This document shows, one piece after another, positions 1-51,979 of a stretch of 51,979 nucleotides of DNA. The notes beneath the pieces were generated by a model. That model ran no database searches, was not told where the DNA came from, and saw nothing but the letters and a program-made list of their open reading frames with translations. Made by a program: the position numbers and the translations under genes. Origin of the DNA: Blastococcus sp. CT_GayMR19 (GTDB lineage: Bacteria; Actinomycetota; Actinomycetes; Mycobacteriales; Geodermatophilaceae). The DNA lies in NCBI RefSeq assembly GCF_004570385.1, contig NZ_SPQL01000021.1, positions 1-51,979 of the forward strand, in the 5' to 3' direction. How positions within the stretch are numbered: the first letter of the stretch is position 1; each line of letters begins with the position of its first letter.

Positions 1-213
1 CCACGGCGCCGGGCCCCACGGGGCCTGACCCCCCGGAGGGTTCGGCGGCGGCCAGGGTCCGCCGGCCCACGGCGCGGGCTGCCACGGCGCGCGCTGCCAC
101 GGGGCGGGCTGCCACGGTGCGGGGGCCCACTGGCCCGGCTCCGGTCGCTGGGTCGGGGGCGGACCGCTGTAGGACTCGTCGCCCGCCGCCGTCCCGGAAG
201 TCGGTTCGCTCAT
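1..213 (-). CDS. N-terminal part of a Pro/Trp/Gln-rich protein (cut by window edge)
   Basis: An open frame of 71 codons runs from an ATG at 213 off the left edge without a stop. The ATG overlaps the TGA of gltX (ATGA), so the gene is probably translationally coupled to it. The visible part is a low-complexity, probably disordered tail beginning [12 protein letters not shown], followed by repeated APWQP-like units rich in Pro, Trp and Gln. In actinobacteria such tails often precede a multi-spanning membrane domain, but no such domain lies inside the window and I cannot name the family. The DNA shows the same unit as a roughly 16-bp imperfect repeat (about positions 60-125). Confidence 0.75.
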
Positions 214-1694
214 CCGGCGGACTGGCCGGTCAACTCGCGCGCGGCCGCCAGCCGGCCCAGCGTGCGGTCCCTGCCGAGCAGCTCGATCGACTCGTACAGC
301 GGCGGGGAGACCGTGCGGCCGCTCACCGCCACGCGCACCGGACCGAAGGCCTGCCGCGGCTTGCGGCCCAGGCCGTCGACCAGCGCCGTCCTCAGCGCCT
401 CCTCGATCGCGGCCGTCGACCAGTCGGCCAGCTCGGACAGCGCCGTCGTCGCCGCGTCGAGCACCTCGGCGGCGTCCGGCCCGGACAGCTGCTTCTCGGC
501 CGCGGCCGGCTCGATCTCGACGTCGTCGACGAACAGGAAGCGCAGGAGACCCACGGCCTCCGACAGGACGATCATGCGCTCCTGGGCCATGGGGGCGATC
601 GCCGCCAGCACGCGCCGCTGCTCCGCCGTCGGCGGCTCGCTCACCAGACCGGCCGCGGCCAGGTACGGCGTGACCCGCTCGGTGAACTCCTCGACCGGCA
701 GGGCGCGCAGGTGGGTGGCGTTGATCGCCTCGGCCTTCTTGAGGTCGAAGCGCGCGGGGTTGGCGCTCACCCGCGTGACGTCGAAGGCCTCGACCAGCTC
801 CGCCATCGAGAAGATGTCGCGGTCCTCGGCGATCGACCAGCCGAGCAGGGCCAGGTAGTTGACCAGGCCCTCGGGCAGGAACCCGCGCTCCCGGTAGACG
901 TCGAGATTGGACGTGGGGTCGCGCTTGGAGAGCTTCCGGGTGCCCTCGCCGGTGACCAGCGGAAGGTGCCCGAACCGCGGCGTGCCCGAGGCGACCCCGA
1001 TGTCGGTGAGCGCGGCGTAGAGCGCCAGCTGGCGCGGGGTCGAGGGCAGCAGGTCCTCACCGCGGAGCACGTCGGTGATGCCCATCAGGGCGTCGTCCAC
1101 GGGGTTGACGAAGGGGTACAGCGGAACGCCGTTGCCCCGGACGAGGACGAAGTCGGGCACTGCGCCCGCCGCGAACCGGACCTCTCCACGGACGAGATCG
1201 GTCCACGTCAGGTCCTCGTCGGGCATCTTCAGCCGCAGGACCGGCTCGCGGCCCTCGGCGCGGAAGGCGGCCTTCTGCTCGTCGGTGAGGAAGCGGTCGG
1301 CGTTGTCGTAGCCGAGCTTCGGGTCCTGCCCGGCGGCTCGGCGGCGGACGTCGACCTCCTCGTTGGTGGAGAAGGACTCGTAGGCGTGCCCGGCGACGAG
1401 CAGCTTCGCGGCCACCTCGCGGTAGATGTCGTGCCGCTCCGACTGCCGGTAGGGCCCGTGTGGTCCGCCGACCTCGGGGCCCTCGTCCCAGTCCAGGCCC
1501 AGCCAGCGGAGGGAGTCGAGGAGATGGCGGTAGGACTCCTCGGAGTCGCGGGACGCGTCGGTGTCCTCGATGCGGAAGACGAACGTGCCTCCGGTGTGGC
1601 GGGCGTGCGCCCAGTTGAACAGCGCCGTCCGGATCAGCCCGACGTGGACGAGTCCGGTCGGCGACGGGCAGAAGCGGGTGCGCACACCACTCAT
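210..1694 (-). CDS. gltX: Glutamate--tRNA ligase
   Basis: Charges tRNA-Glu with glutamate in the cytoplasm (class I aminoacyl-tRNA synthetase). The ATG at 1694 gives 494 residues, the normal length for bacterial GltX. The N-terminus holds the class I HIGH-like signature ([11 protein letters not shown]), the Rossmann catalytic domain follows with IEDTD, and the KMSKS-like loop is RKLSKRD near the middle. The last third is the helical anticodon-binding region. The start was chosen because homology begins at [12 protein letters not shown] and the ATG overlaps the TGA of the upstream FAH-fold gene. The downstream gene is coupled in the same way, giving a three-gene leftward operon. Confidence 0.97.
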
Positions 1695-2503
1695 CGGGCG
1701 CCGCCCGCGGTGGAGACGCCCTCGGCCTCGGCGACGGTGTTGGTGAGCGTGCCCAGCCCCTCGATGGAGCACTCCACCCGCTGACCCGGACGGATCGGGC
1801 CGACGCCGGACGGCGTCCCGGTGAGGACGACGTCACCGGGGAGCAGCGTCATGACCTGCGAGATGTAGGAGATCAGCGTGGGCAGCCCGAAGATCAGCTG
1901 GCTGGTGCGGCCGGACTGGCGCGGTGCGCCGTCGACCGTGCAGCTGATCTCGAGATCGGCCGGGTCCAGCCCCAGCGCGCCGAGATCGGTCTCGATCCAG
2001 GGCCCGAGCGGGCAGAAGGAGTCGAAGCCCTTGGCGCGGGTCCACTGCCCGTCGGACTTCTGCATGTCCCGCTCGCTGACGTCGTTGCCGATCGTGTAGC
2101 CGAAGACGCTGGCCATGGCCTGCTCCTCGGTCACGTTGCGGGCCCCCCGGGCGCCGATGACGACGCCGAGCTCGACCTCGTGGTGCACGTTGGTGCTGCC
2201 CGGCGGGATCCGGATGGCGTCGCCGGGGCCGATCACCGCCGTCGAGGGCTTGAGGAAGATCAGCGGGGCCTTCGGTGCGTCCCCGGTGTCCATCTCCGCG
2301 ATGTGCTCGGCGTAGTTCTTGCCGATGCAGACCACCTTGCTCGGCAGGATCGGGGACAGCAGCCGGATGTCGGCCTGCGCGTAGCGGGCCCCGGTGAAGG
2401 AGATCCGGCCGAACGGGTGGCCCTCGATCTGGGCGACCTGGCCGTCCCCGTCGAGAACGCCGAAGGACATGCCCTGAGGTGAGGCGAAGCGGACGATGCG
2501 CAC
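1691..2503 (-). CDS. Fumarylacetoacetate hydrolase family protein
   Basis: Member of the FAH superfamily, metal-dependent enzymes that hydrolyse or decarboxylate acylpyruvates and related dicarbonyls. It has 270 residues. The middle contains the family's metal-binding region ([11 protein letters not shown], then NDVSERDMQ), and the C-terminal part has the usual [14 protein letters not shown]. In actinobacteria this gene commonly sits directly before gltX, as here with an ATGA overlap. The start is GTG at 2503. A -10-like TAACCT at 2515-2510 lies six bases before it, so the mRNA is probably leaderless. The exact substrate cannot be told from sequence. Confidence 0.93.
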
Positions 2504-2547
2504 GTCCCGAGGTTAGTCGGGTGCGGTTCCTGCCTACCGTGCCCGTC
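2504..2547. promoter_or_regulatory. Compact divergent promoter for two probably leaderless mRNAs
   Basis: Only 44 bases separate the divergent starts at 2503 (minus) and 2548 (plus). On the minus strand TAACCT (2515-2510) ends six bases before the GTG. On the plus strand TACCGT (2535-2540) ends seven bases before the ATG. Both match the TANNNT -10 pattern at the distance expected if transcription starts at or next to the start codon. No Shine-Dalgarno sequence precedes either start. The -35 regions would overlap. Confidence 0.5.
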
Positions 2548-2928
2548 ATGGCCTGCCGCTTCACCGAGCTCGTCGTCGACTGCCGCGACCCGGACACCCT
2601 CGCCGCCTTCTGGGCGGCGGTCCTGGACTACCGGGTCCTCTCGCGCGACGAGGACGGCGCCGTCGAGATCGGCCCGGAGGCCGGGTTCGGGGGCCCCGCG
2701 CCCACGCTCGTCTTCGGGCCGGTGCCCGACCCGACGCCGGGCAAGGTGCGGCTGCACATCGACCTCAACGCCACCGACCGCGACCAGGACGCCGAGCTGG
2801 AGCGCCTGCTCGAGCTCGGCGCGACCCGCGCGGACGTCGGCCAGACCGGCGGGGAGGGCTGGCACGTGCTGGCCGACCCGGAGGGCAACCAGTTCTGCCT
2901 GCTCCGGCGCCGGCTCGATCCGTTGTAA
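2548..2928 (+). CDS. VOC (glyoxalase-fold) family protein
   Basis: Small cytosolic protein of 126 residues with one glyoxalase/bleomycin-resistance fold. It begins MACRFTELVVDCRDPDTLAAFW, typical of this actinobacterial family, and ends with the strand DPEGNQFCLL that usually carries the last metal ligand of the fold. The ATG at 2548 starts exactly where family homology begins; the open frame upstream has no conserved sequence. It is likely leaderless. It ends with the only TAA stop in the window. Function unknown; members include lyases, dioxygenases and binding proteins. Confidence 0.85.
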   Translation: MACRFTELVVDCRDPDTLAAFWAAVLDYRVLSRDEDGAVEIGPEAGFGGPAPTLVFGPVPDPTPGKVRLHIDLNATDRDQDAELERLLELGATRADVGQTGGEGWHVLADPEGNQFCLLRRRLDPL

Positions 2929-2935
2929 TACCCGG

Positions 2936-3265
2936 GTGATCCTCATCGTCGTCAAGTTCCCCGTCCGCCCCGAGCGTGCCGAGGAGTGGTCGGCACTGGC
3001 CGCCGGCTACGCCCGCGCCGTCGACGCGGAGGACGGCAGTCTCTTCTTCGAGTGGTCGCGAAGCGTCGGGGAGGCCGAGACCTGGGTCTGCGTCGAGGGC
3101 TTCCGCGACGGTGACGCCGGCGCCGCCCACGTGCGGACGCAGGCGTTCAAGGACTTCGTCGAGCGGGCGCCCGACCTCGTCGCCGCGCAGCCGCAGATCA
3201 TCTACGTCGACGCGCCCGACCTGGCCGGCTGGGGCCCCATGGGCGAGATCCGGCCCCGCGACTGA
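2936..3265 (+). CDS. Antibiotic biosynthesis monooxygenase (ABM/YgiN-like) domain protein
   Basis: A 109-residue protein with a single ABM ferredoxin-like alpha-beta barrel (MILIVVKFPVRPE, then LFFEWSRSV, then VEGFRDGDAGAAHVRTQAF). Such proteins are dimeric and include quinol monooxygenases, heme-degrading enzymes and proteins of unknown role. It starts at GTG 2936, seven bases after the VOC gene, so the two probably form an operon. It ends seven bases before the convergent stop of cimA, leaving no room for a separate terminator. Confidence 0.85.
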   Translation: MILIVVKFPVRPERAEEWSALAAGYARAVDAEDGSLFFEWSRSVGEAETWVCVEGFRDGDAGAAHVRTQAFKDFVERAPDLVAAQPQIIYVDAPDLAGWGPMGEIRPRD

Positions 3266-3272
3266 CCCGCGG

Positions 3273-4865
3273 TCAGGTCCGCGCCGGGGCGCGGTGGCGG
3301 ACCGCGTAGGTGAGGGCATCCACCAGGGCGTGCCAGGAGGCCTCGACGATGTTCGAGTGGACGCCCACCGTCGTCCACTCCCCCACGCCGTCGGTGGTGT
3401 CGATGAGCACCCGCGTGGTCGCGCTGGTGCCGCCCTTCCACCCCAGGATGCGGACCTTGTAGTCGGCCAGCGAGACCTCGGCCAGGTACGGGTGCCGACT
3501 CACCAGCGCCTGCCGCAGGGCGTTGTCCAGGGCGTTGACGGGACCGTTGCCCTCCGCGGTGCTGATGATGCGCTCGCCGTCGACGTGCACCTTGACCGTC
3601 GCCTCGCTCACGACGACGCCGTTCCCCCAGTGCTCGACCGACGTCTTGTAGCTCTCCAGCTCGAACAGCGGCTCCGGGGCACCCGGCAGCTGGGCGCGGA
3701 GCAGGAGCTCGAAGGACGCGTCGGCCGCCTCGAACGACCACCCGTCGGCCTCGAGCACCTTCACCTGGTCCACCACCCGGCCGATGGCGTCCGCCTGCCC
3801 GGCGAGGTCCACGCCCAGCTCGCGTCCCTTGAGCTCCACCGATGCCCGCCCGGCCATCTCGGTCACCAGGATCCGCATGTCGTTGCCCACGACCGCCGGA
3901 TCGAGGTGGTTGTAGAGCTCCGGGCTCACCTTGATCGCGCTGGCGTGCAGCCCGGCCTTGTGCGCGAAGGCCGAGTGACCGACGTAGGGCTGATGGTCGT
4001 CGGGGGCGATGTTGGCCAGCTCGGCGATCGCGTGGCTCACCCGCTGCAGCTCCGGCAGGCACTCCGGCGGCACCACGGGCAGGTGCATCTTCACGGCGAG
4101 GTTGGCGATCAGCGAGAACGTGTCGGCGTTGCCGGCCCGCTCGCCGTAGCCGTTCGCCGTCCCCTGGACGTGGGTGACCCCGGCCTCGACGGCCGCGAGA
4201 GAATTGGCGACGGCGCAGCCGGTGTCGTCCTGGCAGTGGATGCCGAGCTTCCCGCTCACCCGCGCCCGGACGTCGGCGACCACCCGGCCGAGGCCCATCG
4301 GCAGCATCCCGCCGTTGGTGTCGCACATGACACCGACCTCGGCCCCGGCGCCGAAGGCGGCCTCCAGCACCCGGACGCCGTAGTCGGGATCGGCCGCGTA
4401 GCCGTCGAAGAAGTGCTCGCAGTCGAGGAACACCCGGCGGCCGTGGCCGACGAAGAAGGCCACCGTGTCGGCGACCATCGCGAGGTTCTCCTCGAGCGTC
4501 GTCCGCAGGGCCTCCCGGACGTGCCGGACGTCGGACTTGGCGACCAGGCACACCACCGGGGTCTCCGCGTCGAGCAGCGCCCGCACCTGGAGGTCCTCCT
4601 CCACGCGGACGCCGGCCTTACGGGTGGCCCCGAAGGCGACGAGCAGGGCGTGGCGGAGCTTGAGCTCGGTGCGCGCTCTGGCGAAGAACTCGGTGTCCTT
4701 CGGCAGGGCGCCCGGCCAGCCGCCCTCGATGAAGCCGACACCCACCTCGTCCATCAGGCGGGCCACGGCCAGCTTGTCGGCGACGGAGTAGCTCACGCCT
4801 TCGCGCTGGGCCCCGTCGCGCAGGGTCGTGTCGAAGACGTGGAAGTCGGTGCTGGTGCTGGCCAC
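3273..4865 (-). CDS. cimA: Citramalate synthase
   Basis: Condenses pyruvate with acetyl-CoA to (R)-citramalate, the first step of the threonine-independent route to isoleucine. It has 530 residues: an N-terminal HMGL-like TIM barrel with DTTLRDGAQREG at residues 13-24 and the metal-site motif HCQDDTGCA, a linker, and a C-terminal LeuA-type dimer/allosteric domain. Length and the QREG signature favour citramalate synthase over 2-isopropylmalate synthase. The start is GTG 4865 with GGAG six bases upstream. The preceding leader has three consecutive Ile codons and an attenuator, independently pointing to isoleucine as the end product. Confidence 0.93.
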   Translation of the reverse strand: MASTSTDFHVFDTTLRDGAQREGVSYSVADKLAVARLMDEVGVGFIEGGWPGALPKDTEFFARARTELKLRHALLVAFGATRKAGVRVEEDLQVRALLDAETPVVCLVAKSDVRHVREALRTTLEENLAMVADTVAFFVGHGRRVFLDCEHFFDGYAADPDYGVRVLEAAFGAGAEVGVMCDTNGGMLPMGLGRVVADVRARVSGKLGIHCQDDTGCAVANSLAAVEAGVTHVQGTANGYGERAGNADTFSLIANLAVKMHLPVVPPECLPELQRVSHAIAELANIAPDDHQPYVGHSAFAHKAGLHASAIKVSPELYNHLDPAVVGNDMRILVTEMAGRASVELKGRELGVDLAGQADAIGRVVDQVKVLEADGWSFEAADASFELLLRAQLPGAPEPLFELESYKTSVEHWGNGVVVSEATVKVHVDGERIISTAEGNGPVNALDNALRQALVSRHPYLAEVSLADYKVRILGWKGGTSATTRVLIDTTDGVGEWTTVGVHSNIVEASWHALVDALTYAVRHRAPART

Positions 4866-4906
4866 GGTGTTCTCCAGAGCGGTGACGTGTGCGGGCCCGA
4901 CAAACG

Positions 4907-4934
4907 AAAAAGACCCCCCGGTTACGGGAGGTCT
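4907..4934 (-). terminator. Rho-independent attenuator terminator upstream of cimA
   Basis: On the minus strand the arm at 4934-4925 pairs over 10 bp (one G-U) with 4920-4911 around a four-base loop, followed directly by five T (4911-4907). It lies between the leader peptide stop (4962) and the cimA start (4865). It is one of very few hairpins in the window with a U tract, which fits a real intrinsic terminator in a GC-rich genome. Confidence 0.85.
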
Positions 4935-4962
4935 GCGCGCAGTCGGGGAGCTGACTGCGCGC
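4935..4962 (-). promoter_or_regulatory. Pause/anti-antiterminator hairpin of the cimA attenuator
   Basis: A perfect 10-bp stem (4962-4953 with 4944-4935) encloses an eight-base loop. Its 5' arm begins at the last base of the leader-peptide stop codon, so a ribosome on the leader would mask it. The loop plus one stem base (4951-4944) can instead pair over eight positions, two of them G-U, with the 3' arm of the terminator (4920-4913). That is a plausible antiterminator excluding both other structures. The pairing was found by eye; no energies were calculated. Confidence 0.7.
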
Positions 4963-4994
4963 TAGCTGATGATGATCGAGCCGGTCATGTGCAT
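4962..4994 (-). CDS. Isoleucine leader peptide MHMTGSIIIS
   Basis: A ten-codon frame (ATG 4994, TAG 4962) encodes MHMTGSIIIS with three consecutive ATC Ile codons three codons before the end. It lies 97 bases before cimA and directly before a hairpin and a U-tailed terminator, the layout of a ribosome-mediated attenuator. With scarce Ile-tRNA the ribosome would stall on the ATC run and transcription would continue into cimA. No Shine-Dalgarno sequence is seen; a -10-like TTTACT ends eight bases upstream, suggesting a leaderless start. Confidence 0.8.
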   Translation of the reverse strand: MHMTGSIIIS

Positions 4995-5002
4995 CGCGCA
5001 CG

Positions 5003-5008
5003 AGTAAA
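5003..5008 (-). promoter_or_regulatory. Putative -10 element for the cimA leader transcript
   Basis: TTTACT on the minus strand at 5008-5003 is the only AT-rich hexamer in an otherwise almost pure GC stretch. It ends eight bases before the leader ATG at 4994. No good -35 element is visible (TTCGCG lies 16 bases upstream). Confidence 0.4.
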
Positions 5009-5103
5009 GCACGACCGCGCGCGTCGCGAACGCTATGCCCTCTCAGTCCCCGCCGACTCGCTCGGGGCCAGCGGGCGGTGACCCCGGCGACACACGCCGA
5101 GCA

Positions 5104-5142
5104 GGCCCTGGACCAGGACGTCGTCCTCGCCCTGGCCAGGCC
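5104..5142. terminator. Terminator-like imperfect hairpin after the selenoprotein gene
   Basis: Nested inverted repeats downstream of the TGA at 5154: an outer pair near 5104-5111 / 5136-5142 and an inner pair AGGAC 5115-5119 / GTCCT 5123-5127. There is no U tract, so it may only slow polymerase or protect the mRNA end. It is the only structure I see between this operon and the cimA promoter. Confidence 0.35.
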
Positions 5143-5153
5143 CGTCCACGGCG

Positions 5154-6152
5154 TCACATCGGAGCGGAGCCGTCCTGGTCGCCCGATCCTCCGGCCCGCC
5201 CGTCGACATCCGTCGACGACGAGAACTCCCGGTGCGACTCGGGACCGTCGGCCTCGACGAGCAGTCGAAGTGCCGCTTCGACCACCGCCCGCTGACGCGC
5301 CCGGTCACCGACCGGGCCGATCGTGCGGCCCATGAGATGGGGCGTGACGAGTACCCGTGGCACACGCAGCCGCCCTGCAACGTGTGCGAAGACCCGGCTG
5401 AACACCGACACCGTGGGGATCCCTGCCGCCTCGAGGGCGCGTGCGACGAGTCCGACCGACCCGTGGCACACCGGCTAGGTCGCGACGAGCAGGCAGGCAT
5501 CCACCCCGTCGGCCCGTAGTCGCTGCGCCCACTCCGGAGCGACCTGCTCCCGAAGCCTCACCTGGGAAGTGGCGCCGGTGAAGGCGAAGTGGTCCTCGGC
5601 AAGGACGAACGCGCCCTCGGCCGCCATCTCGCGCAGGACCGCCAGCGGGAAGACGGTCCCCGGATCCCGCTGGGCGGTGCGCGCGTCGTAGCCGGGATGG
5701 CGGGCGGTGATCGCTGAGTCCGGCGTGTCCTTCGGGATGACCGAGAGCGTCGGGGCGCCTCGCAGGAAGTCCTTGATCATCGTCAGCGACTCCTGCTGGG
5801 TCGGCCCGTCCGGGCCCATCGGGTCGTCGTCGACGCGGAACACTCCGCCCGCCGACATCAGCGCCAGCCGCAGGTTCGCCAGCTCCCCAGGCAACGGAGC
5901 GAACGGCGCGTCGTCAACCGTCGGGGCACTGTCCTCCGCATAGGCCGCGACCTGCGCCTCGTACACCGCCTGACCGACCGCAGCCAGGTCCCCCGTGTCG
6001 AGGGCCTCTCCCAGCCGGGCCAGGACGCCCGCGACGGCGTCGGCGGCCGGTTCGTCGTCCATCCTGGCCAGGAACTTGAACTGCATGTCCGAGTACCGGC
6101 CGTAGTAGAAGGATTTCCGGAAGTCCTCGAACGTCATGGGGTGCTCAGCCAT
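5154..6152 (-). CDS. Selenoprotein B (GrdB/PrdB-like) family protein, Sec encoded by UAG
   Basis: Read through an in-frame TAG (5477-5475), this is a 332-residue protein with the TAG as residue 226. The part before it (MTFEDFRKSFYYGRYSDMQFKF...) and the part after (PVCHGSVGLVARALEAAGIPTV...) belong to one family, the glycine/betaine/sarcosine/D-proline reductase selenoprotein B-like proteins. From memory, members carry U-P-V-C-H at this place, normally with UGA for U. Here it reads T-[TAG]-P-V-C-H, so a UxxC redox motif results. A SECIS-like hairpin starts three bases after the TAG. Conventional calling would give a truncated 225-residue protein. It is the last gene of the leftward catabolic set, 120 bases after the HIBADH-like gene; its reaction in aerobes is unknown. 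An alternative ATG lies at 6137. Confidence 0.88.
5439..5471 (-). promoter_or_regulatory. SECIS-like hairpin after the UAG codon of the selenoprotein B-like gene
   Basis: In the mRNA (minus strand), GUGUGC (5471-5466) pairs with GCACGC (5444-5439). After a symmetric two-by-two internal loop, CGGGUC (5463-5458) pairs with GACUCG (5452-5447), closing a five-base loop GGUCG (5457-5453). The loop begins 17 bases after the UAG. As I recall E. coli fdhF, its SECIS has a loop AGGUCU also 17 bases after the Sec codon, so position and the GGUC core agree. Pairing was traced by hand. Confidence 0.75.
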
Positions 6153-6272
6153 GGCTGTTCCGTTCCTGTCGCTCGATATCCGTCAGGCGGTGTACGTCAT
6201 CGTCCTGCCCGTGCGCCCGAGGCCTGACACACCCTGCCGTCCCTCCAGCCCGAGCGTCCGAGCATTCGCGGC

Positions 6273-7136
6273 TCACACGTGGTCGGTCGCGAATCCCTCG
6301 AAGATCGCGGCACTGTCCACCGCGTTCGGGTCGGCCACCCGGTCGGCGGCGACCTCCAGCGTCTCCCGCACCGCGGTCATGATCCGTGCGGAGATTCCCG
6401 CGGACCGCAGCCCCTCCTCGATGAGGCCGCTGTCCTTGAGTGCTCCGGAGAGGGCGAAGCTCACCGGGTACTCATGGCTGGTCATCGAGCCACCCTTGAG
6501 CGTGGCGTACGGGCTGGCGAGGGGGCCGCCTTCGATGGCCGCGAAGAACTCCTGCGGGTCGACGCCGAGCTCGCCCGCGAGCGCGATCGACTGCGCGACG
6601 CCCGCGACGAGCATGAGCACCCACGCGTTGCAGGCCAGCTTCAGCCGGCTGCCGGCACCTGCCTCGCCCAGCCAGAGGGTCTTCTTCCCGAGCGCCTCGA
6701 ACACCGGCGCCAGCCGGGCGCGGGCGCTCTCGCTGCCGGACGCGAGCAGCACCAGCGTCCCGTCCTCGGCCGGCTTCCTGGTGCCGAGGACGGGACAGTC
6801 CACCAGCTCCAGGCCGAGTTCGCGGGCGACGGCGATCGTGCGGTCGACGCCTTCCAAGCCCACCGTGGCCGTCTGCAGCCACACCGTGCCGGGAGCCGGT
6901 GCGGCCCGGCGGATCGCCTCGATGACTGTGTCGGCGTCGAGGAGGATGGTGAGCACCACGTCGGCGCCGGCTGCGGCGGTGGCCGGTGAGTCGCAGGGCT
7001 CCGCCCCCGAGTCGGCCAGTGCCCGCGCCTTGTCGCCGTCCCGGTTCCACACCCGCACGGGAAAGCCCGCCCGGCGCAGGGACCGGACCATGCCGGCCCC
7101 CATGGTCCCCGCGCCGAGCACCGCTACAGACGGCAT
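6273..7136 (-). CDS. NAD(P)-dependent oxidoreductase, 3-hydroxyisobutyrate dehydrogenase family
   Basis: A 287-residue member of the beta-hydroxyacid dehydrogenase family (HIBADH, tartronate semialdehyde reductase, imine reductases). The N-terminal Rossmann fold shows GAGTMG at residues 8-13. The catalytic lysine is in the family motif at K166 with N170 (SRLKLACNAW). The C-terminal half is the helical domain. The start ATG 7136 shares its A with the TGA of the cyclase gene. It probably oxidises a hydroxyacid or reduces a semialdehyde in the pathway of this operon; substrate unknown. Confidence 0.9.
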   Translation of the reverse strand: MPSVAVLGAGTMGAGMVRSLRRAGFPVRVWNRDGDKARALADSGAEPCDSPATAAAGADVVLTILLDADTVIEAIRRAAPAPGTVWLQTATVGLEGVDRTIAVARELGLELVDCPVLGTRKPAEDGTLVLLASGSESARARLAPVFEALGKKTLWLGEAGAGSRLKLACNAWVLMLVAGVAQSIALAGELGVDPQEFFAAIEGGPLASPYATLKGGSMTSHEYPVSFALSGALKDSGLIEEGLRSAGISARIMTAVRETLEVAADRVADPNAVDSAAIFEGFATDHV

Positions 7137-7822
7137 CACTCGACGAGAGCCACGGCCCGGTTCGGGCCGCCGTGCGCACCGATCACCTTGAGCGGGAAGC
7201 CGGCGAACGTGAACCGCGTGTTCACGACCTTGTCCAGGTTCGCGAGGTTCTCGTAGTGGGTGATGTGCTCGCGCCGGCACATCATGTGCACCGGGTAGGT
7301 CTTGCTGGCCGGGTTGTCCGGCGTCGGGCTGTCCACCCCGAAGGTCTTGACGCCGCGCTCGACGATCCACTCCGCGGCCGACGCGCCCAGGCCCGCGAAG
7401 TCGGTCAGGTAGCGCTTGTCCCCGGCGAACTTGTTCCAGGTGCCGGTGTGGAAGAGCACGATGTCGCCCCGGCGGACGTCCACCGGCGACTCGGCCTCGA
7501 TGCGGTCCAGGTCCTCGGCGGTGATGTCGGTCTGCGGCTCGAAGGACGTCACGTCGAGGCACACCGCGGTCCCGTAGAACAGCTCGAGCGGCATCTGGTC
7601 GATCGTCTCCGCGCCCTCGGCAGGGTCGAGGTGGGAGAAGGAGTCGACGTGGGTCGGGCCGTTGTCGTTGAGGATGAAGCCGGTGGTCTGGAAGGAGAAG
7701 CCGCCCTCGAACCGCGGGGCGGTCTCCTCGTGCGTGACGTGCTCGAACTGGACGGTCTTGAGGTGCCCCGGGTAGACCTTCATGCCCTCGTAGATGTCCT
7801 GCGACAGGTCGATGATCTGCAT
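7136..7822 (-). CDS. Cyclase family (kynurenine formamidase-like) metal-dependent hydrolase
   Basis: A 228-residue protein of the cyclase/KynB fold, enzymes that hydrolyse formamides, lactones, isatin and related cyclic amides using a bound divalent metal. The family motif HxGTHxDxPxH appears in variant form as NGPTHVDSFSH. The start ATG 7822 has a strong Shine-Dalgarno (GAGGAGCGAGC) and begins MQIIDLSQDIYEGM, matching the family N-terminus; the open frame further upstream is not conserved. It is coupled to the HIBADH-like gene. Confidence 0.9.
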   Translation of the reverse strand: MQIIDLSQDIYEGMKVYPGHLKTVQFEHVTHEETAPRFEGGFSFQTTGFILNDNGPTHVDSFSHLDPAEGAETIDQMPLELFYGTAVCLDVTSFEPQTDITAEDLDRIEAESPVDVRRGDIVLFHTGTWNKFAGDKRYLTDFAGLGASAAEWIVERGVKTFGVDSPTPDNPASKTYPVHMMCRREHITHYENLANLDKVVNTRFTFAGFPLKVIGAHGGPNRAVALVE

Positions 7823-7967
7823 GCTCGCTCCTCGTGGATGGGGGTGCTGGGCCGAACCCCCGGCCAGTGCCGGGGAAGACATGGTCAGTGGATCGTGTCG
7901 GGCACCTGACGGGCCCGCCATGTGCGGGACGACATCGGGCAGGTCACTCCTCTGTCGGTCCGGCCAA

Positions 7968-8969
7968 TCACGAGGGCCGGTCCAGCCGCTCGACGGCGCC
8001 GCTCATCGCCGAGCGCGTGATGGCCTCGAAGGCGCGGACGGTCGACCGGATCTCCGCCGTCGTCACCGGGTAGCTGCCCTCCCCCTCGATCGACGCGGCG
8101 AAGCGCTCCAGGTTGTCCCGCACCGCGGCGTTCGGGGCGACGACCCGCTCCTCCCGCTCGCCGCCCCGGCGCACCGTGGTGACGTCCCAGCCGGTGGGGT
8201 TCTCGGGATGGCTGCGGTCGCGGATCTCCATCCACCCCTCGGACCCGAGGACACAGATCCGGCCGATGAAAGGGGTGGTCAGGATGGCGGTGATGCTGGC
8301 CGTCGCACCGCCGTCGAAGCCGAGAGTGACCGACAGGGTGTCCCCGTTGCCGAACGTCGTGGCGCGGGTGGAGAGCCTCGCCCACACCTCGGTCGGCTCC
8401 CCGAGGATGCTGACGGCGAGGTCGACCAGGTGGATGCCGGTGGCCGACAGCGGCCCGACCGGGGCGAGCTCCGGGGACAGCCGCCAGTTGTCCGGCGGGA
8501 GCGACAGGAACTTGTCCTGGCTGAAGTTGCCCTCGAACACCAGCGGGATCCCGAATTCCCCCGACCGGCACCGCTCCTGCAGCTCCATCACGGCCGGCTC
8601 GAACCGCCGCTCGTGACCGATACCGAGCGCGACCCCGGCAGCCCGGACCGCGTCGAGGGCGATGTCGGCCTCGGCGACCGAGGTCGTGAACGGCTTCTCG
8701 CAGAACACGTGCTTGCCGGCCTCGGCGGCCGCCACGATCTGCTCCGCGTGGAATCGGTGCGGGGAGCACAGGAGCACCGCGTCGATGGCGGGGTCGCGGA
8801 GCGCCTCGGCCAGATCGGCCGTGACGGCCAGGCCCCGTTCGCGGGCCCACTCCCGACCAGCCGGCTCCGGATCCACCCCGAGGACCGGGCGGAGCCGCTC
8901 GCTGTCGGTCAGCAGCCCGACGATGGTGCGGCCCCACCAGCCCAGACCGACGACGGCTACGTCCAGCAA
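7968..8969 (-). CDS. Gfo/Idh/MocA family oxidoreductase
   Basis: A 333-residue NAD(P)-dependent dehydrogenase. It has an N-terminal Rossmann domain (VAVVGLGWWG), the EKPF motif of the family (GKHVFCEKPFTTS) and a C-terminal alpha/beta substrate domain. The start was set at TTG 8969: GGAGG lies five bases upstream and homology begins at the next residues (LLDVAVVGLG). Members act on sugars, cyclitols and related polyols or on cyclic diols. It lies in the middle of the leftward catabolic operon, 56 bases after the amidohydrolase. Confidence 0.9.
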   Translation of the reverse strand: MLDVAVVGLGWWGRTIVGLLTDSERLRPVLGVDPEPAGREWARERGLAVTADLAEALRDPAIDAVLLCSPHRFHAEQIVAAAEAGKHVFCEKPFTTSVAEADIALDAVRAAGVALGIGHERRFEPAVMELQERCRSGEFGIPLVFEGNFSQDKFLSLPPDNWRLSPELAPVGPLSATGIHLVDLAVSILGEPTEVWARLSTRATTFGNGDTLSVTLGFDGGATASITAILTTPFIGRICVLGSEGWMEIRDRSHPENPTGWDVTTVRRGGEREERVVAPNAAVRDNLERFAASIEGEGSYPVTTAEIRSTVRAFEAITRSAMSGAVERLDRPS

Positions 8970-9025
8970 CGGTTCCTCCCGGTCCTCGGGTGAATGGTCT
9001 CGGGTGGTGCGGTCCGTCCCGCGGA

Positions 9026-10036
9026 TCAGCCGTCGAGCTTGAGGAGCTTCGAGGCGGTCGCGCTGCGGATGAGCTCCTTGTCCTCGTCGCTGACTCCGCG
9101 GACGCCGTCGATCTGACCGAGCGGGTCGTAGTGGCCCATGTCGAAGGGGTAGTCGGTGCCGATGACGACGTGGTCGACGCCCATCTGCTGGATGAGGAAC
9201 TCCAGGTGCACCGAGTCGAACACCAGGCAGTCGACGAACACCTGCTTCAGATAGGTGCTCGGGGCCCGCGTGATGTGGTGGCGTCCCTCGGGGCGCTGCT
9301 CGTAGGAGTGGTCGATCCGGGAGGAGTAGAACGGCAGGAAGCCACCGCCATGGACCAGGACGAGCTTGAGGGCCGGGTGGTCCTCGAGCACGCCGCCGTG
9401 GATGATTCGGTTGATCGCGATCGTGGTGTCCAGCGGGTTGCCGATCACGTTGGTCATGTAGTACTTCTGCAGCCGCTGCCCGTGGGTGAAGCCGTTCGGG
9501 TGGAGCATGACCGGGACGTCGAGCTCCTCGGCCTTGGCGAAGAACGGACGGAAGCGGGGGTCGTCCAGGTCCAGGCCGAAGACGTTGGTGTTGATCTCCA
9601 CGCCGCGGAAGTTCAGCTCCCGGATGCAGTGCTCGAGCTCCTTGACCGCCGACGACACGTCCTGCAGGGGAACGGTGGCCAGGCCCACGAACCGGTCGGG
9701 GTTGTCCTCGACCATGGATGCGAGATTCTCGTTCTGCATCCGGGCGAGCTTCCGGCCGAGCTCGACGTCGGTCCAGTAGTAGTACTGCGGCGGCGCCACC
9801 GAGATGGCCTGCACGTCGATGCCCATGGCGTCCATGTCCGCGATCCGCACCGCGGGGTCGGTGGCCTTCGGGAAGATCGCCGCCGTGTGGCCGGCCTGGT
9901 ACTCGTTGGTCTCCTTGCCCGCCCAGAAGGAGAAGGGCTCGTACTCCGGCTCCATCAGGCCCTTGACCAGCTCGAGGCAGGCCGGGGTGACGACGTGGGC
10001 GTGGATGTCCACGGTGCGGCCGTTGGTCCCGCTCAT
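9026..10036 (-). CDS. Amidohydrolase family protein (ACMSD/resorcylate decarboxylase type)
   Basis: A 336-residue TIM-barrel protein of the amidohydrolase_2 group, which includes 2-amino-3-carboxymuconate semialdehyde decarboxylase and gamma-resorcylate decarboxylase. The metal-binding HxH is in VDIHAHVV near residue 11, a later His-containing strand reads LVLVHGGGFLP, and the catalytic Asp lies in GTDYPFDMG. The start ATG 10036 (MSGTNGRTVDIH) is where homology begins. It probably catalyses a non-oxidative decarboxylation or hydrolysis of a cyclic acid; substrate unknown. Confidence 0.9.
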   Translation of the reverse strand: MSGTNGRTVDIHAHVVTPACLELVKGLMEPEYEPFSFWAGKETNEYQAGHTAAIFPKATDPAVRIADMDAMGIDVQAISVAPPQYYYWTDVELGRKLARMQNENLASMVEDNPDRFVGLATVPLQDVSSAVKELEHCIRELNFRGVEINTNVFGLDLDDPRFRPFFAKAEELDVPVMLHPNGFTHGQRLQKYYMTNVIGNPLDTTIAINRIIHGGVLEDHPALKLVLVHGGGFLPFYSSRIDHSYEQRPEGRHHITRAPSTYLKQVFVDCLVFDSVHLEFLIQQMGVDHVVIGTDYPFDMGHYDPLGQIDGVRGVSDEDKELIRSATASKLLKLDG

Positions 10037-10074
10037 GGGTGGGGATGTCCTCTCGGTGGGGTGAACAGTGGTGG

Positions 10075-11394
10075 TCAGGATGTGGCGGCGTAGACGTCCG
10101 GCGCCCACGGGAGGCCGGCGCCGGCGTACTTCGCCGCCCGCACGTCGCCGGAGCGCGCGTGGCCCTCGAACAGCTCGATGCGCGACGCCCGTCCGCAGAG
10201 CTCACCGAGGGCCGCACTCGCTGCCCGGTCGGTGACCTCCTGGTAGGTGACCGTGCGGAGGTACTTCCCGACCCACAGGCCGCCGGTGTACCGAGCAGCG
10301 CCACGGGTGGGCAGGACGTGGTTGGTCCCGATGCACTTGTCCCCGTAGGAGACGCAGGTGCCCTCCCCCAGGAAGAGCGCACCGTAGTGGCGCATCTTCT
10401 CCAGGGCCTCGCGCGGCCGCTCGGTGAGGATCTGGACGTGCTCGCTGGCGAACTCGTCCGCCAGCCGGTAGGCCTCGTCCAGGTCGTCGACGACGTGCAC
10501 CTGCCCGTGGTCGCGCCACGCGGGGCCGGCCATGTCGTTGGTGGGCATGTCGGGGAGCAGCCGGTCGATGTGTGCCATCGCGGCGCGGGCGACGTCCTCC
10601 GACGTGGTGATCAGCACCGCCGGTGAGTCGGGACCGTGCTCGGCCTGGCTGAGCAGGTCGACGGCGACGACGAACGGGTCGGCAGCGTCGTCCGCGACGA
10701 CGAGGATCTCGGTCGGGCCGGCGAACAGGTCGATCCCCACCTCGCCGAACAGCTGACGCTTCGCCTCCGCCACGTAGGCGTTCCCCGGGCCGGCGAGGAG
10801 GTCGACCTTTCCGATGGTCTCGGTCCCCACGGCCATCGCGGCGATCGCCTGCACGCCGCCGAGCAGGAAGATGTCGTCGGCGCCGGCGAGGTGCATGGCT
10901 GCGATGGTCGCACCGGGGATCTCCCCCCGGATGGGCGGAGTGCAGGCCGTCACCCGCTCGACGCCGGCCACCTTCGCGGTCACGACGGTCATGTGCGCCG
11001 ATGCGGTCAGGGGGTAGCGCCCACCGGGGATGTAGGCCCCGGTGGCGGTGATGGGGAGATGCTTCTGCCCCAGGAACACGCCGGGCTGGGTCTCCACCTC
11101 GAACGCGCGCATCGACTCGAGCTGGTGCTGCGCGAAGGTCCGCACGTTGGCCTGCACGGTGCGCAGGTCGTCGAGGACCTCGGTCGGCACCGTCGCGACG
11201 ATCCGTTCGATCTCCTCGGGGCCGAGGCGGAAGCTCTCCGGCGACCAGTGGTCGAACTTCTCCGAGTAGTGGCGGACGGCGGCGTCGCCCCGCTGGCGCA
11301 CGTCCTCGATGACCCCGGCGACCACCTCGGCCACGTCGGATCGTTCCTGGCGCAGCGTCGCGTTGGACGCCGTCTGCTTCAGCTGCCGGCTCAT
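10075..11394 (-). CDS. Histidinol dehydrogenase-like NAD-dependent alcohol dehydrogenase
   Basis: A 439-residue HisD-family protein with the family's hallmarks: GAYIPGGRYPL, the DLFAGPTEILVVADD block, LSQAEHGPDSPA with Gln and His zinc ligands, and the catalytic Glu-His in ASEHVQI. The context is catabolic, not histidine biosynthesis, so it more likely belongs to the HisD-like enzymes that oxidise side-chain alcohols to acids, such as sulfopropanediol 3-dehydrogenase (HpsN). The divergent TauABC-type transporter would fit a sulfonate, but that is weak. ATG 11394 was preferred to ATG 11406 because GGAG lies six bases upstream. First gene of the leftward operon. Confidence 0.85.
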   Translation of the reverse strand: MSRQLKQTASNATLRQERSDVAEVVAGVIEDVRQRGDAAVRHYSEKFDHWSPESFRLGPEEIERIVATVPTEVLDDLRTVQANVRTFAQHQLESMRAFEVETQPGVFLGQKHLPITATGAYIPGGRYPLTASAHMTVVTAKVAGVERVTACTPPIRGEIPGATIAAMHLAGADDIFLLGGVQAIAAMAVGTETIGKVDLLAGPGNAYVAEAKRQLFGEVGIDLFAGPTEILVVADDAADPFVVAVDLLSQAEHGPDSPAVLITTSEDVARAAMAHIDRLLPDMPTNDMAGPAWRDHGQVHVVDDLDEAYRLADEFASEHVQILTERPREALEKMRHYGALFLGEGTCVSYGDKCIGTNHVLPTRGAARYTGGLWVGKYLRTVTYQEVTDRAASAALGELCGRASRIELFEGHARSGDVRAAKYAGAGLPWAPDVYAATS

Positions 11395-11423
11395 AGAGGA
11401 CTCCATGTCACGTCGGGATCACG

Positions 11424-11452
11424 ATCCTGTTGTGCATACCTAGTCATGTCAA
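11424..11452 (-). promoter_or_regulatory. Promoter of the hisD-like catabolic operon
   Basis: On the minus strand TTGACA (11452-11447) and CAGGAT (11429-11424) are separated by 17 bases, a near-consensus sigma-70-type promoter 30 bases before the start codon. An imperfect palindrome, GGATCACGATCC (11416-11427), covers the -10 region and could be an operator. Confidence 0.6.
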
Positions 11453-11523
11453 GGCCGCCGGGGGTCTTCCGTGGAGCTCGGCACCGTTCTCCGCCGCCAG
11501 GCACGGCAAAAGCGCAGGTCAGC

Positions 11524-11533
11524 TCGTATACGA
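11524..11533. promoter_or_regulatory. Palindromic operator-like site TCGTATACGA
   Basis: A perfect 10-bp palindrome in the divergent intergenic region. Its core CGTATACG recurs once more at 11628-11635. GTATAC-centred palindromes are typical of GntR-family operators. No GntR gene is present in the window; the LacI regulator at 17101 is the nearest candidate regulator but usually prefers CG-centred sites. Confidence 0.4.
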
Positions 11534-11591
11534 CCGCGCAGCCTCCGGGTAGCAGCGGAGAGCACGATCTGATGACGACACCAGGGACTGC

Positions 11592-11621
11592 TTGACGTAT
11601 TCATGTGCGGGGAGGCACAGT
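11592..11621 (+). promoter_or_regulatory. Putative promoter of the TauABC-type transporter operon
   Basis: TTGACG (11592-11597) is followed after 18 bases by CACAGT (11616-11621), a moderate -35/-10 pair. The expected start of transcription falls at or inside the second CGTATACG box (11628-11635), which would suit repression. Confidence 0.4.
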
Positions 11622-11627
11622 GCCGCC

Positions 11628-11635
11628 CGTATACG
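11628..11635. promoter_or_regulatory. Second CGTATACG operator-like box
   Basis: The same 8-bp palindrome as in 11525-11532, 103 bases downstream of it and just after the putative -10 of the transporter promoter. The wider context CCCGTATACGTGGG is partly symmetric. The pair may form a repression loop. Confidence 0.4.
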
Positions 11636-11717
11636 TGGGCTGGATCACACCAGTTCCCGCAGCACATGGCTTCACCCATGCAGGACGCGGTGTGCGTCCC
11701 ACGAGAGAGGCAGGAAC

Positions 11718-12794
11718 ATGGGGATCACCTCAGGGGGCACGCGGGCGGGACGGCTGCGTTGTGTGGCCGGGCTCGCCGTGCTCGCGGTTACGGCGTCGGC
11801 GTGCGCATCGGGCGGTGGCTCAGGCCAGGTAGCCGGCGAGGCCGAGGACGCCAACGGCGTCGTCAACATGGTCATGGCGCCGGACGCGGTCTGGAAGTGG
11901 CTCGACGACAACGGCATCAAGCAGGAGATGGAGGAGGAGGCCGGCATCCAGGTCCTCACCTCCTCGTCCTGGGACGAGTTCGGCGTCTTCGCCGGCGGCC
12001 ACGCCGACGTCGTCTCCGCGGCCACCTACGAGGCACCCGACCTCGCCGACGCCATCAAGGAGCCGGCCGCCGTCTTCGGGCGGTACAACGCCGACCGCAG
12101 CCTGCTCGGCGTGGCTCCCGGCTCCCCGTACCAGGACCTCTGCGACCTGGAGGGCAAGAAGATCGCCACCTTCACCGCGGTCAGCATCACGCTGGTGTGG
12201 GGCATGTACGCCAAGGAGATGTGCGGCCTCGACCTGAAGGCCGGCGGCGGTGACTACGAGCTCGTCGTCACCGACATCCAGAACCTCGGCGACCTGGTCG
12301 CGCGCGGTGACGCCGACGCCTGCCTGTGCCTGCCCGACTTCGCCCTGCCGCAGCTCGTTGCGGGCACCGTCACGCCGCTGTACGAGGGCAAGTCGGCCGC
12401 GCAGCTGTGGTCGGAGAACTTCGGCAGCAACCCCGACGACATCACGCACCCGCAGACCAACGTCTTCGTGGCCCGTGAGGCCTGGGTCGAGAAGAACCCC
12501 GAGGAGGCGGCCTTCCTCCTGGCGCTCTGGGAGCGCGGTCTGGAGGAGTGGCGGGCGAACCGGGACGAGATCATCTCGACCTACCCCGAGGACTTCGGCG
12601 TCACCTCCCCCGAGGAGCAGGCCTACCTCATCAACCACCTCGACACGGTCTACGACTGGTACGTCGACTCGGTGTACCTCGAGGACCAGTGGGTGAGCGA
12701 GGAGAAGGAGATCTTCGAGTTCATGCGCGAGACCGGCTTCATGGAGAAGGACGTCGAAGACCCGGTGTTCACCACCGTCGAGCCCACCTCCTGA
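11718..12794 (+). CDS. ABC transporter substrate-binding lipoprotein (nitrate/sulfonate/taurine type)
   Basis: A 358-residue extracytoplasmic solute-binding protein. The N-terminus has a positive stretch, a hydrophobic segment and a lipobox ending at C29 (VTASAC), so it is a membrane-anchored lipoprotein. The rest resembles the SsuA/TauA/NrtA (NMT1-like) group. The start ATG 11718 has AGGAAC just upstream and gives a complete signal peptide. Two permeases and an ATPase follow in the same direction. The ligand cannot be assigned; this group binds sulfonates, nitrate, pyrimidine precursors and aromatic acids. Confidence 0.9.
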   Translation: MGITSGGTRAGRLRCVAGLAVLAVTASACASGGGSGQVAGEAEDANGVVNMVMAPDAVWKWLDDNGIKQEMEEEAGIQVLTSSSWDEFGVFAGGHADVVSAATYEAPDLADAIKEPAAVFGRYNADRSLLGVAPGSPYQDLCDLEGKKIATFTAVSITLVWGMYAKEMCGLDLKAGGGDYELVVTDIQNLGDLVARGDADACLCLPDFALPQLVAGTVTPLYEGKSAAQLWSENFGSNPDDITHPQTNVFVAREAWVEKNPEEAAFLLALWERGLEEWRANRDEIISTYPEDFGVTSPEEQAYLINHLDTVYDWYVDSVYLEDQWVSEEKEIFEFMRETGFMEKDVEDPVFTTVEPTS

Positions 12795-12823
12795 TCCCGA
12801 CCGTCCAAAGGGGGACGTGACTC

Positions 12824-13678
12824 ATGTCGAATCCCGTGATCGAGGCGCCCCCCACGGCGCCGGCGGTCACCTGGCAGGAGGGCGAGCAGCTCGCCCGCCG
12901 TGCGTCCTCGCGACGCAGGGCGAAGCGGCTCGTCCTCCTGGCAGCCGGATGGGTAGCGATGCTGCTCGTCTGGAACGTGGCCGCGTACTACCTCCCGGCG
13001 GGGGTCCTTCCCTCCCCCCTCGAGGTGCTGATCGTCATGTGGGAGATCGTCGCCAGCGGTGCCTTTGCGGCGAACTTCTTCGCCAGCGTCGGCAAGACGT
13101 TCGTCGGGTTCCTGGTGGCTATCGCCGTGGGTGCCCCGATCGGCTATCTCATGGGCCGGTACACCTACTGGCGGGCGTTCTTCCACGACGGCGTGACCGT
13201 GGCGGGCACCATCCCCGCGCTGACCTACGCCGTCCTGTCGCTGATCATCTTCGGGATCTCCGACCTCGGGCCGATCCTGTCGGTCGCCCTGGTCTCGGTG
13301 CCCTACATCGCGATCAACGTCGCGGAGGGCGTCCGGGGTGTCGACCAGTCGCTGGTCAAGATGAGCCAGGCGTTCGGGCGTTCGCCCCAGCAGATCCGCC
13401 GGGACGTCTTCATCCCCACCCTGGTGCCGTACATCTTCGCCGCGATCCGCATGTCCTTCGCGGTCGCCTGGAAGGTCGAGGCGCTCACCGAGGTGTTCGG
13501 CGGCACGAACGGCGTCGGCTTCCAGATCCGCAGCGAGTACCAGCTGTTCAACATCGACGGTGTGCTGGCGTGGATGTGCCTGTTCATCGTCTTCATGCTG
13601 ATCATCGAGCGCCTGGTGCTGCGCCAGTTCGAGAACCGCGTCCTGGCCTGGCGGCCCGAGGAGAGGGTGGGCCGATGA
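12824..13678 (+). CDS. ABC transporter permease (SsuC/TauC type)
   Basis: A 284-residue inner-membrane protein with about six hydrophobic helices. The first starts near residue 36 (LVLLAAGWVAMLLVWNVAAY). The cytoplasmic EAA-type loop that contacts the ATPase is in the region MSQAFGRSPQQIRRDVFIPT. It begins 29 bases after the binding-protein gene and overlaps the next permease as ATGA. It works with that permease as a heterodimeric channel. Confidence 0.92.
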   Translation: MSNPVIEAPPTAPAVTWQEGEQLARRASSRRRAKRLVLLAAGWVAMLLVWNVAAYYLPAGVLPSPLEVLIVMWEIVASGAFAANFFASVGKTFVGFLVAIAVGAPIGYLMGRYTYWRAFFHDGVTVAGTIPALTYAVLSLIIFGISDLGPILSVALVSVPYIAINVAEGVRGVDQSLVKMSQAFGRSPQQIRRDVFIPTLVPYIFAAIRMSFAVAWKVEALTEVFGGTNGVGFQIRSEYQLFNIDGVLAWMCLFIVFMLIIERLVLRQFENRVLAWRPEERVGR

Positions 13679-14493
13679 CCGCGACGGCAACGCAACGCCG
13701 ATCGTCGGAGGAGCAGGCGTCGGGGACGTCGGCCTGGCGGCGGAGGGTCACCTCCGAGCCCGCGGCCCGCGTCACCTTCTACATCACGGCCTTCCTGATC
13801 TGGGTCGGACTGGCCGCGATGTTCGTCCGGGTACCGGGGCCGGCCGCCGTGACGGCCTCCCTGGTCAAGGAGTTCTCCCGCGGGGAGGTGTTCAGCAACT
13901 TCGCCGACACCTTCTACCGCTTCGCGGTCGGCGTCTTCCTGTCCGTGGTGGTGGGGCTCGCGATCGGCGTGATCATGGGCATGTCCGGCCTGGCCCGCGC
14001 CTTCTTCGAGAGCCCGGTCCTGGTCGGTCTGTCCATCCCGGCCATCATCTGGGCGTTCCTGACGGTGATGTGGTTCGGGTTCGGGGACACGTCGCCCATC
14101 GTGACGACGTTCCTCACCGCGGTCCCGTTCGTGATCATCAACGTCGCCCAGGGCGTCCAGGGAGTCTCGCGGGACCTCCGGGACATGTCGTCGTCGTACG
14201 GGGTGCCGCTCGGCCGTAGGGTCAAGGACCTGATCCTGCCGGCGGTCGCGGGCTACGTCCTGGCCGGTGTCCGCTTCGCGGTCATCATCGGCTGGAACGG
14301 CGTCCTCCTCGCGGAGTGGTTCGGCGGCTCCGGGGGCGCCGGCTTCCGGGCCCGCTACTGGTACGACGCCAACCAGTTCGCCGGGTTCGCGGCGTGGGTG
14401 ATCCTGTTCGTGATCGTGATCGTCGTGCTCGACCAGCTCCTCTTCGAGCGGGCCGCACGCCGGGCGTTCCGCTGGCGCGACGCCGGCCACTGA
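13675..14493 (+). CDS. ABC transporter permease (SsuC/TauC type), second subunit
   Basis: A 272-residue membrane protein with six predicted helices and the EAA-like loop (MSSSYGVPLGRRVKDLILP). The start ATG 13675 overlaps the stop of the first permease; the longer open frame upstream is only the shifted frame of that gene. Two dissimilar TauC-type permeases in one system imply a heterodimer, less common for this family than a homodimer. Confidence 0.92.
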   Translation: MTATATQRRSSEEQASGTSAWRRRVTSEPAARVTFYITAFLIWVGLAAMFVRVPGPAAVTASLVKEFSRGEVFSNFADTFYRFAVGVFLSVVVGLAIGVIMGMSGLARAFFESPVLVGLSIPAIIWAFLTVMWFGFGDTSPIVTTFLTAVPFVIINVAQGVQGVSRDLRDMSSSYGVPLGRRVKDLILPAVAGYVLAGVRFAVIIGWNGVLLAEWFGGSGGAGFRARYWYDANQFAGFAAWVILFVIVIVVLDQLLFERAARRAFRWRDAGH

Positions 14494-14510
14494 CGCCCGT
14501 ACCGAGTTGC

Positions 14511-14538
14511 GGGGGCGCCGCGTCCGCGCGGCGCCCCC
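14511..14538. terminator. Strong GC hairpin between permease and ATPase genes
   Basis: A perfect 12-bp stem (14511-14522 with 14527-14538) closes on TCCG, a stable tetraloop sequence. There is no U tract. Because the ATPase gene follows in the same direction, partial termination or mRNA stabilisation that lowers ATPase relative to permease output is the likely role. Confidence 0.55.
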
Positions 14539-14594
14539 ATCCCTCCAGCTCGCCAGCACGTTCCTCCCAGGGACGCACACCGAGAGGCAATGAC

Positions 14595-15359
14595 ATGGCC
14601 GTCCTGACGGTGAAAGACCTCTACAAGACATTCGGCGCCGGCACGCCCCGCGCCAACCGGGTGCTCGACAACATCTCCTTCGACGTCCGCGGCCAGACCT
14701 TCGTCTCCATCGTGGGCCCGTCCGGCTGCGGCAAGAGCACGCTGCTCAACATCATCTCCGGTGTGGAGACCCACACCTCGGGGCAGATCTCGGTCACCAG
14801 CGACGACGGCAAGCCGGCCCGTATGGGCTACGTCTTCCAGGACCCGCGCCTGCTCCCGTGGCGATCGGTCCGCAAGAACATGCTCTACGTCCAGGACCAG
14901 GCCGACGACGAGACCAACCGCCGGGTCGACAAGTACCTCGACATGGTCGGCCTCGGGAAGCACGGCGACTTCTGGCCGGGCCAGCTCTCGGGCGGCATGC
15001 AGCAGCGCGTCGGCATCGCCCGTGCGTTCGCCGTCGAGCCCGACCTGCTGATCATGGACGAGCCGTTCAGCCACCTGGACGCGATCACCGCACGGGCTCT
15101 GCGCGAGCAGCTGCAGGACATCTGGTCGCAGTCGAAGAAGACCGTCGTCTTCGTCACCCACGACGTCGTCGAGGCCGTGGAGCTCTCGGACCGGATCATC
15201 GTGCTGCAGCCCGGCGGCAAGATCTTCGAGGACATCACGATCGACCTTCCCCGGCCCCGCCGGCAGACCGATCCCGCCGTGGCCACCCTGCAGGCCGAGG
15301 TCCTCGCCCGGCTCGAGCGCATGAAGGGCATGGCGCCGCAGGTCTCCGCTGCGCCCTGA
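14595..15359 (+). CDS. ABC transporter ATP-binding protein (SsuB/TauB type)
   Basis: A 254-residue cytoplasmic ATPase energising the two preceding permeases. It has Walker A GPSGCGKST near residue 41, a Q-loop in VFQDPRLLPW, signature LSGGMQQR, Walker B LLIMDEPFSHLD and the H-loop in VFVTHDV. The start ATG 14595 begins directly at the domain (MAVLTVKDLYKTFG). A 101-base gap with a strong hairpin separates it from the permease gene. Confidence 0.95.
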   Translation: MAVLTVKDLYKTFGAGTPRANRVLDNISFDVRGQTFVSIVGPSGCGKSTLLNIISGVETHTSGQISVTSDDGKPARMGYVFQDPRLLPWRSVRKNMLYVQDQADDETNRRVDKYLDMVGLGKHGDFWPGQLSGGMQQRVGIARAFAVEPDLLIMDEPFSHLDAITARALREQLQDIWSQSKKTVVFVTHDVVEAVELSDRIIVLQPGGKIFEDITIDLPRPRRQTDPAVATLQAEVLARLERMKGMAPQVSAAP

Positions 15360-15398
15360 CATCTCTCGGGCGTCGTCCTACTGACTGCGGAGCGCTCA

Positions 15399-15426
15399 TT
15401 GCTTATCGGGAGGACGCCGGTAACAT
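15399..15426 (+). promoter_or_regulatory. Putative promoter of the OsmC-domain gene
   Basis: TTGCTT (15399-15404) and TAACAT (15421-15426) are 16 bases apart, in the one AT-richer patch of the 196-base gap. The gene may therefore be transcribed independently of the transporter. A CACTCC/GGAGTG inverted repeat lies between promoter and gene (about 15490-15514). Confidence 0.45.
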
Positions 15427-15555
15427 CGACGTGAATGCATACGCAGTCACGCTGTCTGCCCAATGGGGTTGCTGCCTCACTTCCGAGAGCCACTCCTTCC
15501 GCTCCCAGGAGTGCCCAGCGCGCCCCGCGTCCGGGCTCCGACAGAAGGAGATTCC

Positions 15556-16749
15556 GTGGTCGACAGAGCGCCCAACCTGCTCGGGAACGACGCGCGTCCC
15601 CGGTTCTTCCCCGTGGCGGATCCTGGCGATCTCGGCCTGACCCCGCCGCCGGACCGGCACGGGACGGCGGTGCGGGTCTGGGCCAGATCGCTGGCCGGGA
15701 TGCAGAAGGAGGTCCTGGTCTCCACCACCCTCGGGGATCCCGCCTGGCGCCTGGTCAGCGACGAGGGGAGCGATCTCAACGGCTACGACGAGGGACCGTT
15801 CCCGCTGGGGCACATGGCTGCCGGGATGGTCGCCTCGTACACGAACGAGCTCGTGGCGCTGGCGCACCAGCGTGGGATCGAGCTGCGCGACCTGCGGCTG
15901 ACCTTGGACAACTACTACACGATGGAAGGCTCCGCCCTCCGCGGGACCATGATCGGGGGTGCGCTCCCACCCGAGCTGTCGCTGGAGTGCACCTCGGATC
16001 TCGATGCCGACGGTCTGCGTGGCCTGGTCTCCGATGCGGTGCATGCCTCGCCGGTCAACGCGCTGCTCCGCCAGGCACTCGTCAGTGCCTTCACGCTGAC
16101 CGTCAACGGCGAGCGTGGCGACCCGGGTCGCGTGCCCGAGCTGGGCAGCGACTGTCCTCCTGACCCCGACGGCAGCTTCGTCGAGGCTCGAGTGGCCTCG
16201 AGCGAGGTGTCGCAGCCGCTCGTGGAGCTCCTGCCAGAGCCCGCATCGGACGACGCCGGTGACGGCGGCGGTCTGACGGAGACGCAGAACCGACGCCTCC
16301 ACGTCCGCGCGGTGTGCACGATCCGGGACGACGGCGTCAAGGAGATCACCGCACACCTGCGCAGGCCCGCGGGCGCGCTCTTCCGCTTCCTGTCCGACGA
16401 ACCCGCCGGTCCCGGCCGGCCCGCCCGAGCCCCGGACGCCGCAAGCTACGTCGCGGCAGGTATCGCCTTCTGTTTCATGACCCAGTTCGGCCGGTACGCG
16501 GCGATCACCAAGAAGAAGCTCGAGACGTACCGCCTGGTCCAGGACCTGCACCTGCCGATGGGCGGCGCCTCGGGCGCCACGGGCACGGCCGGCAACGCCG
16601 ACCCGGTGGAGACGCACGTCTACCTGGAGACACCGCACGGCCACGAATTCGGTCAGCTGGCCCTGGCCATGAGCGAGCAGACCTGTTTCCTCCACGCGGT
16701 CTGCCGCACGGCCCTCAAGACCCGGATCCGTGTGCTCGCCCGGAGGTGA
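15556..16749 (+). CDS. Double OsmC-like domain protein
   Basis: A 397-residue protein with two consecutive OsmC/Ohr-type domains, the fold of peroxide- and hydroperoxide-reducing proteins with paired cysteines. The second domain has the Cys-containing helix AAGIAFCFMTQF and a later Cys pair region (EQTCFLHAVC). The equivalent helix of the first domain (GHMAAGMVASY) has Met instead of Cys, so it may have lost activity. The GTG start 15556 has AAGGAG five bases upstream and begins VVDRAPNLLGN. It sits between the transporter and its LacI regulator; its role in the pathway is unknown. Confidence 0.8.
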   Translation: MVDRAPNLLGNDARPRFFPVADPGDLGLTPPPDRHGTAVRVWARSLAGMQKEVLVSTTLGDPAWRLVSDEGSDLNGYDEGPFPLGHMAAGMVASYTNELVALAHQRGIELRDLRLTLDNYYTMEGSALRGTMIGGALPPELSLECTSDLDADGLRGLVSDAVHASPVNALLRQALVSAFTLTVNGERGDPGRVPELGSDCPPDPDGSFVEARVASSEVSQPLVELLPEPASDDAGDGGGLTETQNRRLHVRAVCTIRDDGVKEITAHLRRPAGALFRFLSDEPAGPGRPARAPDAASYVAAGIAFCFMTQFGRYAAITKKKLETYRLVQDLHLPMGGASGATGTAGNADPVETHVYLETPHGHEFGQLALAMSEQTCFLHAVCRTALKTRIRVLARR

Positions 16750-17023
16750 TCCCCGTGACCGTCTGCGGACGTCTGCCGATGACCTCTCATGCTCCTCGGG
16801 TTCGTCTGCCCCCATCGGGTGGCGGGTGAACCCGACGACGATGGTCACGGTGCAGATCCTGCGAGAATGGTCGCCACCGGGTCCTGCTGCCCTGGAGACC
16901 AGGCCACCCCGCCAACCGGGTGTGAACCGTGCCGCGCCCCTCGCATTGGCCGCCGCCGTGTCGGCGCACCCAGCCGCTTGCCAGGAGCAAGCACCGACAG
17001 GACGGCCCGGAGAGGACGACCAC
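16750..17023. other. Intergenic stretch before the LacI regulator
   Basis: Open frames through this stretch have no recognisable domain. I see no convincing promoter, repeat or RNA structure. It ends at the possible small reading frame of 17024. Confidence 0.4.
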
Positions 17024-17119
17024 ATGCTGATCGACGTCGGCGGCGTGCGCACGCGCCCCTCCTCGATGGCCGCCCGGCCGGCCGGGCGGGAGACCACTTC
17101 GTGGCCCTCGATCCGGTGA
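17024..17119 (+). CDS. Possible 31-residue upstream reading frame coupled to the LacI gene
   Basis: An ATG at 17024 with a good Shine-Dalgarno (GGAGAGG, eight bases upstream) opens a 31-codon frame beginning MLIDVGGVRTRPSSM. Its TGA (17117-17119) overlaps a possible LacI GTG start at 17116 as GTGA. It has no run of one amino acid, so it does not look like an attenuator leader. It could be a translational-coupling peptide or chance. Confidence 0.3.
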   Translation: MLIDVGGVRTRPSSMAARPAGRETTSWPSIR

Positions 17120-18192
17120 GCAACACTCCCCGGCTCCCGGTGGCCCACTCCGAGCGCGGCGATCCCTCCGATCGCGCGCCCACCAGCTGGACCGTCGCAC
17201 GAGCCGCCGGCGTCTCCCAGTCCACCGTGTCCCGCGCGCTGCGCGGCGATCCGAGGGTGCGCGAGGCGACACGCCTCAGGGTGGACGAGGCCGCCCGGCG
17301 GCTGGGCTACGTGCCCAACTCCCTGGCCAGCGGTCTCGTGTCCCGATCCACCCGGACGGTCGCGGTCGTGGTCTCCGACCTGACCAACCCCTTCTTCCCG
17401 TCGCTGCTGACGCCTGTCTACGACGAGCTCCAGCTCATGGGCTACCGCGTGGTCCTGTTCACCGAGCGGACCGACATCCCCACCGGGCAGGAGACGCTCC
17501 GGCGGCTCCTCGACCGGTCCATCGACGGCGTGCTGGTGACCACCGCGACGCTGGACTCGCGCTTCGCCGGCGAGCTGCAGCAACGGGGACTCCCGATGGT
17601 CCTGCTCAACCGGTACATCGACGGCCTCGACGTGGACCGGGTCATCAGCGACAACTTCGGCGGCGCGGTCACCGGGGGTCGGCACCTGCTGGACCTGGGT
17701 CACCGACGGGTCGGCATCATCCGCGGACCGGCCAACACCTCGACGAGCCGTGACCGTACGGCCGGACTCGTCGAGGCGCTCGCGCAGCACGGCATCGCGC
17801 ACGATCCCGGTCTGTTGCGCGAGGGCAGCTACTCCCATCAGAGCGGGTACCAGCACACGAGGGAGCTGCTCCGCCTCCCCGAGCCGCCGACGGCCATCTT
17901 CTGCGGCAACGACGTCGTCGCGTTCGGCGCCGTAGACGCCGCGCTGTCCCTCGGCGTCCGCGTTCCGCAGGACGTCTCGATCCTCGGATTCGACGACATC
18001 CCGATGGCCGCGTGGGAGGTCTTCCAGCTCACCACGCTGCGCCAGCCCATCGGCGACATGGCGCGTGCCGCAGCCCGCATGCTCGCCGAACGGATCGAGC
18101 ACACCGCGGAGATCGGGCCCGGCCGCGAGCAGATGTTCGCCACCAGTCTCGTCCGTCGTGCCACCGTCGACCGTCCGCCGGCCGGTCGCTGA
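17101..18192 (+). CDS. LacI family transcriptional regulator
   Basis: A 363-residue DNA-binding regulator. It has an N-terminal helix-turn-helix (TVARAAGVSQSTVSRALRG) with the hinge segment RLGYVPNSLASGL, then a periplasmic-binding-protein-like sensor domain (VAVVVSDLTNPFF... through ILGFDDIPMA). It probably controls the adjacent transporter and catabolic operons in response to their substrate. The start GTG 17101 has GGGAG eight bases upstream; GTG 17116, overlapping the small frame's stop, is an alternative. It ends two bases before the convergent stop of the molybdenum hydroxylase gene. Confidence 0.92.
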   Translation: MALDPVSNTPRLPVAHSERGDPSDRAPTSWTVARAAGVSQSTVSRALRGDPRVREATRLRVDEAARRLGYVPNSLASGLVSRSTRTVAVVVSDLTNPFFPSLLTPVYDELQLMGYRVVLFTERTDIPTGQETLRRLLDRSIDGVLVTTATLDSRFAGELQQRGLPMVLLNRYIDGLDVDRVISDNFGGAVTGGRHLLDLGHRRVGIIRGPANTSTSRDRTAGLVEALAQHGIAHDPGLLREGSYSHQSGYQHTRELLRLPEPPTAIFCGNDVVAFGAVDAALSLGVRVPQDVSILGFDDIPMAAWEVFQLTTLRQPIGDMARAAARMLAERIEHTAEIGPGREQMFATSLVRRATVDRPPAGR

Positions 18193-18194
18193 GT

Positions 18195-20564
18195 TCACGC
18201 CGTAGCGGCGCCACCCAAGGCCTCGAGCACGTCCGCTGGGCGGATCGGCTGCCGCCAGACCCCCGCAGCTCCCCCGTGGGCGAGCGCGTCGTTCACCGCG
18301 CAGTGGATGGCTGCCGGCGCCCCGGCCGTGCCGGCCTCCCCCACCCCCTTGGTGCCCAGTGACGTCGAGGGCGCGGGGGTCTCGATGTGCTCGATCCGGA
18401 TGTCGGGAACGTCGACGGTCGTGGGTACCAGGTAGTCCAGCATCGTCGACGTCTGCGGCTGGCCGATCTCGTCGTGGATCACGTGCTCGAGCAGCGCCCC
18501 GCCCAGGCCCTGGGTCACACCGCCGCGGATCTGGCCGTCCACGATGCCGGGGTTGATCAGGACGCCGCAGTCCTCGACGACCAGGTAGTCGACGACCCGG
18601 ACCAGCCCGGTCGCCCGTTCGACCTCGACGACCGCCACGTGAGTGCCGTTGTTGAAGGTGTACGGCGGCCCGGAGTAGGACCCGACGGCCCCCAGCCCGA
18701 CCTCCATCTGCGGCGGCAGCTGATGCGTGCGCCAGTACGCGACCTGGGCGATGTCCCGCACCGGCAGCCGCGTGGACGGGATCCCCCGCACGCCTACCTG
18801 GCCCTCGGTCATCTCGAGGTCGGCGGGATCGGCCTCGAGCATGTGGGCAGCGAGGAGCAGCAGCCGGCGGCGCACCTCGACGGCTGCCGCGGAAGCTGCC
18901 CCGGCGCTCACCACCGCCGACCGGCTCGCCCAGACCCCGCTGCCGTGCGGGGCGACGGCGGTGTCCCCGGACAGCACCCGTACGTCCTCCAGCCGTACAC
19001 CGAGGCTGTCGGCGACCACCTGGGCAGCCGTCGTGTGCAGGCCCTGACCCTGACCTGGCGTGCCCAGCACCACGGTGACCGAGCCGTCCGGCTGGACCGT
19101 GACCTCCACCTGGTCGTGGGCGGTGATCGGGGCGCCCTTCGCCCCGTAGAACATCGCCCCCGGGGCCGACAGCTCGACGAAGGCCGCGTACCCGACGCCG
19201 AGCAGGCATCCCCGGCCGGCGGCCTCCTCCCGGCGAGCCGCCAGGTCGTCGGGGCCCAGGCCCACGACCGCCTGCTCGAGCGACTCGAGGTGCGATCCGG
19301 AGTCGTAGACGTTGCCGGTCGCCGAGGTGTAGGGCAGGTCGTCGGGCCGCAGCAGGTTGCGCCGTCGGATCTCGTCCGCCGGCAGCCCGAGGGCCCGTGC
19401 GGCCTCGTCCATCAGGAGTTCCATCACCAAGATCGCCGGCGGGTGCCCGACCGCCCGGTAGACGGCCAGCGGTGTCTTGTTCGTGTAGACGACCCGCAGG
19501 TCGGCGGCGTACGCGGGCACGCGGTAGGGGCCCGGCATGATCGTGGCCACCTGCACGCCCTCGGTCACGCACCCCCGCGGGTACATCGACCACGCCCCGG
19601 CGTCGGAGACGACGTCGGAGCGCAGCCCGAGGATGCGCCCGTCCGCCGCGAGCGCCAGCGAGGCGGTGACCCGCTCGTCCCGGGCCTGGGTGTCGGACTG
19701 CAGTGCCTCGTAGCGGTCCTGGGTCCACTTGAGCGGGCGGTCGACCAGCGTCGCCGCCGTCACGACCGCCATCTCGTCGGGATAGACGAAGGCCTTCATG
19801 CCGAAGGCGCCCCCGACGTGCTCGGTGAGCACCCGTACCGAGTTCTCCGGCAGGCCGAGTTCCCGTGCGTAGAGCGTCTGCAGCATCTGCGGCGCCTGCG
19901 TGGACACCCGCACCGTCAGCGTGCGCTCCTGCCGGTCGAAGGACGCCAGGACGCCCCGCATCTCGAGCGCGACGGCGGTGTGCCGGCCGGTCTGCACCGT
20001 CACCTCGACCACCCGGTCGGCCGCGGCGAAGGCGGCGTCCACGTCGCCGCTGCCGAAGGGTGAACCGAAGCACAGGTTGGTGCCCAGCTCCTCGTGCACC
20101 AGCGGGCTGCCGTCGGCCAGCGCCGCCACCGGATCGAGGACCGGCGGCAGCTCGTCGTAGTCGACGACGACGAGCTCGGCCGCGTCCTCCGCAGCGGCCC
20201 GGCTGGTCGCGGCGACGAGGACGACCGGCTCGCCGACGTGCCGGACGACGCCGGCGGCGAGCGGGGTCTGCAGCCCGGCGACCATCCCCGGCCAGGCCAG
20301 GAGTCCCCGCCACCCGCCGCAGTACGGCGCGAGGTCCTCGGCGGTGAACACGGCCACGACCTCCGGCGACGCCAGTGCGGCGGCGGTGTCGACGTGGGTG
20401 ATGCGTCCGGAGGCGATCGGCGACCGCACGAACGCGACGTGCGCCTGGCGCCGCTCGGTCACGTCGTCGACGAAGCGTCCGCGTCCGACGAGCAGCGTCG
20501 GGTCCTCGCTGCGCCGGACCCGCCGGCCCACGTACGGCGCGCCCGCCGCCGCGTCCCCCGTCAT
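18195..20564 (-). CDS. Xanthine dehydrogenase family molybdopterin-binding subunit (CoxL-like)
   Basis: Large catalytic subunit (789 residues) of a molybdenum hydroxylase. It binds the molybdopterin cytosine dinucleotide cofactor and hydroxylates an aldehyde or N-heterocycle with water as oxygen donor. Visible marks are the N-terminal GRRVRRSEDPTLLVGRGRFVDD, the Mo-site segment GGAFGMKAF, VYRAVGHPP at the active-site loop, and the C-terminal GVGEAGTAGAPAA with the catalytic Glu. The loop is not the AYRCSFR of true CO dehydrogenase. The start ATG 20564 overlaps the small-subunit stop. Last gene of a nine-gene operon. Confidence 0.93.
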   Translation of the reverse strand: MTGDAAAGAPYVGRRVRRSEDPTLLVGRGRFVDDVTERRQAHVAFVRSPIASGRITHVDTAAALASPEVVAVFTAEDLAPYCGGWRGLLAWPGMVAGLQTPLAAGVVRHVGEPVVLVAATSRAAAEDAAELVVVDYDELPPVLDPVAALADGSPLVHEELGTNLCFGSPFGSGDVDAAFAAADRVVEVTVQTGRHTAVALEMRGVLASFDRQERTLTVRVSTQAPQMLQTLYARELGLPENSVRVLTEHVGGAFGMKAFVYPDEMAVVTAATLVDRPLKWTQDRYEALQSDTQARDERVTASLALAADGRILGLRSDVVSDAGAWSMYPRGCVTEGVQVATIMPGPYRVPAYAADLRVVYTNKTPLAVYRAVGHPPAILVMELLMDEAARALGLPADEIRRRNLLRPDDLPYTSATGNVYDSGSHLESLEQAVVGLGPDDLAARREEAAGRGCLLGVGYAAFVELSAPGAMFYGAKGAPITAHDQVEVTVQPDGSVTVVLGTPGQGQGLHTTAAQVVADSLGVRLEDVRVLSGDTAVAPHGSGVWASRSAVVSAGAASAAAVEVRRRLLLLAAHMLEADPADLEMTEGQVGVRGIPSTRLPVRDIAQVAYWRTHQLPPQMEVGLGAVGSYSGPPYTFNNGTHVAVVEVERATGLVRVVDYLVVEDCGVLINPGIVDGQIRGGVTQGLGGALLEHVIHDEIGQPQTSTMLDYLVPTTVDVPDIRIEHIETPAPSTSLGTKGVGEAGTAGAPAAIHCAVNDALAHGGAAGVWRQPIRPADVLEALGGAATA

Positions 20565-21058
20565 CGCGCCGCCTCCCCACCCGGGTTCCGGGCGGCCTCC
20601 GCAGCCGCGAGGACGGCGTCGACGATCGGCTCGTAGCCGGTGCAGCGGCACAGGTTGCCGCCCAGCCGCTCCCGCAGTGCGGTGCGGTCCCAGTCGGTCC
20701 GTTCCCGCAGCGCCACCAGTGCCGTCATCAGGAAGCCGGGCGTGCAGAAGCCGCACTGGACCGCCTGGGCGTCCCAGAACGCCTGCTGCAGCGGATGCAG
20801 TCCGTCCCGGCCGAGACCCTCGACGGTCTCCACGTCGCAGCCCTCGGCCTGGACGGCGAACATCAGGCAGCTGCGGACCGCGGCCCCGTCCACGACGACG
20901 GTGCAGGCGCCGCACACCCCCTGCTCGCAGCCCACGTGGGTGCCGGTCAGGCCCAGCTCCTCGCGCAGGAACTCCGCCAGCGTGACCCGCGGCTCGACGC
21001 GGCCCACCTCGCGTCGGCCGTTGACGCGGAGGGTCACGGGCACGGGCTGCCCCGTCAC
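20561..21058 (-). CDS. (2Fe-2S)-binding subunit of molybdenum hydroxylase (CoxS-like)
   Basis: A 165-residue small subunit carrying two [2Fe-2S] clusters that pass electrons from the Mo site to FAD. Plant-type cluster ligands are C44, C49, C52 and C64; the second cluster uses C102, C105, C137 and C139 (QCGFC, LCRCTGYEP). The GTG start 21058 overlaps the TGA of the FAD subunit as GTGA. Spacing of all eight cysteines is the family standard. Confidence 0.95.
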   Translation of the reverse strand: MTGQPVPVTLRVNGRREVGRVEPRVTLAEFLREELGLTGTHVGCEQGVCGACTVVVDGAAVRSCLMFAVQAEGCDVETVEGLGRDGLHPLQQAFWDAQAVQCGFCTPGFLMTALVALRERTDWDRTALRERLGGNLCRCTGYEPIVDAVLAAAEAARNPGGEAAR

Positions 21059-21933
21059 GCGGTCCCCCCACCGGCCGAGCGGACCGCCGCGGCGAGCGTC
21101 CGCCGCACCAGGGCACGGCCCGCGTCCCGCCGGTAGGCGGCCGGGGCGTGCACCTCGTCGCCGAGCACGTCGACGCCGTCGAGGCTCGCGGCCGCCGCCG
21201 CGTCGAGGACTGCCTCGTCCACCTGCTGCCCCATCAGGACCTCCTCCGCGCCGCGGGACCGGACCGGCGTGCTCGACACGCCGAACAGGGCTACGCCCAC
21301 CCCGGAGCACCGCCCGGAGCTGTCGAGCTCGACCGTGCAGACCGCGCCGGCAAGGGCGAAGTCCCCCGGGCGGCGGGCGATCTCGTCGACGGCCCAGCCG
21401 ACCGCCGGCCCGGGGACCGGCAGCCGGGCGGCCACGACCATCTCGCCGTCGTCGAGCGCCGCGGTGAACGGGCCGTCGAAGAACTCGGCCGCGGGAACAC
21501 GCCGGGGCCCGCCGGGCCCGTCGACCTCCACCTCGCCGTCGGTGGCCAGCAGGAGGGCGGGCAGTTCCGCGGCCGGGTCTGCGTGGGCCAGCGATCCGCA
21601 CAGCGTGCCCCGGGCGCGGATCTCCTCGTGGGCGATGAGGGACAGCGTGCGCACCAGCAGCGGATGGGCGGCCCGGATGTCGGGGTCCCGTTCCAGGACG
21701 GCGTCGGGGACGGCGGCACCGATCCGCAGCACCGACTCCTCCAGCGAGCAGGACTGCAGCTCGGGGCAGCGGGTGATGTCCACCAGCACCTCCGGCCGGG
21801 CCAGCCGCAGCGCCATCATCGGGACCAGGCTCTGTCCGCCGGCCAGCACCCGCGTCTCCCGGTCGTCCGCGAGGGCGACGAGCGCCTCCGCCACGCTTCC
21901 CGCGCGGACGTAGTCGAACGCCGCCGACCTCAT
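21055..21933 (-). CDS. FAD-binding subunit of molybdenum hydroxylase (CoxM-like)
   Basis: A 292-residue medium subunit that binds FAD and passes electrons to the final acceptor. The FAD-binding motifs are AGGQSLVPMM near residue 32 and the TLCGSLAHADPAAELP segment. It begins MRSAAFDYVRAGSVAEAL, typical of the family. The start ATG 21933 overlaps the TGA of the GlcG-like gene, so M-S-L are produced as one coupled block. Confidence 0.94.
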   Translation of the reverse strand: MRSAAFDYVRAGSVAEALVALADDRETRVLAGGQSLVPMMALRLARPEVLVDITRCPELQSCSLEESVLRIGAAVPDAVLERDPDIRAAHPLLVRTLSLIAHEEIRARGTLCGSLAHADPAAELPALLLATDGEVEVDGPGGPRRVPAAEFFDGPFTAALDDGEMVVAARLPVPGPAVGWAVDEIARRPGDFALAGAVCTVELDSSGRCSGVGVALFGVSSTPVRSRGAEEVLMGQQVDEAVLDAAAAASLDGVDVLGDEVHAPAAYRRDAGRALVRRTLAAAVRSAGGGTA

Positions 21934-22367
21934 GGCCGGTCCGGGACCGGGTCGCTGCGGAGGCCGGCGGCCGAGATCCCCGCGAGCGCGCAGGCCTCGT
22001 CCACGTCCGAGATGTCCCCGCTGACCCCCACCGCGCCGAGCAGCGCACCGCCGGCATCGCGCACGAGGACACCGCCCGCTGCGGGTGCGAACCGGCCCTC
22101 GGCGACCGACGCCAGCGATCCGAAGAAGACGGGCTGGGCCTCGGCGCGCCGGCCGATCTCCCGGGAGCTGAACCCCATGCCCAGGGCGGACCAGGCCTTG
22201 GCGTGGGCGATCTGGGGCCGCAGGATGCCGGATCCGTCCTCGCGCTTGAGGACCACCAGGTGCCCGCCCGTGTCGAGTACGGCCACCGTCAGCGGGGCCG
22301 CTCCGACGGCCCGCCCGTGCTCCAGGGTCGCCGCGGCGACGGCCTCGGCCTGTGCCAGCGTGATCAT
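21930..22367 (-). CDS. GlcG/HbpS family heme-binding-like protein
   Basis: A 145-residue protein of the GlcG/HbpS fold (MITLAQAEAVAAATLEHGRA... VAVLDTGGHLV... GGVLVRDAGGALLGAVGVSG). Members are found in glycolate and other catabolic operons and as extracellular heme-binding proteins; the role of the intracellular type is unknown. No signal peptide is present, so it is cytosolic. The start ATG 22367 overlaps the stop of the upstream dehydrogenase. The long open frame further upstream is the shifted frame of that gene. Confidence 0.88.
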   Translation of the reverse strand: MITLAQAEAVAAATLEHGRAVGAAPLTVAVLDTGGHLVVLKREDGSGILRPQIAHAKAWSALGMGFSSREIGRRAEAQPVFFGSLASVAEGRFAPAAGGVLVRDAGGALLGAVGVSGDISDVDEACALAGISAAGLRSDPVPDRP

Positions 22368-23233
22368 CGGCGATCCTCCCGGTTGAGCGTCTCGAGCAGT
22401 GCGGCGGCGTCGGCGTCGGCGAGGCCGTGCTCGACCGCGCGGTCGTAGAGCGGCCGCGTAGCCTCGAGCAGGGGCAGCCCGAGGCCCAGCCCGTCGGCGA
22501 AGTCCGCGATCAGGCCCGTGTCCTTCACGAACATCGAGATCTTCGCGGTGGCGGGGTGGTAGGCCCGGTCCACCATGAGCTGCCCGCGCTTCTCGAAGAT
22601 GACCGAGTTCCCCGCGCCGTCGCGGATCGTGTCGTAGATCTGCCGCGGGTCCAGGCCTGCCGCCTCCCCGAGGGCGAAGGCCTCGGCCGTGGCGGCGTTG
22701 TGCACGGCGACGAGCAGGTTGGCGACCAGCTTCATCGTCGACCCCCTGCCGAACGGGCCGAGGTAACGCACCGACCGGGAGAAGGTCTCCATGACCGGGC
22801 GGGCGCGCTCGAAGGCCGCTTCGTCGCCACTGCCGTAGACCACGACGTCGCGGACCAGGGCCTGCGCCCCCGTGCCGCTGAGCGGGCAGTCGAGCAGCTC
22901 GGCGCCGGCCGCGCTCACCAGCTCCCGGCACCGGTCCTTCACCTGGTGCGGCAGCGTGGACGTCTCCACGATGATCGAGCCCTCCCGCGCCCCGGCCGCC
23001 AGTTCGGCGCAGACGTCGAGCGCAGCCTGGCTGCCGGGGAGGGAGGTGATCACCACCTCGGCCCGTTCGGCCGCCTCCCGCACCGACGACATCGAGGTCC
23101 CGCCTCTGGACTCGAGCTCGCGGATCCGGTCGGCATCCAGGTCGTACCCGAGGACGGCGCAGCCGCCGTCGAGCAGGTGCTGCGACATCGCCGAGCCCAT
23201 GATGCCGAGACCGACCAGCCCCACCGTCGCCAC
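22364..23233 (-). CDS. NAD(P)-dependent oxidoreductase, 3-hydroxyisobutyrate dehydrogenase family
   Basis: A 289-residue beta-hydroxyacid dehydrogenase with the Rossmann motif GLGIMG at residues 8-13 and catalytic K168 with N172 in GSTMKLVANLL. The start GTG 23233 is preceded by GGAGGAATC. It is a distant paralogue of the enzyme at 6273-7136; both sit near a UAG-selenoprotein gene. Probably acts on a hydroxyacid or semialdehyde intermediate. Confidence 0.92.
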   Translation of the reverse strand: MATVGLVGLGIMGSAMSQHLLDGGCAVLGYDLDADRIRELESRGGTSMSSVREAAERAEVVITSLPGSQAALDVCAELAAGAREGSIIVETSTLPHQVKDRCRELVSAAGAELLDCPLSGTGAQALVRDVVVYGSGDEAAFERARPVMETFSRSVRYLGPFGRGSTMKLVANLLVAVHNAATAEAFALGEAAGLDPRQIYDTIRDGAGNSVIFEKRGQLMVDRAYHPATAKISMFVKDTGLIADFADGLGLGLPLLEATRPLYDRAVEHGLADADAAALLETLNREDRR

Positions 23234-23265
23234 GATTCCTCCGTCCGGGATCGGTGCCCGTCCCG

Positions 23266-23748
23266 TCACAGCGCTCGCAATGCCGTCACGACCTCGTCGA
23301 AGTCGGGCAGGACGAGGGCGTCGTCGGTGACCCACCGGTAGCGAACGATGCCCTCGCCGTCGAGGACGAAGATCGATCGCTTGGCGACCCCGGTGTGGCC
23401 CTTCCACACGTCGTACCGCACCCCGTAATCAGTGCAGACCGTGCGCTCCCAGTCCGACAGCATCGGGAAGTCGACGCCCAGGGACGCAGCGAAGGCCTGC
23501 TGGGAGAAGGTGGCCGTGACGGCGATCGCGAGGATCTCGGCACCCCGTTCCCGGATCTCTCCGGCCGATTGTCCCAACTGGGACAGCTCGGGCGTCTAGA
23601 GGCCACCGAAGTCGAAGACGTAGAAGACGAGGACCACCGGTCCGCGCCTGAGTGTCTCCTCGAGGCTCACCGAGGTGTCGAACGTGTGGCGCAGCGTGAA
23701 GCCTGGGGCCCGGTCGCCGATCTCGACGGTGCCCTGGGAGGACGTCAT
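23266..23748 (-). CDS. Peroxiredoxin-like selenoprotein, Sec encoded by UAG
   Basis: Reading through an in-frame TAG (23598-23596) gives a 160-residue AhpC/TSA-fold protein from ATG 23748, with residue 51 as the TAG. The active-site strand reads VFYVFDFGGL-[TAG]-TPEL, which lines up exactly with the peroxiredoxin signature FYPFDFTPVCTTEL, so the TAG replaces the peroxidatic cysteine. The thioredoxin fold continues on both sides; a possible resolving Cys is in TVCTDYGV. A SECIS-like hairpin follows. It should reduce peroxides with a selenolate, perhaps protecting the flavin/Mo operon. Conventional calling would give only a fragment from TTG 23577. Confidence 0.88.
23565..23591 (-). promoter_or_regulatory. 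SECIS-like hairpin after the UAG codon of the peroxiredoxin-like gene
   Basis: In the mRNA, UGUCCC (23585-23580) pairs with GGGACA (23575-23570) around the loop AGUU (23579-23576). Below a small internal loop CCGA (23591-23588) pairs with UCGG (23568-23565). The loop starts 16 bases after the UAG and contains the GU pair of bases typical of bacterial SECIS loops. Geometry matches the hairpin at 5439-5471. Confidence 0.7.
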
Positions 23749-23758
23749 CTCGGGTGCC

Positions 23759-24691
23759 TCATTTCAGGGGATGCAGGGGCGGCGGTGGGGTGATCCTGGC
23801 AGTGATCGTTCCGAGCAGGTCGGCCTCCAGCCGCACCTCGTCGCCCGGCTTCAGCCACGGGTACTCGTCCTCGCTGTGCACCGTGGAGAGCTCGAGGATG
23901 CAGCCGGTGCCGACGGTGCCGCTGGCGATCACGTCGCCGGTCTGCACCCGGGTCCCCCGCGAGGCGTAGGAGATCATCTGGCCGAAGCTCCAGTAGAGGT
24001 CGTCGGCGTTGCCCTTGCTGTAGGGCCGGCCGTTGACCGAGGCGCTCATCTCCAGGTCGAAGGACTTCCCCGACCGGCGGGGCGCCAGCTCGTCCGGCGT
24101 GATCATCCAGGGGCCGAGGCTGGTCGCGGTGTCCTTGGCCTTGACCGGCCCCAGGGTGTGGCGCACCTCCCGCGCCTGCAGGTCGCGGGCGCTCCAGTCG
24201 CAGAAGAGCAGGTACCCGGCGATGTGCCGCTCGGCCTCGTCCGGGGCCAGATTGGCGCCGGCGCGCCCGATGACGGCGGCGAACTCCAGCTCGAAGTCGT
24301 ACTTGACCGATCCCGGCGGCATGGGCACGTCGTCCTCGGAGGAGCGGATGGCGGCCGGGTTCTGGAAGTAGAAGACCGGCAGCTCGTACCAGTCGGGGTC
24401 CATCTCCTTGCCGTTCGCCTCGCGATAGGTGCGGACGTGGGTCTCGAAGGCGTAGAAGTCCCGCACCGAGGGCGGCACGGGAACCGGCGCCAGGAGGTGC
24501 GCCTCCCCCTCCGCGATCACGTCCAGCGGATCGGCCAGGGCCTGCTCTCCCGACCGCGCCAGCAGCTCGCCGTCGTCCCCCAGGAGGTCGATCAGCCGGT
24601 TGGCCGTGCGGAGGCCGTGCAGCGAGCCGTCGGACAGCACGGCCGGGTGCTCGAGGCCGTCGGTGGGTGAGACGTAGGTGGTCCAGCGCAT
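23759..24691 (-). CDS. Fumarylacetoacetate hydrolase family protein
   Basis: A 310-residue FAH-superfamily enzyme that probably cleaves a C-C bond of an acylpyruvate-type ring-cleavage product. Family marks are the metal-binding Glu pair in KYDFELEFAAVIG, CDWSARDLQAREV with the following Lys, and GDVIASGTVGTGCILEL. The N-terminal extra domain (about 70 residues) is typical of the longer members. It starts at ATG 24691, 48 bases after ribBA, and ends ten bases before the peroxiredoxin start. Confidence 0.92.
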   Translation of the reverse strand: MRWTTYVSPTDGLEHPAVLSDGSLHGLRTANRLIDLLGDDGELLARSGEQALADPLDVIAEGEAHLLAPVPVPPSVRDFYAFETHVRTYREANGKEMDPDWYELPVFYFQNPAAIRSSEDDVPMPPGSVKYDFELEFAAVIGRAGANLAPDEAERHIAGYLLFCDWSARDLQAREVRHTLGPVKAKDTATSLGPWMITPDELAPRRSGKSFDLEMSASVNGRPYSKGNADDLYWSFGQMISYASRGTRVQTGDVIASGTVGTGCILELSTVHSEDEYPWLKPGDEVRLEADLLGTITARITPPPPLHPLK

Positions 24692-24739
24692 GGAGGTCCT
24701 TCCCGGGGCGGGGCGAGGCGGTGCGGGCGGGTGGGCCGT

Positions 24740-26095
24740 TCAGGCGAGCGCGGAACCGGCTCGGGGATCCTCGGCGACCAGGGGCTCGGCCACCCGCAGC
24801 GCGGGCGGTGGGTCGTCCAGACCGTCGAGCAGGTGCCCCATCCGGCGCTGCTTCGTCCGGAGGTACACCAGGTTCTCCGGGTTCGGCACGATCTGCAGCG
24901 ACTCCCGGGCGACGATCTCCAGCCCGTACCCCTCCAGGCCGCCGTACTTGGCCGGGTTGTTGGTGAGCAGGCGCAGCCTCCGGGCGCCGAGGTCCACCAG
25001 GATCTGCGCGCCGACCCCGTACTCGCGGCTGTCGACCGGCACGCCCAGGTCGAGGTTCGCGTCGACGGTGTCGCGGCCGGCGTCCTGCAGGCCGTAGGCG
25101 CGCAGCTTGTGACCGAGGCCGATGCCCCGGCCCTCGTGACCCCGGAGGTAGACGACCGCACCCCGGCCGACCGCGGCCACCCGGGTCATCGCCGCCTCCA
25201 GCTGCGGTCCGCAGTCGCAGCGGAGCGAGCGGAAGATGTCGCCGGTCAGGCACTCGCTGTGCACCCGCACGAGGAGGTCGTCCCCGGACGCGACGTCGCC
25301 GAGCGTGAAGGCGACGTGCTCGGTCCCGTCCAGGATCGACCGGAAGCTGATGCACCGGAACTCGCCCCAGGGGGTCGGCACCCGCGCGTCGCCGGTCCGC
25401 TCCACGAGCACGTCGACGCGTCGGCGGTACCGGATCAGGTCGGCGATCGTGATCACCGGCAGCCCGTGCTCGGCCGCGAACCGGAGCAGGTCGGGACGGC
25501 GGGCCATCGTGCCGTCGTCGTTGACGATCTCGCAGATGACCCCGGCCGGCGTGAGACCGGCCAGCCGGGTCAGGTCGACCGCCGCCTCGGTGTGGCCGGC
25601 CCGCTTGAGGACGCCACCCTCGCGGGCCCGCAGCGGGAAGACGTGCCCGGGCCGGTTGAAGGCGGCGCCGCCCAGCCCGGCATCCGCCAGCCCCCGGATG
25701 GTCGCGGCCCGGTCGGCCGCGGAGATCCCGGTCGTGGTCCCCGCGGCCAGGTCGACCGTGTGGGTGAACGCGGTCCGCTGCTGCTCGGTGTTGTGGTCGC
25801 CCACCATCAGCGGCAGGTCGAGCGCGTCGCAGCGCTCCCCGGTCAGCGCCACGCACACCACGCCCGACGTGTGGCGCACCATGAAGGCGAGATCGCCCGG
25901 CGTGACGTGCTCGGCGGCCATCACGAGGTCGCCCTCGTTCTCGCGGTCCTCGTCGTCGACGACGATGACCATGCCGCCGTCGGCGATCTCCTGCAGGGCC
26001 AGCTCGATGGGATCGAAGTCGCCCGGCGGGCGGCTTCCCCCGGTGCCGGTCCCCTCGGTGCCGGGGGACTCCGGATAGGTCTCCGTGGCGGTCAC
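24740..26095 (-). CDS. ribBA: Bifunctional 3,4-dihydroxy-2-butanone-4-phosphate synthase / GTP cyclohydrolase II
   Basis: Makes both starting units of riboflavin, hence FMN and FAD. The 451 residues form two domains: RibB (about 28-230) with [21 protein letters not shown] and [10 protein letters not shown], then RibA (about 235-430) with zinc ligands in [18 protein letters not shown] and the GTP site [13 protein letters not shown]. Both active sites look intact. The GTG start 26095 has AGGAG upstream. It lies inside a catabolic operon directly after a flavin-dependent oxidoreductase, not with ribC/ribH/ribD, suggesting extra flavin supply for this pathway. Confidence 0.95.
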
Positions 26096-26125
26096 AGCGC
26101 TCCTGCTCTGCGCGAAGGTGCGAGG

Positions 26126-27373
26126 TCAGGCCTCGTAGGGGGTCATCTCGTCGAGCGCCGGCTTGACGTGCTCCATGAACAGCTCGAGCTGCCGGACGAC
26201 GCTCTCGGCCGGCTGCTGCGCCCAGTGGTAGATGAGCACCACGTACTCGGCCGGCAGCTGCCGCCACAGCTCCACGTACTGGTCGCGCACCTGCTCCGGC
26301 GTGCCGACGACCCAGAGGCCCGAGTTGATCACCGAGTCGACGCCCTTCTCGGGGTCGAACTTCATCGGCGTCGTCCCGGCGTAGAGGTCCCGGAAGATGT
26401 CGACGTCGTACTCGGCGACCATCCGGCGGGCCTCCTCCTCGGTCTCCGCCATCTGCCCCCAGCGGACGAGGGCCTGGTTCTGGCCGAGCGCATAGTTCCG
26501 GCCGGCCGCCGCCGCGGCGTCGACGTAGGCGGCGCCGAACTCCGCGGCCCGCTCGATCTTGGAGAAGTAGGTCGGGATGAAGCCGCGCGGGCCGCAGTAC
26601 TCGATCGTCTCCTTGCTGGCGTTGCTGGAGACGAAGACCGGCGGGTAGGGCTTGGTCAGCGGGCTCGGGGTCACGCTGACCCGGCGGATCTTGTTGTGCT
26701 CGTCCATCTCGCCCGGCGCCCCCATCTCACGGGTGGCCGTCATGGTCCAGTCGACGCCCTCCTCGTAGGGGTAGGGCACCTGCCAGCGGCCCTTGGCCTC
26801 GACGCTGTCCTGCGTCCAGGCCTGGAGGACGAGCTCGACGTTCTCCTCGAAGATCTCGCGGTTGATCTGGTCGTCGGAGATCCGGGCGGCCTGGGTGGCC
26901 TCGTCCAGCTCGGCCATCTTCTCCTGGTTGCCCGACGGCGAGAGCGTCGCCTTCGTCCCGAGGTGCTGGCCGAGGATGTTGGTCCACCGCGCCTGGTAGC
27001 CGCGGGAGAACCCGCAGAACGACCGGCCGCCGGAGAGGTGGTCGATGATCGCCACGTCCTCCGCCACGCGGAAGGGGTTCTGCGCGCTCATCGTGTAGCC
27101 GAGCTGGCCGACCCGGATGCGCTTCGTCATCGCGGCCCAGTAGGCGTCCAGCAGGCCGGGGTTGGGGCCGACCTCGTAGCCCTCGCTGTGGAAGTGGTGC
27201 TCGATGGACGAGATGCCCCACAGACCCAGCTCGTCGGCCGCCTTGACGATGGTCGGCATCTCGCGGATCAGGGCCTGGTAGCGCTCGGCGTCGCGGCCCA
27301 GCGGACGCTGGTCGATGCGCTCCTGGCGGGTCGCCTTCACCTGCGGGTAGAGCTGCAGGATCACTTTCACCAT
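26126..27373 (-). CDS. LLM class flavin-dependent oxidoreductase
   Basis: A 415-residue luciferase-like monooxygenase, a TIM-barrel enzyme that uses reduced FMN (or F420) and oxygen to hydroxylate or cleave its substrate. The family pattern is seen in GISSIEHHF, AEDVAIIDHLSGGRSFCGFSRGY and the late VVGTPEQVRDQYVELW. Members of this length act on organic solutes and heterocycles. It is the first gene of the nine-gene operon; RibBA follows 30 bases later. No separate flavin reductase is seen nearby. Confidence 0.9.
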   Translation of the reverse strand: MVKVILQLYPQVKATRQERIDQRPLGRDAERYQALIREMPTIVKAADELGLWGISSIEHHFHSEGYEVGPNPGLLDAYWAAMTKRIRVGQLGYTMSAQNPFRVAEDVAIIDHLSGGRSFCGFSRGYQARWTNILGQHLGTKATLSPSGNQEKMAELDEATQAARISDDQINREIFEENVELVLQAWTQDSVEAKGRWQVPYPYEEGVDWTMTATREMGAPGEMDEHNKIRRVSVTPSPLTKPYPPVFVSSNASKETIEYCGPRGFIPTYFSKIERAAEFGAAYVDAAAAAGRNYALGQNQALVRWGQMAETEEEARRMVAEYDVDIFRDLYAGTTPMKFDPEKGVDSVINSGLWVVGTPEQVRDQYVELWRQLPAEYVVLIYHWAQQPAESVVRQLELFMEHVKPALDEMTPYEA

Positions 27374-27467
27374 GGCCGCCGGCCTCCGCTCGCCTCGCTC
27401 GATGTGGGGTGGGTCACCCCCGTTCCGCCCGGACGTTACGGACCGCGGGAAGGCGTCACATGTGGAA

Positions 27468-27506
27468 TCCGGACAGTGTCTGTGCGTCGCGCTTTGTCTC
27501 CGGACA
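27468..27506. repeat. Direct repeat TCCGGACA in the divergent promoter region
   Basis: TCCGGACA occurs at 27468-27475 and 27499-27506, 31 bases apart start to start (about three helical turns). Each copy is part of a local GACA/TGTC inverted repeat (27472-27480 and 27495-27506). The region lies between the nine-gene operon and the CoA ligase/PucR pair, so it is a candidate binding site for the PucR-type regulator. Confidence 0.45.
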
Positions 27507-27591
27507 CAAGTCGGCCCACCGCCTGCCGCGCCGATACTGGCCGCCGCGGTCGGCGCTCCCGGCCCTCCGTCACCCCCGGAAGGGAGTGGTC

Positions 27592-29559
27592 ATGCCGATC
27601 GACGAGCTCGAGTCCCTGACCGTGGCGTGGTCGCCCCCGCCGGAGGCCTTCGCCGCGTCACCGGCCGGCCGCATGGCGGCGCGGCACGGCATCTCCGACG
27701 CCCGTGAGCTCGCCGAACGGGCGGCCGCGGACCCGGCCTGGTATTGGGCCGCGGGCATGGCGGACCTCGGGATCCCGTGGATGCGCCCCTACGACACCGT
27801 CGTGGACGTGTCCCGGGGGGTCGAGCACCCGCGCTTCTTCCCCGGCGGGCTGCTCAACTGGGCGGACTTCGCGGTGGACCGCTGGGTGCGCGAGGGACGC
27901 GGCGAGGCCCGCGCCGTGTGGTGGGAGGGCGACGACGGCGCCACGCTCACCCTGACCTACGCCGAACTGAAGGCCCGCGTCGACGCGGCCGCGGGCGCCA
28001 TGCGGGCGCGGGGCGTCGGCACCGGCGACGTGGTCGCGCTGCTGCTCCCGATGATCCCCGAGGCGATCACGACGGTCCTCGCCGCGGCGAAGATCGGCGC
28101 CCTCGTCATGCCCCTGTTCAGCGGGTACGGCGCGCAGGCCGTCCGCGCCCGCCTGGAGGACTCCGGGGCGACGCTGCTGGTGACCTGCGACGCCTTCCCC
28201 CGGCGCGGTCGGCCGGTCCCGCTCAAGGAGGTCGCCGACGAGGCGGTCCGCGACCTGCCCGGCCTGACCGCCGTGCTGGTGGTCCGGCGCCTGGGTGCCG
28301 AGGTGCCGATGACGCCGGGCCGGGACGGGTGGTGGCACGAGGAGTGCGCCGCCGCGGAGCCGGTGCAGCAGGCCGAGCCCATGCCGGCCGACGCGCCGTG
28401 CCTGCTGCTCTACACCTCCGGGAGCACCGGCCGCCCGAAGGGCTGCGTGCACACCCACGCGGGGCTGCCGTTCAAGGTCGCCCTGGAGGTGCGGCACGGC
28501 ATGGACGTCGACCGGGACTCCGCACTGCTCTGGCTGACCGACATGGGCTGGGTCATGGGGTCGTTCGTGATCGCCGGGGCGCTGGGCAACGGCGGGACCG
28601 CGGTCTTCTTCGAGGGCGTGCCCGACTGGCCCGAGCCCGACCGGCTGTGGGAGGTCGCCGAGCGCAGCGCGACGACGGTGCTGGGCATCTCCCCCACCGT
28701 GGTGCGGGCACTCATGGCCCACGGGCACAGCTGGCCCGACCGGCACGACCTCCCCCGTCTCCGGGCCATCGGCTCGACCGGCGAGCCGTGGAACCCCGAG
28801 CCCTGGCACTGGTGCGCCGAGCACGTGGGCAAGGGCCGGGTGCCGATCGTCAACATCTCGGGGGGCACCGAGATCGGCGGCTCCCTGCTGTGCGGCTCGA
28901 TCCACCTCCCCGTCAAACCGATGTCCTTCCCCGGCCCGACCCTCGGCGTGCGTGCCGACGTCGTCGACGAGGACGGGCGATCGGTCCGCGGGGAGATCGG
29001 CGAGCTCGTGGTCCGCTCGGTGTGGCCGGGCATGACCAAGGGGTTCTGGCGCGACGAGGAGCGCTACCTCGACGCCTACTGGCGGCGCTTCCCCGGTGTC
29101 TGGCACCACGGCGACCTGGCCTACGTCGACGCGGAGGGGTACTGGTACCTGCTCGGCCGCTCCGACGACACCATCAAGGTGGCGGGCAAGCGGCTGGGCC
29201 CGGCCGAGGTGGAGTCACTGCTCGTGGCCGACTCCCGGGTGCTCGAGGCGGCCGCGATCGGCGTCCCGGACCCGGTCAAGGGTGAGGTGCTGGTCTGTTT
29301 CGTCGTCCTCCACGCGGACGAGGACCCTGGTGCGGCCGTACCGGCGCTGCGGGACGTCGTCACCGCGGCGATGGGCAGGGCGATGGCCCCCAGTGCGGTC
29401 CACGTGGTGGGGGCGCTGCCCAAGACCCGCAACGGCAAGATCCTGCGGCGGGTGGCGCGGGCCTCCTATCTCGGCGCCCCTCCCGGGGACCTGAGCTCGA
29501 TCGAGGACGCGTCCGTCCTGGAGCGGTGGCCGCGTGCGGACAGTGCCCGGGTCGGGTGA
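27592..29559 (+). CDS. AMP-dependent acyl-CoA synthetase (acetyl-CoA synthetase-like)
   Basis: A 655-residue adenylate-forming enzyme that activates a carboxylic acid with ATP and CoA. The phosphate-binding loop is YTSGSTGRPKG at about 274-284, followed by TDMGWVMG, GRSDDTIKVAGKRL in the hinge, and catalytic Lys about 616 in KTRNGKILRR. Length and hinge are close to acetyl/propionyl-CoA synthetases, but the substrate cannot be read. The start ATG 27592 has GGAAGGGAG upstream. It is divergent from the nine-gene operon and probably activates its product. Confidence 0.92.
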   Translation: MPIDELESLTVAWSPPPEAFAASPAGRMAARHGISDARELAERAAADPAWYWAAGMADLGIPWMRPYDTVVDVSRGVEHPRFFPGGLLNWADFAVDRWVREGRGEARAVWWEGDDGATLTLTYAELKARVDAAAGAMRARGVGTGDVVALLLPMIPEAITTVLAAAKIGALVMPLFSGYGAQAVRARLEDSGATLLVTCDAFPRRGRPVPLKEVADEAVRDLPGLTAVLVVRRLGAEVPMTPGRDGWWHEECAAAEPVQQAEPMPADAPCLLLYTSGSTGRPKGCVHTHAGLPFKVALEVRHGMDVDRDSALLWLTDMGWVMGSFVIAGALGNGGTAVFFEGVPDWPEPDRLWEVAERSATTVLGISPTVVRALMAHGHSWPDRHDLPRLRAIGSTGEPWNPEPWHWCAEHVGKGRVPIVNISGGTEIGGSLLCGSIHLPVKPMSFPGPTLGVRADVVDEDGRSVRGEIGELVVRSVWPGMTKGFWRDEERYLDAYWRRFPGVWHHGDLAYVDAEGYWYLLGRSDDTIKVAGKRLGPAEVESLLVADSRVLEAAAIGVPDPVKGEVLVCFVVLHADEDPGAAVPALRDVVTAAMGRAMAPSAVHVVGALPKTRNGKILRRVARASYLGAPPGDLSSIEDASVLERWPRADSARVG

Positions 29560-29583
29560 ATCGGGGCCGGTGCAGGGGAAACA

Positions 29584-29629
29584 CACTGCGCCGTCCGTAG
29601 AGTGGAGGATCCCGGCACACAGCGCAGTG
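29584..29629 (+). promoter_or_regulatory. Putative promoter of the PucR-type regulator with flanking inverted repeat
   Basis: CACTGCGC (29584-29591) and GCGCAGTG (29622-29629) are an exact 8-bp inverted repeat around a -10-like TAGAGT (29598-29603), 16 bases before the regulator's start. This is a reasonable layout for autoregulation. No clear -35 hexamer is present. Confidence 0.4.
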
Positions 29630-29644
29630 GAGAGGGGTTCCGTC

Positions 29645-31546
29645 GTGGTCCACCCCTCGCTCGCGGGGTCCGATCTGCTGCTCGCGGGTGAGCCGGCCAC
29701 CGCGGAGCTCAGTTCGTGGCTGGACGCCATCGCGGAGATCACCCGGGCGGCCATCCGCGACGCACCGCTCGACGAGCTGATGGACCTGATCGCCGGCGCG
29801 ACGGCCCACCTGACCGGCTACGACTTCTGCGCCGTGTTCGAGGCCGACCTCGAGCGGCGGGCGCTGATCATCAAGGGCTCCTACGGCCTGTCGCAGACCT
29901 ACATCGACACCATCAACGCGCGCACGCCGATCCTCCTGCGGGCGGGCGACACCGGCGAGGGGCCCTCCAGCCGCGCGTTCCGGTCGCAGCGGCCGACCAC
30001 GGTTCTCGACATCGCCGCCGATGCGCCGTCCCGGTCCTGGGAGACCGTCGCCGCCCAGCAGGGGTACTCCTCGCTGCTCGCCGTCCCCCTGGTCGTCGGC
30101 CAGACACCCTTCGGCCTGATCACCTGCTACACCGCCGAGAAGCACGAGTTCTCCGCCCGGGAGATCATCCTGATGGAGAGCATGGCCAACCAGGCGGGGC
30201 TGGCCATCGAGACCGCCCGCCGGCTGGCGGAGTCCCAGGCGCGCGCGGACGGGGCCGCCGAGGAGGCGGCCTCGTTGCTGGCCGACCTCGAGGCGCAGCG
30301 GCATGCCGACGCCAACCACCGCGAGCTGCTGCGTGTCGTCCTGCGGGGCGGCGGCCTGACCGCCATCGCGGAGTCCCTGGGCAGCATGCTGCGGTGCACC
30401 GTGGCCATCGACGACGCGGCCGGCCGCCTGCTGGCCTCGGCGGGCAGCACCGGTCGTCCGGGGACGCGGGACCGGCGGGTGGCCGCCACGTACGAGCAGG
30501 CTCGCGAGCGGGTGGGGAAGGAGCTCGATCTCGAGACGGTCGTGATCCCCGCGGCGCCGGGCGAGCCCGGCGGTACCGAGGGGGTCGTCGTCCCCGTGGT
30601 GCTGGACGAGGAGGTCGCCGGGCACCTGTGGGCGCTGCAGCCGCGGGCGCCGTTCGGCCCGCCCCAGCGCCAGGCGCTCACCCGTGCGGCCGCCGTCGTC
30701 TCGCTCGCCCTGCTCAAGGAACGGACGGCGCAGGAGGTGGAGTGGCGGCTCTCCCGCGACTTCTTCGACGACCTGTTCGACGCCGAGGGCCAGTCCGCGG
30801 ACGCGCTGCGCGCCCGTGCCCGCCAGCTCGGCGCCGACCTGTCCCGGCGGCACACCGTGCTGGTGATCCGGCGGGATCCCGCGGAGGAGAGCACCGGCGC
30901 CCTCCAGGACGACCGGGAGGCCTACGCCCAGCGCTCCCTCCTCTCGCTCGTCCAGCGCACCGGTGGCGGCTGGGGCGGCGCGACGCTGACGGCCACGCGC
31001 AGCGACCACGTCGTCGTGCTGTGGGACGACGCGGAGCCCAATCGATCAGCCCTGGAGTTCGCCGAGCACCTCAGCCGCGAGATCCAGGCGTACGCCAGCG
31101 GGTGGACCGCCACGATCTGCGTGGGCCCGTCCTGCGCCGACGTCCGGGAGTACGGCGACGCCTACCGGCTGACCTGCGGAGTGCTCGACCTCGTCCAGCA
31201 GTCCGACCGCCGCGACCGCATCGTGTCGCTGGACTCGATCGGCGCCTACCGGCTGCTCCTGCAGGTCAAACGGCCGCAGGAGCTGCAGTCCTTCGCCGAG
31301 TCGATGCTCGGCACCGTCCACGTCTACGACCGCAAGCACCAGACCCAGCTCGGCGCAACACTGCGCGCCTACATGGCCAACCGCTGCAACGTCTCGGTCA
31401 CCGCCAAGGCGCTGCACGTGCACCCGAACACGGTGGCCTACCGGCTCCGGCGGGTGGAGGAGCTCCTCGGGATCGACCTCAGCGACCCGCAGGCCATGCT
31501 CCACCTGCAGCTGGCACTGATGATCGAGCGGATCCTCGGCGAGTAG
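29645..31546 (+). CDS. GAF-domain PucR/CdaR-type transcriptional regulator
   Basis: A 633-residue regulator with an N-terminal GAF sensor domain (about 20-200), a central segment with GGDEF-like PucR character, and a C-terminal PucR helix-turn-helix (CNVSVTAKALHVHPNTVAYRLRRVEELL). It likely senses an aromatic or heterocyclic ligand and controls the divergent nine-gene operon and the CoA ligase. The GTG start 29645 follows GAGAGGGG. It is the only full-length gene of the window that ends in TAG, one base before the convergent gene's stop. Confidence 0.88.
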   Translation: MVHPSLAGSDLLLAGEPATAELSSWLDAIAEITRAAIRDAPLDELMDLIAGATAHLTGYDFCAVFEADLERRALIIKGSYGLSQTYIDTINARTPILLRAGDTGEGPSSRAFRSQRPTTVLDIAADAPSRSWETVAAQQGYSSLLAVPLVVGQTPFGLITCYTAEKHEFSAREIILMESMANQAGLAIETARRLAESQARADGAAEEAASLLADLEAQRHADANHRELLRVVLRGGGLTAIAESLGSMLRCTVAIDDAAGRLLASAGSTGRPGTRDRRVAATYEQARERVGKELDLETVVIPAAPGEPGGTEGVVVPVVLDEEVAGHLWALQPRAPFGPPQRQALTRAAAVVSLALLKERTAQEVEWRLSRDFFDDLFDAEGQSADALRARARQLGADLSRRHTVLVIRRDPAEESTGALQDDREAYAQRSLLSLVQRTGGGWGGATLTATRSDHVVVLWDDAEPNRSALEFAEHLSREIQAYASGWTATICVGPSCADVREYGDAYRLTCGVLDLVQQSDRRDRIVSLDSIGAYRLLLQVKRPQELQSFAESMLGTVHVYDRKHQTQLGATLRAYMANRCNVSVTAKALHVHPNTVAYRLRRVEELLGIDLSDPQAMLHLQLALMIERILGE

Positions 31547-31547
31547 C

Positions 31548-32483
31548 TCACGGGCCCGGGAGCCGGTACACGGTGCGCGCGGTGTCCGCCAGCACCCAGG
31601 ACTGCTCCTCGGACGACAGCCCGGACAGCGCCGTCCGCCAGGCGTCCAGCAGCACGGCCATCGACGTCCAGAGCTTCTCGATCGGGAAGTTCGTCCCGAA
31701 CATGGCCCGCCGCGGCCCGAAGAGGTCCAGGACGCGGTCGGCCACCAGCGCGATCAGCCCCGGGTCGACCCGGTGCACGAACGTGCCCTGCCCGGTCAGC
31801 TTGACGACGACGTTGTCCAGCCCCGCCAGCTCCCGCAGGCCCGCCTCCCACGCCCGGACGGTGCTCTCCCCGGTGTCGACCAGCATCCCGGCGTGGACGA
31901 GGACGAACGTCGTGTCGGGGAAGTCGGCCACCAGCTCGGCCGCGTCCGCCATCTGCCCGGGGAAGACCTGCAGCTCGAAGACCCACCCCAGCTCCCGCAG
32001 GACGGCGATGTTCTCCCGGAAGACGGGGTCGCGCATCCGGGCCGGCCCCGCCGCGAAGCGGTACTCCTCGCGCTCGTGCCAGTGCAGCTGCAGCCGCGTC
32101 CCACGGACCAGGGGTGAGAGGGCGACCTGCTCGCGCATCGTCCCGGGCGCGTCGGGGCTGAAGAGGTCCGCGGATCCGATGACGGCCGACGGCCATCCGG
32201 TGGCCTCGTGCACCACCTGTATCCACCGCACCTCGTCGAGCGACCTGTCCAGCGGCCAGTTGGCCTGGACGTAGACCGATTGCGTGATCCCGCAGCCGCG
32301 CGCCTCGGTGATGTACTCCTCCGCCGGATAGTCCCGCCGGATCGGTTCGTACGGACCGAAGATCCGCGGCACCATCTCCCCGCTGAGCCACGGCAGGTCC
32401 CGCTGCCGCCAGATGTGGTGATGGGCGTCGACGACCGGACCGGTGTAGCTGCCTTCCCCTGCCGTGCCGCCCGGTCGGCTCAC
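31548..32483 (-). CDS. Amidohydrolase family protein (lactonase-like TIM barrel)
   Basis: A 311-residue amidohydrolase_2 protein resembling L-fuconolactonase and 2-pyrone-4,6-dicarboxylate lactonase. The N-terminus has VVDAHHHIWRQ with the first metal-binding motif, then the His in FVLVHAGM and the Asp-equivalent strand MFGTNFPIEKLW, where Asn stands in place of the usual Asp. It probably hydrolyses a lactone or cyclic intermediate made by the upstream molybdenum hydroxylase. The GTG start 32483 overlaps the stop of the catalytic subunit as GTGA. Confidence 0.88.
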   Translation of the reverse strand: MSRPGGTAGEGSYTGPVVDAHHHIWRQRDLPWLSGEMVPRIFGPYEPIRRDYPAEEYITEARGCGITQSVYVQANWPLDRSLDEVRWIQVVHEATGWPSAVIGSADLFSPDAPGTMREQVALSPLVRGTRLQLHWHEREEYRFAAGPARMRDPVFRENIAVLRELGWVFELQVFPGQMADAAELVADFPDTTFVLVHAGMLVDTGESTVRAWEAGLRELAGLDNVVVKLTGQGTFVHRVDPGLIALVADRVLDLFGPRRAMFGTNFPIEKLWTSMAVLLDAWRTALSGLSSEEQSWVLADTARTVYRLPGP

Positions 32484-34942
32484 CGCGCTGCGGAGGAGAC
32501 CTGCCCGGCCGCCCTGATGGCCGCACGCAGCCGGTCGGGGGTCATGGGCAGCTCGGTCACCCGGACGCCGAGCGGCGCGAGCGCGTCGTTGACCGCCGCG
32601 TTGATCGCGGCCGGTGCCATCATCCGGCCACCCTCACCACCGCCCTTGATCCCGTGCGGGGTGTACGGCGACGGCGTCTCGATGTGCCCGATCGTCATCT
32701 CCGGCATCTCGGCCGCCGTCGGGATGGTGTAGTCGAGGAAGCTGCTGGTGATCAGCTGCCCCTCCTCGTCGTAGACGAACTCCTCGTACAGCGCCGTCCC
32801 GATGCCCTGGGTCGTGCCGCCGAGGATGTGCCCGGCCAGGGACCGCGGGTTCACCAGCGTCCCGCAGTCGTGCACGGCGGCGTAGGCGAGGAAGCTCACG
32901 CGCCCCGTCTCGATGTCGACCTCCACGACCGGCACGTGGCAGGCGTTGCCCATGAACGGGTAGAAGACGCCCAGGTCGCTGCGGTCCGCGGACGGCATCG
33001 TGGTGTACGGGTGGTCGAAGACCTTGGACTCCTCCAGCCCGCTCTCCACCTCCTCCGGGAAGCTGTGCTTGAACATGTGCAGCATGGCGGCGATCTCGTC
33101 GAGGCCCTTCCGCTGGCCGGGCACGCCCCGGACCTGGAAGCCGCCCTCGGTCCACTCGAGGTCGTCGGGGTCGACCTCCAGGAGGTGCGCCGCCGCCTTC
33201 CGCGCCTTGGCCTTGATCTTGGCCGACGCCCCCTCCACCGCGCCGGCGAGCATGACCGTCGTCCGGGAGCCGCCCGGGCCGGTGGCCGGCAGCCCGCCCG
33301 CCGTGCCGTGGTAGATGATCGAGACCGAGTGCGGGTCGACGTCGAACTCCTCGGCGACCAGCTGGGCCACCATCGTCTCCGGGCTGTTGCCCCAGAAGGC
33401 GCACGAGTACAGCGTCGCGGTGATGGTGCCGGTGGCGTCGACCCCCAGCGTCACGCTCTCCGGGCTGCTGGTGACCGGCGCGTTCGGCTCGTCGAACCAG
33501 AACCAGAACTCCGTCGCGGAGAAGACGCTCCGCTCCTGGGCGGAGATGACGCCGATGCCGATGTAGCGCCCCTCCTCGCGCGCCCGGGCCTGCTCGGCCC
33601 GCCAGTGGTCGTAGTCGGCCAGCTCCAGGGTCTTGTCCAGGACGGCCGCGTAGTTGCCGCTGTCGTAGACGTTGCCGCTCGGGATGAAGTACGGGAACGA
33701 CGCCGGGGGGATGAAGTTCCTGCGGCGGATCTCGACCGGGTCCATGCCCAGTTCCCGGGCGGCCTTGTCCACCATCTGCTCCAGCATCCAGTTGTTGACC
33801 TCGGACCCGAAGCCGCGGTAGGCGCCCTGCTGATTCTTGTTGGTCAGCGCGGCCCGTACGCGGTACCGGACGCTGTTGATCGTGTACGGGCCGGTGACCT
33901 GGGCCAGCGCGTTGCCGTGGTGGCCGACCCCGAACTGGATGTAGGCGCCGTAGTCGTCGACGGTGTCGATCGTGATGCTGCGCATCGTGCCGTCGCGCAT
34001 CACCGCGAGCTCGACGTCGTAGACGCGGTCGCTGCCGTGGTGGTCGCAGTTGGAGATGTTGTCGACCCGGTCCTCCAGGTAGACCACGGGACGGCCGAGG
34101 AGGCGCGAGCACATGCCGGCGATCACGAACGGCTTGGTCACGAAGAGCTTCGAGCCGAAGCTGCCCCCGGCGGGAACCTGGTGGACGTCGAGCTTGTTCA
34201 TGGGGACGCCGAGCGCGCCGGCCGCCATGAACATGTAGCTGGTGAAGCTCAGCGAGTTGGTGTGCACGGTGAGCCGCTCGGTCGCCGGGTCGAAGTCGGC
34301 GATCGCACCCACCGTCTCCAGCGGCTGCCCGCCCGAGCGGTGCCAGCGCAGCCGGTCGCGCACGACGACGTCGGCCTCGGCGAAGTCGCGCTCGACGTCG
34401 CCGAAGTCGAACTGCCGCGCGTACGCCAGGTTGCTGCCCAGCGCCTCGTGCACCATGGCAGCGCCCGGCTGCAGCGCCGCTTCGGGATCGGTCACCGGCG
34501 GCAGCGCCTCGTACTCGACGTCGATGAGCTCGAGCGCGTCCTCCGCGAGGTAGCGGTTGTCGGCGACGACGACGGCCACGCCCTCACCGACGTAGCGCAC
34601 CTTCTCCGCGGCCAGGCAGCGCCACGTGTGCTTGGTCGGGTCCGGGCCGAAGTCGGGCAGGGGGCCGGTCAGCTCCGCGGCCCGCGCCCCGGTGACCACC
34701 AGGTGCACGCCGGGAGCGGCTTCCGCGGCGCCGGTGTCGATGGAGACGATCCGCGCGTGCGGCATCGGGCTGCGCAGCACCGCGGCGTGCAGCATCCCCG
34801 GCCGCACCAGGTCGGCGATGTAGCCGCCGCGGCCGCGCAGGAACTTGGGGTCCTCGACCTTGCGGATCGATTTCCCGACCCACCTGCGGTCCGCCTTGTG
34901 GGTGCGCACGGGGGGCGCAGCGGGGCGTTCGACGGCGGTCAT
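32480..34942 (-). CDS. Xanthine dehydrogenase family molybdopterin-binding subunit (second module)
   Basis: Large Mo subunit of 820 residues. Motifs: GKSIRKVEDPKFLRGRGGY at the start, GGSFGSKLF at the cofactor site, GAYRGFGSEVNNW at the active-site loop, and GIKGGGEGGRMMAPAA with the catalytic Glu at the end. The AYRGFG loop separates it from form I CO dehydrogenase and puts it with the broad hydroxylases of aromatic and heterocyclic compounds. It overlaps both neighbours by ATGA/GTGA. Clearly divergent in sequence from the subunit at 18195-20564. Confidence 0.93.
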   Translation of the reverse strand: MTAVERPAAPPVRTHKADRRWVGKSIRKVEDPKFLRGRGGYIADLVRPGMLHAAVLRSPMPHARIVSIDTGAAEAAPGVHLVVTGARAAELTGPLPDFGPDPTKHTWRCLAAEKVRYVGEGVAVVVADNRYLAEDALELIDVEYEALPPVTDPEAALQPGAAMVHEALGSNLAYARQFDFGDVERDFAEADVVVRDRLRWHRSGGQPLETVGAIADFDPATERLTVHTNSLSFTSYMFMAAGALGVPMNKLDVHQVPAGGSFGSKLFVTKPFVIAGMCSRLLGRPVVYLEDRVDNISNCDHHGSDRVYDVELAVMRDGTMRSITIDTVDDYGAYIQFGVGHHGNALAQVTGPYTINSVRYRVRAALTNKNQQGAYRGFGSEVNNWMLEQMVDKAARELGMDPVEIRRRNFIPPASFPYFIPSGNVYDSGNYAAVLDKTLELADYDHWRAEQARAREEGRYIGIGVISAQERSVFSATEFWFWFDEPNAPVTSSPESVTLGVDATGTITATLYSCAFWGNSPETMVAQLVAEEFDVDPHSVSIIYHGTAGGLPATGPGGSRTTVMLAGAVEGASAKIKAKARKAAAHLLEVDPDDLEWTEGGFQVRGVPGQRKGLDEIAAMLHMFKHSFPEEVESGLEESKVFDHPYTTMPSADRSDLGVFYPFMGNACHVPVVEVDIETGRVSFLAYAAVHDCGTLVNPRSLAGHILGGTTQGIGTALYEEFVYDEEGQLITSSFLDYTIPTAAEMPEMTIGHIETPSPYTPHGIKGGGEGGRMMAPAAINAAVNDALAPLGVRVTELPMTPDRLRAAIRAAGQVSSAAR

Positions 34943-35460
34943 GCCTGCGCTCCGGTGGTCTCGGTGGGCGTCTGCGCCGGAGTCCGCTCGCGCATGCGCG
35001 GTGCGGCGGCGAGGACGGCCTCGACGATGTAGGCGTAGCCGGTGCAGCGGCACAGGTTGCTGGCGATGCCCTCGCGCACCTGCTCCGCCGTCGGGTCGGG
35101 CGTCTGTTCCAGCAGTTCGCACGCACGCAGCAGCATGCCGGGGGTGCAGTAGCCGCACTGCAGCCCCTGCTTGTTCCAGAACTCCTCCTGGAGCGGGTGC
35201 AGGACGGCGCCGTCCGCCAGCCCCTCCACGGTGCGGATCTCGGCGCCGTCGGCCTGCACGGCCAGGGTGATGCAGGACCGGATGCTCGCCCCGTCGAGGA
35301 GCACGGTGCACGTGCCGCAGACCCCGTGCTCGCAGCCGATGTGCGTGCCGGTCAGGCCGAGGTCGTCGCGCAGGACATCCACCAGCAGTCGCCGCGGCTC
35401 CACCGCGAGGGTGTACTCGCGTCCGTTCACGGTCAGCGAGATCGGGTGCAGATCCGTCAT
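34939..35460 (-). CDS. (2Fe-2S)-binding subunit of molybdenum hydroxylase (second module)
   Basis: A 173-residue iron-sulfur subunit. Cluster ligands are C43, C48, C51, C63 (plant-type) and C102, C105, C137, C139 (second cluster; QCGYC, LCRCTGYAY). The start ATG 35460 lies eight bases after the FAD-subunit stop. A C-terminal Thr/Pro/Ala tail of about 20 residues follows the last conserved helix. Confidence 0.95.
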   Translation of the reverse strand: MTDLHPISLTVNGREYTLAVEPRRLLVDVLRDDLGLTGTHIGCEHGVCGTCTVLLDGASIRSCITLAVQADGAEIRTVEGLADGAVLHPLQEEFWNKQGLQCGYCTPGMLLRACELLEQTPDPTAEQVREGIASNLCRCTGYAYIVEAVLAAAPRMRERTPAQTPTETTGAQA

Positions 35461-35467
35461 CTCGGGG

Positions 35468-36337
35468 TCACCTCCGGTCCTGTGCGCGCTCGGCGGCGCG
35501 CTCGATGGCGTCGCGCAGGACGGCCCTGGCGATGTCGATCCGGGTGGCCGCGCTGCCCTGCAGGTCCCCGGCCGGCTGCAGCCCGGCGGTGCCCGCGTCC
35601 ACGGCCGCGCCGATCGCCGCGGAATCGGGGACCGCCCCGCCCAGGGCCTCCTCCGCCGCGGTCATCCGCACCGGAGTCGGCCCGACGCCGCTGGCGGCGA
35701 TGGCCGCGCGGGTGACCCGGCCGTCGGTCACGGCGACGAGGGCGGCCACCCCGACGACGGCGAAGTTCCCGTGGGTGCGGGCGAACTCGACGAACGCGTG
35801 ACCGCCGGCGAACGGCGGGAGTCGCACCTCCGTGAGGATCTCGTCGGAGGCGAGGGCGGTGGTGAACGGCCCCTGGAAGAACTCGGCCGCCGGGATCCGT
35901 CGCTCGCCCTGCGGACCCACCGCGGTCATCTCCGCGTCCATCGCGAGCGCGACGGTCGGCAACTCGGCGGCGGGGTCGGCATGGGCGATGCTGCCGACCA
36001 CGGTGCCGCTGTTGCGGATGGGCGGGTGCGCCACGTGCCCGAGGGCCTCGGCGAGCAGCGGGGCGGCCACCCGCACCTCCGCGCTCCGCTCGGCGGCCGA
36101 CTGCCGGACCATGGCGCCGAGAACGAGGACGTCGCCGTCCATCCGGATCGAGTCCAGGCCCGGAACGCGGCGCAGGTCGACCAGGAACCCGGGATGCGCC
36201 AGACGGAAGTTCATCAACGGCACCAGGCTCTGGCCGCCGGCCAGGACCCGGGCGTCCTCCTCCGCGTGCTCGACCAGCAGCGCGACGGCATCCGGCACGG
36301 TGGCCGGGGACGAGTAGCGGAACGACGGTGGTTTCAC
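35468..36337 (-). CDS. FAD-binding subunit of molybdenum hydroxylase (second module)
   Basis: A 289-residue CoxM-like subunit with FAD motifs AGGQSLVPLMNFRLAHP and GTVVGSIAHADPAAELP. The GTG start 36337 (VKPPSFRYSSP) follows a strong GAGGAG. It is the first gene of a four-gene operon M-S-L-hydrolase transcribed leftward, 123 bases downstream of the second PucR-type regulator. Confidence 0.94.
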   Translation of the reverse strand: MKPPSFRYSSPATVPDAVALLVEHAEEDARVLAGGQSLVPLMNFRLAHPGFLVDLRRVPGLDSIRMDGDVLVLGAMVRQSAAERSAEVRVAAPLLAEALGHVAHPPIRNSGTVVGSIAHADPAAELPTVALAMDAEMTAVGPQGERRIPAAEFFQGPFTTALASDEILTEVRLPPFAGGHAFVEFARTHGNFAVVGVAALVAVTDGRVTRAAIAASGVGPTPVRMTAAEEALGGAVPDSAAIGAAVDAGTAGLQPAGDLQGSAATRIDIARAVLRDAIERAAERAQDRR

Positions 36338-36460
36338 GGCGGCTCCTCGCGCGGACGCGCTCTCCGGGGGTGGCGCCATCGTGTCCGGCGCCGCCCCCGC
36401 CGGCCATGGCCAGAGTGCCAACAGGTCCGCGATTCGCTGGTCCGGCGCACAAGACGGCGG

Positions 36461-38314
36461 TCAGCCGCCTCCGGACAGCTCGTGCACCGTGACGGCGAGG
36501 TGCAGCTCCATGCGCACGTCGGGCCGGCGGAGGTTGCGGCCGGTGAGCCGCTCCACCTTCGCCAGCCGGTAGGCGACGGTGTTCGGATGGACGACGAGCT
36601 GCGCGGCGGTCTCCGGCGCCGAGCAGCCCGACCCGAGCCACGCCCGCAGCGTCTTGAGGAGATCGCCGCCGCGGCGGGCGTCGTCGTCGGTGACCGGATC
36701 GAGCAGCCGCCCGGCGAACCCCCGCAACGCCTCCGGCGTCCCCGCCTCGAGGAGCAGCGAGGAAAGGCCGAGATCCCGGACGTCGACGAATCCGCCCGAC
36801 CCTGCCGGCAGCCGGAGCCGCGCGGCACCGGCAGCGACCCGGTGGGCCGCGGCGAGCTGCCCGGGCGCCTCCGCGACCGGTCCGGCCACAAGGGTCACCG
36901 TCGCCGCCGCCCCCACTGCCTGCTGCAGGTGCGCATGGGTGCGCTGCAGGGTGGTCCGGGGATCGGGAGCGGCCGGCACCAGGAGGACCTCCAGGTCCTC
37001 GTAGGGGCCGACGAGGCCTGGGGACTCCCGCTCGACCGCCCCGCGGACGAGACCGTGCCAGCGCGCCAGCGGCTGCGGCGGGTCGACGGCGACCACGGCG
37101 ATCGCGGACGGCCGGCGGAGGTCAAGGCCGAGCGCGCAGGCGCGCTCCACCGCCGCCTGCCGCTCCATCCCGTCGGCGCGGAGCAGCGTGCCGATGAGGT
37201 CGCCCGAGGCCTGGGCCTCGGCCTCCACGAGCTGCCGCCGGGTGAGCAGCTCGAGCCCGATCACCAGGGAGAACCGCTCGATGACCCTGCGCTCCACGGG
37301 CGCCGGGCTCTTGCGCGGGTCGACCACCCAGAGCCGGCCGGCCAGCTCGCCGCCCAGCACGACGGGCGCCATCCAGGTCCTGGGATCGATGGTGGGCGGG
37401 TGGCCGACCGCCGCCGCGCCAGGGCGACCGCTGCAGGTCTCCGGCACCCGGATGACGGCGTAGCCGGGCGTGCGGTCCTCCAGCGCCGCCCGCACCGGGA
37501 GGCGTCGACGGGCCGCAGGGCTCGGCGGGGGCCGGTAGCCCCGCTCCGGCGCCCGTGCCAGGACCCCGCCGTCGGCGTCCTCCACGGTGACCGACGCCCG
37601 GAGGGTCCGGGCCAGCGCCGCGACGAGGCCGGAGAGGCCGACCCCGGCGAGCGCCAGCTCCATGAGCGCATGGTGCTGGCGCTCGGCCCAATCCTGCACC
37701 GCACGCCCGCGGCGCAGCTCCTCGTTGGCCCGCGACAGCTCGGCGATCGCGGACTGCTCAGCAGCCCGCAGGCACCTGTTCTCCAGCGCCAGGGCAGCCT
37801 GGTCGGCCAGCAATTCGGCCAGTTCCTGCTCGGCCGCGCCGAACAGCCGCGGAGCCACGCTGTACCCGACGAGCACGCCCAGCTGAACGCCTGAGGCCCG
37901 GAGCGGGACCGCCACCAGGGCCCGGTAGCCCTGCGCTTCCGCCAGGAGCCGGAGCCGCCCGTGACGGTCGTCCTCCCGGACGTCGGCCACCACCACCGTC
38001 CGCTGCTCCCGGTAGGCACGGGCCGCCGGGGTGTCGAGTGCCGGTCCGGACGGGTGGACGACGGGCGAGTTCTCGCCGCTGATGAGGGCGACGTAGTCGG
38101 CGGTCAGCCCGGACGAGCCGGCCATCTGCAGCCGCTGCGGCTCCCCGTCGGCGAGCAGGACCGCGCAGTGGTCGAATCCGATCAGGGCGCAGGCCCGCGC
38201 CGCGACCCGGCCGAGGAGCGCGTCGACGGGCTCGCCGCCGTTGGCGGCTCGCGCGATCTCCCCGACGGCGCGCAGCCACGACCGCAGGTGGACCGGAACC
38301 CCGGGCGCCTCCAC
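36461..38314 (-). CDS. GAF-domain PucR/CdaR-type transcriptional regulator (second)
   Basis: A regulator of about 617 residues with an N-terminal GAF domain (FDHCAVLLADGEPQRL... PLRASGVQLGVLVGY), a short helical linker, a central PucR-type region and a C-terminal helix-turn-helix (VHPNTVAYRLAKVERLTG). It lies directly upstream of and in the same direction as the second molybdenum hydroxylase module, which it probably controls. The start GTG 38314 (VEAPGVPVHLRSW) is a best guess, since no clear Shine-Dalgarno is seen. The longer open frame upstream is low-complexity Arg-rich and not real. Confidence 0.8.
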   Translation of the reverse strand: MEAPGVPVHLRSWLRAVGEIARAANGGEPVDALLGRVAARACALIGFDHCAVLLADGEPQRLQMAGSSGLTADYVALISGENSPVVHPSGPALDTPAARAYREQRTVVVADVREDDRHGRLRLLAEAQGYRALVAVPLRASGVQLGVLVGYSVAPRLFGAAEQELAELLADQAALALENRCLRAAEQSAIAELSRANEELRRGRAVQDWAERQHHALMELALAGVGLSGLVAALARTLRASVTVEDADGGVLARAPERGYRPPPSPAARRRLPVRAALEDRTPGYAVIRVPETCSGRPGAAAVGHPPTIDPRTWMAPVVLGGELAGRLWVVDPRKSPAPVERRVIERFSLVIGLELLTRRQLVEAEAQASGDLIGTLLRADGMERQAAVERACALGLDLRRPSAIAVVAVDPPQPLARWHGLVRGAVERESPGLVGPYEDLEVLLVPAAPDPRTTLQRTHAHLQQAVGAAATVTLVAGPVAEAPGQLAAAHRVAAGAARLRLPAGSGGFVDVRDLGLSSLLLEAGTPEALRGFAGRLLDPVTDDDARRGGDLLKTLRAWLGSGCSAPETAAQLVVHPNTVAYRLAKVERLTGRNLRRPDVRMELHLAVTVHELSGGG

Positions 38315-38322
38315 TCGTCCAC

Positions 38323-38349
38323 TGTCCTGCCCTCGTCCCGGGGAGGACA
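38323..38349. promoter_or_regulatory. Inverted repeat TGTCCT...AGGACA between the PucR-type regulator and DUF3500 genes
   Basis: TGTCCT (38323-38328) and AGGACA (38344-38349) are exact inverted arms in a 74-base divergent region. The GGACA/TGTCC half-site also occurs in the repeat upstream of the first PucR-controlled cluster (27468-27506). A -10-like TACGGT sits about nine bases before the DUF3500 ATG. Confidence 0.4.
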
Positions 38350-38388
38350 AGCCCGTTCGTCGTCGTCCGCGTCGTACGGTTCTCGACC

Positions 38389-39555
38389 ATGACGACCGAC
38401 GACCCCGTCGACGCGGGGACCGTGGACCGGGAGGTCGCCGAGGCCATGTCCTCGGCGGCGACCGCGTGGCTGGCCTCACTGGCCCCCCACCAGACGACCG
38501 ACGCCCACTGGGGCGCGCCCGGCGACGCCGAGGCCGAGGCCGAGCGGTTGCGGTGGTATTACACACCGACCGATCACGGTGGGCTGCCGCTGGGCCGGCA
38601 GCGCCCGGCCCAGCAGGCCCTGGCGATGCAGCTGGTGGCCACCGGCCTGTCCACGGCCGGCTACGTCACCGTCTGCACGGTGATGGGCCTGGAGAACGTC
38701 CTGGACCACGTCGAGGGGTTCTCGGTCGACTGGGGGCGCGAGCGCGGCCGCGACCCGGGCATGTACTACCTGAGGGTCTTCGGGGATCCGGCCGGGCCGG
38801 GGCCGTGGGGCTGGCGCTTCGGCGGGCACCACGTCTCCCTGAACAACCTCGTCGTCGAGGGCCGGGTGCGGTCGACGACACCGTGCTTCCTCGGTGCCGA
38901 CCCGGCGTCGGCCCCGCTGCTGGGTCCGGCCGCCCTGCGTCCCCTGGGCGGGACCGAGGACATGGCGCGGGAGCTGATGCGCTCCCTGCCGCCGGCTCTC
39001 GCCGCGCGGGCGACGCTGTTGGACCGGGCCCCGTCGGACATCGTCGGCGGCAACCGGCCACGGCTGACCGACGGCGACGAGATGCTGCTCCTGGACGAGC
39101 TGTTCCGAGGGCGGTTCACCGAGCCCCGCCTCGTCGACCGGATAACTCGGATGACGGAGGCCGCCGAGGCCGGAACCGGTTACGACACCGAGGACCATCG
39201 GCGGCTCGCGCTCACCGAGCGCCCGAAGGGGCTGGTCGGGGCCGAGCTGGACGACGGCCGGCGGGAGCTGCTGCAGGCGCTCCTGGCGACCTATCGGGGC
39301 CGAGTGCCCGACGGCCTGGCCCCGCCGGTGGACCCGGCGGCGGTGCACTTCGCGTGGGCCGGGTCGACCGAGCCCGGGCAGCCGCACTACTACCGGCTGC
39401 AGGGGCCACGGTTCCTCGCGGAGTGGGACAACACCCAGCGGGGGGCCAACCACGCCCACTCGGTCTGGCGCGACCCGGAGTCCGACTTCGGGTCGGACGC
39501 ACTCGCCCGGCACCGGGCGGAGCACCACGCCGCCGGGAATCCGTCAGGACGGTGA
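38389..39555 (+). CDS. DUF3500 domain-containing protein
   Basis: A 388-residue cytosolic protein of the DUF3500 family, whose function is not established. Recognisable blocks are the WGWRFGGHHVSLNN segment near residue 143 and the C-terminal EWDNTQRGANHAHSVWRDPE; the conserved His, Asn and Asp suggest a metal or cofactor site. The start ATG 38389 is preceded by a -10-like TACGGT so closely that the mRNA may be leaderless. Its last 12 bases overlap the end of the convergent LLM gene. Confidence 0.85.
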   Translation: MTTDDPVDAGTVDREVAEAMSSAATAWLASLAPHQTTDAHWGAPGDAEAEAERLRWYYTPTDHGGLPLGRQRPAQQALAMQLVATGLSTAGYVTVCTVMGLENVLDHVEGFSVDWGRERGRDPGMYYLRVFGDPAGPGPWGWRFGGHHVSLNNLVVEGRVRSTTPCFLGADPASAPLLGPAALRPLGGTEDMARELMRSLPPALAARATLLDRAPSDIVGGNRPRLTDGDEMLLLDELFRGRFTEPRLVDRITRMTEAAEAGTGYDTEDHRRLALTERPKGLVGAELDDGRRELLQALLATYRGRVPDGLAPPVDPAAVHFAWAGSTEPGQPHYYRLQGPRFLAEWDNTQRGANHAHSVWRDPESDFGSDALARHRAEHHAAGNPSGR

Positions 39556-40548
39556 CAGGGACAGCAGGCTGCGCTCCACACCGGCCGTGTACGTCTCCCC
39601 CGGGAGAACCGGATGCGGGACGAGGAGGACCGTCGCCGCGCCCGTGTCCTGCCACCGGGCGAGCTGGTCGCGGCACCGTGCTGCCGGCCCGGCCAGGCAG
39701 TACTCGTCGATCAGCTCGTCGCTGATCGCCGCCCGCAGCGCCGCCGTGTCGCCGGCCCGGAACGCCCCGGCGATGCGGGCCGCCTCCTCCTCGTGGCCGG
39801 CGCGGGCCAGGGCCCTGTTGTAGGCGGGGAGCCCGACCCAGTAGCTCAGCGACGACCGGGCGGCTTCGCGCGCCGCGCCGAGGTCGTCGCTGACGAAGGC
39901 GTGCACCGACGCCTCCACGGGTGGGGCCGGACGACCGGTCCGCTCCCCCGCCCGGCCCGCGGCCGCGAGCAGCTCCCCGATCCCGGCGTGCGGCACCAGC
40001 CACACCATGACGCCGTCGGAGACGACCGCGCCCTCCTCGGCCATCGTCGGCCCCACGGCCGCGGTGTAGACGGGGACGGGGTGCTCGGGGGTGCGGAAGT
40101 CGAGGAGCCGACCCTGGTAGCTCTGCGGCGGCAGGCCGGGGTAGCGCTGCCTCCCGCGACCGGCGAGTACCTCCTTCACGTCCCGGACATAGGCGGGCAG
40201 ATCGACCGAGGGCCGCCCCACGGGCACACCGAGCGCCTCCACCCGGATCTTGTGGCCCAGCCCGAGGCCGAGCACGAACCGGCCGCCCGAGAGGTCCGAC
40301 GCGGTCGTGGCCATCTGGGCCGCGATCACCGGGTGCCGCAGGTAGCTGACCGCGACGAAGCTGCCCACCCGGATGCGCTCGGTTCCCAGGAGGATCGCCA
40401 GGTCGATCGAGAGAGTGTCGGTCAGCGACTCGGTGGTGTAGCAGGCGGCGTAGCCCGCCTCCTCCGCGCGGCGGCCCAGCGTGACGAAGTCCTGCGTACG
40501 GGCGGGGGCGAAGGTGATCAGGGCGATGCCCAGCTCGGCCACGCCCAT
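39544..40548 (-). CDS. LLM class oxidoreductase (probably F420-dependent)
   Basis: A 334-residue luciferase-like TIM-barrel protein. Signature segments are ACYTTESLTDTLSIDLAI, RFVLGLGLGHKIRVEALG and VYTAAVGPTMAEEGAVVSDG, close to actinobacterial F420-dependent reductases. The ATG 40548 has GGAGGTGG upstream. It lies 46 bases after livF and may be co-transcribed with the importer. F420 rather than FMN use is inferred from general resemblance only. Confidence 0.86.
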   Translation of the reverse strand: MGVAELGIALITFAPARTQDFVTLGRRAEEAGYAACYTTESLTDTLSIDLAILLGTERIRVGSFVAVSYLRHPVIAAQMATTASDLSGGRFVLGLGLGHKIRVEALGVPVGRPSVDLPAYVRDVKEVLAGRGRQRYPGLPPQSYQGRLLDFRTPEHPVPVYTAAVGPTMAEEGAVVSDGVMVWLVPHAGIGELLAAAGRAGERTGRPAPPVEASVHAFVSDDLGAAREAARSSLSYWVGLPAYNRALARAGHEEEAARIAGAFRAGDTAALRAAISDELIDEYCLAGPAARCRDQLARWQDTGAATVLLVPHPVLPGETYTAGVERSLLSLSPS

Positions 40549-40594
40549 CCACCTCCGTCCCGGGACAGCCTCGGATCGCCTGCTGCGCCCGGGC

Positions 40595-41344
40595 TCACAG
40601 CTGCAGGTGCTCGGCCATCCAGGCGGGGTCGGCGCGCAGCTGCTCGGCGTCGCCCGAGTGCACGATCACGCCCTGGTCCACGACGTAGACGCGGTCGGCG
40701 ACCTCGAGCGCCATCTGGGCGTTCTGCTCCACGAGCAGCACCCCGTGGCCCTCGTCGGCGACCCGGCGCAACGTGCGGCCCATGTCGTGGGCGATGTTGG
40801 GTGCCAGCCCCTGGGTCACCTCGTCGACGAGCAGCAGCTTCGTGCCGCCGATCAGCGCGCGGCCGACGGCGACCATCTGCTGCTGCCCCCCGGAGAGCCG
40901 GGAGGCGTCGCGGTCGAGGTGCTTCTCCAGCAACGGGAAGACCTCGAGCGCCCGGCGCTGAGCCGCCTGCTGCTCCCCCTTGGGCGCCCGCGAGCCCAGC
41001 GCCGCCAGCCGGAAGTTCTCGCGCACGGTCAGGCCCGGGAACATCCGGCGGTCCTCCGGCACGTAGCCGATGCCGAACTGGGCGATGTTCTCCGTCGCGT
41101 GACCGACGACGTCGCGTCCCGCGCAGCGGATCCGCCCGCCGCGGACGGCGACCAGCCCCATGATCGACTTGACCGTCGTGGTCTTGCCGGCCCCGTTCCG
41201 GCCGAGCAGCGCCACGAGCTCCCCGGCCCGCACGGTCAGGGTGATGCCCTGCAGGATGTGCGCCAGACCGTAGTAGGCCTGGACGTCGTCGAGCTCCAGC
41301 AGCGGCGCGCCGTCCGCCCCGGCGACCCGCTCGGCCGCGCTCAC
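40595..41344 (-). CDS. livF: ABC transporter ATP-binding protein, branched-chain amino acid type (LivF)
   Basis: A 249-residue ATPase. Walker A GRNGAGKTT near residue 49, signature LSGGQQQM, Walker B KLLLVDEVTQGLAP (with Val rather than the usual Pro after the Asp-Glu) and the H-loop VLLVEQNAQ, all LivF-like. The GTG start 41344 overlaps the livG stop. It pairs with LivG to power the LivHM channel. The family also imports urea, aromatic acids and amides, so the substrate here need not be an amino acid. Confidence 0.94.
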   Translation of the reverse strand: MSAAERVAGADGAPLLELDDVQAYYGLAHILQGITLTVRAGELVALLGRNGAGKTTTVKSIMGLVAVRGGRIRCAGRDVVGHATENIAQFGIGYVPEDRRMFPGLTVRENFRLAALGSRAPKGEQQAAQRRALEVFPLLEKHLDRDASRLSGGQQQMVAVGRALIGGTKLLLVDEVTQGLAPNIAHDMGRTLRRVADEGHGVLLVEQNAQMALEVADRVYVVDQGVIVHSGDAEQLRADPAWMAEHLQL

Positions 41345-42087
41345 AGGCTGCCCGTCAGGTAGACCTCTTGGACCTTGGGGTGCGACTTCACCTCGTCCGG
41401 AGCCCCCTCGAACAGTTTCTCGCCCTGGTGCAGGACGGTGATCGCGCTCGCGATGCTCAGGATCACGTCCATCTTGTGCTCGATCATCAGGATGGTCACC
41501 TCACGGTTCAGCTCCCGGACCAGCTCGACCGTCGACGCCGTCTCGCTCGGGCTCATGCCCGCCGTCGGCTCGTCCAGCAGCAGCAGACGGGGCTCGGTGG
41601 CCAGCGCGATCGCGAGGTCGAGGCGGCGCTGGTCACCATGGGAGAGATTGCTGGCGATCGCGTCCCGGTCCGCCGTGAGTCCGATCTTCTCCAGCACCTC
41701 GTCGGTGCGGCGGGTGACGGCCTTGATGCTGTCGGCGGGCCGCCAGAACACGTTGGCGTGCGAGGCCGCCTGCGCGGCGATGCGCACGTTCTCGAAGACC
41801 GTGAGCAGCGGGAACACCGTGGTGATCTGGTAGGACTTCGCGAGCCCGCGCCGGGCCACCTTGGCGAACGGCATGCCGGTGATGTCGTGCCCGTCGAACT
41901 CGACCCGGCCCTTGCCGGGCTTGGTGTGCCCGGTGATCAGGTTGAACAGCGTGGTCTTCCCCGAGCCGTTGGGACCGATGATCGCGTGCAACGCACCCTG
42001 AGGGACCTCCAGGGACACGTCCTTGACGGCGTGGATGCCGCCGAAGGAGCGGTCGAGGCCCTCTGCCTTGAGGATGAGGCCGGTCAT
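41341..42087 (-). CDS. livG: ABC transporter ATP-binding protein, branched-chain amino acid type (LivG)
   Basis: A 248-residue ATPase with Walker A GPNGSGKTT, signature NLSHGDQRRLDLA, Walker B LLLLDEPTAGMSP and the LivG-specific C-terminal tail ending in HPKVQEVYLTG. The ATG 42087 overlaps the livM stop as ATGA; the long open frame reaching further upstream is the shifted frame of livM. Confidence 0.95.
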   Translation of the reverse strand: MTGLILKAEGLDRSFGGIHAVKDVSLEVPQGALHAIIGPNGSGKTTLFNLITGHTKPGKGRVEFDGHDITGMPFAKVARRGLAKSYQITTVFPLLTVFENVRIAAQAASHANVFWRPADSIKAVTRRTDEVLEKIGLTADRDAIASNLSHGDQRRLDLAIALATEPRLLLLDEPTAGMSPSETASTVELVRELNREVTILMIEHKMDVILSIASAITVLHQGEKLFEGAPDEVKSHPKVQEVYLTGSL

Positions 42088-43139
42088 CGTGCCCCCCGCG
42101 TCCGTCGTAGGAGGTGGGGCACGGTGGTGGTCAGCAGTCCCCACAGCCCCTGCGGGAAGAGCAGCACGCAGATCACGAAGATCGCACCCACGAAGAACTG
42201 CCAGGAGTCGGTGTAGCGGGAGAGCGTGCTCTCGAGCATCAGGTAGAGGACGGCGCCGAGGAAGGGGCCGAACAGGGACGAGCGGCCGCCGAGGATCACC
42301 ATGATCAGCACCACGCCGGAGAGCAGCCAGTACGGCTGCAGCCCGACGAAGTTGTTGAGCATCGCGAACAGACCGCCGGCCAGCCCCGCCACCGCACCGG
42401 CGATGATGAACGTGACCAGCTGGACCAGGCGGGTGTTGTAGCCGCAGCCGCGCGCCCGCTCCTCGCTCTCCCGGATCGCCTGCAGGACCCGGCCCATCGG
42501 GGACTCGGTGAACAGGATGAGCGCGGCGAAGGTCAGCAGCACGATCACGGCGGTCACGAGGAAGAAGGTCAGCGGGTCGCGCAGACCGTTCAGCTCGAGC
42601 GTCGTGAAGCCGAGCTCCAGCGTGGACACGGGGACGCCGGCCAAGCCGTCGTCCCCACCCGTCACGTCGTTCCACTGCAACGCGATGAAGAACCCCAGCT
42701 GCGCGAAGGCGAGGGTGAGCATCGAGAAGTAGACCTCGGTCCGCCGCAGGCAGACCGCACCGATGAGAGCCGAGAGCAGGGCCATGGACACCGTCGCGAC
42801 GAACAGCGCGACCCAGGCGCTCGTCGTCACGTTCTTCAGGACGAGCCCGGCGGCGTAACCGCCGTACGCGAAGGGCAGGGCATGCCCGAACGACACCAGC
42901 CCGCCGTAGCCGACCAGCAGGTTGAGCCCCGCCGCCCAGAGACCGAAGATCAGCATCCCGATCGCCAGGCTCGGGTTGGGCACGGTGAACAGCACCACGA
43001 CCGCGAGGACGACCAGCAGCCCGATCTGACCCCACGTCCACCGGGCCGGGGCGCTGCCCGTGGCGCGGGCCAGGGTCACCGCCGCGGCGGCGTCGGTGAC
43101 CGGTGCGTCCTTCGCCCCGGCCGGGCTCAGGTCGGTCAT
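42084..43139 (-). CDS. livM: Branched-chain amino acid-type ABC transporter permease (LivM)
   Basis: A 351-residue integral membrane protein with roughly ten hydrophobic segments, the first at about residues 36-56 (IGLLVVLAVVVLFTVPNPSL). The LivM-family loop ESEERARGCGYNTRLVQL contacts the ATPases. It overlaps livH and livG by four bases at either end, so the importer is tightly coupled. Confidence 0.94.
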   Translation of the reverse strand: MTDLSPAGAKDAPVTDAAAAVTLARATGSAPARWTWGQIGLLVVLAVVVLFTVPNPSLAIGMLIFGLWAAGLNLLVGYGGLVSFGHALPFAYGGYAAGLVLKNVTTSAWVALFVATVSMALLSALIGAVCLRRTEVYFSMLTLAFAQLGFFIALQWNDVTGGDDGLAGVPVSTLELGFTTLELNGLRDPLTFFLVTAVIVLLTFAALILFTESPMGRVLQAIRESEERARGCGYNTRLVQLVTFIIAGAVAGLAGGLFAMLNNFVGLQPYWLLSGVVLIMVILGGRSSLFGPFLGAVLYLMLESTLSRYTDSWQFFVGAIFVICVLLFPQGLWGLLTTTVPHLLRRTRGAR

Positions 43140-43996
43140 GTCGCCCCCAGCAGGCCGCGCGGCCTGAACGTCATCACGAGGATCATCAGGATGAACGGCA
43201 CGATGCCGGCGTAGACGCTGGCGTACAGAGTCGTCACCGACACCAGGACGCCGATCAGCAGCCCGGCGACGACGGCTCCCCAGAAGCTGCCCATCCCGCC
43301 GACCACCACGACGACGAACGCGAGGATCAGGATGTCGGCGCCCATCTCCGGGTAGACGCCGGTGATCGGCCCGGTCAGGACGCCGGCGACCCCGGCGACC
43401 GCTATCCCGATGGCGAACACGAGAGTGCGGTAGCGGTCGAAGCGCACGCCGAGGGCCCGGATCATGATGTGGTCGCGGATGCCGGCGCGCACGATCAGCC
43501 CGACGTTGGTCTTCTGCAGGAAGAGCCAGAGGCCCCCCACGACCAGCGCCACGGCGACGACCACGAACAGCAGGTACGCCGGCACGGGCCGCCCGAGCCC
43601 CAGGTCCACCTGGAAGGCCAGCAGCTCCGGACCCTTCACCCGGCGACCCCCGGACCCGGCGATGTACCGGACACCCTCGATGAGGATGTAGGTCAGGCCG
43701 AAGGTGAGGAGGAGCGCATCGACCTGATCCCGTCCGTACATGGGGCGGATGACCGTCCGCTCCAGGGCGGCGCCGATCAGTGCCATGGCGATCGGCACCA
43801 CCAGCAGCGCCAGCCAGATCGTGCCGGTGGCCGCCGCCAGGTAGGAGGTGAGGTACGCCCCGACCATGTACAGCGCGCCGTGCGAGAAGTTGATGAACTC
43901 CAGCAGCCCGAAGATCAGGTTGAGCCCCAGCGCCAGCAGCACCAGGAGGGCGCCACTGACGATCCCCAGGACGAGCTGGGAGAGCAGCTGATCCAT
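43136..43996 (-). CDS. livH: Branched-chain amino acid-type ABC transporter permease (LivH)
   Basis: A 286-residue membrane protein with about eight hydrophobic helices. It begins MDQLLSQLVLGIVSGALLVL and has the family motif LNLIFGLLEFINFSHGALYM and the cytoplasmic RALGVRFDRYRTL loop. The ATG 43996 has a good GGAGG upstream. It starts 37 bases after livK. Confidence 0.94.
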   Translation of the reverse strand: MDQLLSQLVLGIVSGALLVLLALGLNLIFGLLEFINFSHGALYMVGAYLTSYLAAATGTIWLALLVVPIAMALIGAALERTVIRPMYGRDQVDALLLTFGLTYILIEGVRYIAGSGGRRVKGPELLAFQVDLGLGRPVPAYLLFVVVAVALVVGGLWLFLQKTNVGLIVRAGIRDHIMIRALGVRFDRYRTLVFAIGIAVAGVAGVLTGPITGVYPEMGADILILAFVVVVVGGMGSFWGAVVAGLLIGVLVSVTTLYASVYAGIVPFILMILVMTFRPRGLLGAT

Positions 43997-44033
43997 ACGA
44001 CCTCCTCCCGGGAGTCGATGCCGGTGGGACGGA

Positions 44034-45308
44034 TCAGCCGACCCGCTGGAACTCCTCCTGGACCTCGTCGCAGGTGGGGGCCGTCTCCTCCGACCCGGGC
44101 ACGGTCTCGACGACCTCGCGGAGGCCGAACTCGGCGTCGCCGCCACGGCTCTCCGCCTCGTCGGCCGCCAGCCCCTCGAGGATGTAGATGGGGGCGAGCG
44201 CCTGGTGGTCGCACTCCCGGATCGTCATGTCGCCCTGGCCGAGTGACACCTCGCGGCCCTCCATGAACTCGCGGAAGGCCTCCGGGGTGTCGCTGCCCTC
44301 CTCGACCGCCGTGGCGATGAGGTTCAGCGCGTTGTAGAGGTACACGCCGTAGCCGCCCGGCGGGGTGCCGTACTCCTCGCGGTAGGCCTCGACGTATGTC
44401 TGGACGTTCTCGTCGTCGACGTTCCACCAGAACGCGGCCATCGCGTAGGTGCCGTCGATCAGGTCGAACCCGAGCTCCTGGTCGAAGCTGAGGTCCTCGA
44501 TCGTGAGGAAGGTCGGGATGCGGTCGGTGAGACCGAACTGGTCGGCCTGCCGCAGGAAGCTCACCTGGTCGCGGCCGACCCCGCCGTAGACCAGTGCGTT
44601 GGCGCCGGAACCCTCGATCGTCGGGACGAACGGGTTGAAGTCCGTCGTACCCAGCGGGAAGTAGGCCTTCCCGACGATGCTGCAGCCGGTCTGCTCCGGA
44701 AGCGCCGTCGTGTAGGCCGCCTCCTGCTCGTGACCGAAGGCGTAGTCGGGGAGCAGCAGGAAGACCTTCTCGCCCAGGTTCTCGCAGATGAACGGGGCGG
44801 CGCTGTTGATGCCCTGCGACGGCGTCGGCGCGAGGTGGTAGGTGACCTCCGCGTTGAAGTTCGGCGGCCGGTTGAGCTGCTCGGTCTGGCACGTGCCGAG
44901 GTAGGGCACGCCGGCCTGGGAGGCGATCTGGTTCACCGCCAGCGTCGTCGCGGCCGAGACACAGCCGGTCAGGAAGTCGACCTGCTCCTCCTGGATCAAC
45001 GCCTGCGCCTCCCGCAGCGCGATGTCGGGCTTGAGCTGGTCGTCGCGGACGATGAGCTCGATCGGGCGGTCGCCCGCCTTCTCCTCCAGCAGCTTGACGG
45101 CGAGCTCGGCGCCGTTCCGCTGCTCCTCGCCGAGCTGGACGTAGGCCCCGGTGATCCCGGTGATGACGCCGACCTTGAGCGGCTCGGTAGAGCCCTCGCC
45201 GCCGCCGCCTCCACCGCCACCGCCGCTGCCGCCGCCACCGGCGACCGTGCCTCCGCAGGCCGCGAGCAGAAGAGCCGCTCCCGCCAGCAGTCCAGCCTTC
45301 GCGCGCAT
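44034..45308 (-). CDS. ABC transporter substrate-binding lipoprotein (LivK-like)
   Basis: A 424-residue solute-binding protein of the type I periplasmic-binding (Leu/Ile/Val) group. The lipobox ends at C18 (LLLAAC), after which an unusually pure Gly/Ser spacer (about residues 19-40) links the lipid anchor to the domain starting LKVGVITGITGAY. The start ATG 45308 gives a complete lipoprotein signal; AAAGG lies upstream. First gene of the liv-type operon. The ligand is unknown, perhaps an amide or aromatic acid given the neighbours. Confidence 0.92.
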   Translation of the reverse strand: MRAKAGLLAGAALLLAACGGTVAGGGGSGGGGGGGGGEGSTEPLKVGVITGITGAYVQLGEEQRNGAELAVKLLEEKAGDRPIELIVRDDQLKPDIALREAQALIQEEQVDFLTGCVSAATTLAVNQIASQAGVPYLGTCQTEQLNRPPNFNAEVTYHLAPTPSQGINSAAPFICENLGEKVFLLLPDYAFGHEQEAAYTTALPEQTGCSIVGKAYFPLGTTDFNPFVPTIEGSGANALVYGGVGRDQVSFLRQADQFGLTDRIPTFLTIEDLSFDQELGFDLIDGTYAMAAFWWNVDDENVQTYVEAYREEYGTPPGGYGVYLYNALNLIATAVEEGSDTPEAFREFMEGREVSLGQGDMTIRECDHQALAPIYILEGLAADEAESRGGDAEFGLREVVETVPGSEETAPTCDEVQEEFQRVG

Positions 45309-45383
45309 GGGGCAACCTTTCAGCCGTCGATCGGGTGGGGGAACCATACGAGCGAGGCGTGACGGCCGTCTCATGATCCGAAA

Positions 45384-45452
45384 CACAACTGACACCTGCT
45401 TGTTGTGAGAGCGCACAACCGGCAGGGGTAGTGATTACGGTTCCATCACAAC
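45384..45452. repeat. CACAAC/GTTGTG repeats in the divergent livK/LLM promoter region
   Basis: CACAAC occurs at 45384-45389, 45414-45419 and 45447-45452, with the inverted form GTTGTG at 45402-45407. The middle pair makes GTTGTG-N6-CACAAC. The three direct copies are 30 and 33 bases apart, about three helical turns each. The array sits in the 226 bases between livK and the LLM gene and may be a multi-site operator. Confidence 0.4.
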
Positions 45453-45534
45453 CCGGTGGGTCGCCGTCGTCCCGCTGACAGGAGCGCGCCCTCCGGACGT
45501 CGCCGCGGGCGCCCGCACAGGGAGTCGGAGACAG

Positions 45535-46554
45535 ATGCAGATCGGCCTCTTCCACACCGTCCAGTGGCCCGAGGGCAGCGACCATGCCGACCGGTACGAC
45601 CAGGCCCTGACCCAGATGTGCCACGCCGATGAGCTCGGCTTCGACTCCGTCTGGCTCACGGAGCACCACTTCAGCCGACACGGTCTGGTGTCCGACAGCC
45701 TGATGGTGCTCGCCCACCTGGCCGCGCGGACCAGCCACGTGCGGCTCGGCACGGCCGTCTCGGTCCTCCCGCTGCACCATCCGGTGCGCTTCGCCGAGGC
45801 CGTCGCCACCGTCGACCAGCTCAGCCGCGGACGCCTCGACCTCGGCATCGGCCGGGGGTACCAGCCGGGCGAGTTCCGGGGGTTCGGGGTGGACATCGCC
45901 GAGAAGCACGACCGGTTCGAGGAAGCACTGGAGGTGCTCCAGCTGCTGTGGTCCTCCGACAAGCCCGTGTCGTTCGCGGGGCGATTCTGGTCCTTCGAGG
46001 ACGCCGCGCCTCACCCGCACACCTTTCAACGCCCGCACCCGCCGCTCTGGGTGGCGACCGACAGCCCCGAGGGTCTGGCCCGTTGCGCGGCGGAGGACTG
46101 GGGTGTGCTGCTGCCCCAGGGCACGTCCGCCGCGGTGATGTCCGGACAGCTGGAGCGCTACGCCACAGCGCTGGCCGGTGAGGGGAAGGGCCCCGAGCAC
46201 GGGCGGGTACACCTCGCGCGCGCGGCGCACCTGGCCCCGACGGACGAGCAGGCCTGGGCCGAGGCCGAGGACTCGTACAAGGACTTCCTCGGCTACGCGG
46301 ACAAACTGCGGCGGGCCACGTCGGCGGGCGCGGCCGATGGTGGACGCAACCCCTTCGAGCTCGACGCCGACCTCCGCGAGAGCGTGCTGTTCGGCAGCCC
46401 GGACACGGTCCTGACGGGACTGCGCCGGATCGCCGACCTCGGGATCGACCGCGTCCTGCTCTTCACGCACTGGGGCGGGCTCCCTCACGAGCTCGTCATG
46501 TCCACTCTCGACCTGCTCGGGCAGGAGATCCTGCCCGTGGTCCGGGAGTGGTGA
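45535..46554 (+). CDS. LLM class flavin-dependent oxidoreductase
   Basis: A 339-residue bacterial-luciferase-like enzyme. It begins MQIGLFHTVQWPEGSDHADR and shows VWLTEHHFSRHG, PLHHPVRFAEAVATVDQLS and GRLDLGIGRGYQPGEF, the flavin-binding core of FMN-dependent members. ATG 45535 has GGAGTCGGAGAC before it. It is divergent from the livK importer and overlaps or abuts the amidohydrolase gene, so these two probably act in sequence on an imported compound. Confidence 0.9.
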   Translation: MQIGLFHTVQWPEGSDHADRYDQALTQMCHADELGFDSVWLTEHHFSRHGLVSDSLMVLAHLAARTSHVRLGTAVSVLPLHHPVRFAEAVATVDQLSRGRLDLGIGRGYQPGEFRGFGVDIAEKHDRFEEALEVLQLLWSSDKPVSFAGRFWSFEDAAPHPHTFQRPHPPLWVATDSPEGLARCAAEDWGVLLPQGTSAAVMSGQLERYATALAGEGKGPEHGRVHLARAAHLAPTDEQAWAEAEDSYKDFLGYADKLRRATSAGAADGGRNPFELDADLRESVLFGSPDTVLTGLRRIADLGIDRVLLFTHWGGLPHELVMSTLDLLGQEILPVVREW

Positions 46555-46556
46555 CG

Positions 46557-47408
46557 ATGGCCTCCGGCGGGAAGCACCCTCCTGTCGTCGACGCGCAGGT
46601 GCACGTCTGGCTCCCCGAGGGCCCGGACCGGCCGTGGCCCTCGGGTGGGGCGGAGCGGGCCCTCGCGATGCACCGGCACGAGCCGATCAGCGGCCCGGCC
46701 CTGCTCGCCGAGATGAGGGACGCCGGCGTCGACCGCGCCGTCCTCGTGCCGCCGTTCTTCGAGGGCCACCGCAACGACTACGCCGTCGCCTGCGCGACCG
46801 AGGCCCCCGAGGCGTTCCGCGTGATGGCGCGGGTGGACCTGCGCACCGGCGACCCGGGACCGGTGCGCGAACTCCTCCGGGACCCGGTCGTCGCCGGTAT
46901 CCGGCTGGTGTTCCTCCCCGCTGACGCGGGACGTGTCGACGACCCGGCCGCGGAGTGGCTCTGGGCCTTCGCCGAGGAGGAGGACGTCCCGGTGATGCTG
47001 CTCGCCTCGGGCCAGCTCGGCGCACTGGGGGATCTCGCGCGCGCCCGGCCGGGACTGCGCCTCGCCGTCGATCATCTCGGGCTGACCGGGCAGCACACCG
47101 ACGCGGCCATCGCTCCGGAGATCGCCGAACTGGTCGCGCTGGCGGGGCTGGACAACGTCTCGGTCAAGGCGACCGCGGCGCCCTGCTACAGCACCGAGCC
47201 CTACCCGTACCCGGCGCTGCACCCGTTCCTCCGGCAGCTGTACGACGCCTTCGGACCCGAACGGCTCTTCTGGGGTTCCGACCTCTCCCGGCTGCGCGGG
47301 AGCTACCCCGACCTGGTCCGGCTCTTCCGCGAGGAGCTGGACTTCCTCCCACCCGACGACGTCGAGGCCGTCATGGGCCGGAGCGTGCTGGCCTGGCTCG
47401 ACTGGTGA
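46557..47408 (+). CDS. Amidohydrolase family protein (lactonase-like TIM barrel)
   Basis: A 283-residue amidohydrolase_2 member. The first metal motif is VVDAQVHVW (Gln in the first His position, frequent in this subgroup), later VDHLGLTG and the strand FWGSDLSRLRG with the catalytic Asp. ATG 46557 has GGGAG eight bases upstream; GTG 46551, overlapping the TGA of the LLM gene, is an alternative. It ends 18 bases before the convergent VOC gene. Confidence 0.87.
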   Translation: MASGGKHPPVVDAQVHVWLPEGPDRPWPSGGAERALAMHRHEPISGPALLAEMRDAGVDRAVLVPPFFEGHRNDYAVACATEAPEAFRVMARVDLRTGDPGPVRELLRDPVVAGIRLVFLPADAGRVDDPAAEWLWAFAEEEDVPVMLLASGQLGALGDLARARPGLRLAVDHLGLTGQHTDAAIAPEIAELVALAGLDNVSVKATAAPCYSTEPYPYPALHPFLRQLYDAFGPERLFWGSDLSRLRGSYPDLVRLFREELDFLPPDDVEAVMGRSVLAWLDW

Positions 47409-47426
47409 GGTGGCGGGCCGGCCGGA

Positions 47427-47831
47427 TCACGTCGGATCGGCCTGCAGGAACTCCACCCAGTTGCCGTCCGGGTCCTCGACCATCGCCACGGTGACGCCCG
47501 GCCGCACCACCGTGGGCGGCAGGACGACGGGCCGACCGGCCGCCTCGCAGACGCGCAGCACCTCGGCGAGGTCCGGGACGGAGATCGTCCAGTACCGGTA
47601 GCCGGTCGCCGCCCCGACGCCCCCGGGCGGTGCCGCCTCGGGCGGCGGCGTGCGCGGACGGACGAGCTTGATGTGGCTGGTGCCGCACACCAGGCGGTGC
47701 ATGGTGCCGACGATCGACTCCGCCTCCCCCATGTCGGTGAAGCCGAGGGTGTCCCGATAGAAGGCGACCATCGGGGCCAGGTCACGGGTGACGATCCCGA
47801 GGTCGACGGAGTCCTTGGTCGGTTCGATCAT
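47427..47831 (-). CDS. VOC (glyoxalase-fold) family protein
   Basis: A 134-residue single-domain glyoxalase-fold protein. It begins with DLGIVTRDLAPMVAFYRDTLGF and ends with AMVEDPDGNWVEFLQ, the paired beta-alpha-beta motifs of the fold with the terminal Glu ligand. ATG 47831 overlaps the stop of the SDR gene. Function unknown; it could be a lyase, epimerase or dioxygenase acting in the same pathway as the SDR. Confidence 0.88.
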   Translation of the reverse strand: MIEPTKDSVDLGIVTRDLAPMVAFYRDTLGFTDMGEAESIVGTMHRLVCGTSHIKLVRPRTPPPEAAPPGGVGAATGYRYWTISVPDLAEVLRVCEAAGRPVVLPPTVVRPGVTVAMVEDPDGNWVEFLQADPT

Positions 47832-48580
47832 CGGAGCTCTGCCGTCCAGTCGCGCTGCTCGGTCGGATAGATGGTGAGGAGCTCGACGTTCGCGCGCTGG
47901 GGCAGCGTCGCGACGAACAGGATGGTCTCGGCGAGGTCCTCGGGCTGGAGCATGGACGCCCGCGCCTCGGCCGTGGGCGGCTGCGGCCGCAGCTCGAGGA
48001 TGGGGGTCGCCACCTCGCCGGGGCACACCGCGCAGGCCCGGATCCCGTACCGCCGGTCGGCGAGGTTGATCGACTCGGTGAACGCGTTCACGCCCGCCTT
48101 GGCCGCGTTGTAGGCCGGCCCGGTGAGGGCCATCGCCCGGTAGCCGGCGATCGACGACACGTTCACGACCGTCCCGGACCGCTGCTCCCGCATGATCGGC
48201 AGGACGGCCTGCGTCACGAGGAAGGTGCCGGTGAGGTTGATGCGGAGAACCGCGTCCCAGTCGGCGAGGGACAGGCTCGCGAGGTCCCGCCGGGGCACGT
48301 TGATCCCGGCGCTGTTCACCAGCACGTCGACGCGACCCCAGCGCTCGCGCACCTGACCGACGAGGCTCTCGACCGCGTCGGGGTCGGTCACGTCAGCAGG
48401 GACGGCGACCGCCGTCCGGCCCTCCGCGTCGAGGGTGGCGACGAGGGACTCCAGCGGCTCGGCCCGCCGGCCGACCACCGCGACAGCGGCGCCCTCGCGG
48501 GCCAGCGCGAGCGCGGTCGCCTCGCCGATGCCCGAACCTCCCCCTGTGACGATCGCGATCTGACCGTCGAGTCGTGCCAC
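47828..48580 (-). CDS. SDR family NAD(P)-dependent oxidoreductase
   Basis: A 250-residue classical short-chain dehydrogenase. The cofactor motif is TGGGSGIG at residues 12-19, the structural motif NSAG is at 89-92, and the catalytic set is Ser in NVSSIAG (142-143), Y157 and K161 (YNAAK). It oxidises or reduces an alcohol/ketone; substrate unknown. It is coupled to the VOC gene by ATGA. Confidence 0.93.
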   Translation of the reverse strand: MARLDGQIAIVTGGGSGIGEATALALAREGAAVAVVGRRAEPLESLVATLDAEGRTAVAVPADVTDPDAVESLVGQVRERWGRVDVLVNSAGINVPRRDLASLSLADWDAVLRINLTGTFLVTQAVLPIMREQRSGTVVNVSSIAGYRAMALTGPAYNAAKAGVNAFTESINLADRRYGIRACAVCPGEVATPILELRPQPPTAEARASMLQPEDLAETILFVATLPQRANVELLTIYPTEQRDWTAELR

Positions 48581-48937
48581 GTTCCCTCCGTCCGATCGGT
48601 CGCCGTCCGCGCCCGAGTCGACTCAGGAGGCGCGGGGTGCGCGGGGGACTGTAGAGGACGACCGCGCCGTCACCACGGTGCCTGTGGGGAGTTCGCCCCC
48701 GCTTGTTCAGGCCCACAGGTCCCCGGCGCTCTTTTTGTCAGGTGCGCGGTGGGCCGGTGCCCGGCCCCGGGAAAGCATCGCGAAGACCCGTCGCCGGATC
48801 GGCCTGCGGTCCGGGCGGACCGGTCGCCACGACGGTCGAGTCCCGGACCCGCGACTGACCGCGCACACGCTCCAGCCCGGCATCCCCGGCCGTTCGACAG
48901 CGGCTGACGGGAGTCCGGTCCGAGGAAGGAACCCGGA
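48581..48937. other. Divergent intergenic region between SDR and CocE-type genes
   Basis: A 357-base stretch with no supported gene. On the minus strand TACAGT (about 48650-48645) is a possible -10 for the SDR operon. On the plus side the only AT-rich patch is CTTTTTGTCA near 48730. GGAAGG just before 48938 is the Shine-Dalgarno of the next gene. No terminator, repeat or structured RNA was recognised. Confidence 0.4.
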
Positions 48938-50707
48938 ATGGCAGTGACGGAGACCCCCGGCGCCCACCAGCGTGAGACGACCCCGGAAGGGTTCGTGGTC
49001 GAGTGGGACGTGCCCATCGAGATGGACGACGGTCTGGTCCTCCGGGCCGACGTGTACCGGCCTGCCGGCAACGGCAGGCATCCGGTCCTCATGACGTACG
49101 GGCCGTACGGGAAGGGGCTGCCGTTCCAGGAGGGCTACCGGACGTCCTGGGAGATCATGGCCCGCAACCATCCCGACGTCACCGCCGGTTCCACGAACCG
49201 CTTCCAGAACTGGGAGGTCGTCGATCCGGAGAAGTGGGTGCCGCAGGGATACGTCTGCGTCCGCGTCGACTCCCGCGGTGCCGGCCGCTCGCCGGGCAGG
49301 ATGGACCTCTGGTCCGCGCGGGAGACGCGCGATTTCCACGACTGCATCGAGTGGGCGGGCACGCAGCCCTGGAGCACCGGCAAGGTCGGACTCAACGGCA
49401 TCTCCTACTACGCCATGAACCAGTGGCAGGTCGCCGCGCAGCAGCCTCCGCACCTGGCGGCCATCTGCGTGTGGGAGGGCGCCTCCGACTGGTACCGGGA
49501 CATGAGCCACCACGGCGGGATCCTCTGCACCTTCGTCTCGAACTGGATCCCGATGCAGGTCACCACCGTGCAGCACGGGCGCGGCGAGGACGGTCCCCGG
49601 GATCCGAACTCCGGCCTGCTGGTGTGCGGCGACGAGCGGCTCAGCGACGGGGAGCTGGCGGCGAACCTGACCACCCTCGGCGACGACTTCCGGGCGCACC
49701 CGCTCGACGACGAGCTCTACGCCGAGCGCACCCCGGACTTCGGGAAGGTCACCGTCCCGTTGCTCTCGGCGGCCAACTGGGGCGGGCAGGGTCTGCACCT
49801 GCGCGGCAACGTCGAGGGCTATCTCAGATCCGCGTCCTCGCAGAAGTGGCTCGAGGTGCACGGACTGGAGCACTGGAGCCACTTCTACACCGACTACGGC
49901 CGCGATCTGCAGCTGCGCTTCTTCGACCACTTCCTCAAGGGCGAGGACAACGGCTGGCAGGACCAGCCCCCGCTGCAACTCAACATCCGGCACGTGGACA
50001 GCACCTTCGAGGTCCGGCACGAGCAGGCGTGGCCGCTGAAGCGCACCGAGTGGACCCGCTTCCACCTCGACGCGCACTCAGGCTCACTCAGCACGGACCG
50101 GCCGGCCGCGGCCGGCTCGATCGCCTACGACACCACGGGGGACGGCGCCAGCTTCACCCTCGGCCCCCTGCCCGAGCGGGCCGAGATCACCGGGCCGCTC
50201 GCGGCGAAGCTGTTCGTGGAGTCGAGCACCTCGGACGCGGACCTCTTCCTCGTCGTCCGGGTCTTCTCCCCCGAGGGCGAGGAGGTCGTCTTCCACGGCG
50301 CGCTCGATCCGCACACCCCGGTGGCCCAGGGGTGGCTCCGCGCCTCGCACCGCAAGCTCGACGACGCGCTGAGCCGGCCCTACCGGCCCTACTACACGCA
50401 CGACGAGGTCCAGCCGCTGGAACCGGGCACGGTCTACGAGCTCGATGTCGAGATCTGGCCGACCTGCCTGGTCGTTCCGGCCGGCTACACCGTCCAGCTC
50501 GACGTCCGGGGCAGGGACTACGTCTACCCGGGGCCCGCCGAGCACCTGTCGAACATGAAGAACCCGATGACGGGGTGCGGTCCGTTCGTGCACGACGACC
50601 CGCAGGACCGGCCCGCCGACCTCTTCGAGGGCACCGTCACGGTGCACACCGGCGGGGACCGGCTGTCCTACCTGCTCCTGCCCCTCATCCCGGCCCGCGA
50701 CGCGTGA
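48938..50707 (+). CDS. CocE/NonD family hydrolase
   Basis: A 589-residue alpha/beta-hydrolase of the cocaine-esterase / X-Pro dipeptidyl-peptidase group. N-terminal hydrolase domain with VRVDSRGAGRSPG and the nucleophile elbow GLNGISYYA (Ser about 156), then the helical lid, then a C-terminal jelly-roll domain (from about residue 390) ending KNPMTGCGPFVHDDPQDRP. No signal peptide, so cytosolic. It probably hydrolyses an ester or amide. A second copy ends at the right edge of the window. Confidence 0.92.
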   Translation: MAVTETPGAHQRETTPEGFVVEWDVPIEMDDGLVLRADVYRPAGNGRHPVLMTYGPYGKGLPFQEGYRTSWEIMARNHPDVTAGSTNRFQNWEVVDPEKWVPQGYVCVRVDSRGAGRSPGRMDLWSARETRDFHDCIEWAGTQPWSTGKVGLNGISYYAMNQWQVAAQQPPHLAAICVWEGASDWYRDMSHHGGILCTFVSNWIPMQVTTVQHGRGEDGPRDPNSGLLVCGDERLSDGELAANLTTLGDDFRAHPLDDELYAERTPDFGKVTVPLLSAANWGGQGLHLRGNVEGYLRSASSQKWLEVHGLEHWSHFYTDYGRDLQLRFFDHFLKGEDNGWQDQPPLQLNIRHVDSTFEVRHEQAWPLKRTEWTRFHLDAHSGSLSTDRPAAAGSIAYDTTGDGASFTLGPLPERAEITGPLAAKLFVESSTSDADLFLVVRVFSPEGEEVVFHGALDPHTPVAQGWLRASHRKLDDALSRPYRPYYTHDEVQPLEPGTVYELDVEIWPTCLVVPAGYTVQLDVRGRDYVYPGPAEHLSNMKNPMTGCGPFVHDDPQDRPADLFEGTVTVHTGGDRLSYLLLPLIPARDA

Positions 50708-50765
50708 GCCGTCAGACCCCTCGTCCGGCCGACCACCGACGCCCACCTCCAGCAGGGAGCACCGC

Positions 50766-51767
50766 ATGACACATGCCGACCGCATCGGCTGGGGGATCGC
50801 CGGCCTCGGCCGGATCGCCGGCACCGAGATCGCACCGGCCGTCACCGCCGCCGGGAACAGTACCCTGGTCGCCGTCTGCAGCCGGGACGCCGACCGCGCG
50901 CGGGCCTTCGCCGCCGAGCACGGGGCCGCGTCGGCCCACGCCGACTACCGGGCGATGCTCGACGACCCCGCCGTCGAGGCGGTCTACATCGCCACCCCGA
51001 ACGCGCTGCACGCCGATCAGGTCGTCCAGGCGGCCGAGGCCGGCAAGCACGTCCTGTGCGACAAGCCGCTCGCGACGACGGTCCCCGATGCCGAGCGGGC
51101 CGTCGCCGCGTGCGAGGGGGCCGGCGTCCGTTTGGGGGTCACCTTCCAGACACGCAACCACGAGGGCATGGGCGATGTCCGGCAGCTGATCGCCGACGGG
51201 GAGATCGGCTCCGTCCGGCTGGCCCAGATCGAGGTCAGCCCCGGGCGGGCACTGCCGGGAGGCTGGCGCACCGATCCGGCGCTGGCCGGCCTCGGCGTCA
51301 TGAACAACCTGGGCGTGCACGCCTACGATCTCCTCCGCTACCTGCTCGACGCGGAGGTCGTCGAGGCAACGGCCGTCGTGGACGTCGAGCCCGGCTTCGC
51401 GGTCGACACCATGGCGCTGGCGCTGCTCAGGTTCGACACCGGCGCTCTGGCGTACGTCAACGCCAACCAGTCGGTGCCCAACAGCCAGCCGAACCTGTCC
51501 ATCTACGGGACCGAGGGAACGGTCCTCGGGCGCAGCGTCACCCGCCCCAACCTCGTCGGGAGCATCTCCGTCCTGGGCCGCAGCGGCAGTACCGAGCGCC
51601 AGGTCTCCACCTCAGGCGCCTTCGTCGCCACCGTCGCCAACTTCGCCGATGCGGTCCTGCGCGGGGCAGACCCCGAGCCGTCCGGGCGCGACGCCCTGCG
51701 CAGCGTGCAGCTGACCGATGCGCTCGCACGATCGGCCCGCGAGGGGCGTTCCGTGCGGCTGGGCTGA
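50766..51767 (+). CDS. Gfo/Idh/MocA family oxidoreductase
   Basis: A 333-residue NAD(P)-dependent dehydrogenase with the N-terminal Rossmann motif WGIAGLGRIAG, the family motif GKHVLCDKPLATT (Asp instead of the usual Glu before Lys-Pro) and a C-terminal substrate-binding domain. ATG 50766 has AGCAGGGAG upstream. It follows the CocE gene by 58 bases and is probably co-transcribed. It is a different subgroup from the enzyme at 7968-8969. Confidence 0.92.
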   Translation: MTHADRIGWGIAGLGRIAGTEIAPAVTAAGNSTLVAVCSRDADRARAFAAEHGAASAHADYRAMLDDPAVEAVYIATPNALHADQVVQAAEAGKHVLCDKPLATTVPDAERAVAACEGAGVRLGVTFQTRNHEGMGDVRQLIADGEIGSVRLAQIEVSPGRALPGGWRTDPALAGLGVMNNLGVHAYDLLRYLLDAEVVEATAVVDVEPGFAVDTMALALLRFDTGALAYVNANQSVPNSQPNLSIYGTEGTVLGRSVTRPNLVGSISVLGRSGSTERQVSTSGAFVATVANFADAVLRGADPEPSGRDALRSVQLTDALARSAREGRSVRLG

Positions 51768-51776
51768 GAACCCGCA

Positions 51777-51821
51777 CCCGCCGCGGCCGGCGACCCCGAG
51801 GGGTGCACCGGCCGCGGCGGG
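51777..51821. terminator. Bidirectional terminator-like hairpin between convergent genes
   Basis: A perfect 14-bp inverted repeat (51777-51790 with 51808-51821) encloses a 17-base loop that itself holds ACCCC-GA-GGGGT. It starts nine bases after the TGA of the Gfo/Idh gene and ends six bases before the stop of the convergent gene. No U tract on either strand, as is common in GC-rich actinobacteria. Confidence 0.7.
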
Positions 51822-51826
51822 CTCGG

Positions 51827-51979
51827 TCAGGCGGCGCTGTAGCCCGGGCCGCCACCCGCCGGGATGACCGGCAGCAGCAGGTGCGGTGCGTCCTCGCCAC
51901 CACCCGTGTGCAGGGTGACGGTGCCGCCGAAGATCTCCCGTGGACGGTCGCTCGGGTCGTCGTGGTTGAACGCCCCGGA
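51827..51979 (-). CDS. C-terminal end of a second CocE/NonD family hydrolase (cut by window edge)
   Basis: Reading the minus strand from the right edge to a TGA at 51827 gives 50 residues including FNHDDPSDRPREIFGG, TVTLHTGG and LLLPVIPAGG. This aligns closely with the last residues of the CocE/NonD hydrolase at 48938-50707 (FVHDDPQDRPADLFEG, TVTVHTGG, LLLPLIPA). It is therefore the end of a paralogous hydrolase, convergent with the Gfo/Idh gene and extending beyond the window. Confidence 0.8.
   Translation of the reverse strand, partial: SGAFNHDDPSDRPREIFGGTVTLHTGGGEDAPHLLLPVIPAGGGPGYSAA

Follow-up and report, generated by a model that had tools for sequence, protein, structure and literature searches.

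In the genome of the soil actinobacterium Blastococcus sp. CT_GayMR19, a gene of the GRDB/PrdB superfamily appears to be intact and to use UAG, in place of the usual UGA, as its selenocysteine (Sec) codon, which would be decoded by a tRNA-Sec with the anticodon CUA, together with SelA, SelD and SelB and a hairpin downstream of the codon. We give this reading a probability of roughly 0.9. The computed evidence comprises the reading frame, conservation of the codon, the tRNA, the sel genes, covariation in the hairpin and selection on the encoded protein. The gene lies on the minus strand at positions 5154..6152 of the window, the term used here for the whole stretch of 51,979 nucleotides that was analysed, which is the complete contig C16 of the 4.57 Mb genome (G000). 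It runs from an ATG at 6152-6150 to a final TGA at 5156-5154, and spans 332 codons with TAG read as Sec. The TAG (5475..5477, minus strand) is the sole interruption of this frame; it follows 225 codons, is flanked as LLVAT-[TAG]-PVCHGSVGL, and stands at residue 226 as the U of a UxxC motif, U226-P-V-C229. A preliminary description of the sequence had noted two halves of one protein in the same frame, split only by this codon, and had proposed an intact gene with a 332-residue UxxC product. Frame and flanks are as described there, and the proposal of an intact gene is supported by protein models that match across the codon, the conservation of TAG and selection on the codons that follow it.

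The machinery for such decoding is found in the same genome. The best match to tRNA-Sec scores 66.7 bits (cut-off 47) and has the anticodon CTA (CUA in the tRNA); a second match above the cut-off is a tRNA-Ser. Beside the tRNA-Sec(CUA) lie selB (302.5 bits, cut-off 242), selA (421, cut-off 268) and selD (386, cut-off 125). Both the tRNA and these three genes had been named in the preliminary description as things to look for. The program ARAGORN labels this tRNA (L001:1497-1592) as tRNA-Pyl, and automatic annotation could mislead on genomes of this kind. A second gene in the genome, a member of the UGSC family (L242, G000:C41:180901-182400), has TAG at the U of UGSC, with a hairpin after it. 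UAG also terminates genes, although rarely: among genes of at least 150 residues found with a simple caller, 40 in the window have TGA and two have TAG, the Sec codon itself included, and around the sel locus ten end in TGA and two in TAG, selB among the latter. In the proposed mechanism, Ser-tRNA-Sec(CUA) would be converted by SelA using selenophosphate made by SelD. SelB would then deliver the Sec-tRNA to the UAG at residue 226 because it is proposed to bind the hairpin after the codon as well, and UAG elsewhere would terminate.

Homologues of the protein were matched in 7 of 112 genomes of Geodermatophilaceae and in 79 of 396 genomes drawn from the phylum. Across the 38 loci that cover the Sec column, out of 39 that were taken (L011-L049; the fragment L020 lacks the site), the codon is TAG in seven, TGA in 30 and TGC in one (L047). 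The TAG copies come from the genome described here, G015 and G004 (one each), and G104 and G043 (two each). An orthologue in G104, Modestobacter sp. DSM 44400, is 75% identical across the TAG and has TAG at the same codon. Homologues free of in-frame stops carry TGC in all seven loci (six new places and L047 again). The named UGA orthologues belong to Nitriliruptoraceae, Nitriliruptorales and Euzebyales MAGs, with TGA in 13/13 that cover the site (L214 has no coverage there). Those of the Nitriliruptoria (L201-L213) are 61-71% identical and share the motif, but theirs is encoded by UGA rather than UAG, and they often lie beside a deiodinase-like selenoprotein or sel genes. Alignment with UGA homologues and the presence of Sec or Cys at the site, both raised in the preliminary description, thus have clear outcomes: TGA stands at the same residue in 30 of the 38 loci, TAG or TGA in 37 of them, and TGC in the seven Cys homologues.

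The codon follows the anticodon of the genome in which it is found. A search for tRNA-Sec in 28 homologue-bearing genomes gave CUA in five (G000, G004, G015, G043 and G104, which hold all of the TAG copies) and UCA in 20; in G067, G489 and G252 no tRNA-Sec was found and only tRNA-Ser came up. Wherever the anticodon was read, TAG copies lie in CUA genomes (7/7) and TGA copies in UCA genomes (20/20). With four deiodinase-like copies included, the table holds 10 TAG with CUA, 21 TGA with UCA and no exceptions, leaving out the copies of G067, G489 and G252 and of genomes not searched for tRNA-Sec; its Fisher test ignores relatedness, and the TAG copies are not independent because all are from one bacterial family.

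Within that family, a CTA anticodon-arm pattern is present in 101 of the 112 genomes and a TCA pattern in G066, G068, G069 (g5), G070 (g6), G072-G074 (g7) and G058. Two TCA matches with two mismatches (G020 and G076) are taken for chance, and neither pattern was found in G067, G071, G097 and G098, which are 72-82% complete. Genomes of the family with UCA carry TGA, in the PrdB-like gene of G066 and the deiodinase-like gene of G070 (L218), whereas deiodinase-like homologues in the CUA genomes G085 and G019 (L215, L216 and L221) carry TAG. A switch of codon is therefore visible inside a single family. The PrdB-like copy of G067, where tRNA-Sec was not found, has TGA. The UGSC family (PF24696) has 95 matches in 54 of the 112 genomes: 72 have one in-frame TAG, 23 are free of stops and none has TGA, and all 18 TAG loci that were fetched have their TAG at the U position of UGSC. 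Formate dehydrogenase was considered as a further UAG gene and set aside: of 30 TIGR01591 loci, the 28 from CUA genomes carry TGC at the position compared, and the two from g7 genomes carry TGA. The TGC copies are 33-37% identical to the TGA ones, and the comparison therefore neither confirms nor denies the reported UAG formate dehydrogenases. Two further observations were made in the family. A stop-free fragment in G104 (L126:3027-3140) matches residues 272-308 of the selenoprotein in unrelated surroundings and is likely the remnant of a second copy, and G013 (L078, L243; 88% complete, many contigs) has two different tRNA-Sec(CUA) genes, by duplication or mixed assembly.

A hairpin of the SECIS type follows the Sec codon at 5439..5471 on the minus strand. 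Its apical 7-bp helix (5464-5458 with 5452-5446) starts ten bases after the codon and closes a GU-containing loop, GGUCG (5457-5453); the lower helix is weak. Covariation in the helix is strong. Across 37 Sec-type sequences (35 distinct), pairing occurs in 93.5% of cells, six of the seven pairs are changed on both sides, and the covariation score was reached by none of 500 shuffles. When the partner strand was slid by one to three columns, pairing fell to at most 48%, and the score, 0.473 in register, dropped to 0.107 or less. All seven pairs are formed in 30 of the 37 sequences (243 of 259 pairs overall), with just three or four of seven in the TAG/TGA homologues L016, L017 and L019. The hairpin is degraded in the seven Cys homologues, which keep 30 of 49 pairs and have at least one broken pair each. 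Its thermodynamic stability is unremarkable, with z-scores of -1.32, -2.26 and 0.02 when the window was cut in three different ways, and is no evidence by itself.

Selection on the downstream half bears directly on the possibility that the TAG is a true stop, produced by a sequencing error, a recent nonsense mutation or the decay of the gene. That explanation has the standard code behind it, and UAG does end other genes here, including selB. Against Modestobacter sp. DSM 44400, however, Ka/Ks is 0.14/0.82 before the TAG (150 codons) and 0.10/0.76 after it (75 codons). The low Ka after the codon indicates that selection acts on the downstream half as protein, and the codons that follow TAG are under purifying selection. 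This second genome has kept TAG at the same codon at a Ks of about 0.8, five more distant copies have it too, and the hairpin is kept. A true stop is highly improbable, and the error or recent mutation about which the preliminary description had been cautious does not account for a TAG that is conserved in this way. It is scarcely credible that two proteins are made, with termination at TAG and restart at the GTG two codons further on (5471-5469), since GCT replaces this GTG in the TAG orthologue of G104 and residue 226 lies inside one continuous domain of the predicted structure. Pyrrolysine at UAG can practically be dismissed despite the label given by ARAGORN: the CUA tRNA carries a long variable arm, where the available part of the source gives tRNA-Pyl three bases; it exceeds the cut-off for tRNA-Sec and sits among selA, selB and selD; and in homologues the site is occupied by UGA or Cys. 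The reading of TAG as Sec that was first put forward from the sequence is supported by the tRNA-Sec(CUA), the sel genes, the TGA and Cys homologues, the conserved TAG and the hairpin; Sec would then be present in the protein, apparently in its active site.

Protein models match on both sides of the codon. The NCBIfam model for D-proline reductase PrdB (TIGR04483) spans residues 76-301 and other GrdB-type models span residues 148-298, in both cases across the TAG, whereas the Pfam GRDB model (PF07355) covers residues 75-225, up to the TAG, with 47.3 bits against a superfamily cut-off of 22. The score for TIGR04483 is 94.2 bits, below the equivalog cut-off of 300, and that for the GrdB model TIGR01917 is 60 bits against 602. 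By sequence the protein is therefore classed as PrdB/GRDB-like and, by the NCBI cut-off, not as D-proline reductase PrdB. The family named in the preliminary description, selenoprotein B of the PrdB/GrdB type, holds at the level of the superfamily and not as PrdB proper. The Blastococcus protein resembles PrdB and GrdB in the family match, the UxxC motif and the Sec site; it differs in falling far under their equivalog cut-offs, in having about 75 additional residues at the N-terminus, and in that no pyruvoyl-type partner (PrdA/GrdE-type) was found among the scanned neighbour genes. It also has a weak match to UGSC (PF24696) over residues 198-262 (19.3 bits, under the Pfam cut-off of 25). UGSC is likewise encoded with UAG in this genome, but as a separate gene with the motif UGSC instead of UPVC. 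An AlphaFold2 model, built from 15 sequences with C standing in for U, has a mean pLDDT of 85.4 and would place the motif at the start of a helix within an alpha/beta domain. In it, residue 226 follows a predicted strand (219-224) and precedes a predicted helix (227-242), and the mean pLDDT of these blocks is 89-98. Fold searches with the model returned generic alpha/beta matches only.

For the function of the protein, a role in thiol redox chemistry is somewhat favoured because relatives of the gene adjoin sel genes, a deiodinase-like selenoprotein or thioredoxin, and because of the UxxC motif. In 6 of 15 loci (L205, L208, L210, L211, L212 and L213; Nitriliruptoria) a deiodinase-like gene, FGSFT-[TGA]-PYC (T4_deiodinase, 33.6 bits), lies directly upstream, and in L214 it lies 1.7 kb upstream. 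In three Nitriliruptoraceae genomes the PrdB-like gene or its 3' end adjoins tRNA-Sec, and in two of these selD, selA and selB then follow (assigned by sight). In G400, genes for a thioredoxin, an ECF sigma factor and a zinc-finger protein are just upstream of the homologue. The deiodinase-like gene is absent from the Blastococcus genome, which counts against a redox role. The chemistry would most likely be a thiol-dependent reduction, in detoxification or redox repair, and not a Stickland-type reduction of D-proline or glycine. The accessible text of PMC2398784 and PMC1088965 describes UxxC selenoproteins of the PrdB type as frequent in data sets from seawater, and the family is therefore not confined to Stickland fermenters; the marine proteins share the UxxC motif but use UGA.

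An unlikely, though serious, alternative is that Sec is inserted and the protein serves the adjacent catabolic operon, in a reductive step on an imported compound, and not general redox defence. The gene lies on the same strand as, and downstream of, HisD-like, amidohydrolase, Gfo/Idh, cyclase and HIBADH-like genes, and the GRDB superfamily includes substrate-binding reductase subunits, as far as the accessible sources describe it. Against such a role stand the gap of 120 bases to the HIBADH-like gene, the missing PrdA/GrdE-type partner among the scanned neighbours, and the score of 94 bits against the 300 set for PrdB. Furthermore, when 26 window genes were compared by tblastn with 21 orthologue loci (L009, L107-L126; several are short contigs), cimA and the HIBADH-like, cyclase, Gfo/Idh, amidohydrolase and HisD-like genes were not found there. 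Other matches in these loci were generic: an XDH-type one in L107, transporter ATPases, an acyl-CoA synthetase-like gene and a second HIBADH-like gene. A function based on the operon was set aside after this comparison, and the aerobic catabolic setting noted in the preliminary description, being without counterpart beside orthologues, is unfit for inferring function. Elsewhere in the window, just after ABC transporter genes, 15556-16749 encodes a 397-residue protein with an OsmC domain at residues 77-174 (Pfam OsmC, 42.6 bits).

Close relatives of the gene are rare in the family, with near-full-length matches to this subtype in just 2 of the 112 genomes. A 20-row tree joins the two TAG proteins (92/96) and places this pair with three Nitriliruptoraceae (80/81). 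Probably a UGA user related to the Nitriliruptoria was the source of the gene, whose codon changed afterwards; this step is likely, with moderate support.

One genome of the family, G058, seems from its sequence to use UGA as well as UAG for Sec. It has a tRNA-Sec(CUA) (L134:9832-9927) beside selB, selA and selD (assigned by sight), and its UGSC gene (L245) has TAG. On another contig, a tRNA-Sec(UCA) (81.8 bits, L124:1169-1263) lies about 0.3 kb from an AhpD-like gene (L124:1579-2166) in which an in-frame TGA occupies the position of the second cysteine of CxxC, where 19 of 19 compared family homologues have TGC, and a perfect 7-bp hairpin follows. The AhpD-like protein passes TIGR01926 (112.6 bits, cut-off 81.8) and fails the CFYU selenoprotein model NF041238 (51.7, cut-off 175). 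Insertion-sequence genes are near this UCA cassette. A search of plasmids with the first 12 kb of the contig matched 62 records, and the annotated rows among the matches listed are transposases. The GC content is 0.61-0.72 over the first 18 kb and rises to about 0.76 in the same contig; this profile and the insertion-sequence genes fit an integrated island better than contamination. Also near the UCA tRNA, a frame at L124:4493-5464 continues over an in-frame TGA (WQY-[TGA]-MAVNRAS), which may mark a UGA selenoprotein or just an upstream stop; it has no Pfam or NCBIfam match. We regard as evenly poised a history in which a change of anticodon shifted Sec from UGA to UAG in the Geodermatophilaceae, selenoprotein genes adapted one codon at a time, and UGA genes acquired horizontally, the PrdB-like gene among them, were converted to UAG. 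G058 would then have regained a mobile UGA cassette, with tRNA-Sec(UCA) and a CFYU AhpD-like gene, and would now use both codes, perhaps with one selA-selB-selD set.

UAG as a Sec codon was reportedly found in Geodermatophilus and Blastococcus by Mukai and co-workers (2016), as the preliminary description stated. The accessible text of PMC5330540 and PMC10778597 states this for Geodermatophilaceae, and the former gives CUA as the anticodon of their tRNA-Sec. The CUA tRNA-Sec, the sel genes and a UAG at the Sec site followed by a hairpin are alike in the Blastococcus gene and in that account; the UAG selenoproteins named in the same text belong to other families (formate dehydrogenases, UGSC proteins and an AhpC), with no GRDB/PrdB-family gene among them. 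The available portions of PMC13188914 and PMC9312934 make no mention of natural UAG-encoded Sec. In the open-licence literature, to the extent of its accessible text, neither a GRDB/PrdB-type UAG case nor a bacterium in which UGA and UAG alike encode Sec was found. UAG-encoded Sec in Geodermatophilaceae is thus already known, and the GRDB/PrdB family looks like a new case, as far as checked.

If this is true, a redox-type selenoprotein family joins the short list of natural UAG-coded selenoproteins, and standard annotation would split the PrdB-like gene into two pieces. Relatives both within the family and beyond it have UGA at this position along with a tRNA anticodon to match, so the set of homologues is a natural experiment on the movement of a recoded codon. 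It bears on changes in SelB or the hairpin, on competition with release factor 1 versus 2, and on the adaptation of horizontally gained selenoprotein genes. An intermediate state becomes testable through the relative in which both codons seem to be in use.
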